Shown here: one piece after another, positions 1 to 60,838 of the stretch | How the letters are laid out: every line of letters begins with the position of its first letter | How positions within the stretch are numbered: the stretch's first letter is position 1 | From: Prochlorococcus sp. AG-459-B06 | GTDB lineage: Bacteria > Cyanobacteriota > Cyanobacteriia > PCC-6307 > Cyanobiaceae | Assembly: GCA_003209475.1 (NCBI GenBank) | Contig: QCQY01000007.1 | Span: 1 to 60,838, forward strand | DNA length: 60,838 nt | Direction: 5' to 3' | Notes under the pieces: model-generated | Seen by the model: only the letters and a program-made list of their open reading frames with translations | Told to the model about the DNA's origin: nothing | Database searches by the model: none | Position numbers and translations under genes: made by a program

Positions 1-268
1 CTCTACTTAGTGCTTTTAAAGGGGTTATCAATAATATTTGCACACTTTTATTATTTTTGGGATCTTTTATCTGTGATAAAGGTCCCATTAATGCAGCGTA
101 TGTTTTACCGCATCCAGTAGGAACTTGTATTACTCCGTTTTCCCCATTTAAAAATGCTTTCCAAGATTCTACTTGGTAGGGTAATGGCTCCCATCCTTTT
201 GTGAAGAAAAACTGTTTAATTTTAGAAATCAAATAATTTGGTTTACTATTTTGCGTAATATTTCTCAT
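1..268 (-). CDS. Ligase-associated DEXH-box helicase (N-terminal part, cut by window edge)
   Basis: Only the first 89 residues are present and the rest lies beyond base 1. The fragment shows the start of a superfamily 2 helicase: a Q-motif-like LPYQ at residues 29-32, a Walker A motif TGCGKT at 51-56 and a motif Ia-like TPLKALSR at 82-89. The start ATG (bases 266-268) overlaps the stop of the upstream DNA ligase in an ATGA arrangement, so the two are probably translationally coupled. Helicases of the Lhr-like 'ligase-associated' type are known to sit in operons with an ATP-dependent ligase and a metallo-beta-lactamase exonuclease, exactly the order seen here. The family assignment therefore rests on motifs plus context. 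Unwinding of damaged DNA ends is inferred. Confidence 0.85.
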   Translation of the reverse strand, partial: MRNITQNSKPNYLISKIKQFFFTKGWEPLPYQVESWKAFLNGENGVIQVPTGCGKTYAALMGPLSQIKDPKNNKSVQILLITPLKALSR

Positions 269-1905
269 GATATTTTTTTCATCAGCTCATAAGCATTTTC
301 TAGGCTATCTGCATCATTGATTTTTTTATCTTTTCTCCATTTTGTTATTCTTGGAAATCTTACTGCTATGCCAGACTTATGACGTTTTGAAATTTGTATT
401 TTCTCAAAAGATATTTCGAATACCATTTCTGGTTTTAACGATCGAACAGGACCAAATTTTTCTATTGTATTTTTCCTTATCCATTTATCTAACTCTTTAA
501 TCTCAATATTCGTTAAACCAGAATATGCACTTGCAAATTTAATTAATTCTTTGTCTTTCCATAATGCAAAACTGTAATCTGTATACAGACCAGCTCTTCT
601 ACCACTACCGCTCTTAGCGTAAATTAGAACAGCATCCAGTTGCATAGGATCAACTTTATATTTCCACCAAATACCTTTTTTTCTACCAGAGGAGTATATA
701 GAAGTCTTTTTCTTAATTATTAATCCTTCAGTATTATTTTCTCGAGATTTTTCTTTATAAATTAAAGCATCAGGCCAATCTTTAGGAAAGATTAAATCAC
801 ATATTTTGAAAATATCAGAGAAATTATTCTCAGTTTTATTTTGCCATTTTGAAAAATATTTCTCTAACTCAATTCTTCTATTTTCTAATTTAATTTCTCT
901 TATATCTTTCCCATTAATCTCTAAAAGATCATAAGCAATAAAAATAATTGGATATTTTATTTGGATTGCTCTAGTAGGAGACTTTCTATTTATTCTTTTT
1001 TGAAGTAAAGAAAAATCAAAGGCAATTTGTTCTTTAAAATTCCAAACTAATAATTCCCCGTCAAGAACAAAATCATCTTTTATATTCGACATTTTCTCTA
1101 CTAATTCTGGGAAAGATTCATTGACTAATTCTTGCCCTCTTGTCCATAACGAAAAATAGCCTGATCTTTTAATTAATTGCATCCTTATACCGTCGTATTT
1201 CCATTCAAATTGAAAATCATTTATTGAATGTTTGAAGATTTTATCTTCTATAGTATTCGCTAGAAGAAATGGAAATGGTTTGGAATCTAACTCTTGAAGA
1301 TTGATATTCTTGTTAATTAAAAATTCATATGAATCAATTGAAGGCTCAAAATTCCCCATCAACCTATGGGAAATAATCTCTTCATCAATATTAATTAGTT
1401 TTGATATTGATTTTGTGATTAATCCGATAGAGACTCCTACTCTAAAAGTTCCTGTAAGAATTTTATTAAAAATTAGATGGTTATCTTCAGGTAATGTTTC
1501 CCAAATATTTTTAATTTGTAAATTTTTGTCCTCCTCATTAAGTTTTGATAACTCAGGTATTGTTTTGCTTAGTAATTCATTGAGACTTATATTTGATAAT
1601 TTCTTTTTTCTGGTAGTACTTTTATTTTTAAGTAATAACGTTATTACCTCAGCAGAATCACCAACTTTTAGATAACATGTATCAATTAACCATTCAGGAT
1701 ATTCATATATTTGAGAAAAAAGATTTTTTAAATATCTTCCATTAATAAATCTCTTATTACTTTTTCCAGTCAGTAAATATATCGCCCATGAATTGTCTAT
1801 TGGATCATTAGATAAAAAATAATTCTTTAAAACTTCAATTTTATTATTTGTACTGTTACTTGAATCTAAATCTAAAAATAATTCTGAAAAATTTTTTAAG
1901 CTCAT
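265..1905 (-). CDS. ATP-dependent DNA ligase of the end-processing operon
   Basis: A 546-residue ATP-dependent DNA ligase. The adenylation motif KYDG is at residues 236-239, with K236 the expected AMP-accepting lysine. Further nucleotidyltransferase motifs follow: LDGELLVW near 282-289, EGLIIKKK near 395, and WWKYK near 417. The N-terminal 200 residues match the helical DNA-binding domain of ligases in this class, and the C-terminal part is an OB-fold. Cyanobacteria use NAD-dependent LigA for replication, so this enzyme is most likely a repair ligase. It overlaps the exonuclease gene upstream by 4 bases and the helicase gene downstream by 4 bases. Sealing of processed breaks is inferred from the operon and family. 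I assign no symbol because naming is inconsistent. Confidence 0.93.
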   Translation of the reverse strand: MSLKNFSELFLDLDSSNSTNNKIEVLKNYFLSNDPIDNSWAIYLLTGKSNKRFINGRYLKNLFSQIYEYPEWLIDTCYLKVGDSAEVITLLLKNKSTTRKKKLSNISLNELLSKTIPELSKLNEEDKNLQIKNIWETLPEDNHLIFNKILTGTFRVGVSIGLITKSISKLINIDEEIISHRLMGNFEPSIDSYEFLINKNINLQELDSKPFPFLLANTIEDKIFKHSINDFQFEWKYDGIRMQLIKRSGYFSLWTRGQELVNESFPELVEKMSNIKDDFVLDGELLVWNFKEQIAFDFSLLQKRINRKSPTRAIQIKYPIIFIAYDLLEINGKDIREIKLENRRIELEKYFSKWQNKTENNFSDIFKICDLIFPKDWPDALIYKEKSRENNTEGLIIKKKTSIYSSGRKKGIWWKYKVDPMQLDAVLIYAKSGSGRRAGLYTDYSFALWKDKELIKFASAYSGLTNIEIKELDKWIRKNTIEKFGPVRSLKPEMVFEISFEKIQISKRHKSGIAVRFPRITKWRKDKKINDADSLENAYELMKKIS

Positions 1906-2912
1906 ATTTCTTTATCGAATAAAAGAACATTTATTGATTCCTTTTCAACTAAAAATTTACTTAAAGCTTCACTATCTCCATGATGAAAAAATACATTTTT
2001 TGCTTCAGACTTTTTTACTACTTCCAGAATTCCATCCCAATCTGCATGATCAGAGATTGCGAATCCTTTATCATATCCTGATCTTTTTCTTAGAGCTCTT
2101 ATTGACATCCAACCGCTCGCAAAGGCTGTTTGAATATTTTTGAAATTTTTTAGATAAGAGCCCTTACTTAAAGATGGCGGTAATAATATTAGACTTCCTT
2201 TATGTTCATCAATCTTTTTTTTAGTATCGATTTTTATAGTATCTTTAATGTCAATTCCAAGTTCCTTATAACAATTGTTAATTTTATAGATACTGCCATG
2301 GGAATAAATATTACCTTTAAAATTTGTCTTACTAATTTCGTTTAACAATCTCTGAGCTTTTCCAAGTGAATAGCAGAAAAGTAAAGAAGTTTTTTCAGGT
2401 GAATTAGTTATCCATTTTGAAATATCATTTGCTATTTTATTAGTCTCATCCCACTTGAATATTGGCAGACCAAAAGTACATTCGCTTATTAAATAATCAG
2501 TTTTTAATATTTCATATTGTTTGCAAGTCTCGTCTTTTTGAAGCTTAAAGTCACCTGAAATTAGCCATTTTTCTTCAGCAAAAATAAATCTTATTTGACT
2601 AGATCCAAGGATGTGACCGGAGGGATGAAAAGAAATATTGATGCCATTTATCTTAAATTCTTCTCCATAATCAAAAGTCTTAATTTTGATATTATCTCCA
2701 ACTCTTTCTTTAAGAAGTATCGCAGTCTCGATAGTAGAAAGGTATTCTTCACAGCCAAATGTAAAGTGATCAAAGTGAGCATGGGTTATTAATGCTCTTT
2801 TTACTGGCTTACTTGGATCAATCCAAATATCACCGAGTTCACAATAAAGATTTCCATCTTTATATCTAATTAAATATTCTTGTTTAGTTCTCAAAACTGC
2901 GTCTCTTAACAA
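1902..2912 (-). CDS. Ligase-associated metallo-beta-lactamase-fold DNA exonuclease
   Basis: A 336-residue metallo-beta-lactamase / beta-CASP-type nuclease. The metal-binding signature HAHFDH lies at residues 44-49, followed by a second histidine site (HPSGHILGSS near 116-125) and a C-terminal ISDHADW motif typical of SNM1/CPSF-like nucleases. It is the first gene of the exonuclease-ligase-helicase operon, and its stop overlaps the ligase ATG by 4 bases. Relatives annotated as ligase-associated DNA damage response exonuclease trim DNA ends before ligation. That role is inferred here from family and operon. RNA processing, as in older annotations of the family, is a less likely alternative given the neighbours. 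Confidence 0.9.
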   Translation of the reverse strand: MLRDAVLRTKQEYLIRYKDGNLYCELGDIWIDPSKPVKRALITHAHFDHFTFGCEEYLSTIETAILLKERVGDNIKIKTFDYGEEFKINGINISFHPSGHILGSSQIRFIFAEEKWLISGDFKLQKDETCKQYEILKTDYLISECTFGLPIFKWDETNKIANDISKWITNSPEKTSLLFCYSLGKAQRLLNEISKTNFKGNIYSHGSIYKINNCYKELGIDIKDTIKIDTKKKIDEHKGSLILLPPSLSKGSYLKNFKNIQTAFASGWMSIRALRKRSGYDKGFAISDHADWDGILEVVKKSEAKNVFFHHGDSEALSKFLVEKESINVLLFDKEI

Positions 2913-2930
2913 TGAAGTTAATTTAGCTAA

Positions 2931-3344
2931 TTATGCCCATGCTTGTTTTGATAAAGCTATGGCTGAAATTGTTAGTAAACCAATAACTACAAATTTGTTA
3001 CTCCAATTAATCATGAATAAACTAATTTTATTAAAAGAAACTCTATTAGATGGCACGATCTTTTTCTGGTTCATAATGTAATGATGTTCATTATTTTTTA
3101 AGTAACTTAAATTTTTAATCTCATTAATTAATTTAGATTCGCAAGTTGAGAGTTGTTCTACTTGATTTAATAAATCAATATCTTCTGGTCTTAATAAAGA
3201 ATTTAATTCTTTAATTTGTATTTCGTTTTTCAAAAGAAATTCATTAACTATCTCATCTGTTCCTATTCCCTTCTTAATGTTTAAAAGAATATCATCTCTT
3301 TCCCAGGATTTTTCGAGAGAATTTAAAATTTTGCTTATGGTCAT
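2931..3344 (-). CDS. Hypothetical protein with C-terminal membrane anchor
   Basis: A 137-residue protein I do not recognise. The first 105 residues are hydrophilic and mostly helical with many Glu, Lys and Asn. Residues about 115-137 form one hydrophobic segment (FVVIGLLTISAIALSK), so a tail-anchored protein with its bulk in the cytoplasm is likely. It lies 18 bases upstream of the exonuclease gene on the same strand and might be read with that operon. No motif links it to DNA repair. The length and sustained coding frame make it a real gene; function unknown. Confidence 0.7.
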   Translation of the reverse strand: MTISKILNSLEKSWERDDILLNIKKGIGTDEIVNEFLLKNEIQIKELNSLLRPEDIDLLNQVEQLSTCESKLINEIKNLSYLKNNEHHYIMNQKKIVPSNRVSFNKISLFMINWSNKFVVIGLLTISAIALSKQAWA

Positions 3345-3428
3345 TTTAAGTATTTTTACTTATGATAAATTATTATTTTTTTATTCTGTGGCTTATTCCT
3401 TTGAGTAATTAGAAAAAATTATTTTTAT

Positions 3429-3710
3429 TTAAGATTTACGAATAAGTCTGTTTGCAAAATATTTTATTTCTACCTTTTCTACTATTTTTTTGGAACTGCT
3501 TTTGGTTTTAACTTCATTCAAATTAATCACTTCATCTGATACATTTTTGCCTGTTTGAAAATAACTTTTAATTTTTTTTAATTCTTCTTCATTTAATCTT
3601 TTTGTCGCACCTTTTGCGTTGATTCCAAGTTTCTTGCAGGCTAGTAATATTCTATTACTTTCGACATTAAGATCTTTGGCAATACTGAAAATAGGAGTGT
3701 TGATAGACAT
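3429..3710 (-). CDS. Small protein with IF-2 N-terminal-like domain
   Basis: I place the start at base 3710, giving 93 residues beginning MSINTPIFSIAKDLNV. The open frame extends 28 codons further upstream, but that stretch is an AT-rich hydrophobic run and the recognisable domain begins at this ATG. Residues 1-50 resemble the N-terminal domain of translation initiation factor IF-2 (SIAKDLNVESNRILLACKKLGINAK), a small helical fold. The remaining 40 residues are a Lys-rich tail ending in ANRLIRKS. It carries no GTPase domain, so it is not an initiation factor. The domain may bind ribosomes or nucleic acid; that is inference. Confidence 0.7.
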   Translation of the reverse strand: MSINTPIFSIAKDLNVESNRILLACKKLGINAKGATKRLNEEELKKIKSYFQTGKNVSDEVINLNEVKTKSSSKKIVEKVEIKYFANRLIRKS

Positions 3711-3806
3711 TATTTTCTTTACTATGTAATTTATTATTAATAGTATATTTATAAGTAAGAAATTAAAAATATTTTTAACTATTATTAATTTCAAAAACTT
3801 TTTTAA

Positions 3807-5126
3807 TTAGGCTACTTCCTCTTCGAAATTATTTAAATCATCAAACTTTTTCTTCATTGTTGGGTTATTTCTAGTTAATTTCTTTACTGTCAAATCTTGA
3901 GATTTGCTGTCAGCAGATAAAAGATGTTTTTTTGAGAGAACTAAAGCCTCCTTAGTTTTTTGTAAATGGGTTATTGATTTATCAATTTCTGAAATTGCAT
4001 CATTAAATCTATCTTGGGCAAGTGAAACATTTTTACTAACTGCATTTTTGAATTGCACAAGAGTACTTTCAAAATTAGTTATGTCAAAATTCTCACGTTT
4101 CATTAAATCAATTTGTGATTTGTATTTTAAAGTTTCCATAGATGCATTTCTTAGCAGAGAAATAATGGGCAAGAAAAATTGCGGTCTTATGACATACATT
4201 TTTGGGAATCTATGAGAAACATCTACTATGCCAGCATTATATAGTTCACTATCTGGTTCTAGAAGCGATACGAGGACTGCATATTCACAAGATTTTAGTC
4301 TTCTATCTCTATCTAATTCTTTAAAAAAATCTTCGTTTTTTCTTTTATTAGTTCCATTTAAACTTTCATTCTTCATCTCAAACATTATAGATACAACTTC
4401 AGTTTTATTTTCATCAAATTCTCTAAATATGTAGTCACCTTTACTTCCAGAAGTGACATCATTATCCTTTTCGAAATATGAGTTTTTAAACGCAGAAGCA
4501 CGATTCAGATTAAATTGGTTTTCGCAATGGATTTCTAATGTTTCTCCTACCATCTTTGTAGATAATCTAGATTTCATTTCTCTTAACTCCTGAATAGTCA
4601 GGTCCCTTTCACTAATTTTGCTTTTAAACTTTTCTTCAATTAATTTTTCATTAATTGAATGTTCAAGCCTCATCTTTTCAATGGAATTTGTTAATGATGA
4701 GTTCTCTTTTTCTAAATTAGTAACAGCTTCACTAACTTTGTTTTTTAAAGATAATTCTGTAATTAAAGACTGGTTTTTGATTTCATCCTTCAACTTGATT
4801 AATTCATTATTCAATGAATTAATTTTATTTGTTGCTTGATTTTTTAAATCATTAAGAGCATTTGTTTTCTTTTCTTCAGCTATTTTTAATTTAGATTCAA
4901 GAGTTTGGATCTCAGACTCTTTAATGCGATTTTGCTCTATTAACTGTATTTTTAACTCACGTTTTAGAATTTCCAAAGCTTTTTTATTATCTTCTTCAGC
5001 CAAGATAAGTCTTTCTTTTATTTGCTTGTTAAATTCTTCGTCTTTTATCTGAAGAAGTATTTCTTCAAAGCTGCTGGGGTCAATTCGGAAAGTTTTGCCA
5101 CATGAAGGACATTTAATATCTTTCAT
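3807..5126 (-). CDS. DUF2130 family protein: zinc ribbon, coiled coil, nuclease-like domain
   Basis: A 439-residue member of the DUF2130 family. It opens with a two-cysteine zinc-ribbon-like motif (CPSCGK, C6 and C9). Residues about 25-190 are a long Glu/Lys-rich coiled coil. From residue 195 a globular domain carries GD at 230-231 and FEMK at 249-252. The spacing D231, E250, K252 fits the PD-(D/E)XK nuclease core, and the family is often listed as nuclease-like. A second helical stretch occupies residues 340-410. DNA cleavage or DNA-end binding is inferred from that motif, not demonstrated. It sits near the DNA repair operon but is separated from it by two unrelated small genes. Confidence 0.8.
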   Translation of the reverse strand: MKDIKCPSCGKTFRIDPSSFEEILLQIKDEEFNKQIKERLILAEEDNKKALEILKRELKIQLIEQNRIKESEIQTLESKLKIAEEKKTNALNDLKNQATNKINSLNNELIKLKDEIKNQSLITELSLKNKVSEAVTNLEKENSSLTNSIEKMRLEHSINEKLIEEKFKSKISERDLTIQELREMKSRLSTKMVGETLEIHCENQFNLNRASAFKNSYFEKDNDVTSGSKGDYIFREFDENKTEVVSIMFEMKNESLNGTNKRKNEDFFKELDRDRRLKSCEYAVLVSLLEPDSELYNAGIVDVSHRFPKMYVIRPQFFLPIISLLRNASMETLKYKSQIDLMKRENFDITNFESTLVQFKNAVSKNVSLAQDRFNDAISEIDKSITHLQKTKEALVLSKKHLLSADSKSQDLTVKKLTRNNPTMKKKFDDLNNFEEEVA

Positions 5127-5187
5127 TTTTTAATTACAAAATTAATATTAGGTAAGGATTTAATATTCGAATTATGTAAAAAGAATA

Positions 5188-5207
5188 TTATTCTTGACTA
5201 AGAATAA
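5188..5207 (-). terminator. Small hairpin, possible terminator of the 5259-5627 gene
   Basis: A perfect 8-bp inverted repeat (TTATTCTT and AAGAATAA) with a GACT loop lies about 50 bases past the stop of the 122-residue minus-strand gene and 62 bases before the DUF2130 start. On the minus strand it is followed within a few bases by CTTTTT. The stem is AT-only apart from one G-C pair, so it would be weak. It could equally be an operator for the DUF2130 gene. Confidence 0.3.
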
Positions 5208-5258
5208 ACAATGATCCTCTGTTATGCATTAAAAAATAAAATAATTACGCAATAAAAG

Positions 5259-5627
5259 TTATATTAATCCTGATTCCTTAAGAATATTTATTTTATTTGC
5301 TAATTCAATATCTGCAGAAGATATTGAGCGGTCTAAATTTTTGTGAGATGAAACTGTGTAACCACTATCATCAACAAATTCGTCTTCAGCATCTTTAAAG
5401 TGGGTATTCTCATTTTGTAGATCTTTAAAATTATCCGACTTGTATATATTAGACTTACTGGCATTACTATATCCAAAATTCGCAATTCCTCTGGCATCTA
5501 ATGCCTCCTCAACTAATATTCCAACTACCTTGGATCTACTTATAGATTCGCTCTTGGATATTTCATCAATAATTTCAAGTACTCTTTTTCTAGGGAGATA
5601 TCCTATTCTTTTAACTTTATTTTCCAT
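5259..5627 (-). CDS. Hypothetical protein, possible ribbon-helix-helix N-terminus
   Basis: A 122-residue protein. The first 50 residues (KRIGYLPRKRVLEIIDEISKS, then SRSKVVGILVEEALDARG) follow the pattern of a ribbon-helix-helix DNA-binding domain: a short basic strand, a helix, a turn starting SRS, and a second helix. Residues 55-122 are polar and Ser/Asp-rich with a helical end (ADIELANKINILKES). No toxin partner is visible beside it, so a toxin-antitoxin role is not supported. A transcription regulator or DNA-associated small protein is the best guess. Confidence 0.6.
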   Translation of the reverse strand: MENKVKRIGYLPRKRVLEIIDEISKSESISRSKVVGILVEEALDARGIANFGYSNASKSNIYKSDNFKDLQNENTHFKDAEDEFVDDSGYTVSSHKNLDRSISSADIELANKINILKESGLI

Positions 5628-5856
5628 AAGTATTTACATATAACATTATTGTAACACTTCTGTCAAATAAAATCAGATTTCGATTAAAAGCACTTATTTG
5701 TAAATTTAAATTATGAGATTAAAGTATAATTTTAAAGATCACTCATACATAGTTATTTCTCAAATATTCATGAGGATAGTTTTAAATGCTTCTTCGAATT
5801 ACTCTTTCAGAGTGGGTAGAGTTTCTGAAATTTTCTTGATTTAAATTCCAAATATT

Positions 5857-6060
5857 ATGAAAGATAAACTATATAATAATGCTGATAGCTTTGCAATATC
5901 ATTTGATGAGGAATGGGAAAGTATTGATTGTGATGATATACGATTAAAGATAGATAAGGTATTGGAACTTTTATCAGACCACCCTTTTGTAATATCTAAT
6001 CCAGAAAATGCTAGAAAAATAGGAGAATTTAGGATATTTTCATTAAAAAAATTTCAATAA
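5857..6060 (+). CDS. Hypothetical small acidic protein
   Basis: A 67-residue, Asp/Glu-rich protein without a signal peptide or membrane segment. I do not recognise a family. The frame uses ordinary codons, and the predicted protein has a plausible helix in the middle (DDIRLKIDKVLELLSDH). A TATAAT box lies at 5725-5730, about 125 bases upstream, and may be its promoter. The gene stands alone between minus-strand genes. Probably real but of unknown function. Confidence 0.5.
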   Translation: MKDKLYNNADSFAISFDEEWESIDCDDIRLKIDKVLELLSDHPFVISNPENARKIGEFRIFSLKKFQ

Positions 6061-6113
6061 TTATTTTTAATATTTTTAATTAATTTTTAAAGTTAATATT
6101 AATTACTTAAGAT

Positions 6114-6287
6114 TTAAATAGTTGGTGAATTAAAAAATCCTTTACTGTATAAAAATATTATTATCCCAATAATTGGACCTATCCCAAAAACAAACAGTAC
6201 TAATTTAGCAGAATTTTTTGTTTGACCTAATTTTTGATCTTTTGAATTTGAATTGTTTTGATTTTTTTTTGATTTTTTCTTTTTCAT
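6114..6287 (-). CDS. Hypothetical 57-residue single-span membrane protein
   Basis: This frame codes for 57 residues. A strongly basic and Asn/Ser-rich N-terminus (MKKKKSKKNQNN) is followed by one hydrophobic span at about residues 28-46 (LVLFVFGIGPIIGIIIFLY) and a short tail. The positive-inside rule suggests a cytoplasmic N-terminus. Small one-helix membrane proteins of this build are common in Prochlorococcus genomes. The gene fills most of the otherwise empty interval 6061-6423. Function unknown. Confidence 0.55.
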   Translation of the reverse strand: MKKKKSKKNQNNSNSKDQKLGQTKNSAKLVLFVFGIGPIIGIIIFLYSKGFFNSPTI

Positions 6288-6358
6288 GAATGATATATTA
6301 CTACAACGCGACTTTAAAAGATTTTGATATGTTCTTGGGTTTGAAATAATTTTTCAAT

Positions 6359-6403
6359 TTGACAAAATTTTAATGGGGGTCAAAAAAGATCGTATTGTAT
6401 AAT
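6359..6403 (+). promoter_or_regulatory. Promoter with perfect -10 box and TTGAC/GTCAA dyad
   Basis: A consensus TATAAT lies at 6398-6403, 20 bases before the ATG of the 65-residue gene at 6424. A perfect TTGACA is at 6359-6364, but 33 bases upstream, too far to be its -35. TTGAC (6359-6363) and GTCAA (6379-6383) form an inverted repeat with 15 bases between, which would place a dimeric regulator just upstream of the -10. The promoter call rests on the -10; the operator idea is speculative. Confidence 0.4.
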
Positions 6404-6423
6404 GTAAAGAATATAAAGGAAAT

Positions 6424-6621
6424 ATGAGCGCAACTAAGAGAGAGGAAGTATGTTCTCACCTTAGATATATAAGGTTAGAGCTTAGAGAGATGCATCAAAT
6501 GCTCATCAAAGAAGATTTGTTGCCAGATCTTAATGAAGCAAAGGAAGTAATTGCACAACTTGATGCTTTATTGGATTTATTATCAGAAAAAAGAGTAACG
6601 AAGATAAAAAGCCAATTTTGA
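6424..6621 (+). CDS. Hypothetical small helical protein
   Basis: A 65-residue soluble protein predicted to be two amphipathic helices (about residues 5-30 and 37-58) with heptad-like Leu spacing. It has one cysteine (C10) and a basic C-terminus. The compact helical-hairpin pattern and good upstream promoter support a real gene. I do not recognise a family. It could be a dimerising or regulatory small protein. Confidence 0.6.
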   Translation: MSATKREEVCSHLRYIRLELREMHQMLIKEDLLPDLNEAKEVIAQLDALLDLLSEKRVTKIKSQF

Positions 6622-6646
6622 AAACTTTCGGTTAATTTGAATATAT

Positions 6647-6841
6647 TCAAAGATAATTTGTAGCTGATTCTATTTTTTTTCTATTATCATGCATTTGCTC
6701 TAATTTATTGTAAATTTCTTTAATTTGGATTTGTATTAGATCGGTAGAATTTATATTACTTAAAGCATCTAATGTTGATAGAAGGCTTTCTTTAGCTTCA
6801 ATTAAATGTCTACATTCTTTACTGCCTGCTTCGTATGACAT
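6647..6841 (-). CDS. Hypothetical small helical protein
   Basis: A 64-residue protein predicted to form two or three helices, with a cysteine and His near the N-terminus (SKECRHLIEAKESLL). It converges on the 65-residue gene at 6424 with 25 bases between stops. No signal peptide or membrane span. The composition and start are ordinary for a small cytosolic protein. Function unknown. Confidence 0.5.
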   Translation of the reverse strand: MSYEAGSKECRHLIEAKESLLSTLDALSNINSTDLIQIQIKEIYNKLEQMHDNRKKIESATNYL

Positions 6842-6982
6842 AAGTTTTTTAGAAAAGGTAATTATCTCAAATATATTAAAAATTCTTCCGTATTGTTTGA
6901 TACTCTTATTAAATCAACGCTTATTATTGTAATTTTAAATACAGAATAAGAAATTATTTTTACTAAGATTTAATAAAAACAA

Positions 6983-7165
6983 ATGCAAGAAAACTCCAAT
7001 GATTATAAATTCTGTATTAAGTTGGCTTTAGATAATGCGAAAAAAAGAATTAATTTACTAGATAATTATGATAAAAAGTGCGTCCTAGAAGAATATAAGG
7101 AATGGATTAATGATGGTTTAAATAAGCATACAGTTTTACTACTAAGAGATGATCCGATCATCTAA
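6983..7165 (+). CDS. Hypothetical 60-residue protein
   Basis: A 60-residue soluble protein with alternating charged and aromatic residues, predicted to be two helices (residues 8-30 and 33-48). The starting ATG follows a short A-rich run. No family is recognised, and its immediate neighbours are also small unknowns. Probably a real accessory gene. Confidence 0.45.
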   Translation: MQENSNDYKFCIKLALDNAKKRINLLDNYDKKCVLEEYKEWINDGLNKHTVLLLRDDPII

Positions 7166-7185
7166 GAATTATGAAAAAATATTTT

Positions 7186-7281
7186 TTAATTCTTTGTATT
7201 AGAAGTAACCCTAAATAAAAAATAAATACTTACGATAAAAATAATTGAAAGAATAACAGTTAATGAAGAAAAACTATCCAT
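7186..7281 (-). CDS. Candidate 31-residue single-span membrane peptide
   Basis: A complete frame from ATG at 7281 to TAA at 7186 codes for 31 residues, MDSFSSLTVILSIIFIVSIY and a short polar tail ending SNTKN. Almost the whole peptide is one hydrophobic helix, like the small subunits of thylakoid complexes, but I do not recognise it as a known one. AT-rich DNA readily gives hydrophobic frames, so confidence is low. Confidence 0.35.
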   Translation of the reverse strand: MDSFSSLTVILSIIFIVSIYFLFRVTSNTKN

Positions 7282-7340
7282 ATCTATATTAATTAAAAAA
7301 TTTATTTAACCATACTAGTTAAGTTAAATAAGTCCTGCAA

Positions 7341-7469
7341 TCAGTTTTCTTTGAAAAGTGAAAGAATAAATTTATTCAAACTTTCTTTTTCTAAAAATAT
7401 TTTTTTATTCTTGTAGGTTTTTAATTTTTTAAAAATTAAATCAACTAAGTGTTCTGATTTTGGAGTCAT
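7341..7469 (-). CDS. Candidate 42-residue basic protein
   Basis: A frame from ATG at 7469 to TGA at 7341 codes for 42 residues with eleven lysines, beginning MTPKSEHLVDLIFKKLKTYK. It is predicted to be helical and soluble. It sits 9 bases past the stop of the lipoprotein gene 7479-7829 on the same strand, so it may be the second gene of a pair. Nothing identifies its function. Confidence 0.35.
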   Translation of the reverse strand: MTPKSEHLVDLIFKKLKTYKNKKIFLEKESLNKFILSLFKEN

Positions 7470-7478
7470 ATATTAAAT

Positions 7479-7829
7479 TTATTTTTCCAAAAAATAAATT
7501 TTCTCTTCACCTATTTTATCTGGCTTTGTTATTTTACATCCTTTATCTTTTTCCATATTACAATCTTTTGTGGCAGGGACAGATTTCCAGGTGCAAACTT
7601 TTTCTTGGGAATCTTCTTTTAAAATCTTCCATCCATCATCCAAGTATTCTGAAATACCATCCTCTCCACAAGAAAACTTTATTTCCATTCTTTTCTTTTT
7701 TGGATTAGGATTCTCATCAATATTTTTTTCCAAATTATTTATGGGATCCTCCTTATTTGTTGATGTCCTGCAAGAAATTACGAAAATTGAAATTAGAATT
7801 ATCAGTGGAAATTGTTTTATTATTTTCAT
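7479..7829 (-). CDS. Hypothetical lipoprotein
   Basis: A 116-residue protein with a lipoprotein signal: two basic residues, a hydrophobic core and a lipobox ending VISC at residues 17-20. The mature part is hydrophilic, with several further cysteines (near residues 54, 79, 89 and 97) that could form disulfides outside the cytoplasmic membrane. No family recognised. Lipid anchoring is inferred from the signal. Confidence 0.6.
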   Translation of the reverse strand: MKIIKQFPLIILISIFVISCRTSTNKEDPINNLEKNIDENPNPKKKRMEIKFSCGEDGISEYLDDGWKILKEDSQEKVCTWKSVPATKDCNMEKDKGCKITKPDKIGEEKIYFLEK

Positions 7830-7873
7830 TTTTAACTTTTGTTGATTCTAATTTATTTCAAATTATAGTTATT

Positions 7874-8044
7874 TTATTCTATTAATTTTAATAGTTTATC
7901 CATTTTATTCATCAAGTCTTTTACATCACCTGGCTTCGGTAATATTAATTCTTCTGTAACTTCTAAATGCATTTTCTTTAAGTTTTGCCTCAAATCTTTT
8001 AAATGCATTTTTACATCTTCTTTCTTTTGTCTTACATCAGTCAT
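7874..8044 (-). CDS. Hypothetical 56-residue charged helical protein
   Basis: The frame from ATG at 8044 to TAA at 7874 codes for 56 residues. It starts MTDVRQKKEDVKMHLKDLRQ and carries the short break LPKPGD before a second helix, giving a helical hairpin rich in Lys, Glu and Leu. The pattern of spaced hydrophobic residues looks selected rather than random. Function unknown. It fills the 7830-8124 interval. Confidence 0.5.
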   Translation of the reverse strand: MTDVRQKKEDVKMHLKDLRQNLKKMHLEVTEELILPKPGDVKDLMNKMDKLLKLIE

Positions 8045-8124
8045 AGGAAAAATTAAAACTTTATTAAACTTAAAATTACTATCATAATATTGAGATGCTT
8101 AATTAATAGAGAATAATTGAAAAT

Positions 8125-8562
8125 TTAATTTTTTAAATTTTCTATTTCATAGATTTCTTCGCCACCATAACAAAAATTTGTAGATAACATTTTTATTTCC
8201 CTATTATTAATTCCGATTATATTTTTATTTTTAATAATATAATTTTTAGCAATCGCTTCACAATCTAATTTATTTTTTGCATGTTTAATAACTGGATAAA
8301 AATATGTCAATGTAGTAATTACAGAGAAAAATATTATTATTGATTTTTTATCATTTTTAATAAAATCATTAGATGTTTTTTTTGCTTTTAATATTTTTAT
8401 TAGTAATTTATCTGGTAATCCTATTTGAACAAATAATAACTCTACCCACCATGGAAGATTCTTATCTTTCTTTTTCTTAAAGTTTTCGGAAGTATTCATT
8501 TTCTTGGCTTCATAGTTTTGGTTTCTAATCTCTTTAGGATTAGTTGTTTCTTTTTTACTCAT
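8125..8562 (-). CDS. Hypothetical membrane protein
   Basis: A 145-residue protein. The first 35 residues are highly charged (KKETTNPKEIRNQ..., KKKKDK). A short segment WWVELLFVQIGLP lies at 37-50, and a probable transmembrane helix (SIIIFFSVITTLTYFYPVI) at about residues 75-93. The C-terminal 50 residues are polar with two cysteines and may lie outside the membrane. I do not recognise the family. Confidence 0.55.
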   Translation of the reverse strand: MSKKETTNPKEIRNQNYEAKKMNTSENFKKKKDKNLPWWVELLFVQIGLPDKLLIKILKAKKTSNDFIKNDKKSIIIFFSVITTLTYFYPVIKHAKNKLDCEAIAKNYIIKNKNIIGINNREIKMLSTNFCYGGEEIYEIENLKN

Positions 8563-8690
8563 ATCATCGAATGATTTATTTGGAATGTAGAGGTTTTATT
8601 TTGATATGGAAACTATATTTTTATTTTATAAGTTTTAATTTAATTTATCTATGAATTTGAGTATTGTTAATCTGAATCTAGAAATTTGAA

Positions 8691-8960
8691 ATGGCCAAAA
8701 AAAGAAGGAAGTTAAATAAAGATTTTGAGAGAAAAATATATTCATCAAAAAAAAATGTCGAATTAGTACTGGCAAAAATCTATGATATCGATGATGAAGA
8801 AATACAAAAAGAATATATGAGCTCCTTTAACAAAGTGGTTTACTTATATGATGAATTAAAAGAAGATTACGAACGACAAGGATTTTCTGATAATTCTGAA
8901 GAACTTCTCAAAAGCTATAAAAATGCTTTTAATCTTTTCGAATCAGAATTTGAAATTTAA
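8691..8960 (+). CDS. Hypothetical basic/acidic helical protein
   Basis: An 89-residue soluble protein beginning MAKKRRKLNKDFERK. The basic N-terminus is followed by two or three helices rich in Glu, Asp and Tyr. No signal peptide or membrane span. The strong charge split (basic first 20 residues, acidic remainder) would suit a nucleic-acid or ribosome-associated protein, but that is only a guess. It converges with the 68-residue gene at 8974. Confidence 0.5.
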   Translation: MAKKRRKLNKDFERKIYSSKKNVELVLAKIYDIDDEEIQKEYMSSFNKVVYLYDELKEDYERQGFSDNSEELLKSYKNAFNLFESEFEI

Positions 8961-8973
8961 ATTCAATTTCTAA

Positions 8974-9180
8974 TTACCGTTTGTATGGAGTTACAGGTAT
9001 TTCAATTAAGTTTCCTTTTTGGAGATCAGATCTTTTCTCTTTTAAATTTCTGATACAAAAAGAAACCCTTTTCTCCTTTGCGCAAAATCTTTTTATTTGG
9101 AAGTCAGTAAGTGAAAATGATTCCTTACTTAATGAAAAAAAGGCCAATAAAAACATAGAAAAATTTAATACCAATTTCAT
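8974..9180 (-). CDS. Hypothetical small secreted protein
   Basis: A 68-residue protein with an N-terminal signal peptide: a hydrophobic core at residues 4-18 (VLNFSMFLLAFFSLS) and a likely cleavage near SFS at 21-23. The mature part of about 45 residues is basic and has two cysteines ten residues apart (RFCAKEKRVSFCIRN) that could form a disulfide in the periplasm or lumen. Function unknown. Confidence 0.5.
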   Translation of the reverse strand: MKLVLNFSMFLLAFFSLSKESFSLTDFQIKRFCAKEKRVSFCIRNLKEKRSDLQKGNLIEIPVTPYKR

Positions 9181-9221
9181 TTGTTATCTCCTGACTATTT
9201 TCTAATTTTTGTTTAATTTAA

Positions 9222-9500
9222 TTACTTTTTATTATAAATATCTATAATTTCTTTTAAATCATCTTTACTTAAGTCTGTTGAAATAAAAACTTCTTGGGCC
9301 GTTTTACCCTTTCTTGCTATTGCTTTATATCCGTTTATAGTTTTCACTGACAATCTAATTATCAATTTAGAAGATCTTCCCCTTGCTCTTGAAATAGCAG
9401 CTGGAGTTATTGTCTTGATATTAATGTCCAGTGCTAACTTTTGGAGTATTGGAATTAGACCTTCTATATTTGTACTATGATTTAAAACTAACCTACCCAA
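9222..9500 (-). CDS. DUF2103 family protein
   Basis: A 92-residue cyanobacterial protein of the DUF2103 type. It begins with the family's typical RLVLNHSTNIEGLIPIL and carries ITPAAISRARGRSSKLIIR and a C-terminal helix. Relatives are described as predicted metal-binding proteins, but no clear metal site beyond His8 is visible here. It lies divergently upstream of petN, with 115 bases shared between the starts. Cellular role unknown. Confidence 0.7.
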   Translation of the reverse strand: MGRLVLNHSTNIEGLIPILQKLALDINIKTITPAAISRARGRSSKLIIRLSVKTINGYKAIARKGKTAQEVFISTDLSKDDLKEIIDIYNKK

Positions 9501-9615
9501 TTTAAATTTTTCTTTATTCTATTAAAAAAATTTTGTTTCTGAGAAATTAACTTTAGCTTTAAAATGATTAAAAATTTTGAAGTTCTGTTATATTTATATT
9601 AGCGATTCTAATTTA

Positions 9616-9717
9616 ATGATCTTTCAAATAGGTTGGGCAGCATTGGCTGCAATTTTTACTTTTTCAATTGCCATGGTTATTTGGGGAAGAAATGGTGATG
9701 GTTCCATTGATATATGA
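9616..9717 (+). CDS. petN: Cytochrome b6f complex subunit 8 (PetN)
   Basis: A 33-residue protein ([20 protein letters not shown], then [13 protein letters not shown]). It has one transmembrane helix, the WAAL and FTFS motifs and the VxWGRNG end that mark PetN. PetN is a single-helix subunit of the cytochrome b6f complex in the thylakoid membrane and is needed for complex stability. AT-rich TATATT boxes at 9589-9594 and 9595-9600 are possible -10 elements. The stop codon overlaps the next small frame. Confidence 0.93.
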
Positions 9718-9853
9718 TTCATTTTTAACTTATCAAGTCTATTTAAGTAAATTTCTTATCCTAACATCGTTCGTTTTACTTATATTCATAACATTTGCTG
9801 TAATTTATATATCCTATGTCTCTTGGAAAGATAAAAAAAGATTAAAAAAATAG
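9698..9853 (+). CDS. Hypothetical small membrane protein overlapping petN
   Basis: This frame overlaps the last 20 bases of petN. I chose ATG 9698 (51 residues); an ATG at 9668 would lengthen it by 10 codons that lie wholly inside petN. Residues about 15-40 form one hydrophobic helix ([20 protein letters not shown]), followed by a basic end (WKDKKRLKK) that would stay in the cytoplasm. It ends 3 bases before the convergent thf1 stop. It may be cotranslated with petN. No family recognised. Confidence 0.5.
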
Positions 9854-9856
9854 GTA

Positions 9857-10513
9857 CTATCGTTTTTGTTCTTTTTTCTTATCTTTAGTCCTTAGCTCTT
9901 CAACTAATTCTTTTGCTTGTTCCATTTTTGATATACTGCTTTTATAAATTCCAATATCTTTTTCTGCTTTATTAGTAGATAATTTTAATTTTTCAAAAAT
10001 ATCGGAAATCATCTTATTTGTCTCTAATTCATCTTTCTCTTTAAGATCTTGGGCGTTTGAAATTAATATATATATAGCTAGGTTCAAAATCCTTGAAGGA
10101 TAAAGTTTAGAATTGCTTTTATCTATTAATAATTTCAAAATATCTTTAGATGTTTTATCTTTGAATTCCTTTTGAGATTTTTGAGATATCTCATTAATTG
10201 CCTTCGCTTCAAAATTTGTAGAATTGCATAAAGATTCAAAAAGAAGATCTAAATGTTTCTCAGGTTGATATCCTTTCATTAATTCTTTGAATGTTTCGGT
10301 TAGACCAACACAAAAGAGATAATCTTGCGTAAATTCATTTTGATGGTTTAAAAGATTGAGTTCGACAAGCATTTCATCAACAATTCTTTTATATAAACCT
10401 GGAATAACGTAAGGGAATTTTTCATGAAATAACTTTTTGCTATCTGAAACAGTCAATTTTTCTTTCAATTTTTTATATGTAAACCTTAATAAGGTTAGCG
10501 TATGTTGACTCAA
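9857..10513 (-). CDS. thf1: Thylakoid formation protein Thf1 / Psb29
   Basis: A 218-residue Thf1/Psb29 protein. The N-terminal half matches the family: a start near [19 protein letters not shown], then [22 protein letters not shown] and [19 protein letters not shown]. The C-terminal 60 residues are a coiled coil. Thf1 co-purifies with photosystem II and is known to affect FtsH protease levels and thylakoid organisation. Here it is divergent from clpP with only 35 bases between starts, and ftsH follows clpP, so the genomic context fits that role. The length is usual for the family. Confidence 0.93.
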
Positions 10514-10548
10514 TATCGTTAATATCTAATAAACCGATAAATATTATC

Positions 10549-11136
10549 ATGATCCCTTTAGTATTAGAAGAATCAGGTGGTAGCGAAAGAGTCTTTGATA
10601 TTTATTCGAGACTATTAAGAGAGAGAATAATCTTTTTGGGAGAACAAGTTACTAGCGAAACAGCCAACAGAATTGTTGCTCAATTATTATTCCTTGAAGC
10701 AGAGGACCCAGATAAGGACATTTATATGTACATAAATTCACCAGGTGGATCTGTCTATGATGGATTGGGTATCTTTGACACTATGCAACATGTTAAACCC
10801 GACATTCATACAGTATGTGTAGGCTTGGCAGCAAGTATGGGCGCTTTTTTGCTTGCGGCAGGTACTAAAGGAAAAAGAAGCAGCCTTAGGCATTCAAGAA
10901 TAATGATTCATCAACCACTTGGAGGGGCTAGAGGACAAGCCAGCGACATAAGAATCCAAGCAGATGAAATTCTATTCCTGAAAGAACGTCTTAATACTGA
11001 ATTATCTGAAAGAACTGGGAAGAACTATGACACTATTAAAGAAGATACAGATAGAGATTTTTATATGTCTCCAAACGAAGCAGTTGAATATGGATTAATT
11101 GATCTCGTATTAGATAAAAAACCAATTAAAGACTAA
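10549..11136 (+). CDS. clpP: ATP-dependent Clp protease proteolytic subunit
   Basis: A 195-residue ClpP peptidase with an intact catalytic triad: S96 in GLAASMG, H121 in MIHQPLGG and D170 in DRDFYMS. The oxyanion/substrate strand [10 protein letters not shown] is at 64-73. ClpP forms a tetradecameric chamber fed by ClpA/C or ClpX. Cyanobacteria carry several clpP paralogues plus a catalytically dead ClpR. This one is active, but I cannot assign its paralogue number. It converges on ftsH, and the two stop codons overlap by 4 bases. Confidence 0.95.
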
Positions 11137-13046
11137 CTTAATAATTGAGGAGTTCTTTCTTTCTGAGGAATAGTAGTGAATGTGGAGAGAATTTTTACGA
11201 ATTCTTCGCCATCTAATGTTTCCTTTTCAATTAATAGGTCAACTATCTTATCCATAGCTTCTCTATTTTTGCTGACTATTTGGTATGTTTCTTTATAACA
11301 TTCTTTAACCATTACTCTTACACTTTCATCAATTTGTTTTGAGATTGAATCAGAAACTTCACTTCTAGTCATTAAATCTCTACCAACAAATACTTCCTGA
11401 TTTCCACTTTCTAAAGCTATCGGACCTAGATTACTCATTCCAAATCTGGTAACCATTTGGCGAGCCATAGAGGCAACTTGTTGAAAATCACCACCTGCGC
11501 CTGTTGTAATTTCACCTTTTCCAAAAACAACATCTTCTGCAGCTCTTCCTCCTAAGGCACCCATTATTCTTGCTTTAAGTTGAGCTCTGCTAACGAGAGT
11601 TTGTTCATCATCTGGAGTAAACCAAGTTAACCCCTTTGCTTGACCTCTTGGAATGACGGTTACTTTTTGAACTGGGTCATGAGCTTTTACTAGTGAACCG
11701 ATGATTGCATGGCCAACTTCATGATAAGCAATTAATCTTTTGCTTCTACCATCCGTTAAAGGAGAACCTTCCATACCTGCAACAATCCTATCTACAGAGT
11801 CGTCTATTTCTATAATACTTATAGAGTCTTTTCTTCTCCTGGCAGTAAGGATAGCAGCCTCATTTAGTAGATTTGCTAAATCTGCTCCAGTAAAACCAGG
11901 AGTTCTTCTTGCAATACTTTCGAGAGTTAAGTCCTGTTGTAGCTTCTTATTTCTTGCATGTACTTCGAGTATTGATAATCTTCCTTTGATATCTGGAGCA
12001 TCAACAGTTACTTGTCTATCAAATCGTCCTGGCCTCATAAGAGCTGAATCTAGAACATCAGGTCTGTTTGTGGCTGCAATTATTATTATTCCACTATTAC
12101 CTTCAAATCCATCCATTTCAGTAAGTAATTGGTTCAGAGTTTGCTCTCTCTCATCATTACCTCCTCCGATACCAGCGCCTCTTTGCCTTCCAACAGCATC
12201 TATTTCATCGATAAAAATCAAACAAGGACTATTTTCTTTAGCTTTTTTAAAGAGGTCTCTTACTCTACTAGCACCAACACCAACAAACATCTCAACAAAT
12301 TCAGAACCTGATAATGAAAAGAATGGCACGCCAGCTTCACCTGCAATAGCTTTTGCTAAAAGTGTTTTACCTGTTCCAGGAGGTCCAACTAGTAAAACAC
12401 CTTTAGGAATTTTTGCTCCTACAGAAGTGAATTTTTCTGGTTTTTTGAGAAAGGTGACAACTTCTTGTAAATCTTGCTTAGCTTCGTTAACACCTGCTAC
12501 ATCGTCAAAAATAACACCTGTTTCAGCTTCCATTGCAAACCTTGCTTTTGTTTTTCCAAATTGCATAGCTTGTCCTGGACCTCCTGGCATACCATTTGAT
12601 CTTCTTGCTAAGAGAATTAAACCTCCAATCAAGATGGCTGGGAAAAGTAAATTACCTAAAATTCCCAATGCAGGAGGAGCTGTTTTAACAGGATGTACAT
12701 CAAAACTTATACCCTCATTCTTTAAAATACTTATGAGTTCTGGTGTTAAGCCGGGAAGATCTACACGCAACCTTTGAACTTTATTATCTAAATCCGAATC
12801 TATTGTCTCTATAACTGCATTTCTGCCTCCCTCAAAAATATCAACAGATGTAACCCTTCCTGAATCAATGTAATCTAAAAATCTGCCGTAACTTACTCTT
12901 GCTACCGCTGAATTTCTTGGCGCAACAGTAGTTCCATTAGATTTGAGTGAATCAACATTGCTTGAAGATAAAAATTGGTAGGAAAGCGCTATTACTAAAA
13001 GTATAGGTAAAGCCCATAAAATTAATGTTTTAAATTTCTGATTCAT
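11133..13046 (-). CDS. ftsH: ATP-dependent zinc metalloprotease FtsH
   Basis: A 637-residue membrane AAA+ protease. Transmembrane helices lie at about residues 7-25 and 127-147. The AAA domain has Walker A GPPGTGKT at 221-228, Walker B (LIFIDEID) near 278, and the second region of homology ([20 protein letters not shown]). The zinc site HEVGH is near residue 443. Thylakoid FtsH complexes degrade photodamaged D1 protein of photosystem II. Cyanobacteria have about four ftsH genes. The two-helix N-terminus and length suit the thylakoid type, but the exact orthologue is not certain. It is divergent from sipA. Confidence 0.95.
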
Positions 13047-13097
13047 TAATTTGTAGAAAGTTAATTCTAGGATTCTAAACTGAATCAGTGCATTTCG

Positions 13098-13128
13098 TTG
13101 ATATTTTCTCTAACTTTATGCTTATACT
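13098..13128 (+). promoter_or_regulatory. Candidate promoter of sipA
   Basis: TTGATA at 13098-13103 (5 of 6 to the -35 consensus) and TATACT at 13123-13128 (5 of 6 to the -10 consensus), 19 bases apart, lie 26 bases before the sipA ATG. The spacing is longer than the usual 17, so the -35 is uncertain. The same 107-base interval must also hold the ftsH promoter. Confidence 0.35.
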
Positions 13129-13153
13129 ACACTCTAATGTATATAATTTTTAA

Positions 13154-13363
13154 ATGAAATTTGAGATCAACGATAAGGTAAAGTTGATTGCGCCAGTCTC
13201 TTACTTGAAGACTTCAGATAATATGCCGATGTTAAGACCACCTGATCTAGTGGCAATTGATGAAATTGGGGAAATCCTTTCAATTAAATCTCCAGATACT
13301 GTTGAAGTAAAGTTTAGAAGAGGTTCGTTTTTAATCGATATTGATAAGATTGAGAAAAACTAA
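13154..13363 (+). CDS. sipA: NblS-interacting regulatory protein SipA (DUF3148)
   Basis: A 69-residue SH3-like small protein of the SipA/DUF3148 family, recognised by KVKLIAPVSYLKTSDNMPML, RPPDLV, EIGEI and VKFRRGSFLID. In Synechococcus, SipA binds the histidine kinase NblS, which controls responses to high light and nutrient stress, and stimulates its autophosphorylation. Its place beside ftsH, clpP and thf1 groups a light-stress signalling factor with photosystem repair genes. It ends 1 base before the convergent M16 peptidase gene. Confidence 0.85.
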   Translation: MKFEINDKVKLIAPVSYLKTSDNMPMLRPPDLVAIDEIGEILSIKSPDTVEVKFRRGSFLIDIDKIEKN

Positions 13364-13364
13364 T

Positions 13365-14582
13365 TTAAAAGTTTTTCTTCCACCTATTAGAAATTTCTAA
13401 ACATATATTCTTATTTCCAGAAATACTCAGAAAAGGTTTTGAAAAATATTTATTTGTTAATTTAAAAATATCTAACGAAGATATTTCCTCTATTTTTGAA
13501 TTTAAATCGTTCTCAGAAATTGGTGAAATACCATAACTAACTAACTGTATCTTTCTCTGTAAAATTTCATCTAGTGATTGATTTCCTAATAGAAAAGAAC
13601 CTTTTAGTTTTTCTTTTGCTAAAAATATTTCAGCATCAGTCAACGGATTAAAAAGTAAATCTTTCCAAAAAGTTGATAAAAGTTCAAAAGCAAAAAGTGC
13701 TTGCTCATTAGATACGGATAAATAAATTAAAAATGGGGCATTTCCACTCCTGATAGGATAATAAACACCTAAATCGTAAGTGATACCATGTTTTTCTCTA
13801 AAAAGTTTAAATAAAGCAGAGCTCATTCCATAGGATAAATATGACTCCAAAACCTTAAGAGGAAAATATTCACTACTTCTTCGCGAGCAAGTTTGGTCCC
13901 CCATCATTATTATTGTTTGATTTGAATCATTATTAATGAAATCAAATCTACTATTAGGACTTAAATCTTGAGTTATAGGTCTTGATTTTTCTTCTAAGGG
14001 TTTTATTTCTAATGTTTCTGTACTTACTCCATTTATTTCTAAATTATTTGAAATTAAAAACTTATCTCGACTTTTGAAATTTTTAAACTCAAGCAAAACA
14101 TCTTCATAGGTAATCTTTGAGACATCACTAGCATTGCCAATTGTGTTGAAAGCATAAGGATGATATGAGTAAACAATTTTTCTCCATTTTTCAAAACATA
14201 TATTGAATGGATTCTCTTTATCTTTTTTAATATGATCAATAGAAGATTTTTTTACTTTTTTAAATTCAGTTTCCGAGAGGATTGGCTTATTAATTATTAA
14301 ATCTAAAATAGGGAATAATTTGCTGAAATGTTCATTTAGGGATTTAATGCTTATTGAAATACCATCTTCAAATATTTCTTGATTTAATTCCGCTCCATAG
14401 GACTCAATAAACTCAGAGAGAGTGAAATTGTTAAAACCTTCACATCCTCTGGTAAGTAATGAACAAAGCATCTTGTTTATCCCTTTTTTGCCAACACTAT
14501 CCAAATCACTGCCTCCTTTAATCCAAATTGAAGCAATTGAAAAATTCCTTTTTATATTATTTAAGAAATATCTTTTTAGCAT
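13365..14582 (-). CDS. M16 family peptidase-like protein, non-catalytic partner
   Basis: A 405-residue M16 (pitrilysin/mitochondrial processing peptidase) homologue. It lacks the zinc motif HXXEH: the corresponding stretch reads KKGINKMLCSLLTRG. It retains the R/Y pair of the non-catalytic subunit (LFREKHGITYDLG near residue 265). Bacterial two-chain M16 peptidases consist of one zinc-bearing and one R/Y-bearing chain. The active partner is the gene just upstream, whose stop overlaps this start by 7 bases. It probably contributes to the substrate chamber. Substrate unknown; peptide degradation or processing is likely. Confidence 0.88.
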   Translation of the reverse strand: MLKRYFLNNIKRNFSIASIWIKGGSDLDSVGKKGINKMLCSLLTRGCEGFNNFTLSEFIESYGAELNQEIFEDGISISIKSLNEHFSKLFPILDLIINKPILSETEFKKVKKSSIDHIKKDKENPFNICFEKWRKIVYSYHPYAFNTIGNASDVSKITYEDVLLEFKNFKSRDKFLISNNLEINGVSTETLEIKPLEEKSRPITQDLSPNSRFDFINNDSNQTIIMMGDQTCSRRSSEYFPLKVLESYLSYGMSSALFKLFREKHGITYDLGVYYPIRSGNAPFLIYLSVSNEQALFAFELLSTFWKDLLFNPLTDAEIFLAKEKLKGSFLLGNQSLDEILQRKIQLVSYGISPISENDLNSKIEEISSLDIFKLTNKYFSKPFLSISGNKNICLEISNRWKKNF

Positions 14583-15826
14583 TTACCTGGGGATGCAACT
14601 AAAGTGAATTTCTCTCCACGAATATATTCTGTGATCTCTTTGAAGTTATCCAAGTCATTCCAATATTTTAAATGACTCTCTAAATTATTTATTGAAGATT
14701 TTCTCCCCCAAAGAAGTTCATTCCCAAAGAATGAAGAAAGTTGTGTAGATGTTTCTAAATTAAAGATATAATTACTTTTCACAACATTTATTGCTTTTTT
14801 TATTTCATCCAAAGCCAAGTCTTTACAATTTGAGATCTCATCAATTGTTTTATTAATTTGCTCTTCTACTAAATCAATATCTTTGGACTCACAACTTGCT
14901 TCCATCATGAATAATCCGCCTAATTCTCCAGCATTTACATCTACATATACCGATTCAACAAGATTAGTTTCTTCTTTTAAAATTTTCACTAATCTGCTGT
15001 TTCTTCCAACAGAGAGTATTGAAGCTAATATCTCTAGTCCAATAATATTTTTTTGATCATTTAGATTTGGGATAAACCAAGCCATAATTATTCTTGAAAA
15101 TTCTAAATTATCCAACTTAACTGACTCTCTACCATTTCTAATTTTTAAAGAAGGGTTATTTTTTAGATTTATTAAATTTGGAGTTTTATTTATGCCAGAT
15201 AGATCACTTTTTTCAAAAATTTTATAAATTTCTTCAGAGAGATTCCCAGCAATTGCAATACAAATTTTTTCGGTAGTGTAATGTTTCCTATGAAATTTCA
15301 CAAGGTCATTTATCTCCAAGTTTTGAATACTATGTTCAGTTCCCAGAATTGAATTGGAATAATTAGGACTTAACCAAACCCTTTTCAAAAAATAATTAAA
15401 TAGTCTTTCTTCAGGCTGATCATTTTGTTGTTTTATTTCATCAATAACTACTCCTTTTTCTTTTATAAATTCATCAGGATTAAAATCTGGAGCAACGACA
15501 ATATTTGTCAAAAGAGCAAGTGATTCTTTAAAGTTACTGGGTGGAACTAGGACATGGTAATGTACATCATCATAACCTGTTGAAGCATTACTTAATCCAC
15601 CTAGTGATTCAATTTTATGGTCAAACTCACCTGGCATTATTTTGTTAGATCCTTTAAAAATCATATGTTCTAGAAAATGAGCAGTGCCGTTTTTATCAAC
15701 ATCCTCAAATGAAGAACCTGCTTTGCACCAAATATCAATGCTTATAAGCGGCAATTCTTTATTATCCACAAAAACGCATCTAGTTTTGCTTGAATGGGTG
15801 TAGTAATTTACATCTCCTACGTTCAT
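14576..15826 (-). CDS. M16 family zinc peptidase, catalytic subunit
   Basis: A 416-residue M16 peptidase with the inverted zinc motif HFLEH at residues 50-54 (zinc ligands H50 and H54, catalytic E53). The distal glutamates lie in KGVVIDEIKQQ near residue 130. It forms a two-gene operon with the inactive M16 subunit downstream (7-base overlap), so a heterodimer is likely. No signal peptide is visible, which implies a cytoplasmic enzyme. The gene is divergent from pcyA with 41 bases between the starts. Confidence 0.92.
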   Translation of the reverse strand: MNVGDVNYYTHSSKTRCVFVDNKELPLISIDIWCKAGSSFEDVDKNGTAHFLEHMIFKGSNKIMPGEFDHKIESLGGLSNASTGYDDVHYHVLVPPSNFKESLALLTNIVVAPDFNPDEFIKEKGVVIDEIKQQNDQPEERLFNYFLKRVWLSPNYSNSILGTEHSIQNLEINDLVKFHRKHYTTEKICIAIAGNLSEEIYKIFEKSDLSGINKTPNLINLKNNPSLKIRNGRESVKLDNLEFSRIIMAWFIPNLNDQKNIIGLEILASILSVGRNSRLVKILKEETNLVESVYVDVNAGELGGLFMMEASCESKDIDLVEEQINKTIDEISNCKDLALDEIKKAINVVKSNYIFNLETSTQLSSFFGNELLWGRKSSINNLESHLKYWNDLDNFKEITEYIRGEKFTLVASPGKC

Positions 15827-15843
15827 TTAGGTTCTCTCTTTAA

Positions 15844-17506
<1,663 letters not shown>

Positions 17507-17507
<1 letters not shown>

Positions 17508-18679
17508 TGAGTTTTTCTTTTTTAAAATTTAGAAAAATCCCATTAGCTTGGTTGTTATTAACTAGGCAACCATTAAGGCTAGCAGTTGCCATAGCTGGAA
17601 TCAGTTTTGCAGGGATTTTGATGTTTATGCAATTAGGTTTTAGAGATGGTTTATTTGACACAAGTGTAACTATTCATAAACTTCTAGATGCCGATCTTGT
17701 TTTGATTAGTCCCAGATCAAAAAGTTCTATAAGCATGAGTGGCTTCCCAAAAAGAAGGTTAATTCAAACTCTTGCAGTAGAAGATGTTGAAAAAACTGCT
17801 CCCGTCAATCTAAATTATTTACTTTGGAGAAATCCCGATAATCTTAAAACTAGATCAATACTTGCATTAGGTTTTAATCCCTCCGATTCACTTCTTTTAG
17901 ATGAGGGATTCTCAAAGAAAGCTTATAAATTGAGAAATCCATCAAGGGTTCTTTTTGACAAACTATCTAGACCTGAATTTGGACCAATTGAAGAATGGTT
18001 CTTATCTGAAAAAAAAGTTGAGACTGAGGTTGCTGGAAAAAGAGTAATTGTTGAGGGCCTTGTGGAGTTGGGACCATCTTTTGGTGCAGATGGTAATTTG
18101 ATAACTAGTCGAGAAACCTTTTTAAGACTTTTTCCTGCTAATCCTCCTGGCAGTATAGAAATTGGTTTGGTAAAGCTAAAAAAAGGATCTGATCCTGAAT
18201 TGATTTCAAGGATATTAAATAACTCACTACCAAATGATGTTAGAGTTCTCACAAAAAAACAATTTATAGAATTTGAGAAGAATTATTGGAAAAATAGTAC
18301 TGCAATAGGTTTTATATTTAGTTTGGGAGCTTTGATGGGTTTCGTTGTAGGATGTGTAGTCGTTTATCAAATTCTTTATAGTGACGTTACAGATCACCTA
18401 CCTGAGTACGCCACCTTATTGGCAATGGGATATAGACTTAAGTCTCTTTTCTTTGTCGTAGCTAGAGAGGGAGTTTTGTTGGCATTGTTTGGTTATTTAC
18501 CTGCTTATTTCTCTGGTCAAATACTTTACTCAGTCATAAGAAGTTCTACTAAACTCCCAATAATAATGGACGCAGAGAAAACTATTTTAATTTTCGTATT
18601 AGTTTTAGTTATGTGTATGGGGTCCGCCGCTGTTGCGATGCGTAAATTAGTTGACGCTGATCCTGCTGAAATTTTTTAA
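17507..18679 (+). CDS. devC: DevC-type ABC exporter permease
   Basis: A 390-residue permease of the DevC family (MacB/FtsX-like fold). One transmembrane helix lies near residues 22-44, a large periplasmic domain at about 45-260, and three helices follow at about 265-290, 315-340 and 360-380, with the family ending VDADPAEIF. It starts within the devB stop (TAATG), and the ATPase gene follows 13 bases later. The large external domain fits an exporter working with an adaptor protein across the envelope. Substrate unknown. Confidence 0.9.
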
Positions 18680-18692
18680 CAATTAAAGATAA

Positions 18693-19421
18693 ATGGTTAA
18701 AGCTAATAAATCAAAAAATAATGTTAAAAACCTTAAAACAGTCTCGATAAATAATTTGAGTCACTTTTATGGGAAAAATGAGAATAAAAAACAAGTTCTT
18801 AACGAAGTTAATTTAAATATTGATAAAGGTGAGTTGGTTCTTTTAAAAGGACCTTCTGGATGTGGTAAAACGACTCTTTTAACATTAATTGGTGCCTTGA
18901 GAACCTGTCAAAGTGGAGATTTAACTGTATTAAATAATCAGTTAAATGGTGCATCAAGGAAAACGCGTCAGATTCTTAGAAGAAGTATTGGAATGATTTT
19001 TCAAGGTCACAATCTTCTGAGATGTTTAACAGCAGAACAAAATGTCCAGATGGGCGCCGATTTAATAAAAGGTTTAACATATTTGCAAAGAAGGGAAATA
19101 GCACGGAATTGGTTGTCATCAGTAGGATTAGAGGAGCATCATAAAAAGTTGCCAAATGACTTATCTGGTGGGCAGAAACAGAGAGTAGCAATTGCTCGAG
19201 CTTTATCTGCTAACCCGAAACTTTTATTGGCTGATGAGCCAACTTCTGCTTTAGATAGCGTCACAGGAAGAGAAATAGTAACCCTTTTAAGAAAACTAGC
19301 AAAAGAACAAAATTGTTCTGTACTTATGGTGACGCATGATCCAAGAATTTCTGATATGGCTGATAGGATATTAAATATGGAAGATGGTAAAATATATGGT
19401 GCTCATAGTGAGCTAATATAA
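18693..19421 (+). CDS. devA: DevA-type ABC exporter ATPase
   Basis: A 242-residue ABC ATPase. Walker A GPSGCGKTT begins at residue 53, the signature LSGGQKQR is near 156, Walker B LLLADEP near 176 and the switch histidine (VTHD) near 211. The sequence is of the MacB/LolD/DevA type, which fits the permease next to it. With devB and devC it completes a three-part exporter. The first 15 residues are a poorly conserved Lys/Asn-rich extension, so an internal start cannot be excluded. Confidence 0.92.
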   Translation: MVKANKSKNNVKNLKTVSINNLSHFYGKNENKKQVLNEVNLNIDKGELVLLKGPSGCGKTTLLTLIGALRTCQSGDLTVLNNQLNGASRKTRQILRRSIGMIFQGHNLLRCLTAEQNVQMGADLIKGLTYLQRREIARNWLSSVGLEEHHKKLPNDLSGGQKQRVAIARALSANPKLLLADEPTSALDSVTGREIVTLLRKLAKEQNCSVLMVTHDPRISDMADRILNMEDGKIYGAHSELI

Positions 19422-19439
19422 TTAAAAGTTAAAAATTTC

Positions 19440-19589
19440 ATGTCTAAGAGAAGGAATCTAAAAAAAGAAAAGCAGGAACGTAATCGAGCTTATGCTAGAA
19501 AATTCAAAAAAAGGAAATTAAGAACTGATGGAAGACCTGATGGTGGAAACGTCACAGGCACAGCAAATAATGGCGGTGCAGCTGATTAG
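19440..19589 (+). CDS. Conserved small basic protein
   Basis: A 49-residue frame beginning MSKRRNLKKEKQERNRAYAR, with a very basic first 30 residues and a Gly/Asn-rich tail (PDGGNVTGTANNGGAAD). The strongly skewed, non-random composition and clean start 18 bases after devA support a real gene. I recall similar short basic proteins in other picocyanobacteria, but I cannot name a family. RNA or ribosome binding is a plausible guess. Confidence 0.65.
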   Translation: MSKRRNLKKEKQERNRAYARKFKKRKLRTDGRPDGGNVTGTANNGGAAD

Positions 19590-19650
19590 GCAATATCTTT
19601 TATTTTTATCTTTTGGAGTCCAATATATTATGCATATTTAAGACATAACC

Positions 19651-20562
19651 ATGAATGTAAGTATTGTTATACCGACTTACAATAGATTACCTATATTAGA
19701 GAAATGTCTCTTTGCGCTTGAGAATCAAAAATTAAATACAAATATCAGTAATTATGAAGTAATAGTTGTTGATGATGGATCTACTGATGGGACAGCCTCA
19801 TGGATAAATAAAAACAACGCTAATCTCCCACACGTTATTCTATTTCAACAAGAACATGGAGGGCCTGCACTTGGAAGAAATCTGGGAGTAATTAAATCAA
19901 AATATGAAATTATTATATTCATTGATAGTGATCTTGTTGTTTTAGACAATTTTATAAATTGCCACGTAGAAAAATTACTTGCATCTTGGAGAAAAAATGA
20001 TAAAAAATGTTTTACATATGGCTCGGTAGTCAATACTTCAAATTTTCTAAATCCTCAGAGTGAAAAATATAAAATAATGGACACTTCTTTTGCTTACTTC
20101 GCTACTGGTAATGTTGCTATATCAAAAGAATTGATTTTAAGTGTCGGATTATTTGATACTTCTTTTAGTCTTTACGGTTGGGAGGATTTAGAACTTGGAG
20201 AAAGATTAAAAAAAATTGGGACAAAATTAATTCAATGTCCAAATGCAGTAGGTTTTCATTGGCATCCGCCATTTAATTGCGAACAAATAGATTCATTAAT
20301 AGCTCAAGAAAAAGAGAGAGCAAAAATGGCTTTAGTTTTTTATAAGAAACATCCGAATTTAAGGGTTAGATTTATGATTCAATTAACTCCTCTTCATAAT
20401 TTACTTTGGCAAATTCTTTGTTTAGGAGGACTAATCAGTGTTGATAGAATCTTGCCCTTATTAAGATTCCTAGTAAATATAAGAAGAAATAGACTTGCAC
20501 TTGAGATACTTAGGATCCCTCTAAATATGATTTACATTAAACAGTTAACTAAATCAAGATAA
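19651..20562 (+). CDS. Family 2 glycosyltransferase
   Basis: A 303-residue GT-A fold glycosyltransferase. It shows the N-terminal nucleotide-sugar motif SIVIPTYNRLPILEKCL, VVDDGSTDGT at about 40-49, a DxD-type site (IDSDLV near 91-96) and GWEDLELGERLKKIG near 178, the acid motif of the family. A C-terminal hydrophobic patch (LHNLLWQILCLGGLI) may associate with the membrane. Sugar and acceptor are unknown; envelope polysaccharide or glycolipid is likely. It precedes the rpsB promoter and is probably not cotranscribed with it. Confidence 0.88.
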   Translation: MNVSIVIPTYNRLPILEKCLFALENQKLNTNISNYEVIVVDDGSTDGTASWINKNNANLPHVILFQQEHGGPALGRNLGVIKSKYEIIIFIDSDLVVLDNFINCHVEKLLASWRKNDKKCFTYGSVVNTSNFLNPQSEKYKIMDTSFAYFATGNVAISKELILSVGLFDTSFSLYGWEDLELGERLKKIGTKLIQCPNAVGFHWHPPFNCEQIDSLIAQEKERAKMALVFYKKHPNLRVRFMIQLTPLHNLLWQILCLGGLISVDRILPLLRFLVNIRRNRLALEILRIPLNMIYIKQLTKSR

Positions 20563-20587
20563 AAAACTTTTAGAAATACACATCACT

Positions 20588-20596
20588 TGCTAGAAT
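20588..20596 (+). promoter_or_regulatory. Extended -10 promoter of rpsB-tsf
   Basis: TGCTAGAAT is an extended -10 element (TGn followed by TAGAAT, 5 of 6 to consensus). No good -35 is visible, which is normal for extended -10 promoters. Transcription from about 20603 would give a leader of about 89 bases that begins just before the paired elements of the rpsB leader, which supports both calls. Confidence 0.5.
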
Positions 20597-20615
20597 CGTT
20601 GAAATTAAATCCACA

Positions 20616-20679
20616 CATCTGACAGTTTCGGGTGATTTATTAATATTAATTCCCCGTCAGATGGAGGCTAACCCGAAAC
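20616..20679 (+). promoter_or_regulatory. rpsB leader with pseudoknot-ordered helices
   Basis: Two perfect complementary pairs interlock in the leader. CATCTGAC (20616-20623) pairs with GTCAGATG (20656-20663), and GTTTCGGGT (20625-20633) pairs with ACCCGAAAC (20671-20679). The order A-B-A'-B' is that of a pseudoknot. The second helix is followed by CTTTTTT (20680-20686), and a GGAGG lies at 20663-20667 between the 3' arms, 24 bases before the rpsB ATG. In E. coli the rpsB-tsf operon is repressed by its product S2 through a structured leader, so autoregulation here is a reasonable inference. Attenuation is an alternative. Confidence 0.65.
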
Positions 20680-20691
20680 CTTTTTTAAATT

Positions 20692-21396
20692 ATGGCTGTT
20701 GTATCACTATCAGAAATGATGGAAGCTGGTGCTCATTTTGGGCATCAAACTAGACGTTGGAACCCTAAGATGTCTAAATATATATATTGTGCACGAAATG
20801 GAGTTCATATTATTGATCTTGTAAAAACAGCATTGTGTATGAATAATGCGTATAAATGGACGAGAAACGCAGCAAAAAGTGGTAAACGTTTCTTATTTGT
20901 TGGTACAAAAAAACAAGCATCAGATGTAGTAGCTCAGGAAGCTACACGTTGTGGAGCTGCATATGTAAATCAAAGATGGCTTGGAGGGATGTTGACTAAT
21001 TGGACAACAATGAAAGCTAGGATTGAAAGATTAAAGGATCTAGAAAGAATGGAAAGTAGTGGTTCGATAGCAATGAGGCCTAAAAAAGAAGCTGCAGTAT
21101 TAAGGAGAGAGCTTGAAAGATTACAAAAATACTTAGGTGGACTTAAGGGTATGAGAAGATTACCAGATGTAGTTGTATTGGTTGATCAGAGAAGAGAATC
21201 TAATGCAGTACTAGAAGCTAGAAAATTAGATATCTCATTAGTATCAATGTTGGATACAAATTGCGATCCTGATTTGTGTGAAGTCCCAATTCCTTGTAAC
21301 GATGATGCCGTTAGATCTGTGCAACTTATTTTAGGAAGACTTGCGGATGCCATAAATGAGGGTAGAAAGGGCTCTAATGCCGAAAGAAAAAATTAA
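20692..21396 (+). CDS. rpsB: 30S ribosomal protein S2
   Basis: A 234-residue S2 protein. It shows the hallmark start [25 protein letters not shown], the central TKKQASD and [10 protein letters not shown] motifs, and [10 protein letters not shown] near the C-terminus. S2 joins the small subunit late and contacts S1. The gene forms the usual pair with tsf 44 bases downstream and is preceded by a structured leader. Length is normal. Confidence 0.98.
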
Positions 21397-21440
21397 ATTT
21401 AAATTTTAAACTTACTACTTACAATTTTTTATTACTTCAA

Positions 21441-22097
21441 ATGGGAAACATTACAGCAAAACTTGTAAAAGATCTTAGAGACAAGACTGGCGCAGGAATG
21501 ATGGACTGCAAAAAAGCACTTAACGAAACTGACGGAAATGTAGATAAAGCTTTGGAATGGTTAAGAAAGAAAGGCATAGCTAGTGCTGAAAAGAAATCAG
21601 GAAGAGTAGCGGCCGAAGGGTCAATTGGTAGTTATATACATACTGGATCAAGAGTGGGAGTTTTACTAGAGTTAAATTGTGAAACTGATTTCGTTGCAAG
21701 AGGTGATATATTCCAATCTCTGTTGAAGGATGTCTCAATGCAAGTAGCAGCCTGCCCAAATGTTGAGTATGTATCAATTGATGAAATTCCAAAAGATGTT
21801 GTGGAAAAAGAAAAGCAGATTGAAATGGGTAGGGATGATTTGTCAGGAAAACCAGAACAAATTAAAGAAAAGATAGTTGAAGGGAGAATAGCAAAAAGAC
21901 TTAATGAGTTAGTGTTGCTTTCACAACCCTACATTAAAGATAGTTCCCTAACAGTTGAGGATCTTGTTAAACAAGCAGCTGCAAAAATTGGGGAAAATAT
22001 CAAAGTAAGACGCTTTACAAGATATACATTGGGTGAAGGTATCGAAAAAAATCAGATGGACTTCGCTGAAGAAGTTGCATCAATGCAATCAAAATAG
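21441..22097 (+). CDS. tsf: Elongation factor Ts
   Basis: A 218-residue EF-Ts, the nucleotide exchange factor for EF-Tu. The N-terminal UBA-like domain holds [19 protein letters not shown] (TDxVGxMDCKKAL-type signature), and the core has [12 protein letters not shown]. It is the short form usual in cyanobacteria and chloroplast-like lineages rather than the longer enterobacterial form. It is cotranscribed with rpsB. The next gene begins within a few bases of its stop. Confidence 0.97.
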
Positions 22098-22101
22098 TCG
22101 C

Positions 22102-23175
22102 TTGAACGATTTGAATAATTTCAATAATTATATATACATAGATAAAATTCATTCTCAATTAGAGAGAGCAGATATACAAAAAAGAATATTAACTAGAAAT
22201 ATCTACAGGGAATATGAACTTTATCTTGATCTAGTAAGAGATTTACTTTACATCTCTGTGGAAAAAGGTGTTAAGCAAATATATAGTTTCTCAACAATTA
22301 ATGATAATTTCTTAAATGAAAATGAATTCTATAGTCTCTTTGAAAAAAAAATAAGTAAATTAATATTTACTAATTTGCCATTACTTACAGTAGAACAATT
22401 AAAAATAAATGAAATTGAAATAAATATAAATAAGGAAATTAATTTTGCTATTTTTGATAGTTCCACAAAAATAAAGGATAACCAAAAAGAAAAATTTCAA
22501 TATAAAGATGGTTTTCAGTTTAAAGAACCCACTCAGTTCCAGAGTAGTAAAGATTTTTCAAATACTTCTGAATATTATCAAGCTCATAATTATGAGAATT
22601 TCGGATCACTTGATTTAGATAATAACGATTTTTTATCTGATAATAATATTTTTGAAAATTCAGGAATTGAAAAACAATTTATTTCATCCCTACTTGAATT
22701 AATACGAGAAGAAAAGGTTGAAAAATCAAGATATCTAGAAAAAGACAACATCAATCAAATGGATAATTTATCAAAAAATCAGATCCTTAAAAATTTTGAT
22801 TTAATAGACAATTCATTGGAGAATTTACTATTGAATCTTTCATATAATATTAACCAAGAATTATTTAAGGCAAATCTAATAAAAAAGATGATATCTAAAG
22901 ATTCCTTTGATTACTTAATGGGCAAAAATTTTATGATAAAACATCCATATCCTTTTGTTATTAATTTCGAATTAAACTTTAATCGGTCATCATTAAATGG
23001 CCATTTTCCAAATATTATTTTCTTCAATATATCTACTGTTGAGTTAGAGTTCAAAAATTTAAATCTTTCAATTCAAAGGAACAAAATAAATGAGCTAAAA
23101 AATCAATTTCAGCGTTTGATTAAAAAAGAGACATACTGGAGGCAAAAAGAAATAACTTTGAATAAGATACATTGA
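22102..23175 (+). CDS. Hypothetical protein between tsf and recG
   Basis: I take TTG at 22102, 4 bases after the tsf stop, as the start (357 residues). The open frame runs further upstream only inside tsf, so those codons are a shadow. Residues 10-60 contain helical, charged sequence (QLERADIQKRILTRNIYREY). The middle (about 115-250) is low in complexity and rich in Asn, Asp, Ser and Phe, likely disordered. The C-terminal 110 residues look globular (LMGKNFMIKHPYPFVINFEL). No catalytic motif is recognised. The gene lies 21 bases before recG and may be cotranscribed. Function unknown. Confidence 0.75.
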   Translation: MNDLNNFNNYIYIDKIHSQLERADIQKRILTRNIYREYELYLDLVRDLLYISVEKGVKQIYSFSTINDNFLNENEFYSLFEKKISKLIFTNLPLLTVEQLKINEIEININKEINFAIFDSSTKIKDNQKEKFQYKDGFQFKEPTQFQSSKDFSNTSEYYQAHNYENFGSLDLDNNDFLSDNNIFENSGIEKQFISSLLELIREEKVEKSRYLEKDNINQMDNLSKNQILKNFDLIDNSLENLLLNLSYNINQELFKANLIKKMISKDSFDYLMGKNFMIKHPYPFVINFELNFNRSSLNGHFPNIIFFNISTVELEFKNLNLSIQRNKINELKNQFQRLIKKETYWRQKEITLNKIH

Positions 23176-23196
23176 AAAATAATTCTTTTTTAAAAT

Positions 23197-25653
23197 GTGA
23201 CTATTAGCAGGAATAATAATAAATTAATTAAAGATTGGATAAGACCTCTTCAAAAGTCTCTAACTATTGAAACTGAAAACAAATTTATTAATACTTTAGG
23301 AAGAGAAAAATATTTTAATGATTATTTGCATGAATCATTGAAAAAGCTAAATAACCTAAATCTCTCAGACGAATATTTGAGAATATTTTATGAATTTTCA
23401 AAAAAATATTACGAATATAATAAATTAGATGAAAATCAAAGAAAAAGGTTAATTATAGATACAAGAAAAAATCTTTATAAACTTGGTAAAACTCTAGAAA
23501 TAGAAAGTTCTAATAATATTTCTAATAAAGTTTTTCTAAATGAAGCTGATTCAAGTTTGTCTTTTGATTCAGATATTTCATTAATAAAAAATGTAGGAAA
23601 AGTTTATAAAAATAAGCTTAATGAATTAGGGATATTTTATATAAAAGATCTAATTAATTATCTCCCACGAACATACCTAGACTATACGAATAGAGTTAAG
23701 ATAATAAATTTAAAACCAGATAACTTATACACGTGCATCGCAAACGTCAAAAGATTTTATATTCATAAGAGTAAAAAGAATAATAATTTATCAATAATGA
23801 ATTTTGTAGTTTCTGATGAAACGTCTTCCATAAAGGTTACAAAATTTTTCTTAGGAAGAAGATTTAGATCTTACTCCTTCTTCGCATCTCAAAAATCTTT
23901 GTATACTATTGGAACCAAATTAGCAATTTCCGGTAAGGTTAAATTGACAGAGTATGGCAAGACTTTTGTAGATCCGCAGATTGAAATTCTTAACGATAAT
24001 AATGATAATTTTAATTTCTCAGGCAAAATATTACCCTTGTATTCATTAGGTGAAGCATTATCAAATATGAGTTTTATAAAACTTATGAAAAATGTACTAA
24101 TTTATGCAAAGCAATATCCAGAAATTTTAAATAAAAAGCAACTTGATTCATTATCTTTATTATCAAAAGGAGAGTCGTTGATTAATATTCATTTTCCACC
24201 AACTCAACAGGCACTTATTGAGTCAAAAAGACGTTTAGTTTTTGATGAGTTGTTCCTATTGCAAATAAAGTTCTTACTTAGAAAAAGAAAGACGAACAAA
24301 AATGTAACTTCCCGACAATTACCTCAAAAGAAATCTTTATTAAAAGAATTTTTAAATACTTTTCCTTTTGAATTAACAAAATCTCAAGAAAATGTTTTAA
24401 ATGAAATTAAGAAAGATCTATCTAATTCCGTACCAATGTCTAGATTGCTTCAGGGAGATGTGGGAAGCGGTAAAACCATAATTGCAATAGCGTCTCTTTT
24501 ACTTGTCATTGAAAAAAACCTGCAAGGCGCATTTATGGTACCAACTGAGGTATTGGCAGAACAACATTATAAAAATTTATTAAAATATTTGAACCCCCTT
24601 TTAGTTACTGTTGAACTACTCACTGGGAATACTCCTCAAAAAAAGAGAAAAGAAATTTTCTCTAATTTGAACAATGGATTAGTTGATATCCTTATAGGTA
24701 CTCATGCATTATTTGAGGATAAAGTCATCTTTAATGCATTAGGGATGGTCGTAATTGACGAACAACATAGATTTGGAGTTACTCAAAGAAATAGATTACT
24801 AAATAAAGGAGAAAATACTAACTTGTTATCAATGACAGCAACACCAATTCCAAGAACTCTTGCGCTTTCCATTTATGGTGATTTAGATGTGAGTCAAATT
24901 ACAGAACTCCCTCCTGGGAGAGTTCCTATAACTACAAAAATAATTTCAGAAGATGATTTAACTAACTTGTTTAAGATTGTTGAAGATGAGATCAATAAGG
25001 GAAAGCAAGCTTATGTGATTTTGCCACTTATAGAAGATTCAGAAAAAATGAATTTAAGCTCCGCAAACAAAATATTCAAACATTTATCAGAAGAGATCTT
25101 TTTTAACAAAAAAGTTGGATTATTACATGGCAAATTAAGTTCACAAGAAAAGAATGAAGTGATTAATTCTTTTTTAAAGAATGAAATTAATATATTGGTT
25201 TCAACCACTGTAATTGAGGTTGGCATTGATGTGCCTAACGCAACAATTATGATTATTTATAATTCGGACAGATTTGGATTGTCTCAGTTACATCAATTAA
25301 GGGGGAGAGTTGGTAGAGGATCAACAAAATCTTTTTGTTATCTGGTAACCTCCGATAAAAATGGATTAGACAATAAACGACTTTGTGTCTTGCAAAAATC
25401 TAATGATGGCTTTTATATTGCTGAAAAAGACTTGGAGCTTAGAGGACCAGGCCAGATTTTAGGATATAGACAATCCGGATTGCCTGATTTTGTACTGGAC
25501 AATTTACCTAACAATAAATTTCTTATTGATAAGGCTCGTGAAGAGGCTATTAAGATTGTTAGTGATGATCCTGATTTAAAAGAAAATATTGTTTTAAGGA
25601 ATATACTTATTGATAATTCTGATAATAAATTCATTCATGATTTCTTAAATTGA
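23197..25653 (+). CDS. recG: ATP-dependent DNA helicase RecG
   Basis: An 818-residue RecG. A wedge/OB domain lies around residues 165-290 (YLPRTYLDYTNR and the following strands). Helicase domains follow: Walker A GDVGSGKT near 420, DEQHRFG near 522, SMTATPIPRTLAL near 543 and QLRGRVGRG near 700. The C-terminal TRG region (LELRGPGQILGYRQSGLPDF) is also intact. RecG rewinds stalled forks and branch-migrates Holliday junctions. An N-terminal extension of about 130 residues precedes the core, as in other cyanobacteria and plants. The start is GTG at 23197. Confidence 0.96.
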   Translation: MTISRNNNKLIKDWIRPLQKSLTIETENKFINTLGREKYFNDYLHESLKKLNNLNLSDEYLRIFYEFSKKYYEYNKLDENQRKRLIIDTRKNLYKLGKTLEIESSNNISNKVFLNEADSSLSFDSDISLIKNVGKVYKNKLNELGIFYIKDLINYLPRTYLDYTNRVKIINLKPDNLYTCIANVKRFYIHKSKKNNNLSIMNFVVSDETSSIKVTKFFLGRRFRSYSFFASQKSLYTIGTKLAISGKVKLTEYGKTFVDPQIEILNDNNDNFNFSGKILPLYSLGEALSNMSFIKLMKNVLIYAKQYPEILNKKQLDSLSLLSKGESLINIHFPPTQQALIESKRRLVFDELFLLQIKFLLRKRKTNKNVTSRQLPQKKSLLKEFLNTFPFELTKSQENVLNEIKKDLSNSVPMSRLLQGDVGSGKTIIAIASLLLVIEKNLQGAFMVPTEVLAEQHYKNLLKYLNPLLVTVELLTGNTPQKKRKEIFSNLNNGLVDILIGTHALFEDKVIFNALGMVVIDEQHRFGVTQRNRLLNKGENTNLLSMTATPIPRTLALSIYGDLDVSQITELPPGRVPITTKIISEDDLTNLFKIVEDEINKGKQAYVILPLIEDSEKMNLSSANKIFKHLSEEIFFNKKVGLLHGKLSSQEKNEVINSFLKNEINILVSTTVIEVGIDVPNATIMIIYNSDRFGLSQLHQLRGRVGRGSTKSFCYLVTSDKNGLDNKRLCVLQKSNDGFYIAEKDLELRGPGQILGYRQSGLPDFVLDNLPNNKFLIDKAREEAIKIVSDDPDLKENIVLRNILIDNSDNKFIHDFLN

Positions 25654-25710
25654 AAACTATCATTGTAATTTTTGATATGTATGCCACTATAAATCAATTG
25701 CAAACTTTAA

Positions 25711-26394
25711 TTGAAAATTTGGAATAAAATACCAATTAAAGATAATGGAGATAAATTAATAGCTATACCTAGCTGTTTAAAGTTTTTAGATCCCCACCCT
25801 TACTCTCTTATAGGAGCACCTTACAAAGATAAAACTTCTCTTTGGAAATTAAGAGAGGAGGTCGTAAATAGATTAGTTAAAGTAAATGACTATTTGATAT
25901 CAAAGAGTAGTTTTAACATTTTAATTTATGACAGTTGGCGACCTTTAGAAGTCCAGGAATTTATGTTTAAAAGAGCATTTTTATTAGAGTGTGAAAAATC
26001 CGATATTGATATTTCTTTTGAAAATATAAAATCTTACCCATCCATTTTAAAAAAAGTTGAAAAATTTTGGGCATATCCTTCTTATGACATTAGGTGTCCT
26101 CCTCCTCATTCAACTGGGGGTGCATTGGATGTTTGTTTATCAGATAAAGAGGGGAATCTTGTTGAAATGGGAAGCATGGTTGATCAAATAGATGAGACCT
26201 CAAATCCTTATTTTTATGCAAACATAAAGAATGAAGAAGCAATTATTTGGAATAGCAGAAGAAATTTATTAAGGGAAATTATGACTAAATTCGGATTTGT
26301 TCAGCATCCTAATGAATGGTGGCATTTTAGTTATGGTGATCAATTATGGGCTTGGAAAAACAAAAAAGCAAATGCTCTTTATGGAAAAATTTAA
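25711..26394 (+). CDS. D-alanyl-D-alanine dipeptidase, VanX family
   Basis: A 227-residue M15D (VanX/DdpX) zinc dipeptidase. Zinc ligands H133 and D140 lie in HSTGGALD, the C-terminal site E202-W-W-H205 supplies the catalytic base and third ligand, and R77 lies in the SWRP motif. All known catalytic positions are kept. VanX-type enzymes cleave D-Ala-D-Ala dipeptide. Outside resistance clusters they recycle it from cell wall turnover, the likely role here because no van genes are nearby. A TAA directly precedes the TTG start, so the start is well fixed. It converges on sir with 3 bases between stops. Confidence 0.88.
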   Translation: MKIWNKIPIKDNGDKLIAIPSCLKFLDPHPYSLIGAPYKDKTSLWKLREEVVNRLVKVNDYLISKSSFNILIYDSWRPLEVQEFMFKRAFLLECEKSDIDISFENIKSYPSILKKVEKFWAYPSYDIRCPPPHSTGGALDVCLSDKEGNLVEMGSMVDQIDETSNPYFYANIKNEEAIIWNSRRNLLREIMTKFGFVQHPNEWWHFSYGDQLWAWKNKKANALYGKI

Positions 26395-26397
26395 AAT

Positions 26398-28185
26398 CTA
26401 TTGATTTTTATTTAGTAAATTCAATATATAATTTTCATCTTGAGTATTTATATAATCTCCGAAATCCAAATCCAAATTACTCTTCCAATTATCAAATAAT
26501 GGTTGAAGAGTTTTTTCTAAATCGTTAAGTTCCATTCTTTGTAAGAATGGTTTAGCGAGTCTTTGTAGATTTTTACTCCCCCCCAACCATAATTGGTATT
26601 TGTTTTGCCCACTTCCAACAAGTGCTAATTCGGCCATATAAGGCCTGGTACATCCATTCGGACATCCTGTCATTCTGAATAATATTGTCTTTTGTATTTT
26701 TAGATCTAATAGTAAATTTTCAATCCTTTTTAATACATCAGGTAATATTCTTTCAGCTTCAGTCATTGCAAGACCACAAAGTGGTAAAGCAGGACAAGCT
26801 AAAGCATGTCTTTGTATTTCATTAATGTTATCTAAATTTTCGTATCCAATTTTAAGTAGAGATTTTTGAATTTCACCTTTGTTTTTATTGGCTATATTAC
26901 AAAGTAAAATATCTTGATTTGGTGTGAGTCTTAAATCTAAATTAAATTTTTTAACAATACTTGTGATGGTATTCTTCTTCTCTCCAGATAATCTCCCTGA
27001 TAATAATGGTAAACCTACGAAATAGGAGGTTTTATTTTGTTTATGCCAACCTAGGTAATCAATAAGAACCTTATCCGGTTCTTTTCTGATTTTTTTAATT
27101 TCTTTTTTGAAATACTTATCAGAAAGTATCTTTTTGAACCATTTAATACCTTTTCTATGAATAAGGTATTTCATTCTCGAATTTTTTCTTGATTTTCTAT
27201 CACCATAATCTCTTTGAATAGCCACAATGCTTTGTATTAATTCATAAACATCAGGTTCTTCAACATATCCAAGTGGATCTGCAATTCTGGCAAAGGTCTC
27301 TTCATTATTATGTGTGCGACCCATACCACCTCCAATATAGAAGTTGCACCCTTCTAAGTTTCCATCTTTAGAAGTAAAGGCAACTATTCCTATGTCATTG
27401 GTAAGAAGATCAACTGAATTGTCCCCAGGAACTGTCACAGCACATTTGAACTTTCTTGGTAAATAATTTGAACCATAAAGAGGCTCATCTTTTATTCCAC
27501 TAAAAACATTATCTTTAAATTGGAGCTTCCTAATTTCTTCAATATCTATGTCAGGCTTTATGGTGTACTCTAAATCTCCATCAGCCCAAAGCTCTAAAAA
27601 AGTGCCTTGGCCAGCCATTGGGGTGAGAAGATCTGCAACTTTTTTTGCCAATGATCTTGCAATTTTATAGTCTGGCAAATCAAATGGAGCCGCTGGGGCC
27701 ATAACGTTTCTATTTATGTCTCCACATGCAGCTAGTGTGGAGCCCATTGAATTTACTATTTTTTGAATTACTTCCTTTAGGTTCTCCTTTCTAATTCCAT
27801 GCATTTGAAAGGCTTGTCTTGTAGTGGCCCTAAGTGTTCCATTACCTAGTTTGTCAGATAATTCATCTAATGCTAAAAATAATTTCCCAGGGACTTCACC
27901 GCCCGGATTTCTTAACCTAAGCATCATTTGCCAATCTTTGCTTTTGCCCGGCCTTCTGTTTTCCCTGTTATCTTGTTGATAACTACCATGAAATTTTAAT
28001 AACTGAACTGCATCATTGGTAAAATGATCGCTCTCATTGACTAATTCCGTAGCAAGTGGTTCTTTAAGAAATTGGCTACTTTTTTTAAAATTTTCAAATT
28101 TAGAAACTTCAAGTCCATTTGCTAAACAAACAGTTTCTTCCTTAGTAGGATCTTTTTTCTTTTTTACTTTCTCAACCTTGATCAA
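26398..28185 (-). CDS. sir: Ferredoxin-sulfite reductase
   Basis: A 595-residue sulfite reductase of the ferredoxin type. The four cysteines binding the 4Fe-4S cluster and bridging siroheme are C464 and C470 (ACPALPLC) and C508 and C512 (CPNGC). Arginine-rich siroheme-binding motifs (LRATTRQAFQMHG, and GRTHNNEETFARIADP) are present. It reduces sulfite to sulfide for cysteine synthesis, using photosynthetic ferredoxin. Nitrite reductase is a close relative, but the N-terminal sequence and overall length favour sulfite. It is divergent from glyS with 87 bases between starts. Confidence 0.92.
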   Translation of the reverse strand: MIKVEKVKKKKDPTKEETVCLANGLEVSKFENFKKSSQFLKEPLATELVNESDHFTNDAVQLLKFHGSYQQDNRENRRPGKSKDWQMMLRLRNPGGEVPGKLFLALDELSDKLGNGTLRATTRQAFQMHGIRKENLKEVIQKIVNSMGSTLAACGDINRNVMAPAAPFDLPDYKIARSLAKKVADLLTPMAGQGTFLELWADGDLEYTIKPDIDIEEIRKLQFKDNVFSGIKDEPLYGSNYLPRKFKCAVTVPGDNSVDLLTNDIGIVAFTSKDGNLEGCNFYIGGGMGRTHNNEETFARIADPLGYVEEPDVYELIQSIVAIQRDYGDRKSRKNSRMKYLIHRKGIKWFKKILSDKYFKKEIKKIRKEPDKVLIDYLGWHKQNKTSYFVGLPLLSGRLSGEKKNTITSIVKKFNLDLRLTPNQDILLCNIANKNKGEIQKSLLKIGYENLDNINEIQRHALACPALPLCGLAMTEAERILPDVLKRIENLLLDLKIQKTILFRMTGCPNGCTRPYMAELALVGSGQNKYQLWLGGSKNLQRLAKPFLQRMELNDLEKTLQPLFDNWKSNLDLDFGDYINTQDENYILNLLNKNQ

Positions 28186-28272
28186 AGGAACAAAAAATAT
28201 CTCTTTTTATACATTAGCGAAAAGCTTATTTAACTGGTAGTAAATTATAGTAAGTTAAGTCATATTTTTTTC

Positions 28273-30432
28273 TTGTCTAAATATTTACTTGAGATAGGAA
28301 CAGAAGAGTTGCCCGCAAAATTTTCTCATTCTGTTCTAAAGCAATTTAAATCTCTAATAGAATTTGAATTGGATAAAAAGTTAATCAAATTCGAACATAT
28401 TGTTGTTACCTCCACACCAAGGAGGATAGTTCTACTTCTCGAAGGTTTAGTTGATTATGCAGAAGATAAGATAATAGAAAGAAAAGGGCCTAAAGCAAAT
28501 TCAGCTTATTTAAATGGATGTCCTACTAATGCTGCTTTTGGATTTGCTAATAGCTTAGATATAGATGTAGTTGAGCTAAAAATAAAAAATACAGATAAGG
28601 GTGATTTTGTATTTGGAAAGAAAATTGAGAAAGGACTATCAACAAAAATTTCTTTGTCTTCGATTATCCCAAAATTAGTAAAGAGTCTTCAAGGCCCTCG
28701 ATTTATGAAATGGGGGGCTGGGAATATAAAATTTTCAAGACCTATTAGATGGATTACCTCTATTTATAATGATGAAATTCTTGATTTTGAATTTGATGAA
28801 TGCGATCCAAAGATCAAAATAAGTAATAAAACGAAAAGTCATAGGCTAATCAATGAAGTTTTAGAAGTTCAGAATCCTGATGATTTTTTTGAATTATTGA
28901 AACGAAATAGAGTAATAGCTGTTCGAAAAGAAAGAAAAGAAAAAATTGAAAGTTTAATAAATCAAGTATCTAAATCTTTAAATCTGAAACCTGATCTTTC
29001 AGAAGGATTACTAAATGAACTAACTGATTTAGTTGAATGGCCAGACTTAATTATATGCAAATTTAGTGATGAATTTCTTGATCTTCCGGTTGAAGTTCTC
29101 TCAACAGTCATGAAAAGTCATCAGAGATACGTTCCTCTTTTATTGAAAAACAAAAATTTTTCTAAAATGGATTTAAGCTCTGAAAAAAATATTAGTACAA
29201 CTTTCTGCGTTATTTCAAATGGTCTTGAAGAATCAAATAATAATATTGCCAAAGGTAATGAGAAAGTATTAAAGGCAAGGTTTTCAGATGCAAAGTTTTT
29301 TGTAGAAAGTGACAAAAAAGTTGCTTCAATCGAAAGAAATGAAAAGCTTAAATCTGTTTCCTATTTGAAAGGATTTGGAAATATATTTCAGAGGGTAGAA
29401 AGGATAAAGGAAGTTACTAAAAAAATTCTTAAATTTTTAAATGATAAGTCTTTAGAAGAAAAAAAAATAATAGAAGCTGCTAAGTACTGTAAAAACGACT
29501 TATGTAGTGAAATTGTTTTCGAATTCCCTGAGCTGCAAGGAATAATGGGTGGTAAATATCTTAAATATGAGGGATTTAGTGAGGATGTTTGCTTAGCTGT
29601 CGCTGAACATTATTTACCTTCTTTTTATAAAGATGCTTTGCCCTCCACAAAATATGGTGCAATAGTTTCTATAGCAGATAAGGTCGAAACTTTAATAAGT
29701 ATATTTATATCTGGTAAACGTCCTAGTGGATCATCTGATCCTTATGCTTTAAGAAGAAATTTGAATGGAGTGATTAAAATTATTTGGGATTACGAACTTG
29801 ATTTACCTTTAGATAAATTATTCAACGAGCTTATTGATTTTTGGAAAATTGTATTTCCGAATTTAAACTTTTCAAGAGAAAAAGTATTTAATGATTTAGA
29901 TGAATTTTTAGTTCAAAGAATTGTTAGTCATCTAGACGAAATATCACTAAGTAAAGAATTAATAAAGGCCGTTTGCTTTTCTGATGAATTATCTCAAAAA
30001 AGAGCATTGAATATTGTTGATCTTAAAAATAGGATTAAATCTATTATGAATTTTAACGAAAAGGATAATTTTGTTGAAATCCAGAAGGTTATTACTAGGG
30101 TAAGCAAATTAGCAAATAATAGTGATCTTTCAAGAGACCTTCTCTCAACAAGTTATGTAAACACAAAACTTTTTGAAAAAGATTGTGAATTGAAAGTTTT
30201 TGAATTTATTGAAGAATTAGAAAAACTTTTTTCGGAAGGTTATTGCAATTATTTGGAACTTCTAAATTTGTTTGAGATTAATGTAAACACTATCGAGGAT
30301 TTATTTGATAATGAAAAGGGAGTCCTAATAATGTCAGAGGATTTAAAAATAAGAAATAATAGACTCAATTTGTTGAGCTTAATTAGAAATTATTCTCTAA
30401 AAATAGCCGACTTTACACTTTTGAACTCTTAA
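28273..30432 (+). CDS. glyS: Glycyl-tRNA synthetase beta subunit
   Basis: A 719-residue beta chain of the heterotetrameric bacterial glycyl-tRNA synthetase. It opens with the family start YLLEIGTEELPAKFS. It contains RWGAGNIKFSRPIRWI-type sequence (here KWGAGNIKFSRPIRWI), STVMKSHQRYVPL, and an HD-like region (GIMGGKYLKYEG). A DALR-like anticodon-binding C-terminus is also present. The catalytic alpha chain (glyQ) is encoded elsewhere. TTG at 28273 is the start; the family's N-terminal motif begins at once after it. It overlaps the convergent chlP by 20 bases. Confidence 0.96.
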   Translation: MSKYLLEIGTEELPAKFSHSVLKQFKSLIEFELDKKLIKFEHIVVTSTPRRIVLLLEGLVDYAEDKIIERKGPKANSAYLNGCPTNAAFGFANSLDIDVVELKIKNTDKGDFVFGKKIEKGLSTKISLSSIIPKLVKSLQGPRFMKWGAGNIKFSRPIRWITSIYNDEILDFEFDECDPKIKISNKTKSHRLINEVLEVQNPDDFFELLKRNRVIAVRKERKEKIESLINQVSKSLNLKPDLSEGLLNELTDLVEWPDLIICKFSDEFLDLPVEVLSTVMKSHQRYVPLLLKNKNFSKMDLSSEKNISTTFCVISNGLEESNNNIAKGNEKVLKARFSDAKFFVESDKKVASIERNEKLKSVSYLKGFGNIFQRVERIKEVTKKILKFLNDKSLEEKKIIEAAKYCKNDLCSEIVFEFPELQGIMGGKYLKYEGFSEDVCLAVAEHYLPSFYKDALPSTKYGAIVSIADKVETLISIFISGKRPSGSSDPYALRRNLNGVIKIIWDYELDLPLDKLFNELIDFWKIVFPNLNFSREKVFNDLDEFLVQRIVSHLDEISLSKELIKAVCFSDELSQKRALNIVDLKNRIKSIMNFNEKDNFVEIQKVITRVSKLANNSDLSRDLLSTSYVNTKLFEKDCELKVFEFIEELEKLFSEGYCNYLELLNLFEINVNTIEDLFDNEKGVLIMSEDLKIRNNRLNLLSLIRNYSLKIADFTLLNS

Positions 30433-31753
30433 CTTTAATGCCTCCCTTTATTGAATAATTTTTTAGCATTTTTTCTACTTCTTGATTTTCTCTAACAGCA
30501 CTATCAACGGGTTTATATTTTAAAGGTGCTAGGGCTTTCCCTCTTAAAATCGAACCAAGTGTAAGCATTGTAATTTTAAGTTGCTGTAATGGTTTCATGG
30601 AAACAACTCTTTTGTATAAGTAACTATCAAAAGTAAGTCTTTGTACATCCATGTCATCACACATCTCAACAAAGGCTTCTCTAGCAGAATCATTTCTGTA
30701 GAAAATATTTTGAAGGATTTCTAACACCTTATAAGTTGTGCCATATTTTTTATCCCATTTTTTAAGATAGTTTTTTAAATCTTTTTCTGATGGAATTACT
30801 TGACCGTTTTTTGATGCTTCAACAATTTCTTCAGCACACATTCTTCCGCTTTTTGCAGCAAAATAAATACCCTCTCCAGAACTTTTTGTAACATAACCAG
30901 CTGCATCACCAACCAATGCCATTCTCCCAACTACTCTTCTTGGCCTTGGATGCTCAGGAATAGGGTGAGCTTCTACCTTTATTACTTCACCATTAACTAG
31001 TCTTTTCTTTGCCCTATTTCTTACACCCTCTTGAAGTCCTTTAATTAATGACTGATTCTTTTGCATGGTTCCAGTGCCAACAGCAACATGATCATATTTA
31101 GGAAATACCCACCCATAAAAATCAGGAGAAACATCAGTTCCGACATACATTTCAGCAAGATCTTCGTAGTAACTCATTTCTTCTTTAGGCAATTTAATTC
31201 TTTCCTGAAATGCTATAGCAACTTTGTAATCCCCTGCATCCATTGCTTTTGCGACTCTGCTATTGGCTCCATCAGCTCCGACCAAAAGGTCAACAGTAAG
31301 CTCTTTGAGTTCCCCTTTTTTATCTCCATTCGTAAAATCTGAGTAGGAAAGCTTATATGGACCTTGATTATTATCGCCAGTATCAATAGAAGTAACTAAT
31401 CCATTTATTAATGTAGCACCAAGGTCTGATGCTCTGTTGCGCATAAAGGCATCCATAACTTCTCTTCTACACATCCCAATAAACTCATTATCACTTTTCC
31501 CGTAAACTTTATCTAAACTTATATCTACCTCTCTATTTGATGGAGATATCATTCTCATGTGCCTTACTTTTCTATCAATAATTGACTCAGGTAAATCAAA
31601 TTCTTCGACCATGCAAAGTGGAATTGCTCCTCCACATGGTTTTGCATTATCTAATTTTCTCTCGAAGAGCCAAGTTTTTATTCCAGCTTTAGCAAGTATT
31701 TCTGCCGCACATGAACCACTTGGACCTCCACCAATAACAGCTACCCTCAACAT
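30413..31753 (-). CDS. chlP: Geranylgeranyl diphosphate reductase
   Basis: A 446-residue FAD-dependent geranylgeranyl reductase. The N-terminal dinucleotide fold carries GGGPSGSCAAE at 8-18, followed by ERKLDNAKPCGGAIP and a second FAD motif GDAAGYVTKSSGEGIYFA near 285. ChlP reduces geranylgeranyl groups stepwise to phytyl for chlorophyll and tocopherol synthesis, at the thylakoid membrane. The last 20 bases overlap the glyS 3' end on the opposite strand. A TATACA/TATTAT-rich stretch precedes the start. Confidence 0.97.
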   Translation of the reverse strand: MLRVAVIGGGPSGSCAAEILAKAGIKTWLFERKLDNAKPCGGAIPLCMVEEFDLPESIIDRKVRHMRMISPSNREVDISLDKVYGKSDNEFIGMCRREVMDAFMRNRASDLGATLINGLVTSIDTGDNNQGPYKLSYSDFTNGDKKGELKELTVDLLVGADGANSRVAKAMDAGDYKVAIAFQERIKLPKEEMSYYEDLAEMYVGTDVSPDFYGWVFPKYDHVAVGTGTMQKNQSLIKGLQEGVRNRAKKRLVNGEVIKVEAHPIPEHPRPRRVVGRMALVGDAAGYVTKSSGEGIYFAAKSGRMCAEEIVEASKNGQVIPSEKDLKNYLKKWDKKYGTTYKVLEILQNIFYRNDSAREAFVEMCDDMDVQRLTFDSYLYKRVVSMKPLQQLKITMLTLGSILRGKALAPLKYKPVDSAVRENQEVEKMLKNYSIKGGIKVKSSKV

Positions 31754-31865
31754 ATGAAAAAAAATAATACTGTATATAAAAACTACATCTTTTTTGCTTA
31801 CAAAAGTGCATTTCTTAAAATAATAGTTAATATCGAAATATCTTTTCCAAATTAACTTCTAAATA

Positions 31866-32579
31866 TTGGAACTAAACAAAGATATCGATCAAATTGATAT
31901 ACCACATGCCAAAAGAACTTACCTAAATAACCCAAATTCAACATTATTAAAAAAATTATTAATTTTTTATCCATTTCTTTTTCTTATATTTTCTGTCGTT
32001 GGATTACGCTTTATTAGAAATGTAGGATTAATACCTCTTAATAATCTCAAATTTCAGGTTGAAAGAAATAATGGTGAGAGGATTTTAGGCCATCTTCCCT
32101 ATAACGAAACTCCTAAAGAGAAACTAGTTTTAATTGAGCCTAATATTATAGTTCATATGGATATGCGCGATTCTCTTCTAAAGATGAGAGAAGAAGCCAA
32201 AAAGGATGGGATATATTTGGTCTTCTTGAGTGGTTATAGATCAATAAATTTGCAAAACGATATCTTTTATTCTTTAAAATCTATTAGAAATCAAGAAGCG
32301 GCAGAAAGAGCTAGAGTTTCAGCTCCTCCAGGGTATTCTGAACATAGTACAGGTTTCGCAATCGATATTGGTGATGCTACTCAAAGAGAGACAGACTTTG
32401 AAACCCACTTCGAAAATACTGACGCCTTTAAATGGCTAATAAAAAATGCAGCTAAGTTTCACTTTAAGTTATCTTTTAACAAAGATAATAAATACATAGA
32501 TTACGAACCTTGGCATTGGAGATATGAGGGGTCAATTGAGGCATTAAAAGTTTTTGAAAGCTCAAATAGAAAATTATAA
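31866..32579 (+). CDS. D-alanyl-D-alanine carboxypeptidase, VanY/M15B family
   Basis: A 237-residue M15B peptidase. A transmembrane anchor lies at about residues 30-48 (KLLIFYPFLFLIFSVVGLRF), placing the catalytic domain outside the membrane. The substrate-binding SGYRS is at 122-126, zinc ligands H160 and D167 lie in SEHSTGFAID, and the C-terminal EPWHWRYEG holds the base and third ligand. It trims D-alanine from peptidoglycan stem peptides (D,D- or L,D-carboxypeptidase; which of the two is not certain). The start is TTG at 31866. It is divergent from chlP. Confidence 0.85.
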   Translation: MELNKDIDQIDIPHAKRTYLNNPNSTLLKKLLIFYPFLFLIFSVVGLRFIRNVGLIPLNNLKFQVERNNGERILGHLPYNETPKEKLVLIEPNIIVHMDMRDSLLKMREEAKKDGIYLVFLSGYRSINLQNDIFYSLKSIRNQEAAERARVSAPPGYSEHSTGFAIDIGDATQRETDFETHFENTDAFKWLIKNAAKFHFKLSFNKDNKYIDYEPWHWRYEGSIEALKVFESSNRKL

Positions 32580-32612
32580 ATCTAATTGATTAATATAATT
32601 ATTCAATTAGAT
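32580..32612 (+). terminator. AT-rich hairpin after the VanY-type gene
   Basis: ATCTAATTGA (32580-32589) and TCAATTAGAT (32603-32612) form a perfect 10-bp stem directly after the stop codon, followed by TATATTTTT. This has the form of an intrinsic terminator, though the stem is AT-rich and so weak. It separates the peptidase gene from typA. Confidence 0.45.
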
Positions 32613-32708
32613 TATATTTTTCAAAGTCTTAAAGAGAAAATTCTCATAATAAGCATACTTTGAGTTAGCCTTAACAAAGTCAATCTACTATTTATATAAA
32701 TTCTATAA

Positions 32709-34505
32709 ATGTCATCTTCGATAAAAGAAATTAGAAATGTTGCAATTATTGCTCACGTAGATCATGGGAAGACAACTCTTGTAGATGCATTGTTATCTCA
32801 ATCAGGAATATTTAGAGACAATGAAGTTATCCCTACATGTGTAATGGATTCAAATGATCTTGAAAGAGAAAGGGGGATAACAATTCTCTCAAAAAATACT
32901 GCAGTTAACTATAAAGATACCAGAATAAATATTATAGATACACCTGGACATGCTGATTTTGGAGGAGAAGTTGAAAGGGTTTTGGGAATGGTTGATGGTT
33001 GTTTGCTTATTGTTGATGCAAATGAGGGACCTATGCCTCAAACAAGATTTGTTTTAAAAAAAGCATTAGAAAAAGGACTTAGGCCTATAGTCTTTGTAAA
33101 TAAAATTGATAGACCCCGAGTAGTACCAGAAATAGCAATTGATAAGGTCCTTGATTTGTTTTTGGAATTAGGAGCTGATGATGATCAATGTGATTTCCCT
33201 TATCTTTTTGGGAGTGGCTTATCTGGTTTCGCAAAAGAAGAGATGGAATCTAATAGTGACAATATGATGCCTCTTTTTGAAGCTATTATCAGACACGTAC
33301 CTCCTCCAGTAGGTGACTTTAATAAGCCTCTTCAGCTACAAATAACTACTTTAGACTATTCTGATTTCTTAGGCAGAATAGTAATTGGAAAGATCCACAA
33401 TGGAACTATAAAAAATGGCCAACAGGCTAGTTTAATTAAAGAAAACGGAAAAACTATTAAAGGTAAGGTTAGTAAGCTTTTAGGATTTGAAGGATTACAA
33501 AGAATTGATATAAATGAAGCATTTGCAGGTGATATTGTTGCTGTTTCTGGTTTCGATGACGTCAATATTGGTGAGACCATAGCATGTCCCGATTCTCCTC
33601 ATCCTCTTCCATTAATCAAAGTTGATGAACCTACTTTAAATATGACTTTTGTTGTAAATGATTCACCATTCGCGGGAAAGGAAGGGAAATTTGTTACTAG
33701 TAGACAATTAAAAAATAGATTGGAGAGAGAACTTTTAACAAATGTTGCCTTGAGAGTAGAAGAAACTGATTCTCCTGATAGGTTCTCAGTTTCAGGGAGA
33801 GGAGAATTACATCTAGGGATATTGATTGAAACTATGAGAAGAGAGGGTTTTGAGTTTCAAATCTCACAACCTCAAGTAATTTTCAGAGAAATTGATAGTG
33901 TTGAATGTGAGCCCTTAGAGACTTTGGTTTTAGATGTACCTGAAGTATCTGTAGGTTCTTGCATCGAAAAACTTGGATCTAGAAAGGCAGAGATGAAAAA
34001 CATGCAGACAAGTTCAGATGGTAGAACTCAATTAGAATTTCTTGTTCCATCAAGAGGATTAATTGGATTTCGCGGTGAATTTGTAAGGATAACCAGAGGT
34101 GAAGGTATTATGAGTCATTCGTTTTATGAATATAAACCTAAAACAGGAGACTTTGAAACCAGAAGGAATGGTGTTCTTATAGCTTTTGAGGAAGGTGTAG
34201 CCACATTTTATGCTTTAAAGAATGCTGAAGATAGAGGAGTCTATTTTATTAAACCTGGAGTTAAAGTTTATAAAGGAATGATAATTGGAGAGAATAATCG
34301 ACCTCAAGATCTTGAGTTGAATATATGTAAAACTAAGCAGTTGACTAATATGAGATCTGCAGGGGCAGAAGAACTTGATACTTTACAGTCACCTGTCGAT
34401 ATTACCCTTGAAAGAGCACTCGAATATATTGGTCCAGATGAAATGCTAGAGGTAACACCTGATTCAATAAGAATGAGAAAAATAAAAAAAAAGAAAAAAA
34501 ATTAG
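32709..34505 (+). CDS. typA: Ribosome-associated GTPase TypA/BipA
   Basis: A 598-residue translational GTPase. G-motifs: [10 protein letters not shown] (15-24), the switch I region [15 protein letters not shown] near 77, and NKID near 131. EF-G-like domains follow, and the C-terminal BipA-specific domain includes [12 protein letters not shown]. TypA binds ribosomes and is needed under stress and for 50S assembly. The protein ends in a Lys-rich tail (RKIKKKKKN). It begins a run of same-strand genes through ccsA. Confidence 0.96.
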
Positions 34506-34516
34506 TAATTGGTTTA

Positions 34517-34885
34517 ATGAACGAAGAAAGTACAAAAAGTTTTCAAGTTTCCCTTTTTACAGCTTTAAATCTTTTTAACAATCATGAATGGTATGAGGCT
34601 CATGATGCTTTTGAAGAAATATGGAATTCCGTAGATGGTGACGAAAGACAAGTTATTCAAGGAATTTTACAAGTATCTGTTTCTCAGTTTCACTTAAGTA
34701 AAGGTAATTTAAATGGAGCTACTATTTTGCTCGGAGAGGGTTTAGGCAGAATAAAAACTAGAACCAAGATTGATTTAGGTATTGATCTTGAATCCTTCTG
34801 CCAATGTTTGGAAGATTTATTAAGGAAATTACAATATAAAGAACTATTAAACGAGAATGATAAGCCTTTTTTGAAACCTCTTTGA
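34517..34885 (+). CDS. DUF309 family protein
   Basis: A 122-residue all-helical protein with the DUF309 signature: HEWYEAHDAFEEIW at residues 24-37, then QGILQVSVSQFHLSKGN at 55-71 and an LL-GEGL segment. DUF309 proteins are widespread in cyanobacteria and plastids, and their role is not established. The conserved His/Glu residues (HExxEAHDxxE) look like a ligand or metal site. It follows typA by 11 bases, and its TGA overlaps the ATG of the next mini-ORF. Confidence 0.85.
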   Translation: MNEESTKSFQVSLFTALNLFNNHEWYEAHDAFEEIWNSVDGDERQVIQGILQVSVSQFHLSKGNLNGATILLGEGLGRIKTRTKIDLGIDLESFCQCLEDLLRKLQYKELLNENDKPFLKPL

Positions 34886-34977
34886 TGAATATATCTTTAT
34901 CTTCAATTAAATTATTATTATCTATTTCATTTTTTTTTCAAGAAAATAAGAAAACTAATCGATCTCAAGGAAAATGA
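34885..34977 (+). CDS. 30-codon mini-ORF coupled to DUF309 and lptB; possible LptA remnant
   Basis: The ATG overlaps the DUF309 stop (TGATG) and its own TGA overlaps the lptB start (ATGA). The 30-residue product has a signal-peptide-like hydrophobic stretch (SSIKLLLSISFFF) and a polar end (QENKKTNRSQGK). LptB normally works with a periplasmic LptA/OstA-like protein whose gene often sits just before lptB. A start-to-stop frame with only a signal and a tail, exactly bounded by both neighbours, suggests either an internal deletion of such a gene or a genuine small peptide. Both readings are inference. Confidence 0.4.
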   Translation: MNISLSSIKLLLSISFFFQENKKTNRSQGK

Positions 34978-35702
34978 ACCTAAAGATTCATAATATATCC
35001 CTTTCAATTAAAGGAAGATTAATCGTAAATGATGTTTCCATAACTGTTAATCCAGGGGAAGTTGTAGGTTTGATGGGACCTAATGGTGCTGGGAAAACTA
35101 CAACTTTTAATCTTGCAGTTGGGAATATAAAACCAGATAAAGGCAAAATTTTAATGAATGGGAAAAATATAACCAATCTTCCTCTCCCAATTAGATCAAG
35201 ACTTGGGTTAGGGTACTTAACTCAGGAAGCGAGTATATTTAGAGACCTCACTGTTAAGGATAATATAGATTTGGCTTTACAAAATTCATCTTATAGTAGA
35301 GCAGCGATAAGAAATAGAAGAGAACAATTAATTAATGAATTTAATTTGAATAACTTTGTAGATAATTATGGTTATCAACTTTCAGGAGGAGAGAGGAGGA
35401 GGTGTGAAATAGCTAGGGCTCTCACTGTAGGTAGAAAAGGACCTAAATATTTGTTATTGGACGAACCTTTTGCTGGGATCGATCCTTTAGCTGTTAATGA
35501 TCTAAAGAAACTAATTCTTAAATTAAGTAGTGATGGGGTGGGGATTCTCATTACAGATCATAATGTGAGGGAAACCCTTCTAATTACCAAGAAATCATAT
35601 GTATTAAGTGAAGGAAAAATTTTAGCTAACGGTTCATCAAGTGAATTGGCTGATAATCCAATAGTCAAGAAGTATTATCTAGGAGATAATTTCAAACTTT
35701 GA
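34974..35702 (+). CDS. lptB: LptB-type ABC transporter ATPase (lipopolysaccharide export)
   Basis: A 242-residue ABC ATPase of the LptB/LivG-like group. Walker A GPNGAGKT is at residues 35-42, the signature LSGGERRRCE near 136 and Walker B LLLDEPFAGIDP near 161. The switch region (LITDHNVRETL) is also present. LptB powers transfer of LPS from the inner to the outer membrane with LptF/G and LptC/A. The presence of lpxD at 57.3 kb shows that the organism makes lipid A-like molecules. No permease gene is next to it here. The start sits in an ATGA overlap with the mini-ORF. Confidence 0.9.
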   Translation: MNLKIHNISLSIKGRLIVNDVSITVNPGEVVGLMGPNGAGKTTTFNLAVGNIKPDKGKILMNGKNITNLPLPIRSRLGLGYLTQEASIFRDLTVKDNIDLALQNSSYSRAAIRNRREQLINEFNLNNFVDNYGYQLSGGERRRCEIARALTVGRKGPKYLLLDEPFAGIDPLAVNDLKKLILKLSSDGVGILITDHNVRETLLITKKSYVLSEGKILANGSSSELADNPIVKKYYLGDNFKL

Positions 35703-35816
35703 AATGCTTTTAAAAAAGTAAATTAAAACTTTATTATTAAAGATTTACTCATATAAGAATGATTTTAACTATTATTTGTTTGTCATTGAATGTTAAAACT
35801 TGAGAAATTCCTAGAA

Positions 35817-36746
35817 ATGATACTAGATAATTTTTTTAAAAATTTAATATATGAACCGGTTTCAGTTTTAGGTCTTTTAGTTTTTTATTTTTTATTAATT
35901 AACTTAACAATATCTTTGGGTGCAGTTTTTAAAAAAAAGTCTTCCTCTGCTGTAAGACTTATCACGATTTTAGTGAACTTATTAATAACATTACAATTAC
36001 TTTTTAGATGGTCAATTTCTGGGCACTTTCCTATTAGCAATTTGTATGAATCTCTTTATTTCCTTACTTGGGGTATCACATTAGGTCAACTATTGGTTGA
36101 GAGAGAATACCATGCTCCAATAATTCCCACAATTGCTATACCTATTGAGTTACTGACTGTTGCTTTTGCTTGTTTTGTTTTACCTGAGGATTTGAAATTA
36201 TCATCCAACTTAGTTCCAGCTTTAAGGTCTAGTTGGTTAGTAATGCATGTTAGCGTCGTAATGCTTAGTTATGCAGCATTAATAATAGGTTCTTTACTTT
36301 CAATGTCCGTTTTGTTTATTAATAAAAATAAGCCGCTTCAAATCAGAAGTAGTTCTACAGGTATAGGAGGATTTAAACTTTCAGATAGCTATCCTGTTCA
36401 TGATTTAGTTGAACCTATTGAATTTTCTCATTCAGAAGAATTAGATACATTAAGTTATCGTTCTATATTAGTAGGTTTTGTTCTTTTGACTCTCGGTTTA
36501 ATTTCAGGTGCAGTTTGGGCTAATGAGGCCTGGGGCACATGGTGGAGCTGGGATCCAAAAGAAACATGGGCATTTATCTCATGGTTGTTTTATGCCGCTT
36601 ATCTGCATATGAGAATAAGCAAAGGTTGGCAAGGACGAAAACCAGCATTTTTAGCTTCTACAGGCTTTTTAGTTGTTTTAGTATGTTATTTAGGAGTTAA
36701 TTTTTTAGGAATAGGGTTGCATAGTTATGGATGGATATTTGGGTGA
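35817..36746 (+). CDS. ccsA: Cytochrome c biogenesis protein CcsA
   Basis: An integral membrane heme-handling protein of System II cytochrome c maturation. The tryptophan-rich heme motif (EAWGTWWSWDPKETWAF) is near residue 240. Conserved histidines lie in the helices, including MHVSV near 145 and the C-terminal GLHSYGW. I chose ATG 35817 (309 residues), the family's usual start; an ATG at 35790 would add nine residues. CcsA with Ccs1 delivers heme to apocytochromes c such as cytochrome f and c6 in the thylakoid lumen. Confidence 0.95.
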   Translation: MILDNFFKNLIYEPVSVLGLLVFYFLLINLTISLGAVFKKKSSSAVRLITILVNLLITLQLLFRWSISGHFPISNLYESLYFLTWGITLGQLLVEREYHAPIIPTIAIPIELLTVAFACFVLPEDLKLSSNLVPALRSSWLVMHVSVVMLSYAALIIGSLLSMSVLFINKNKPLQIRSSSTGIGGFKLSDSYPVHDLVEPIEFSHSEELDTLSYRSILVGFVLLTLGLISGAVWANEAWGTWWSWDPKETWAFISWLFYAAYLHMRISKGWQGRKPAFLASTGFLVVLVCYLGVNFLGIGLHSYGWIFG

Positions 36747-36767
36747 TTTCTTAATCATCCATAATAT

Positions 36768-37526
36768 TTATTGAGGTTCTGAAAGAACATTCCCTTTTTG
36801 TGCTTCTTGTGCAACTTTTCTCAAGTCATCACATCCTTCTTTTAATGTTGGGTAAGCAAACATTCCACTACCTGCAATAAAACAATTAGCACCAGCATCG
36901 GCACATTGTGAAATAGTCCAATTTGCTTTTATCCCCCCATCAACTTCAATATCGACATTTAAGTTTTTTTCGATAATAAAGTTTCTTATTTCTCTGATTT
37001 TATTAAGCATTGTTGGTATGTAAGCTTGTCCTCCAAAGCCTGGATTAACTGTCATAACCAAAACATGATCAACCATATCCATAATGTTTTTAATCATTTC
37101 AAAAGGAGTATGGGGGTTTAATGCAACAGAAGGAGATCCTCCTAGATCTTTTATTCTTCCGAGAACTCTATGCAAATGAATATTTGCTTCGGCATGGGCT
37201 ATTACTACTCCTGGTTCACCATTCACTCCTTTTGTGGCTTCTACATAAGATTCAAGCATTGTTTCACAGTTGTATTGACTCACCATTAATTGAGTTTCAA
37301 AAGGGACAATGCAATATTTCCTGCATGCTGCAATCATTTCAGGACCGAATGTAAGATTTGGTACGAAATTCCCATCCATTACATCAAATTGAATTCTATC
37401 AACCCCAGCTTCCTCGAGCTCTTTCACACATGCCCCCATATTTGCCCAATCTGCTGGTAAAACTGAAGGAATTATTTGAATTGGTCTATTAACACCAGCT
37501 AAAATTGTTTGATTTGACTCAGTCAT
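36768..37526 (-). CDS. rpe: Ribulose-phosphate 3-epimerase
   Basis: A 252-residue TIM-barrel epimerase. It has the N-terminal IQIIPSVLPADWANMG, the metal-binding FDVMDGNFVPN near residues 47-57, HAEAN, VMTVNPGFGGQ near 160, and DGGI near 200. It interconverts ribulose-5-phosphate and xylulose-5-phosphate in the Calvin cycle and pentose phosphate pathway. About 15 residues precede the usual family start, as in other cyanobacteria. It is divergent from glpX with 187 bases between. Confidence 0.97.
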   Translation of the reverse strand: MTESNQTILAGVNRPIQIIPSVLPADWANMGACVKELEEAGVDRIQFDVMDGNFVPNLTFGPEMIAACRKYCIVPFETQLMVSQYNCETMLESYVEATKGVNGEPGVVIAHAEANIHLHRVLGRIKDLGGSPSVALNPHTPFEMIKNIMDMVDHVLVMTVNPGFGGQAYIPTMLNKIREIRNFIIEKNLNVDIEVDGGIKANWTISQCADAGANCFIAGSGMFAYPTLKEGCDDLRKVAQEAQKGNVLSEPQ

Positions 37527-37560
37527 TTAATTTTGAAAATATTTAATAAAGATACTATAT

Positions 37561-37662
37561 TTAGTTGTTTATTCCTAATTTCAAGTCATGGCCTGATAAA
37601 GTATCAGCTGTAAAGAGTAAAAAAAAGCTTACTAGCATAATAATTCTTATAAAAAATGACAT
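37561..37662 (-). CDS. Candidate 33-residue peptide with signal-like segment
   Basis: A frame from ATG at 37662 to TAA at 37561 within the rpe-glpX interval codes for 33 residues, MSFFIRIIMLVSFFLLFTAD followed by a polar tail (TLSGHDLKLGINN). It looks like a signal anchor with a short external tail. It is upstream of rpe on the same strand, 34 bases before the rpe ATG. Chance is possible in AT-rich DNA, and comparison with related strains would settle it. Confidence 0.35.
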   Translation of the reverse strand: MSFFIRIIMLVSFFLLFTADTLSGHDLKLGINN

Positions 37663-37713
37663 TTTTTATGAGATCATACTCAAAACCTTAAAGAAAATCC
37701 TCAAAATTTAATT

Positions 37714-38715
37714 GTGAATCAAACTTTAATTCAAGAAATTCTCGAAGTTGTCGAGCAAGCAGCTATTGCCTCAGCAAAACTAACAGGACTAGGTCAAAAA
37801 GATGAAGCTGATGCTGCGGCTGTAGAAGCAATGAGATTGCGAATGGGCAAAATTGAAATGAAAGGGAAAATTGTTATTGGAGAAGGTGAAAGAGACGAAG
37901 CGCCTATGCTTTATATAGGTGAAGAGGTTGGTAGTGGAAGTGGTCCAGGGGTTGACTTTGCAGTAGATCCTTGTGAAGGAACAAATCTTTGTGCAAATAA
38001 TCAAAGAGGTTCCATGGCGGTTTTAGCTGCCTCTGATACAGGTGGCCTTTTTAATGCGCCTGATTTTTACATGAACAAATTAGCAGCGCCTCCTGCGGCC
38101 AAAGGTAAAGTAGATATTAGAAATTCAGCTACTGAAAACTTGAAGATTCTAAGTGATTGCTTGGGCCTTTCTATTGATGAGCTTACTGTTGTTGTAATGG
38201 ATAGAACTAGGCATAAAGATTTAATTAAAGAGATTCGAGGATGTGGTGCAAAAGTACAACCGATTTCTGATGGTGATGTTCAAGCTGCGATCGCATGTGG
38301 TTTTGCAGGTACTGGAACACATTGCTTGATGGGTATAGGTGCAGCTCCAGAGGGTGTTATTTCAGCTGCTGCAATGAGAGCTCTAGGCGGACATTTTCAA
38401 GGACAACTTGTTTATGATCCAGCAATCGCTCAAACTTCTGAATGGGCTGATTACACAAAAGAAGGGAATATAAAACGTCTTAATGAAATGGGCATAATAG
38501 ATATAGATAAAATCTATGAAGCGAATGAATTGGCATCGGGAGAAAATGTTGTTTTCGCTGGAAGTGGAATAACTGATGGACTATTATTTGACGGAGTTAA
38601 ATTTGAAAGGGATTGTGTTAGAACAAGTAGTCTAGTTATTAGTACACTAGATAGTACTGCAAGGTTTACAAATACTGTCCATATAAAAGATGGTGCTAAG
38701 AGTATCAGCCTTTAA
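37714..38715 (+). CDS. glpX: Class II fructose-1,6-/sedoheptulose-1,7-bisphosphatase
   Basis: A 333-residue GlpX-type bisphosphatase. Metal-binding and catalytic motifs: [18 protein letters not shown] near residues 57-74, [11 protein letters not shown] near 80-91, and DGDVQAAIA near 188. In cyanobacteria this dual enzyme hydrolyses both FBP and SBP and is the main bisphosphatase of the Calvin cycle. The start is GTG at 37714, because no ATG precedes the conserved N-terminus. It is followed 18 bases later by hemA. Confidence 0.96.
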
Positions 38716-38733
38716 AAATTCACTTTTGATTTT

Positions 38734-40044
38734 ATGCATATTGTTGTCGTCGGACTGAGTCATCGCACGGCACCTGTCGAAGTGCGTGAGAAGTTAAGTA
38801 TTCCTGACCAATCCATAACAGAGTCATTGAAAACATTAAAAGCTTTCTCTGATGTATTAGAGGTATCAATCTTAAGTACTTGTAATAGGCTGGAAATATA
38901 TGCGTTAGTAAAGGATAAAAATACTGGAATTTCATCTATTAAAGAATTCATATCAGAGTATTCTGGAATTATTTTTGAAGATTTAAATCCACATCTTTTT
39001 TGCTTTAGGCAGGAAGAAGCAGTTTTGCATTTGATGAAAGTTTCGGCAGGACTCGATAGTCTCGTTTTAGGAGAAGGACAAATCCTTTCGCAGGTAAAAA
39101 AAATGATGAGATTAGGTCAAGAGAATCAATCTACTGGACCAATCCTTAATAGATTATTAACTCAATCAGTTAGTACAGGTAAAAAAGTAAGATCCGAAAC
39201 AAATTTAGGAACTGGAGCTGTGTCAATCAGTTCAGCAGCGGTAGAACTAGCTCAATTAAAAATTGGACAAGAAAAGGGTTTTGATACTCTTGTAAGTTTA
39301 GAATCAGAGAAAGTTCTTGTAGTTGGCGCCGGACGAATGAGTAGGCTTTTAATAACTCATTTAAAATCAAAAGGCTGTCATAAATTAATTCTTGTCAATA
39401 GAAATATTGATAGAGCATTGAATCTTGCTCTAGACTTCCCTGACTTAGAAATTGTTTGTGAAGGATTAAACGAATTAGAAAAAAATATATCAATATCTTC
39501 GCTTATTTTCACCAGTACAGCTTCTGAAGAGCCGATAATTGATCTCGCTAAAATTGAAAAATTAAAATTGAGTAATAAAATTAAATTTATTGATATTGGT
39601 GTACCGAGAAATATATCTAATGATGTGAAAAAACATGAATTCGTTAAGTCATTTGATGTAGATGACTTACAAGAGGTCGTTTCAAGAAATCAAGAATTTA
39701 GACAGAAAATAGCAAAGGAAGCAGAATCTTTAGTAGAAGAAGAAAGAATCATTTTTCTAGAATGGTGGGCAAGTTTAGAAGCGGTTCCAGTAATTAATAA
39801 ACTTAGATCAGATTTGGAGTTAATTAGAAAGGAGGAATTGCAAAAAGCATTAAGCAGGATGGGACCAGATTTTTCGGCTAGAGAAAGAAAAGTAGTGGAG
39901 GCTCTGACTAAAGGAATTATTAATAAAATACTTCATACTCCTGTTACTAAGTTGAGAAGTCCTCAATCAAGAGAAGAAAGACAAGTTTCTTTGAAAATCG
40001 TTGAAAAATTGTTTTCTTTGGTAGAAGAGGATAAAAACATCTAA
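38734..40044 (+). CDS. hemA: Glutamyl-tRNA reductase
   Basis: A 436-residue glutamyl-tRNA reductase. The catalytic cysteine C50 lies in STCNRLEIYA, and the NADPH-binding Rossmann motif VLVVGAGRMSRL is near 191. GEGQILSQVK near 112 and a C-terminal helical dimerisation domain complete it. It reduces Glu-tRNA to glutamate-1-semialdehyde, the first committed step toward chlorophyll, heme and bilins. It follows glpX by 18 bases and may be cotranscribed with it. A 12-bp hairpin lies 40 bases after its stop. Confidence 0.97.
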   Translation: MHIVVVGLSHRTAPVEVREKLSIPDQSITESLKTLKAFSDVLEVSILSTCNRLEIYALVKDKNTGISSIKEFISEYSGIIFEDLNPHLFCFRQEEAVLHLMKVSAGLDSLVLGEGQILSQVKKMMRLGQENQSTGPILNRLLTQSVSTGKKVRSETNLGTGAVSISSAAVELAQLKIGQEKGFDTLVSLESEKVLVVGAGRMSRLLITHLKSKGCHKLILVNRNIDRALNLALDFPDLEIVCEGLNELEKNISISSLIFTSTASEEPIIDLAKIEKLKLSNKIKFIDIGVPRNISNDVKKHEFVKSFDVDDLQEVVSRNQEFRQKIAKEAESLVEEERIIFLEWWASLEAVPVINKLRSDLELIRKEELQKALSRMGPDFSARERKVVEALTKGIINKILHTPVTKLRSPQSREERQVSLKIVEKLFSLVEEDKNI

Positions 40045-40083
40045 TTTTTCTCGATTTATATTAAGTTTTTCTAGTGATTTATC

Positions 40084-40116
40084 GAAATAGCTATGTAAAT
40101 TGACCATAGCTATTTC
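40084..40116 (+). repeat. Perfect 12-bp inverted repeat between hemA and glgC
   Basis: GAAATAGCTATG (40084-40095) and its exact complement CATAGCTATTTC (40105-40116) are separated by 9 bases. There is no T-run immediately after it, so it is not a textbook intrinsic terminator. It lies 40 bases after hemA and 58 bases before the glgC start. It could be a 3'-end-stabilising hairpin of the hemA mRNA, a weak terminator, or a dyad bound by a regulator of glgC. Confidence 0.6.
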
Positions 40117-40174
40117 TAAATATGCCCATAATCAGTTACTTTAAATAATTGTATATGTACCTCCATTAGATTTA

Positions 40175-41470
40175 ATGAAGCGTGTGTTGGCCATAATCCT
40201 CGGAGGAGGAAAAGGTTCTAGACTTTACCCTTTAACAAAAATGAGGGCTAAACCTGCTGTGCCATTAGCAGGAAAGTATCGTTTAATAGATATCCCAATT
40301 AGTAATTGTATAAATTCAGGCATTGAAAAAATGTACGTATTGACCCAGTTCAATAGTGCATCTCTAAATAGACATATAGGAAGAACCTATAATTTAAATG
40401 GTCCTTTCGGTCAAGGATTTGTGGAGGTTTTAGCCGCACAACAGACTCCTGATAGTCCAAAGTGGTTTGAAGGTACTGCTGATGCTGTAAGAAAATACCA
40501 ATGGTTATTTCAAGAATGGGATGTTGATGAATATTTAATATTGTCAGGTGATCAGCTGTATAGAATGGACTACAGTTTATTTGTTCAACATCATAGAGAT
40601 AATGGTGCTGATTTAACTGTTGCAGCTTTGCCTGTTGATGAATCTCAAGCAGAAGGTTTTGGCCTTATGAGAACAGACGATTTAGGAAATATAAAAGAAT
40701 TCAGTGAAAAGCCTACTGGAGATAAATTGAAGGCAATGGCAGTAGATACTTCAAAATTTGGATTAAGTAAGGAGTCAGCCGTAGAAAAGCCTTACCTGGC
40801 ATCTATGGGTATTTACGTTTTTAGCAGAAGTACTCTTTTTGATCTTCTAAATAAATTCCCTAATTATACCGATTTTGGTAAGGACATAATTCCTGAAGCT
40901 CTTAATAGAGGGGATACTCTTAAAAGTTATGTATTCGATGATTATTGGGAAGATATCGGAACCATTGGTGCATTCTTTGAGTCAAACCTAGCATTGACTG
41001 AACAACCAAAACCTCCATTTAGTTTTTATGATGAGAAATTTCCAATTTATACAAGACCTAGATTTCTCCCACCTTCTAAACTTGTAGATGCTCAAATTAC
41101 TGATTCAATAGTCTGTGAAGGTACAATCTTGAAGTCATGCAGTATTTTGCATTGCGTTTTAGGTGTAAGAAGCAGGATTGAAAGTGATTCGGTTCTTGAG
41201 GACACTCTTGTTATGGGAGCTGATTTCTTTGAATCCCCTGAAGAGAGGATTGAATTAAGAAAAGGAGGCGGAACACCTCTTGGAGTAGGTGAAGGAACTA
41301 CTGTAAAAAGAGCAATTCTTGATAAGAATGCAAGGATTGGTGATAATGTCGTTATTATTAATAAAGATCGAGTAGAAGAAGCAGATAAGCCAGAATTAGG
41401 CTTTTACATAAGAAATGGGATTGTTGTAGTAGTTAAAAATGCAACTATTGCAAACGGCACTGTTATTTAA
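40175..41470 (+). CDS. glgC: Glucose-1-phosphate adenylyltransferase
   Basis: A 431-residue ADP-glucose pyrophosphorylase. It has the N-terminal [29 protein letters not shown], the catalytic [10 protein letters not shown] near 127, and the glucose-1-phosphate site SEKPTGDK near 170. A C-terminal left-handed beta-helix with regulatory residues completes it. It makes ADP-glucose for glycogen, the main carbon store. The enzyme is activated by 3-phosphoglycerate and inhibited by phosphate in cyanobacteria. Length is typical. Confidence 0.97.
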
Positions 41471-41566
41471 ATCTTTTCGATCATTTTTCGCTGACATAAG
41501 TATTTTTTTAAAGCAATTTTGTTGAGTTGCATGCACACTATATTTATTGAGTTTTTTTAATTTTTT

Positions 41567-42985
41567 ATGTCCAAGGCACATTTTGGTTTAGTAGGTCTTG
41601 GTGTTATGGGCGAAAATTTAGTTCTTAACGCAGAGAGAAATGGATTTTCTAGTGTAGTTTTTAATAGGACTTACTCAAAAACTAAAGAATTTTTACAAGA
41701 TCGGGGTTTTGGGAAGAATATAGAGGGAGCTGAAACTCTTCAAGAATTTGTTAACAAGCTAGAGAGACCTAGAAGAATTCTAATGATGGTAAAAGCTGGA
41801 CCCGCTACAGATGCTGTTATAGACAATATTTCTGGATATCTCGAGGAAGGAGATTTATTAATAGATGGTGGTAATTCTCAATTTAAAGATACAGAAAGAA
41901 GGGTAAATACTCTTGAAAGTAAAAGTTTTGGATACATTGGAATGGGAGTCTCAGGTGGTGCCAAAGGGGCTCTAGAAGGGCCAAGTATGATGCCTGGCGG
42001 TACTAAGGCTTCATATGATGCAATAGAAAGCTTATTAACAAAAATGGCTGCCAAAGTTGAGGACGGACCATGTGTTGCATATGTTGGGCCAGGAGGCTCA
42101 GGTCATTTTGTAAAGACTGTTCATAACGGAATTGAGTATGGAATTGAGCAAATACTCGCAGAAGCTTATGACCTTATGAAGAGAGTTAAAGGTATGAATG
42201 GACAACAGATGTCAAAGGTATTTGGTATTTGGAATAATACTGATGAATTAGCTTCTTATCTTGTTGAGATAACAGAGATTTGTCTAAATACAAAAGATGA
42301 GGCAACTGGAGATGATGTCGTGGAGAAAATATTAGATAAAGCTGGCCAGAAAGGTACGGGATTATGGACTGTTGTAAGTGCTTTAGAACTTGGGGTCTCA
42401 GTCCCAACTATTTATGCATCTTTAAATGCTAGAGTAATGAGTTCCTTAAAAGAGCAACGTAGTGAGATTGAAAAAACTATTCCTTCTAAAGAGATAGAGG
42501 ATTTTAATTTGGGAAGTATATCAGATGGAATGAAACCTTTGTTTGATGCTGTAGTCCTTGCCACAATTGCTAGCTATGCCCAAGGTATGGATATTTTAAG
42601 AGAAGCATCTGCAGTATATAACTATGGTTTGAATATGCCTTCAATTGCTCAAATATGGAAAGGTGGTTGCATAATTAGATCGAAATTATTAAGTAAAATA
42701 CAAGATGCTTATAACAAAGACCCTAATTTAAAAAATTTAATTTTTGATGATTGGTTTAATAATGAAATTGCGACAAGATTAGATAACTTAGCCAATGTAG
42801 TTTCTTTATCCACAAAAGCTGGTATACCAGTTCCTTGCTTATCCAGTACATTAGATTATTTAAATAGTTATAGAACCAATAGACTTCCGCAGAATCTTGT
42901 TCAGGCAATGAGAGATTGTTTTGGCTCTCATACATATGAAAGAATTGATAGAGAAGGTAGTTTTCATACTGAATGGATGAAATGA
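41567..42985 (+). CDS. gnd: 6-phosphogluconate dehydrogenase
   Basis: A 472-residue decarboxylating 6-phosphogluconate dehydrogenase. It has the NADP-binding GLVGLGVMGENLVLN at 7-21, then DGGNSQFKDTERR and GVSGGAKGALEGPSMMPGG near 125-143. HNGIEYGIEQILAEAYDL, with the catalytic lysine just before (VKTVHNGIEYG), follows. It yields ribulose-5-phosphate, CO2 and NADPH in the oxidative pentose phosphate pathway, the night-time source of reductant. Its end overlaps the pgl start, so the two pathway steps are translationally coupled. Confidence 0.97.
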   Translation: MSKAHFGLVGLGVMGENLVLNAERNGFSSVVFNRTYSKTKEFLQDRGFGKNIEGAETLQEFVNKLERPRRILMMVKAGPATDAVIDNISGYLEEGDLLIDGGNSQFKDTERRVNTLESKSFGYIGMGVSGGAKGALEGPSMMPGGTKASYDAIESLLTKMAAKVEDGPCVAYVGPGGSGHFVKTVHNGIEYGIEQILAEAYDLMKRVKGMNGQQMSKVFGIWNNTDELASYLVEITEICLNTKDEATGDDVVEKILDKAGQKGTGLWTVVSALELGVSVPTIYASLNARVMSSLKEQRSEIEKTIPSKEIEDFNLGSISDGMKPLFDAVVLATIASYAQGMDILREASAVYNYGLNMPSIAQIWKGGCIIRSKLLSKIQDAYNKDPNLKNLIFDDWFNNEIATRLDNLANVVSLSTKAGIPVPCLSSTLDYLNSYRTNRLPQNLVQAMRDCFGSHTYERIDREGSFHTEWMK

Positions 42986-43710
42986 TTGAAAAGGTCAAAA
43001 ATGGATATACCTTACATATATACAAAGACAAGTTAGAACTATCAACAGCGGTTTTTAAGCTTATTGAAAGCTATATTATTCATACTTTAAAAAAGAAAGA
43101 TAGATTCAAATTTTGTGTATGTGGAGGTTCAACTCCTAAATCTGTGTATAAGCTTTTATCAAAATGTGATCTTAGATGGGATATGGTTGATGTCTTTTTA
43201 GGAGATGAAAGATGTGTTGATCCAAATTCAGAATTAAGTAACTCGTTAATGTTGAAAAATTCATTGTTAACTAATTTTGGATCTAAATCTTTTTTTTATG
43301 AAATTTTCAATGATTTAAAGGCTGATGATGAAGCTATAAAAAATCAATTTATTTTTAAATTATTTGAAAAATGCGGATCAAACCCTCCCTCCTTTGATTT
43401 GACTTTATTAGGTCTTGGAGACGATGGTCATACAGCTTCACTATTTCCTTATCAAAAAAATAATAATGAAGATGATTTTGTGATTTTTAATGAAGGTAAA
43501 GGATTAAAAAGAATTTCATTAACTCCAAAGGTCCTTTCAGCCTCATCAAAGATAGTATTTTTGGTTAGTGGAGCCAATAAAAGAATTGCTCTTGAGAGGT
43601 TATTAGATGAAAAGGAGTCTCTTGATAGAACACCATCAAAATTAATAAAATCTATTAATCAAATTTCAATATTTTGTGATAAAGAATCAGCAAAAGAATT
43701 AGAAATTTAG
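42982..43710 (+). CDS. pgl: 6-phosphogluconolactonase
   Basis: A 6-phosphogluconolactonase (glucosamine-6-phosphate isomerase-like fold). Motifs: VCGGSTPKSVYKLLS near residues 40-54, WDMVDVFLGDERCV near 65-78, and LLGLGDDGHTASLFP near 146-160. I chose ATG 42982, which gives the common ATGA overlap with the gnd stop (242 residues); an ATG at 42973 adds three residues. It hydrolyses 6-phosphogluconolactone, the step just before Gnd. Confidence 0.93.
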   Translation: MIEKVKNGYTLHIYKDKLELSTAVFKLIESYIIHTLKKKDRFKFCVCGGSTPKSVYKLLSKCDLRWDMVDVFLGDERCVDPNSELSNSLMLKNSLLTNFGSKSFFYEIFNDLKADDEAIKNQFIFKLFEKCGSNPPSFDLTLLGLGDDGHTASLFPYQKNNNEDDFVIFNEGKGLKRISLTPKVLSASSKIVFLVSGANKRIALERLLDEKESLDRTPSKLIKSINQISIFCDKESAKELEI

Positions 43711-43740
43711 TTAAAGTCTAATAATAATTTAAATTGTTCA

Positions 43741-44289
43741 ATGAGTAATAAAAAATTTTTATTCCAGAAAAAGGAGTTTGATGGTTGGAAAACATTAAAT
43801 GATACTGTTATGGGCGGATCAAGTTCAGCTTTTTGTGAAATTTCAAATTCTGGTTTGTTATTAAAGGGTAATATTGTCGAGAAAGCAGGAGGATTTGTTA
43901 GTTGTAGATCGTCTATATATAAACCTTCCTTAAATGTATCTGAGTATTCATCCTTTGAATTAAATATTGATGGACAAGGAAGAACTTTTAAATTTGCTGT
44001 CGCTTGTGAAGATGTTTTCCTAGGACTTACCGAATTTATTCCAGGCGGACTCAGGTGGATAAAATCATTCCCAACAAAAAAATTCGGAACAACAAATGTT
44101 CAAATTCCTTTTGATGAGCTAAAACCTTCAGTAAGAGCTAATAAAGTACGTTTTCCATTTAAATTCAAGCCATCTAAAATTAAAAGATTGCAACTACTAC
44201 ACTCTAAGTTTGGTGATGATGGATTACTTAATAATGAGTTTAAACAGGGATCAATTAAAGTTTTAATTAAATCAATAAGTGTTGTTTGA
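43741..44289 (+). CDS. CIA30 / NDUFAF1-like family protein
   Basis: A 182-residue protein of the complex I intermediate-associated protein 30 family, a galactose-binding-like beta-sandwich. Motifs: WKTLNDTVMGGSSSAF near residues 16-31 and the C-terminal PFKFKPSKIKRLQLL. In mitochondria the family aids assembly of complex I. In cyanobacteria a role in NDH-1 assembly or in binding a nucleotide or sugar has not been fixed. It follows pgl by 30 bases and overlaps the next gene by 11 bases. Confidence 0.8.
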   Translation: MSNKKFLFQKKEFDGWKTLNDTVMGGSSSAFCEISNSGLLLKGNIVEKAGGFVSCRSSIYKPSLNVSEYSSFELNIDGQGRTFKFAVACEDVFLGLTEFIPGGLRWIKSFPTKKFGTTNVQIPFDELKPSVRANKVRFPFKFKPSKIKRLQLLHSKFGDDGLLNNEFKQGSIKVLIKSISVV

Positions 44290-44662
44290 AAATCCACCTA
44301 AAAATATAGAGAGCTTAATCGCTAAGTCAGCAGATTTAACAAATAAACCTTTTGTTCATTCTGTCGTAAATATAAATGGTGAATACGAATTCGAAGAAGA
44401 TATTGATTTGACGGTTAATATCTTGTGTCGAGATAAAGAAGGTAAAAGATTAGAAATTTATGATCTTGAATTAGAACTTTTTAAATCAAATAAAGAGTTG
44501 GTTTTAGTTATCTCTAAGCTTAATTTCCCTGATGAACCAATATTATGGTGCGGAGTTAAAACATTATGGATGGATAGTAATAATGGGAAAAAATGTAACT
44601 CACCAAAATACAGCGCAAGATTGGAAAATTTAGCAAATAGAATAAAAAGTTTTATTGATTAA
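44279..44662 (+). CDS. Hypothetical protein downstream of the CIA30 gene
   Basis: A 127-residue soluble protein of mixed alpha/beta character with a Trp-Cys-Gly motif (LWCGVKTLWMD near residue 91). The start is GTG at 44279 (TTG at 44282 is possible), inside the CIA30 3' end, an 11-base overlap that suggests coupled translation. Similar genes follow CIA30 in related picocyanobacteria as far as I recall, but I know no function. It converges with ilvD, 21 bases between stops. Confidence 0.65.
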   Translation: MLFENPPKNIESLIAKSADLTNKPFVHSVVNINGEYEFEEDIDLTVNILCRDKEGKRLEIYDLELELFKSNKELVLVISKLNFPDEPILWCGVKTLWMDSNNGKKCNSPKYSARLENLANRIKSFID

Positions 44663-44683
44663 GAAAATAAACTTTGAGCTAAT

Positions 44684-46357
44684 TTATATATCAGTAACAG
44701 CCCCTAAACTTGATGTGCTTACGATTCTCGAATATTTTGAAAGAATTCCTCTTTTGTATTTTTGTTTAGGTTTTATCCAATCTTTTTTTCTTTTTTCTAA
44801 TTCTTTCTCAGATAAATCAACTTCAATCAGTTGTTTTACAGCATCTACAGTAATTAAATCACCTTCTTTTATTAGAGCAATATTTCCGCCTACAGCAGCC
44901 TCTGGAGCTATGTGACCCACAACCAAACCATAGGTGCCACCGCTAAATCTGCCATCGGTAATTAAAGCTACCTTCTCTCCAAGTCCTTGACCAACAATCG
45001 CAGATGTAGGAGCTAACATTTCTCTCATTCCTGGACCTCCTACAGGACCTTCGTTTCTAATAACAACTACATCACCAGCTTTGATATCGTTATTTAATAT
45101 CGATTTTAAACAATCCTCTTCACTTTCAAAAATCTTTGCTGGACCTGTTAATACAGGGTTTTTTACTCCGCTAATTTTTGCTACAGAACCTTCGCTTGCT
45201 AAGTTACCTTTTAAAATTGCGAGATGTCCTTTTTTATACAGAGGGTCATCTATGTCTCTTATAACATTTTGATTTGCTGGAGGCTTATCTGGAATATTCT
45301 CTAAGTATTCTGAGATAGTTTTGCCTTCAATGTTTTTACATTCACCATGAATTAATCCTGCATTCAAAAGTATTTTCATTACTTGTGGAATCCCGCCTGC
45401 GTTATGAAGGTCCACCGTCACATATTTCCCACTCGGTTTAAGGTCACAAATAACAGGTACTTTTTGTCTTATTCTCTCAAAATCATTAATGTTGATATCT
45501 ATTCCTGCAGTATTTGCGATAGCTAAGATGTGCAACACCGCATTAGTTGAACCTCCAATTGCCATAATGACTGATATTGCATTTTCAAATGCTTTCTTAG
45601 TCATTAGGTCTAATGGTCTTATATCTTTTTCTATTGCAGAGACTAAAATCTCAGCACTTTTATCTGCACTTAGTTCTTTTTCAAGATCTTCAGCAGCCAT
45701 AGTAGAACTGTGAGGAAGACTTAAACCTAATACTTCAATAACTGCAGACATTGTATTAGCTGTAAACATCCCTCCACAGCTGCCAGCACCAGGGATACAA
45801 TTTTTCTCAACTTGGATAAGCCTTTCTTCATTTATTTTGCCTGATGTTAGTTGTCCAACAGCTTCAAATGCACTAACAACAGTAAGATCTTCTCCATGTA
45901 ATTTCCCAGGTTTAATTGTCCCTCCATAAATGAAAATTGAGGGGATATTCATTCTTGCAATTGCTATCATGGCACCTGGCATATTTTTGTCACATCCACC
46001 TATAGCAAGCACTCCATCCATACTCTGAGCATTACATGCTGTTTCTATTGAATCAGCAATAACTTCTCTTGAAACAAGGGAATATTTCATGCCCTCTGTG
46101 CCCATAGAAATGCCATCACTTACTGTGATCGTTCCAAACATTTGAGGCATCGCACCGGATTTTTTTATTGACTCTTCAGCTCTTATAGCTAACTTATTTA
46201 AACCCATATTGCATGGTGTTATGGTGCTGTATCCATTTGCAACTCCAATAATAGGTTTATTAAAATCTTCATCATTAAATCCAACAGCTCTTAACATAGA
46301 TCTGTTAGGGGATCTTTGCACACCTTGGGTTATTGCAGATGATCTGAGTTTATTCAT
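44684..46357 (-). CDS. ilvD: Dihydroxy-acid dehydratase
   Basis: A 557-residue IlvD. Iron-sulfur cluster cysteines appear in GCNAQ-like context ([10 protein letters not shown] near residue 92), GGCDKNMPG near 103 and [14 protein letters not shown] near 176. The C-terminal [17 protein letters not shown] is also conserved. It dehydrates 2,3-dihydroxy-acids to the keto acids of valine, isoleucine and leucine synthesis. leuB at 56 kb handles a later step of the leucine branch. It is last in a minus-strand run after the 96-residue protein. Confidence 0.97.
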
Positions 46358-46380
46358 ATTATTTGAGAACCTTTTTTATT

Positions 46381-46671
46381 CTATTGCCCCAACTCTTCAA
46401 GTTGCTTCCTCACATCAGCAATTGCAGAATTAAGTTGCTCAACTTTCTTCTCCAGATTCTCTCCTTCAACTTCATTTATGTTTTCATTTGAATCAATTGC
46501 TTCAGATCCGTCTTGAATTCTGGAGGAATACATCATTGCTTTTTGTTTTTTTTCCTCTTTTCTTTTGTCTGCTTCGGATATCAACCACCAAGCTAGACCC
46601 GCTGCTCCAATAAAAGCACCGCTTATTAATGATAAAAGATTATTTGAAGACGAATCTCTGTATTCAGACAT
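46381..46671 (-). CDS. Hypothetical membrane protein with coiled coil
   Basis: A 96-residue protein. A transmembrane or signal-anchor helix lies at about residues 12-31 (LLSLISGAFIGAAGLAWWLI). A basic stretch (DKRKEEKKQK) follows, and a C-terminal coiled coil occupies 67-96 (EKKVEQLNSAIADVRKQLEE). The topology puts the coiled coil on the cytoplasmic side. It lies between the uracil-phosphoribosyltransferase-like gene and ilvD with short gaps. No family function known. Confidence 0.65.
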   Translation of the reverse strand: MSEYRDSSSNNLLSLISGAFIGAAGLAWWLISEADKRKEEKKQKAMMYSSRIQDGSEAIDSNENINEVEGENLEKKVEQLNSAIADVRKQLEELGQ

Positions 46672-46700
46672 TGGTAAAATATTTACTCCTACATTATATA

Positions 46701-47318
46701 TTAGTTCTTATCTTGAAATATAGTACTTAACCGCGATAAAGGATTCCCAATACCCGGTACTAATAATTTTGTTTTTTCGTCTTCCTCATCGATGCAAGAA
46801 GTGTAAATTACCTGATTAGGGAATAATTTCGCAATTTCATTTAACCCTTTATTTGAGCAAATAGCAGTTATTAAAATAATCCTATTAGAATCAACACCTA
46901 ATTCATTTAATTTAATTAAAGTTTCTAATGTTGCTGATCTTGTCGTTATCTGTTCCGAATAAAATATAATTCCTTCATTTAATTCAATAGTTTTAGGAAG
47001 TTCTCCTAATGAGAGTGTTGAATTAGGAATTACTTCTTTAGATCCAAACCAAAGAGATAACCCTTCGGGTAACATTGCGAGAACTTTTATTGGATAATCA
47101 TTATTAATAAAGAATCCATCTGCGTCCCCATTTTCAGTATTTACTATTTCTTTTTTATATGGCAACCAGTTCCGTAATGCTTCATATGTAAGCCATTTTC
47201 CTAATTGTTCGTATCCTGTTGAGTACAAAATATTTGGAGTATTTTTTTCTCGCAATATTGAAAGCCAATGTTTTATTAATGGATGAGGAGGAACAATAAC
47301 CTTAAGTGACATTGCCAT
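46701..47318 (-). CDS. upp: Uracil phosphoribosyltransferase-like protein with altered ligand motifs
   Basis: A 205-residue homologue of uracil phosphoribosyltransferase (uracil plus PRPP to UMP). The fold is recognisable from VPPHPLIKHWLSILRE at the N-terminus, LTYEALRNW, and LLVPGIGNPLSRL at the C-terminus. The functional motifs are changed. The PRPP loop normally reading DPMLATGGS is here YSEQITTRSAT, the RAG motif before it is PEG, and the uracil-binding GLGDAGDR is GIGNPLSR. Catalysis as a standard UPRT is therefore doubtful. A regulatory or structural role is possible. The symbol refers to the family only. Confidence 0.72.
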   Translation of the reverse strand: MAMSLKVIVPPHPLIKHWLSILREKNTPNILYSTGYEQLGKWLTYEALRNWLPYKKEIVNTENGDADGFFINNDYPIKVLAMLPEGLSLWFGSKEVIPNSTLSLGELPKTIELNEGIIFYSEQITTRSATLETLIKLNELGVDSNRIILITAICSNKGLNEIAKLFPNQVIYTSCIDEEDEKTKLLVPGIGNPLSRLSTIFQDKN

Positions 47319-47381
47319 ATATTTTCCTTTAAGATAGTCTTACAAACTTTTAATACTTAAGTCCTAAAATACAGTCTTATT

Positions 47382-47894
47382 ATGATTAAATCAATTGTTT
47401 CTCCTTATCTAAAAAATACATTAATTGCTTTATTGCTTGTTGGAATTATATTTTTTAATTCTGTAAATTCTGCATGGGCTAAAAGACCTCCTGAGATTAG
47501 AAACCAACAAGACCTTAATTTAGAGCCAGATATGCATGGTCAAGATTTAAGCGGTAACGAATACGTTAAGTTTGATCTGAATGGGTTTAATTTCAGTGAA
47601 AGTAATTTAGAAGGGGCGGTTTTCAATAATAGTAAATTGCAAAACTCAAAGTTTAATGGAGCCAATTTAAGAGATGCACTAGCTTATGCAACAGACTTTA
47701 CGGATGCAGATCTTTCGGATGTTAATTTTACAAATGCTTTGTTAATGGAGAGTATTTTTGAGGGAGTAAAAATAGATGGTGCAGATTTTACTGATGCTGT
47801 TCTTAGTCGTACACAACAAAAACAATTATGTGCGATTGCTAATGGCACAAATAGTTCTACAGGAGAGAGTACAGAATATAGCTTAGGTTGTTAA
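47382..47894 (+). CDS. Secreted pentapeptide repeat protein
   Basis: A 170-residue protein. The signal peptide (about residues 1-33) ends NSAWA before KRPPE, so export to the lumen or periplasm is likely. From residue about 55 to 145 there are tandem A(D/N)LxN-type pentapeptides (SNLEGAVFNNSKLQN, ANLRDA, ADLSDVNFTNALL), which fold as a right-handed quadrilateral beta-helix. The C-terminus has two cysteines (QLCAIANGT... and final GC). Lumenal pentapeptide proteins are known in cyanobacteria; functions are mostly unknown. It is divergent from the UPRT-like gene. Confidence 0.85.
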   Translation: MIKSIVSPYLKNTLIALLLVGIIFFNSVNSAWAKRPPEIRNQQDLNLEPDMHGQDLSGNEYVKFDLNGFNFSESNLEGAVFNNSKLQNSKFNGANLRDALAYATDFTDADLSDVNFTNALLMESIFEGVKIDGADFTDAVLSRTQQKQLCAIANGTNSSTGESTEYSLGC

Positions 47895-47903
47895 TCATCA
47901 TAG

Positions 47904-48968
47904 ATGAAAAAAAAAATACCAGTTATAGTTGTTTCCGGTTTTCTTGGTTCAGGTAAAACAACTTTTCTTAGATACTTATTAAAGGAGAGTAATAAAAAAT
48001 TCGGTTTAATAATCAATGAATTTGGTGATGTTGGAATTGACGGTGATTTGATTAAGAGTTGCGATAGATGTGAGGAAACTGAAGAAGAATGCGTAATCGA
48101 ATTAAATAATGGATGTTTATGTTGTACTGTTCAAGATGATTTCGTTCCATCAATAAAAGCTCTCCTAGAATTTCATCCTCCTGTCGAATCAATAATTATC
48201 GAAACAAGTGGCTTGGCACTACCAATTCCCTTAATTCAAGCACTTAACTGGCCTGATATTAGGTCTTCCATCTATCTTGATGTTGTTGTTGGTATCGTTA
48301 ATGGAGAATCAATGCTTAATGGTTCACCAATTAATGATTTAAATAAAATAACAAAACAATATAATGAAACAGATAAAATTGATCATAACGCCACCATAGA
48401 TGAACTTTTTGAGGAGCAACTAGAAGTTTCTGATATCGTTTTAGTCTCTAGATCAGATATCTTAAATGATGATCAGTTTGACGTTGTAAAAAATAAAATT
48501 CAAGGAAGTCTAAACTCATCTACACCAGTCCTAAAATCAAAGAATGGCAAAATTGATTTAAATTATCTATTTGATTTTAATTTTAAAAAAGAGACTTATA
48601 AAGAATTTTTAACTGAAGAACATGACCATAATCATGTTGAGCTTGTATCAGATTCATTTAAATTATATTATTTCCTTGAAAAAAATGACTTTGAAAAGGA
48701 GATGTCAAAAATCTTGGATGATTTAAATATTCTTCGAATTAAAGGACGTATTTGGATACCAAACAAATCATTGCCTTTACAAATACAAATTGTTGGAAAG
48801 AAAATTAATACTTGGTTTGAAGAAGCTCCAGATAATTGTTGGAGACCAAATGATAATGCTGGGCTTGAATTAGTAATAATTTCCTTTGATGAAAAATCTA
48901 TAAAAACTTTCAACAAAAAAATTAAAGAGAAATTTAAGATTTTAAGTTACCCAAAAATAGAAGTTTGA
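47904..48968 (+). CDS. CobW/COG0523-family metal-chaperone GTPase
   Basis: A 354-residue G3E GTPase. P-loop GFLGSGKTT lies at residues 12-20, the metal site GCLCC near 70-74, a base-recognition region near SRSD, and a C-terminal CobW_C domain (FYFLEKNDFEKEM onwards). A His-rich patch (EEHDHNHVE near 236) could bind metal. Unusually, a further CDRCEETEEEC element precedes GCLCC, adding three cysteines. The family loads zinc or cobalt into client proteins under metal shortage. Which metal is handled here is unknown. It follows the pentapeptide gene by 9 bases. Confidence 0.88.
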   Translation: MKKKIPVIVVSGFLGSGKTTFLRYLLKESNKKFGLIINEFGDVGIDGDLIKSCDRCEETEEECVIELNNGCLCCTVQDDFVPSIKALLEFHPPVESIIIETSGLALPIPLIQALNWPDIRSSIYLDVVVGIVNGESMLNGSPINDLNKITKQYNETDKIDHNATIDELFEEQLEVSDIVLVSRSDILNDDQFDVVKNKIQGSLNSSTPVLKSKNGKIDLNYLFDFNFKKETYKEFLTEEHDHNHVELVSDSFKLYYFLEKNDFEKEMSKILDDLNILRIKGRIWIPNKSLPLQIQIVGKKINTWFEEAPDNCWRPNDNAGLELVIISFDEKSIKTFNKKIKEKFKILSYPKIEV

Positions 48969-49014
48969 CTTTATAGTTACCTACCGGGATACTTACTACA
49001 GTGAATAGTCCAAG

Positions 49015-49179
49015 ATGGAAAATCCAAAAATTGTTTTAAAAAAAATAATCTCTGACGAAGTTACTTCAATTGATAGAATAAAATGTTCAAAATGTGGAGG
49101 GGCAGGAAATTTTAAAACACATGAAATTTCAAGAAGAACTTGCTTAGTTTGTTTTGGTAGAGGCTACATAAACATTTAA
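49015..49179 (+). CDS. DnaJ-type zinc finger mini-protein
   Basis: A 54-residue frame with two CxxC knuckles, CSKCGGAG at residues 24-31 and CLVCFGRG at 43-50. They have the CxxCxGxG-like pattern of the DnaJ cysteine-rich zinc domain, but only half of it. A hydrophobic/basic N-terminal helix precedes. The motif is too specific to be chance, so I regard the gene as real. It lies 46 bases after the metal-chaperone GTPase. Redox or protein-folding help is a family-based guess. Confidence 0.75.
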   Translation: MENPKIVLKKIISDEVTSIDRIKCSKCGGAGNFKTHEISRRTCLVCFGRGYINI

Positions 49180-49279
49180 TTACTCAGAAAACCTCAAGGT
49201 AAAAAAAATATTTGTTTATTAATCAATAGTACCTTTTATAAAAATTTAAACTAATCTTCTAGTAGAAATTAATTTTTAA

Positions 49280-49534
49280 TTGGACCAATTTGCTGTAAAA
49301 GTTTTTGTAAGACTAAGACCCTCAGTTTTAGATCCAGCAGGGGAAGCTACTAAATCTGCTTCTATAAAACTTGGAGCCGAGGGAATTAAATCATTACGTA
49401 TAGGAAAAATGATTGAGGTGAAAATAGAAGGTAATGGTGAAAACGAAGTAAGAGAAAAAATTGATTTATTGTGTTATAGGTTATTCGCAAATACTGTTAT
49501 TGAAGATTATGAGTATTCACTAGAAAAATTATAA
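49280..49534 (+). CDS. purS: Phosphoribosylformylglycinamidine synthase, PurS subunit
   Basis: An 84-residue PurS. Recognised by the beta-strand [20 protein letters not shown], then [15 protein letters not shown] and the C-terminal [15 protein letters not shown]. PurS bridges PurL and PurQ in the small-subunit form of FGAM synthase and helps channel ammonia. The start is TTG at 49280. purQ begins 1 base after its stop, so they are coupled. purL lies elsewhere. Confidence 0.93.
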
Positions 49535-49535
49535 G

Positions 49536-50201
49536 ATGGATAATTTTACTGTAGGAGTTGTTGTCTTCCCTGGTTCTAATTGTGATCGTGATGTTTCATG
49601 GGCATTGGAAGGTTGTCTAGACATAAGAACAAAATACTTGTGGCATGAGTCTTCAGATTTAAGTGATGTAGATGCAATAGTTTTACCTGGAGGATTTAGC
49701 TATGGTGATTATTTAAGATGCGGAGCAATTGCGAGATTCTCTCCATTAATAAATGCCTTGGATGAGTTTGTTAAAAGCGGGAAAAGAGTTTTAGGAATCT
49801 GTAATGGGTTTCAAATTTTGACAGAATCAGGGTTTTTGCCTGGTGCTCTTGTTGCAAATAAAAATCTTAATTTTATCTGTGATGACGTTGAACTGGATAT
49901 TGTTTCTTCAAAAGGAGGTTGGTTTAATAATGGAGATGAAAAACAAACTATTAAGTTGCCAATAGCGCATGGGGAAGGAAGATATCATTGTGATTCTGAT
50001 ACTTTAAAAAAACTTGTAGATAATGAATTGATCTCTTTGAGATATAAAAATAATCCTAATGGATCATCATTTGATATCGCAGGCATAACTAATGAAAAGG
50101 GAAATGTTTTAGGTTTAATGCCTCATCCAGAGCGAGCATGTGACGAGACAATTGGTGGGACTGATGGTCTCTTTACGTTAAAATCATTAATATTGAAATA
50201 A
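49536..50201 (+). CDS. purQ: Phosphoribosylformylglycinamidine synthase, glutaminase subunit PurQ
   Basis: A 221-residue class I glutamine amidotransferase. The nucleophile C89 lies in [23 protein letters not shown] (51-64) forms the oxyanion region, and His/Glu of the triad sit in LMPHPERA near residue 200. It supplies ammonia from glutamine for conversion of FGAR to FGAM in purine synthesis. An intrinsic terminator follows at once. Confidence 0.97.
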
Positions 50202-50234
50202 AAAAAAGACCTCCAAAATTGGGGGTCTTTTTTT
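50202..50234. terminator. Bidirectional intrinsic terminator between purQ and fba
   Basis: GACCTCC and GGGGGTC pair as a 7-bp stem (one G-T wobble) around an AAAATT loop. A-tracts on the left and a T-tract on the right extend the stem and give a U-run for transcripts from either side. It ends purQ on the plus strand and fba on the minus strand. Confidence 0.85.
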
Positions 50235-50252
50235 GTTTGATTCCGTTACTAA

Positions 50253-51326
50253 TTAAACAGTAGCTTTCACTTTGGGATCTAAATCACCTTTAGCGTAAAG
50301 ATCAGCAAAATAATTAGTGCTGTTTTGTTTGATCTTACTTGCTTGACCTTCACACCAGAACTGCTTGTATCTGTCAAGACAAACTTGCTTCATGTATTTT
50401 CTAGCAGGTTTGTTGAAATGTCTTGGGTCAAAGTTTGCCTTGTCAGCAAATGCTGCCTCTCTAACCGCGGCAGTGAAAGCAAGTCTGTTATCGGTATCAA
50501 TGTTTACTTTCCTAACTCCATTTCTTATTCCTTCTTGAATCTCTTCAACGGGAACACCATATGTTTGAGGAATCTCACCACCATATTTGTTAATGATATC
50601 CAACCATTCCTGAGGCACTGAACTAGATCCATGCATTACAAGATGTGTATTTGGTAGTGCTTTATGGATTTCAGCAATTCTGCTTATTGCAAGAACTTCT
50701 CCAGTAGGCTTCCTTGTGAATTTATATGCACCATGACTTGTACCTATAGCAATTGCTAATGCATCAACTTTTGTTTTAGCAACAAAATCTGCCGCTTCTT
50801 CAGGATCAGTCAAAAGCATATCTGTAGAAAGTTCACCTTCAAATCCATGACCATCTTCTGCCTCACCTTTCCCTGTTTCTAATGAACCTAAGCAACCTAA
50901 TTCTCCTTCAACACTAACTCCAACTGAGTGAGCAAAATCTACTACTTTTTTAGTAACTGTGACATTATATTCGTAACTAGCGGGTGTCTTTGCATCTGCC
51001 TCTAGAGAACCATCCATCATTACTGATGTGAAACCATTTATTGCTGCTGAATAACATGTTGATGGCTCATTACCATGGTCTTGGTGCATTACCACTGGAA
51101 TATTAGGATATGTTTCTGTAGCAGCAAGGATTAGATGACGCAAGAAAATTTCTCCTGCATAATTTCTTGCCCCTCTTGAAGCTTGGAGGATTACAGGGCT
51201 ATCAGTTTCATATGCTGCTTCCATAATTGCTTGAACTTGCTCAAGGTTATTAACATTGAAAGCTGGAATACCGTAACCATTCTCAGCAGCGTGATCTAAA
51301 AGTAGTCTTAGTGGAACGAGGGCCAT
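50253..51326 (-). CDS. fba: Class II fructose-bisphosphate aldolase
   Basis: A 357-residue zinc-dependent aldolase. Metal and catalytic motifs: [12 protein letters not shown] near residues 80-91, GVSVEGELG near 134, and the C-terminal [18 protein letters not shown]. It joins dihydroxyacetone phosphate with glyceraldehyde-3-phosphate or erythrose-4-phosphate, so it serves the Calvin cycle. It shares the strand with the class I enzyme next door, yet the proteins are unrelated in sequence. A TATACT promoter candidate precedes it. Confidence 0.96.
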
Positions 51327-51374
51327 AATTAAAATAAGTTAAATGCTATATAAAGCACATGTTTCCGAGAGTTT

Positions 51375-51404
51375 AGTATAAAGAGGTATCAAATGTCACG
51401 TCAT
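51375..51404 (-). promoter_or_regulatory. Candidate promoter of fba
   Basis: On the minus strand TATACT (bases 51380 to 51375) is a good -10 box about 49 bases before the fba ATG. ATGACG (51404 to 51399), 18 bases upstream, is the best-spaced -35 but matches only 4 of 6. A GTGACA at 51399-51394 matches 5 of 6 but is too close. This suggests that fba has its own promoter apart from fda. Confidence 0.4.
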
Positions 51405-51474
51405 TAGATATACAAAATACTAAATTAAAGAGATTAATTTTATGACCCAGAGTATATTTTTAGGATTTTTTTAG

Positions 51475-52542
51475 TTAGTAAGTGTAGCCTGCCACAAACA
51501 ATTGCTCATCAGATGAAGGTTGAGATCCTGCTACATAGGCTCCTTTTGAAGCTTCAGAATTTGCCTTGGCTCTAGCTATTAATGCTTTTTGCCCCCCTTC
51601 AACGTCGTTTCCTTTCCAAGCCTTTAAGCATGAGTGCTGTAATGCTCTTCCATAGGAGAATGAAACATTCCATAAAGCTTTCCTGTAAAGAGTGTTCATA
51701 TTATTTAAATAGACAGAAGCAGCTTCTTCGCTTAACCCTCCTGATAAGAAAACTATTCCAGGAACAGATGCAGGAACGCACCTTTCCATAGTTCTTATTG
51801 TCATTGCAGCAACTTTCATGGGATCTGCCTTTGTTGGACAATCTGCTCCATTAACAGTCATAGAAGGTTTTAATAGAGTTCCCTCTAGAAAAACTCCATT
51901 TGCTTGACAGGCAATATAAACCTGTTTTATTACCTCTTCTTGGACTTCAGCAGTTTTTTCAATAGTATGGTCGCCGTCCATTAAGATTTCAGGTTCAATA
52001 ATTGGTACCAAACCAGATTCTTGAACGGATCTTGCATACCTTGCTAATCCCCAGGCATTCTCTTGAATTGATAGTTTTGAAGGACAACCATCATTTGTAA
52101 TTTGCAGAACTGCTCTCCACTTTGCAAATCTTGCACCTTGTTCATAATATTTTGCTGCTCTTTCAACTAACCCATCTAGGCCAGAGCAAAAAGTTTCTAC
52201 ATCTCCTCCTCCAGGAAGTGGATTTAGACCTTTATCGACCTTTATACCTGGAATAATACCTAAATCATTTAGTTTCTTAACCATTGACTCACCATCTTGG
52301 TGATTCTGATAAAGAGTTTCTTCGAAGAGGATTGCACCACTTATATACTTCCCAAGACCTTCTGTAGTAAAAAGCATTCCTCTATATGCCTTCCTATTTT
52401 CTTCAGTATTCTCAACGCCAATTCCAGCAAGTCTTTTACCTACTGTTTTAGTGGATTCATCTACCGCTAATATCCCTTTCCCTTTAGAAGCTAGTAATTG
52501 AGCATTCTCTTTAAGCTCATTTTTGTAATAATTTAAAGCCAT
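51475..52542 (-). CDS. fda: Class I fructose-bisphosphate aldolase
   Basis: A 355-residue Schiff-base aldolase of the eukaryote-like class I type. Motifs: GKGILAVDESTKTVGKRL at about 21-38, KWRAVLQI near 141-148 and EPEILMDGDH near 185. VFLEGTLLKPSMT near 217, with the Schiff-base lysine K in LLKP, and LSGGLSEEAA near 265 complete the site. The C-terminus ends in the conserved tyrosine (GYTY). It catalyses the same reaction as the adjacent class II gene by another mechanism. Its resemblance to plastid enzymes suggests acquisition by transfer, as others have argued for this lineage. Confidence 0.95.
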   Translation of the reverse strand: MALNYYKNELKENAQLLASKGKGILAVDESTKTVGKRLAGIGVENTEENRKAYRGMLFTTEGLGKYISGAILFEETLYQNHQDGESMVKKLNDLGIIPGIKVDKGLNPLPGGGDVETFCSGLDGLVERAAKYYEQGARFAKWRAVLQITNDGCPSKLSIQENAWGLARYARSVQESGLVPIIEPEILMDGDHTIEKTAEVQEEVIKQVYIACQANGVFLEGTLLKPSMTVNGADCPTKADPMKVAAMTIRTMERCVPASVPGIVFLSGGLSEEAASVYLNNMNTLYRKALWNVSFSYGRALQHSCLKAWKGNDVEGGQKALIARAKANSEASKGAYVAGSQPSSDEQLFVAGYTY

Positions 52543-52645
52543 TCTTTAATAGTTCAGTTCAATTGATTTTTCCAGAATATGAAAAAAAAATAAAATCAAT
52601 CCAATACTTTTTCGGGTGATAATTGCTACTTATAGATGTATAGCT

Positions 52646-53743
52646 TTAAATTTTGATTCTTAATCCGCTTTCCGAAGATTCTCTTATAGCTTCGCAAACT
52701 TTATGACTCGCAAGTCCCTCAGATAATCCTGGAATGATAGGTGTTTGATTAAAAATACTCTCAGCCCATAAATTTTGAATTCTTATAACTGGAGCTATTC
52801 TTCCATCATTCCAAGTTTTTTCAAAATTAAATCTTGAATCTGCAGTTAGATTTTGTATTTTATTTTCATTGTTTGAATATTTCAAATTAAAACCATGGAC
52901 GTAATCTTTTTGGTTCTCGCTTTTAAGAATAAGTGAACCTTCGCTTCCATATATTTCTAAACTAAAACCTCTACCATTTTTAGAAATCGATGATAGAGAT
53001 ACCTGACATGGAATAAGATTGGAGCTATAGTTTGATATTTCTATATTAGCCAGACAAACATCCTCGCTAGTAACATCATTAAAATCAGAAGAATTGGCTA
53101 AAGGTCTTTTTTTGATTGATGTTGCTAACTTGCCAGATACATTTATTGATTCTCCAAAAAACCAATTCAACATGTCGAATGCATGAGTACCTAATGCCCC
53201 AATAACTCCTCCACCTTTTTCTTCTAAAGAATACCAATTCCAAGCTCTTTTAGGGTCGGATCTGCTACCCATTAACCAATCTAATTTGACTAAATATATT
53301 TCCCCTAAAATATTTTCATCAATAAGTTTTTTTGTCTGAAGAAAAAGGGGTACTGCTCTATATTCGAAATCAACACATACGCTTAAGTTATTAATCAAAG
53401 ATATCCTCTGAAGCTCTTCTATTTCAGAGGAAGATATTGAAACAGGTTTTTCTAATAGCAAATTTTTATTATTCTCAAGAGCTTGTTTTGCCAATTTAAA
53501 TCTTGATTCAGGAGGAGTAGCAATAATAATCCCATCAATTTCTTGAGATTTAACTAAGTCTTCCCAATCATAAAAAAACTCTAATCCAGTTTCTTTTTCT
53601 AGAATTGATTTTTGCTTTTCGTCATAATGATAAATAGCAACAGGCGTTAAATAATTCGACTCTTTTAACGCTTCTAAATGTACTTTTTTACCAAAGCCTA
53701 GTCCAGCGATTGCTATTTTTAATTTTTTATTTTTAGAATTCAT
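52646..53743 (-). CDS. Gfo/Idh/MocA family oxidoreductase
   Basis: A 365-residue NAD(P)-dependent oxidoreductase. The Rossmann motif AGLGFGKKVHLEAL is at about 13-26, the family's EKPVS motif near 95-99, and a C-terminal alpha/beta domain with GALGTHAFDMLNWF near 182. Likely substrates are sugars, inositols or nucleotide-sugars, which the sequence does not resolve. It is the last gene of the accD-hypothetical-oxidoreductase run, 2 bases after the preceding stop. Confidence 0.85.
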   Translation of the reverse strand: MNSKNKKLKIAIAGLGFGKKVHLEALKESNYLTPVAIYHYDEKQKSILEKETGLEFFYDWEDLVKSQEIDGIIIATPPESRFKLAKQALENNKNLLLEKPVSISSSEIEELQRISLINNLSVCVDFEYRAVPLFLQTKKLIDENILGEIYLVKLDWLMGSRSDPKRAWNWYSLEEKGGGVIGALGTHAFDMLNWFFGESINVSGKLATSIKKRPLANSSDFNDVTSEDVCLANIEISNYSSNLIPCQVSLSSISKNGRGFSLEIYGSEGSLILKSENQKDYVHGFNLKYSNNENKIQNLTADSRFNFEKTWNDGRIAPVIRIQNLWAESIFNQTPIIPGLSEGLASHKVCEAIRESSESGLRIKI

Positions 53744-53745
53744 TC

Positions 53746-54138
53746 TTATCCGTTTATAAACTCTGAACAGCTATTTTCAATAACTACATCTATTAGTTCA
53801 TCATTATTGGAAGTTTGCCATTTTGAATTGAATTGGGGTATTCCATTTATTGAAGTATCTTTAAACTTTTTTTCATCGCAATTAATTCTCATTACATAAA
53901 GTGATAACTCTCCATCATCATCAGAATTACTTGGATTTTTGAAGAACTTTGTTAAGACACTTATTTCACCATTTGCAAGCGGCTTAATACTGCCTTTATC
54001 AAGCCACTCTTTCCCTTCATTATTCTCTTTTAGCAAAACCCAGTCAACATTTCCTATCCCATAAGAATATGGCGCAAAATTGAAAATAAAAAATAAAAGG
54101 CTTAAAGAAAAATAAAATAAATTTGAAATAATTCTCAT
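53746..54138 (-). CDS. Hypothetical secreted protein
   Basis: A 130-residue protein with an N-terminal signal peptide (hydrophobic core LFYFSLSLLFFIFNFAPYS, cleavage probably near SYG at 26). The mature part is about 100 residues and includes two cysteines (RINCDEKKF and ENSCSEF) that may form a disulfide. Its beta-rich pattern (WVLLKENNEGKEWLDKGS) recalls small periplasmic domains found in many bacteria. It lies 1 base after accD and 2 bases before the oxidoreductase gene. Function unknown. Confidence 0.65.
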   Translation of the reverse strand: MRIISNLFYFSLSLLFFIFNFAPYSYGIGNVDWVLLKENNEGKEWLDKGSIKPLANGEISVLTKFFKNPSNSDDDGELSLYVMRINCDEKKFKDTSINGIPQFNSKWQTSNNDELIDVVIENSCSEFING

Positions 54139-54139
54139 T

Positions 54140-55021
54140 TTATATATTTGCTTTTGCGAGTTCTTTTACACCATGAATTTTTAAAATTTTAGTCAGAGTA
54201 TCCTTTAGATCTTTCCTTTTAACTATTACATCAACAAAACCATGCTCAAGCAGATATTCAGCTGTTTGAAAATTGTCGGGTAATTTTTCTCTTAATGTTT
54301 GTTCTATAACCCTTCTTCCAGCAAATCCAATAAGAGCTTTAGGTTCCGCCAAAATTAAATCACCTAACATCGCAAAGCTTGCTGTTACCCCCCCAGTGGT
54401 TGGATGGGTTAATAAGGGCATATAAAGAAGACTTTTCTCTTTATGTTTTTTTAGTGCTCCAGATATTTTTGCCATTTGCATGAGACTTAACATGCCTTCT
54501 TGCATCCTTGCTCCTCCTGATGCGCAAACAATAAGAATTGGAAAATTTTCTAAAGTTGCTCTCTCAATTATCCTTGTAATTTTTTCACCAACTACTGAAC
54601 CCATGGATCCTCCCATAAATCTAAAATCCATAACAGCTAATGCTAAAGGCATTGAATTTACAGAACAGATACCTGTTACTACTCCATCTCTTAAACCTGT
54701 ACCAGCTTGACTTTCTTTAATTCGATCAGCATATGATCTTCTATCTTTAAAACCTAAAGGATCTGTAGGACTTAGTGAACTATCAAACTCTTCGAATGAA
54801 TTTTTGTCAGCAATTATATTTATCCTTTCGTCGCTATTAATCCTATTGTGATGTCCACAATTACTACAAACATTGAAATTTGAAATTAGGTCTTTTCTAT
54901 AGGCTACTTGCGAACATTCTGAACATTTAACCCACAAACCATCTCCCTCATCAGTATCTTGCGAAACTTTCCCAACAAATTGATCTTTACGCCTCGCGGC
55001 AAACCAGTCGATTAATGACAC
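54140..55021 (-). CDS. accD: Acetyl-CoA carboxylase, carboxyltransferase beta subunit
   Basis: A 293-residue AccD. The N-terminal zinc ribbon has C33, C36, C52 and C55. The carboxyltransferase core holds [19 protein letters not shown] near 133-151, SGGARMQEG near 168, and [14 protein letters not shown] near 208. With AccA it transfers the carboxyl group from biotin to acetyl-CoA, making malonyl-CoA for fatty acid synthesis. AccA, AccB and AccC are encoded elsewhere. It is separated from prk by 142 bases that hold no gene. Confidence 0.97.
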
Positions 55022-55163
55022 AACGATTCCTGTTTTTTCTATTTAAATCTAAATAAGGTACTTTTATCAAGAAAGATATATAAAAATTTGAGATCCTCTA
55101 GATTAAAAACTCCTCAAAATAAAAAAAAAATAATGATTTGAGTTGATAATCGAAAATTAATTA

Positions 55164-56060
55164 TTATTTATTTTTTTCCTCAATCATTTTATGAATTATT
55201 GGAGTGAGAATTAGTTCCATTGCAAAACCCATTTTTCCTCCATTTACAACGATACTTGTTGGACTTGACATAAATGAATCGTTAATCATTCCAAGCAAGT
55301 ATTGAAAATCAATGCCCCATTTCTCTCTTGCCCCTTTTCTGAAATGTATGATCACAAAGCTCTCATCAGGAGTTGGGATATTCCTGCATATGAAAGGATT
55401 AGAAGTGTCAATTGTGGGGATTCTTTGAAAATTAATATCGGTTTTACTGAATTGTGGGCAAATGTGATTTATATAATCAGGCATTCTTCTCAATATAGTA
55501 TCCACAATGGTTTCCGCTGAGTAACCTCTTTCTGCATTATCTCTATGGATTTTTTGAATCCACTCTAAATTTGTTATCGGAACAACACCAACAAGTAAAT
55601 CAGCATAAGATGCCACATTGTATCTATCACCTTCTACCCCGCCATGCAAACCTTCATAAAAAAGTACGTCTGTCCCCTCAGGAATATCTTCCCATGGAGT
55701 AAATTGCCCAGGTTCTAAGGATGTACCAAGTCTTGTATTATGTTCTTCTGCTTCTTCAAGACTATGTAGATAATATCTTTTCTTTCCTCCTCCAGTTTCA
55801 CCATAGATTTTAAAAAGTTCTTCTAGCTTGTCAAAAAGATTAGCCTCTGGACCAAAATGAGAGAAATTTTCACCTTTTGAAAGAGCGTCTGCCATAGCTT
55901 TTTTCATAGGCATTCTTTCAAATCTGTGGTAACTATCACCTTCTACAACTGCGGGAACAATATCTTCTCTCGCAAAAATATGCTCAAAGGCTCTTTTTAC
56001 TGTACTTGTTCCTGCTCCTGAAGATCCTGTTACAGCAACTACTGGATGACGTTTTGACAT
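55164..56060 (-). CDS. prk: Phosphoribulokinase, proteobacterial (class I) type
   Basis: A 298-residue phosphoribulokinase. The P-loop is GSSGAGTSTV at residues 12-21. EGDSYHRFER follows near 40, with FYEGLHGGVEGDRYN near 134, NLEWIQKIHRD near 163 and DINFQRIPTIDTSNPF near 209. The sequence and length match the class I enzyme of proteobacteria rather than the longer plant/beta-cyanobacterial form. The P-loop has no cysteine, so thioredoxin/CP12 control through that residue is not possible. It makes ribulose-1,5-bisphosphate for Rubisco. It lies 88 bases after leuB, so separate transcription is likely. Confidence 0.95.
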   Translation of the reverse strand: MSKRHPVVAVTGSSGAGTSTVKRAFEHIFAREDIVPAVVEGDSYHRFERMPMKKAMADALSKGENFSHFGPEANLFDKLEELFKIYGETGGGKKRYYLHSLEEAEEHNTRLGTSLEPGQFTPWEDIPEGTDVLFYEGLHGGVEGDRYNVASYADLLVGVVPITNLEWIQKIHRDNAERGYSAETIVDTILRRMPDYINHICPQFSKTDINFQRIPTIDTSNPFICRNIPTPDESFVIIHFRKGAREKWGIDFQYLLGMINDSFMSSPTSIVVNGGKMGFAMELILTPIIHKMIEEKNK

Positions 56061-56148
56061 TTTTTAAAAACAATATCCCATGATTCTGACAGGTCATATG
56101 CCAACTTTATGTTTTACTTAAAAATATTTTTTTATTTATTAATTTTTT

Positions 56149-57222
56149 TTAAATTTCATCCATTATTTTATCTCCGATTTCACTGCAAGATAAAACTTCA
56201 GAAGACCCATCAGCTAAATCAGCTGTTCTTAATCCTTTTGATAAAACTTTATCAATGGCAGTTTCTAAGTTTTCTGCAGCTTCTTCTTCATTTAATCCAA
56301 TTTTTAACATCATGGAAGCAGATAAAAGCATTGCTATAGGATTCGCTATGTTTTTACCAGCTATATCAGGCGCCGAACCATGAACCGGTTCAAAAACTCC
56401 TGGACCATTATTGTTAAGAGAAGCAGATGGAAGCATACCAATAGAACCTGTTAACATTGCAGCTAAATCGCTTAAAATATCTCCAAATAAATTACTTGTT
56501 AAAATCACATCAAATTGATTAGGATCTCTAACCAATTGCATTGCTGCATTATCAACGTACATATTGCTTAGAGATATATTTTTATCTTTTGAGGTGATAT
56601 CTAGAACTGTATCTCTCCACAATTGACTAACCTCAAGAACGTTTGATTTATCAACAGAACATATTTTTTTATTTCTTTGGTTAGCAATTTTTATTGCTAT
56701 TTCCGTTATTCTCTCTATTTCGGTCGAATCATAAACCATTGTATTAAAAGCTTTTGGAATTTTTGTATTTGTTATATGTCCTCTGGGTTTCCCAAAATAA
56801 ATACCCCCTATTAATTCTCTTACAACAATAAGATCTACATTCTCAACGATTTCTTTTTTTAATGTACTTGCATCTAAGAGAGATTTTCTTATTTTGACAG
56901 GCCTTATATTTGCGAAAAGGTTTAGGGCAGATCTTAACTTTAGTAACCCACTTTCTGGCCTTAATTCTCTTGCAAGAGAGTCATATTTAATATCTCCAAC
57001 ACATGCTAAAAGTACAGCATCACTTTTTTTACATTGATCAAGTGTCTCATCAGGAGCAGGAGTCCCATATTTTTCATAAGCTATACCCCCAAATAATTTT
57101 TCAATAATCTCAATATCGAAATTATGAATTTTTGAAAGCTTTTTTAAAATTCTTTTTGAAACTTCTGAAATCTCTGGTCCAATTCCGTCTCCTGACAATA
57201 AAACAATCTTATATTTTTTCAT
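56149..57222 (-). CDS. leuB: 3-isopropylmalate dehydrogenase
   Basis: A 357-residue isopropylmalate dehydrogenase. Motifs: LLSGDGIGPEI at 8-18, ELIGGIYFGKPRG near 135-147, the substrate/metal region NMYVDNAAMQLV near 220, NLFGDILSDLAAML near 244, and GPGVFEPVHGSAPDIAGK near 274. It oxidatively decarboxylates 3-isopropylmalate in leucine synthesis. It ends the dense ruvX-to-leuB run, 28 bases after lpxD. Length normal. Confidence 0.96.
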   Translation of the reverse strand: MKKYKIVLLSGDGIGPEISEVSKRILKKLSKIHNFDIEIIEKLFGGIAYEKYGTPAPDETLDQCKKSDAVLLACVGDIKYDSLARELRPESGLLKLRSALNLFANIRPVKIRKSLLDASTLKKEIVENVDLIVVRELIGGIYFGKPRGHITNTKIPKAFNTMVYDSTEIERITEIAIKIANQRNKKICSVDKSNVLEVSQLWRDTVLDITSKDKNISLSNMYVDNAAMQLVRDPNQFDVILTSNLFGDILSDLAAMLTGSIGMLPSASLNNNGPGVFEPVHGSAPDIAGKNIANPIAMLLSASMMLKIGLNEEEAAENLETAIDKVLSKGLRTADLADGSSEVLSCSEIGDKIMDEI

Positions 57223-57250
57223 TTAAATTTTTGTTTTATAGAACAATAAA

Positions 57251-58285
57251 TTATTGCTTGTCTAATTGTCTAAGTTTTTTTGCCAATTCTGGTAATTTTT
57301 TAAAAATACTTGAACTCCTTAGCCATGATTTATTTTCCATTGCGGGGAAACCACTAATTACCTTGCCATCTTCTATGTCACAATGGATTCCACATTTTGA
57401 ACTTGCTATGACATTATTACCAACTTTTACTCTATTATTTACTCCTACTTGCCCTGCCAAAATAACACCATCTCCAATATTTGCTCCTCCAGCAATACCA
57501 ACTTGTGCTGCAAGTGCACAATTCTTGCCAATTTTAACTCCATGACCTATTTGTATTAAATTATCCAACTTTGTTCCCTCATCAATAAAAGTAAATCCAA
57601 CTGCGGGTCTATCAATACAACAATTCGTTCCAATTTCTACAAAACTCATTATTTTTACACCACCTTTTTGAGGCATCTTTACCCATTTGCCATTTTTAGG
57701 AATAAAACCAAATCCCTCTGATCCTATAACAGAATTTGAATTAATTACACAATTATCTTTTAGAGTGGTATTTTCGTAAATAACACAATTGGGATGAATT
57801 ATATTATTATTTCCTATTCGAACATTGCCTAAAATTGATGATCCAGGAAGAATATGATTATTGTCACCAATTACAGTATTTTCTCCAATATAGACATTAG
57901 GTCCAATATGGCAATCTGCTCCAATTATTGCTGTTTTATCTATAACCGCTGAAGCGTGAATTCCTGGTTTGAAATTGATAGTTTTATATAAACAATCCAA
58001 TATTTCTGCAAATGCAATTCTTGGATTTTTAACGATTATGTTTGATATTTTGAGTTTCTTTAGGGCAATAACGATTTCATCGTTGTTAGTAGTTATTATT
58101 GCTGATGCTTTAGTTTGATCTAATTTTTCTTTAAGGATATTATTTTCTTCTAAAAAAGATATTTGATGTACAACTGCAGCATCTAATGAGGCAGCATCAT
58201 CTATATTTAAATCTTCGAAAATATTGGCACTAATAAAATTTGAATTTCCTTTTTTTATTAGATCAACTAAATCACTTAAAAGCAT
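57251..58285 (-). CDS. lpxD: UDP-3-O-acylglucosamine N-acyltransferase
   Basis: A 344-residue LpxD. A uridine-binding N-terminal domain spans residues 1-105. About ten hexapeptide turns then form a left-handed beta-helix (for example IIGADCHIGPNVYIGENTVIGDN). The catalytic histidine lies in NLIQIGHGVKIG near residue 244. It adds the N-linked acyl chain in lipid A synthesis at the cytoplasmic membrane. Together with lptB it indicates that this organism builds an LPS outer leaflet. It starts 20 bases after proB ends. Confidence 0.95.
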   Translation of the reverse strand: MLLSDLVDLIKKGNSNFISANIFEDLNIDDAASLDAAVVHQISFLEENNILKEKLDQTKASAIITTNNDEIVIALKKLKISNIIVKNPRIAFAEILDCLYKTINFKPGIHASAVIDKTAIIGADCHIGPNVYIGENTVIGDNNHILPGSSILGNVRIGNNNIIHPNCVIYENTTLKDNCVINSNSVIGSEGFGFIPKNGKWVKMPQKGGVKIMSFVEIGTNCCIDRPAVGFTFIDEGTKLDNLIQIGHGVKIGKNCALAAQVGIAGGANIGDGVILAGQVGVNNRVKVGNNVIASSKCGIHCDIEDGKVISGFPAMENKSWLRSSSIFKKLPELAKKLRQLDKQ

Positions 58286-58305
58286 TTTTCAGTTTTAATT
58301 TTTTT

Positions 58306-59388
58306 CTAAGAGAGAGCAAGAACATCTCTGTGTACGACAATTATCGAGGAGTTGTTATTTTCTTTATTATTTAAGATACTTCTTAATTTGTCGCTACTTA
58401 TTGATACTAAACCTTTTGCAACTTCTTTATCATTTGTATTCACGATTTTAACGGCCTGATTAACCGTAAAATTTCCTTCTACATTCTTAACGCCAACCGC
58501 TAAAAGTGAGGCACCTTTTTTTTTAATTGCAAAAGAAGCACCATCATCTAAAGTAATTTTCCCTACTGTTTGAATTGCATGTGAAAGCCAACTTTTTTTG
58601 TTCCCTATGGGTTTTTCTACTGGATAGAATAATGTTCCAATTTTATTATCATGAAAAATTCCTATTAAGTTTTTTATATTAGTTCCATCAACTAGTTGGA
58701 CTTCAACTCCTCCTTTCGTGGCTATTTCTGCAGAAATTAATTTTGTAGAAATTCCTCCTGTTCCCCATTTATTATTAGAGCTTTGAATATTTTTATCTTT
58801 AATTTCTTTTAATTCACTATTATGAACTTCTTTAATAGGTTGCGCATCTTTATTATTACGTGGATCTTTTGAGTATAGATTTTCAATATCGGTTAATATA
58901 ATAAGTTTGTTAGCATTTATAGCTAGGGCAACTAAAGCAGAAAGGGTATCATTATCTCCATATTTAAGCTCTTCATTCGCTACGGTATCATTTTCATTAA
59001 CTATTGGAATAACATTCAAATCGATTAATTTTTTTAAAGTTTTAGATGCGTTATTAAAGGATTCTCGTGAATTAAAATCAGCTTTAGTTATTAAAATTTG
59101 AGCAATATTATGACCTAATTTATTAAATACTTTATCGTATAAGGACATTAAATTAACTTGACCTACTGCAGCAGTAGCTTGAAGGGTACTTAAATCATTT
59201 GGTCTAGTTTTAATATTTAATTTTTGGCAACCTAATCCAACGGCTCCACTAGTTACTAAAATTAATTTGTTTCCTTTTGAAAGAAAACTTGTAAAGGATC
59301 TAGAAAGGGTTTCAATAACTTTTTCTGTAGATGCTTCCTCTGTTCCTCTTAAAATACTAGTACCAATTTTTATAACCCAAGTTTTCAT
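58306..59388 (-). CDS. proB: Glutamate 5-kinase
   Basis: A 360-residue glutamate 5-kinase, the first step of proline synthesis. The kinase domain shows [11 protein letters not shown] at 5-15, [14 protein letters not shown] near 44-57, [21 protein letters not shown] near 131-151 and GTGGISTKL near 209. Residues about 270-360 form the C-terminal PUA domain ([20 protein letters not shown]), as in the long form of the enzyme. Its start overlaps the yqeG stop by 4 bases (ATGA). Confidence 0.96.
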
Positions 59389-59879
59389 TTTATAAAATGA
59401 GAAATTAATTTTTCTATTGTCAAAGTTAAATTTAATTTAATAGGCAAGCCATCTCTATTTAATCGCTTAACTAATATTGTTTTTATATCACATCTATTCC
59501 CAACAATAATATCTGTAAAAATTCTGTCGCCAATAATGGCTATGTGTTTTGGTTCTCCTCCAATTTCTTTGATAGCAGACAAAGTTACTTTTTTTCTTGG
59601 TTTTGATGCATTGTATTTATACCTTAAATTTAATTCTTTCGCTATTTTTGCGATTCTTTTTTTTGATGGATTGTTACTTATTAAGTATAAGGAGAAAAGT
59701 TTTTTAGATTCTATGATCCAATTTTTTACAGCTTTTGGGATCATATTTGATTTTCTATTTACTAGAGTCCCATCCACGTCTAGCAGTAAAGAATTAATTC
59801 CTTTTTTTTGCAACTCAGATTGAGAAATATTATATATTGGTATCTTTGAATCCCAATTGACTTTTAGGATAGATCTCAT
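59385..59879 (-). CDS. YqeG-family HAD phosphatase
   Basis: A 164-residue HAD-superfamily IIIA phosphatase related to B. subtilis YqeG and to the plant/cyanobacterial phosphatidylglycerophosphate phosphatase group. Motif [11 protein letters not shown] has nucleophile D34 and acid/base D36. Motif II is LISNNPS near 68, the motif III lysine is in ASKPRKK near 92, and motif IV is GDRIFTDI near 117. A phosphatidylglycerol-phosphate phosphatase function is possible by homology to the plastid enzyme but unproven. It is coupled to proB by a 4-base overlap. Confidence 0.88.
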
Positions 59880-59884
59880 TTATT

Positions 59885-60421
59885 TTAAGAACTACTTTTT
59901 TCAAGCTCAGTTTCAATCAAAGGTTGAATTTTATCAAACTCATCATCTTCAACTAATAAGGCACCTTTGTCTTTTAATTTACCTACAATAAAAAAAGGAT
60001 CTAGTGGAATATATAAGCCATATTCTTGGTCAAAAAGATTAAAGTTAACGAGCAATTCATAACTCTCACTATCATCGTCGACGTAATCTTCTTCTAATTC
60101 ATCGTAAATTGGTTCTTCAAGTTCTCCTGATACTGTTAATGTAACTGCTGATCTGATAAGTCTTAAATCATGTTCTTGAAGAACTGCTTCAGCATTTTTT
60201 AGTATTTGTTCATTTTTATCTATTTTCTCAATTATTTCAGGTTCTTCTTTTTCATTTATCTTAAAAAGACTTACTGGGGTATCAACTGGCGTTAATAAAG
60301 CATATTCTTGGCCTTCAACACTTACTAATTGTTCAAGATAACAAAATAGCTCGTTTCCATTTGAGTCATTTAATAAAAGAGTCTGTGCATCATAATTATC
60401 ATTTGAATTGGCTTCTTTCAT
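59885..60421 (-). CDS. DUF3727 family protein
   Basis: A 178-residue acidic protein of the cyanobacterial/plastid DUF3727 group. Residues about 13-45 form an N-terminal DUF1292-like strand set (LLLNDSNGNELFCYLEQLV). The C-terminal DUF3727 domain holds YELLVNFNLFDQEYGLYIPLDP near residues 119-140. The middle is very rich in Glu and Asp. Function unknown. It is coupled in position to ruvX (26 bases downstream of it) and yqeG (5 bases). Confidence 0.85.
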   Translation of the reverse strand: MKEANSNDNYDAQTLLLNDSNGNELFCYLEQLVSVEGQEYALLTPVDTPVSLFKINEKEEPEIIEKIDKNEQILKNAEAVLQEHDLRLIRSAVTLTVSGELEEPIYDELEEDYVDDDSESYELLVNFNLFDQEYGLYIPLDPFFIVGKLKDKGALLVEDDEFDKIQPLIETELEKSSS

Positions 60422-60447
60422 TTAAAAATTATCTATTCTTTTTAATA

Positions 60448-60838
60448 CTAATATTTTATCTGACGTTTACCAGATATTTCTTCTAATTCTGGACCCTCTT
60501 CGATCCATTGTTCAAGTATTATTTTTGCTGAAAAACTATCAATCAATCCGGATTTATCTTTTTTTATTCCAAATCTATCTGATGATTCCCAAGTTGAACT
60601 ATGTTCGTTGACGTAAGAAAATGGAAGCTTTAATTCATTTGAAAGTAATTGACCGTAATTTTTACAGTCAATAGCTTGAGTGGTCATTTGACCTTCCTCA
60701 TCTAGTGGAATACCTACAATAAACCCAGTCAAATTAAATTCATTTATATAATTTCTAATGATTTTAATCTCTTGATTATTTTCAAACCGTTTTACTGCTG
60801 GAATTATATTTGATGTTATGCAGAGGGGATCACAATAA
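60448..60838 (-). CDS. ruvX: RuvX/YqgF-type Holliday junction resolvase (C-terminal part, cut by window edge)
   Basis: The frame is open to base 60838, so the N-terminus lies outside. The visible 129 residues include [28 protein letters not shown] (equivalent to the family's DERLTT motif, with E as the acidic residue) and the end motif [18 protein letters not shown]. That matches YqgF/RuvX proteins, RNase H-fold enzymes implicated in 16S rRNA end processing and proposed as junction resolvases. The TTG at 60732 is internal, not the start, because the reading frame and family sequence continue upstream. Confidence 0.82.

Follow-up and report, generated by a model that had tools for sequence, protein, structure and literature searches.

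Two descriptions published in 2009, one of an rpsB motif, reportedly by Meyer et al., and one of an rps2 leader in model cyanobacteria, said to be by Voss, concern structured RNA ahead of the gene for ribosomal protein S2. In the former, the rpsB motif comprises a helix P1, a variable P3, and a pseudoknot between J2-3 and a 3′ extension that is predicted as five pairs; Cyanobacteria are named among the carriers, and in them P2 is short or absent (PMC2704228). The rps2 leader, cluster 394, appears as a predicted structured element and possible rps2 5′UTR (PMC2662882), and the word "pseudoknot" is absent from the main text of that paper. Repression dependent on S2 has been reported in E. coli (PMC2704228, PMC10931766), where the element is described as a translational operator which excludes the ribosome-binding site and whose mechanism is called unclear (PMC10931766). 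This γ-proteobacterial autoregulation of rpsB-tsf (Aseev et al. 2008, cited through PMC10931766 and PMC2704228) concerns the same operon and a leader related to the one described below.

The rpsB leader in Prochlorococcus

The DNA analyzed here is a stretch of 60,838 nucleotides from Prochlorococcus sp. AG-459-B06 (contig QCQY01000007.1), which we call the window. An earlier note on it had claimed two perfect helices of 8 and 9 bp, interlocked in the order A-B-A′-B′ within 64 bases, downstream of an extended −10 box and directly before rpsB. We found all of these elements, and the parts of the leader are as follows.

20588 to 20596, plus strand: extended −10 promoter element TGCTAGAAT, read from the window sequence
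20612 to 20615, plus strand: CRCA directly 5′ of P1, conserved in the leader comparison
20616 to 20623, plus strand: P1 5′ strand (helix A), CATCTGAC, from sequence and covariation
20625 to 20633, plus strand: J2-3, the pseudoknot 5′ strand (helix B), GTTTCGGGT, from sequence and covariation
20634 to 20655, plus strand: variable loop or weak P3, 22 nt in the window, P3 by RNAalifold
20653 to 20655, plus strand: loop-terminal CCC, complementary to GGG at 20630 to 20632, a possible competitor of the pseudoknot
20656 to 20663, plus strand: P1 3′ strand (helix A′), GTCAGATG, from sequence and covariation
20663 to 20667, plus strand: GGAGG in the junction of P1 and pseudoknot, an element of the motif and not the rpsB Shine-Dalgarno sequence
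20671 to 20679, plus strand: pseudoknot 3′ strand (helix B′), ACCCGAAAC, from sequence and covariation
20680 to 20691, plus strand: 12-nt spacer without a Shine-Dalgarno sequence
20692 to 21396, plus strand: rpsB, ribosomal protein S2, 234 aa, ATG at 20692, from the open reading frame and relatives
21441 to 22097, plus strand: tsf, elongation factor Ts, second gene of the operon, from the open reading frame

We take the reading frame at 20692 to 21396 to be rpsB, a name that came from the earlier note and from general knowledge of S2, and that at 21441 to 22097 is presumably tsf; judging by their translations, three genes farther upstream (16593 to 19421) may encode a membrane-fusion protein, an FtsX-like permease and an ABC ATPase. 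A single base (20624) separates P1 from the pseudoknot 5′ strand, so that P2 is absent or very short. The pseudoknot 3′ strand, followed directly by CCTTTTTT, ends 12 nt 5′ of the rpsB ATG, and the GGAGG shares its first G with the A′ strand and ends 24 nt before the ATG.

Because the structural features that we tested for were all present, namely the position upstream of rpsB, the long P1, the absent or very short P2, the variable P3, and the pseudoknot of J2-3 with the 3′ extension, we filed the leader under the rpsB motif. It resembles the published motif in its place before rpsB, P1, short or absent P2, variable P3 and pseudoknot topology, and differs from it in having nine pseudoknot pairs where five are predicted and, throughout the Cyanobiaceae, in lacking a Shine-Dalgarno sequence (PMC2704228). 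By description, it also resembles cluster 394, a predicted structured 5′UTR of rps2 in cyanobacteria (PMC2662882). The statement in the earlier note that no structure of this kind had been described in cyanobacteria was thus mistaken, as the first of these sources describes the topology and names the phylum and the second lists the rps2 leader. We consider it probable that the leader represents the known rpsB motif in Prochlorococcus and works by S2-dependent closure, whereas the anatomy particular to the lineage (loss of the Shine-Dalgarno sequence in Cyanobiaceae, a pseudoknot that there usually has 9 bp, and a CCC at the end of most loops) may be new.

Chance does not readily produce the two helices, as the earlier note had argued. 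When the 89-nt leader was shuffled 4000 times with dinucleotides preserved, no shuffle contained a pair of interlocked perfect helices with at least 8 and 9 bp (163 contained a weaker pair, with at least 6 and 7 bp). Of 2025 stretches of 89 nt taken along the window in 30-nt steps, one had such helices, the leader's own, starting at 20611. Folded as a single sequence, the leader was modestly more stable than its shuffles (z of −1.89, 6 of 200 as good). In the minimum-energy fold, which is free of pseudoknots, the GGG pairs instead with the CCC of the loop, and P3 is weak and contains mismatches.

Conservation and covariation of the two helices

We collected 251 rpsB leaders in three sets. The Prochlorococcus set (80) consists of the window and 79 close relatives, out of the best 80 of a longer list; two of these 79 loci are titled Synechococcaceae and the remainder Prochlorococcus, and one entry, L058, was left out before counting because its contig holds no leader. 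A search of the family gave 76 leaders, taken from 99 further genomes with a match, of which four (L083 to L086) belong to the window's own genus; we refer to this set as other Cyanobiaceae. The third set, 95 leaders of other Cyanobacteriia, was taken from 129 genomes outside the family with a match in a search of the class. Rows were aligned on anchor columns, consisting of the CRCA-like letters, GGGT, the G-rich junction and ACCC, without the use of pairing, and the anchoring rule admitted only distances of 13 to 14 nt from the start of P1 to GGGT. This rule accepted 244 of the 251 leaders (79 in the Prochlorococcus set, 75 other Cyanobiaceae and 90 other cyanobacteria), and 158 of the 244 are distinct. 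Of the seven that remained unanchored, L050 is cut at a contig end, and L114, L185, L194, L198, L203 and L205 fail the rule, though all six match the covariance model R1 introduced below. In L198 and L203, inserted bases separate P1 from the pseudoknot strand (by eye), at the position that P2 occupies in the published motif. Some anchored rows with long loops, among them L089, L129, L215, L231 and L232, are out of place, aligned at a GGGT that lies too far upstream, and since they were kept, the pairing counts given here are lowered.

Among the 158 distinct anchored leaders, P1 pairs 1 to 8 formed in 125 to 157 rows, and up to 80 rows showed double-sided changes; pseudoknot pairs 5 to 8 formed in 127 to 147 rows, and pair 9 in 94. 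All nine pseudoknot pairs, with G-U allowed, were present in 79 of 79 leaders of the Prochlorococcus set, 68 of 75 other Cyanobiaceae and 13 of 90 other cyanobacteria; at least seven of the eight P1 pairs together with at least six of the nine pseudoknot pairs were present in 66 of 75 and 85 of 90 of the latter two sets. The bases directly 5′ of P1 were CACA or CGCA in 77 of 79, 68 of 75 and at least 76 of 90 leaders, respectively, and the loop ranged from 16 to 28 nt in the Prochlorococcus set.

The earlier note had called the structure a probable pseudoknot and had suggested aligning leaders for compensatory changes; when this was done, both helices were kept and both covaried. We also aligned 59 selected leaders with short loops by MAFFT. 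In this alignment, 94.6% of cells in the two helices were paired, compared with 82.8% after shuffling, and 134 cells showed double-sided changes, compared with 38.5 after shuffling, a value that none of 500 shuffles reached. Partners slid out of register paired in at most 52.9% of cells. Changes on both sides were seen somewhere in 12 of the 17 pairs, including 7 of the 8 in P1. For the pseudoknot alone, 91.8% of cells were paired (84.3% shuffled), and the 33 cells with double-sided changes (10.7 shuffled) were reached by 0 of 500 shuffles; on two weaker measures, 2 and 11 of 500 shuffles did as well. Three of the nine pairs were invariant, one varied on one side only, and sliding the pseudoknot by one column still left 20 double-sided cells as compared with 33 in the true register. 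RNAalifold recovered P1 and a P3 of five pairs unaided. We conclude that the RNA pseudoknot is real and is well conserved in cyanobacterial rpsB leaders.

Relation to the E. coli t44 element

We built a covariance model of P1 and P3, R1, from 59 training rows, and scanned 171 loci (L083 to L253), 47 of which are also in the training set. R1 matched directly upstream of rpsB in 171 of 171, at one place each, the weakest match being that of L235 (E of 0.0016). When applied to 1201 bases of E. coli, it gave 20 places, the best of which was the rpsB leader (21.8 bits, E of 1.1e-5), overlapping the annotated t44, with the next at 7.3 bits. In the other direction, the Rfam model of t44 (RF00127; E. 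coli tff, the S2 operator) scored 26.7 bits (E of 9.6e-4) on 301 window bases, below its gathering cut-off of 44 bits; at that cut-off it matched nowhere in the whole window and, under strict filters, in 0 of 145 cyanobacterial genomes, where one weak match of 21.9 bits was seen. Judged by these matches in both model directions, the window leader is homologous to the E. coli S2 leader. The two are alike in having CACA, GGGUG, UGGAGGC and UAACCC at matching places and in the presence of P1. In contrast, the t44 pseudoknot has, by eye, about 5 bp (GGGGU with ACCCC), compared with 9 bp in the window. The cyanobacterial element is the rpsB motif, related to t44 yet missed by the Rfam model as it now stands (0 of 145 genomes above the cut-off for t44, as against 171 of 171 loci for R1). 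With a corrected model it would be annotated.

A search of the wider phylum gave matches in 64 of 146 genomes, all within the class, and five matches (E of 0.008 to 0.09) away from rpsB. One genome, G024, had no match in this search, yet its leader L169 matches R1; because the strict filters lose true cases such as this one, we drew nothing from the misses.

Shine-Dalgarno sequences at rpsB and tsf

None of the 156 Cyanobiaceae leaders (80 plus 76) had AGGA, GGAG or GAGG at positions −17 to −4 of rpsB, as opposed to 95 of 95 leaders of other cyanobacteria. In the 90 anchored leaders of other cyanobacteria, the Shine-Dalgarno sequence begins 6 to 12 nt from the first A of the pseudoknot 3′ strand, so that closing the pseudoknot would crowd or cover it; the corresponding distance to the E. 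coli AGAGG is 16 nt by eye. We rejected the junction GGAGG as a ribosome-binding site for rpsB, as it lies too far from the ATG, and in E. coli a GGAGG at the same junction place is accompanied by the separate AGAGG nearer the start (by eye). Among the anchored leaders, moreover, the GGAGG is constant in the Prochlorococcus set (79 of 79) but not in other Cyanobiaceae (69 of 75) or other cyanobacteria (67 of 90).

Loss of the Shine-Dalgarno sequence is not peculiar to rpsB, a possibility ruled out by tsf, which we located by its TGAGMMDCK stretch with starts assigned by a simple rule that may be wrong in places. Of 78 loci in the Prochlorococcus set, none had a Shine-Dalgarno-like 4-mer before tsf, nor did any of the 32 located in other Cyanobiaceae (4 were not located); elsewhere, 6 of 10 located loci had one (5 were not located). 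At 21424 to 21437, before the window's own tsf, there is likewise no such 4-mer, the window being one of the 110 located Cyanobiaceae loci, of which 0 had one. Prochlorococcus as a whole is described as likely not reliant on Shine-Dalgarno sequences, with S1-dependent or leaderless initiation as possibilities, in PMC5607370. The survival of the motif in a lineage whose rpsB has no Shine-Dalgarno sequence offers a clean comparison of an initiation block with and without one.

Promoter and predicted transcript start

An extended −10 pattern, TGNTANNNT, was found 12 to 29 nt upstream of the motif in 227 of the 238 leaders with enough sequence; in a control stretch 120 to 180 nt upstream, the pattern occurred in 68 of 244. 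Its position in the window predicts a transcript start at about 20602 to 20604, and therefore the motif should begin about 8 to 12 nt into the mRNA. The leader pseudoknot is probably transcribed with rpsB and probably controls its translation. The main texts of four transcript-start papers (PMC7368042, PMC2518516, PMC5069720 and PMC6091082) make no mention of rpsB.

Proposed role of the leader and alternatives

The role of the leader is likely to be S2-dependent feedback repression of rpsB-tsf translation, as judged by homology with E. coli. P1 closes the leader near the predicted transcript 5′ end, and the loop strand GTTTCGGGT pairs with ACCCGAAAC just before the start codon. In the mechanism that we propose, S2 in excess of free 30S subunits would bind the folded leader and hold the pseudoknot closed. 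The usual 30S footprint reaches beyond 12 nt 5′ of the AUG. The 3′ strand of the closed pseudoknot, 12 nt from the AUG, would lie within it, and because the closed pseudoknot would occupy that footprint, rpsB initiation would be blocked and tsf expression lowered as well. Closed in this way, the pseudoknot of other cyanobacteria would crowd or cover the Shine-Dalgarno sequence; in Cyanobiaceae that sequence is gone, and therefore the block would need to act on loading that is independent of it.

The earlier note had left translation or termination control as possibilities, and of these, translation gains from the relation to the translational operator of E. coli, while termination loses because the T-run is not conserved outside the Prochlorococcus set. 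An intrinsic terminator or attenuator, in which helix B and the T-run would halt transcription before rpsB with P1 competing, is suggested by the window's nine-pair helix, with CCTTTTTT directly after it, and by T-runs of at least 5 in 48 of 79 anchored leaders of the Prochlorococcus set. Such runs were found, however, in 2 of 75 other Cyanobiaceae and 0 of 90 other cyanobacteria, and since runs of at least 6 are rare (10 of 79, 0 of 75 and 0 of 90, respectively), a terminator is disfavored; the helices are kept outside the Prochlorococcus set while the U-run is not, helix B would enclose a 37-nt loop, and the related E. coli element is described as a translational operator (PMC10931766). We regard termination control as very improbable, and the idea that the helices are chance inverted repeats without RNA function, contradicted by the covariation, the shuffle controls and the R1 matches in 171 of 171 loci, as having next to no probability. 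A structured mRNA element that is insensitive to S2, and that stabilizes the message or aids S1 in recruiting ribosomes, would suit the Cyanobiaceae, with no Shine-Dalgarno sequence at rpsB and, according to PMC5607370, a possibility of S1-dependent or leaderless initiation in Prochlorococcus, and no S2-binding or expression test in a cyanobacterium was found among the literature matches listed. Against such an element, the motif stays with rpsB in 171 of 171 scanned loci, and its E. coli relative reportedly responds to S2 (PMC10931766); we think this explanation improbable.

The remaining alternative is a two-state switch confined to Cyanobiaceae, in which the GGG would pair either with the loop CCC (on) or with the ACCC of the 3′ extension (off); in the on state the P1-P3 hairpin would be extended and the start region free, and S2 or the growth state would select the off state. 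A CCC within the last 7 loop nucleotides was common in distinct Cyanobiaceae loops (104 of 120) and rare in those of other cyanobacteria (3 of 83), and in the window the minimum-energy fold uses the CCC-GGG pairing. By set, loop-end CCC occurred in 47 of 49 Prochlorococcus and 60 of 74 other Cyanobiaceae loops, with mononucleotide-shuffled means of 0.7 and 7.1, and elsewhere in the 3 of 83, with a shuffled mean of 3.7. Rough energies of the two states are also close, −17.7 for the hairpin state, including a second small hairpin, and −10.0 for P1 plus −13.0 for the pseudoknot duplex, before loop penalties. Nevertheless, dinucleotide-shuffled loops paired with GGG nearly as often as the real ones (a mean of 48.5 vs 49 of 49 in the Prochlorococcus set and 66.7 vs 71 of 74 in other Cyanobiaceae), so that this control gave no separation from chance in the former and a slight one in the latter, and in other cyanobacteria local GGG pairing (43 of 87) fell under the shuffled mean of 64.6. 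The GGG is invariant in the anchored set, GGGT being an anchor, so covariation cannot address its pairing with CCC, and the CCC perhaps contacts a protein or goes back to one change inherited within a single clade. We consider such a switch unlikely. A slightly more doubtful reading is that the Cyanobiaceae S2 leader was rebuilt when the Shine-Dalgarno sequence was lost, with the pseudoknot lengthened by a G-C pair where the former AGGAG had stood, a CCC gained in the loop as competitor for the GGG, and a two-state switch of initiation independent of that sequence; if true, such two-state control would be a form of S2 feedback unlike the proteobacterial one. A loop-end CCC complementary to the pseudoknot GGG was noted at 20653 to 20655 and in L083 to L096, L112 to L133 and L214 to L253. 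As a separate observation, in L220 both potential partners of the GGG carry T for C (loop end CTT and 3′ strand ACTC, by eye), a single case.
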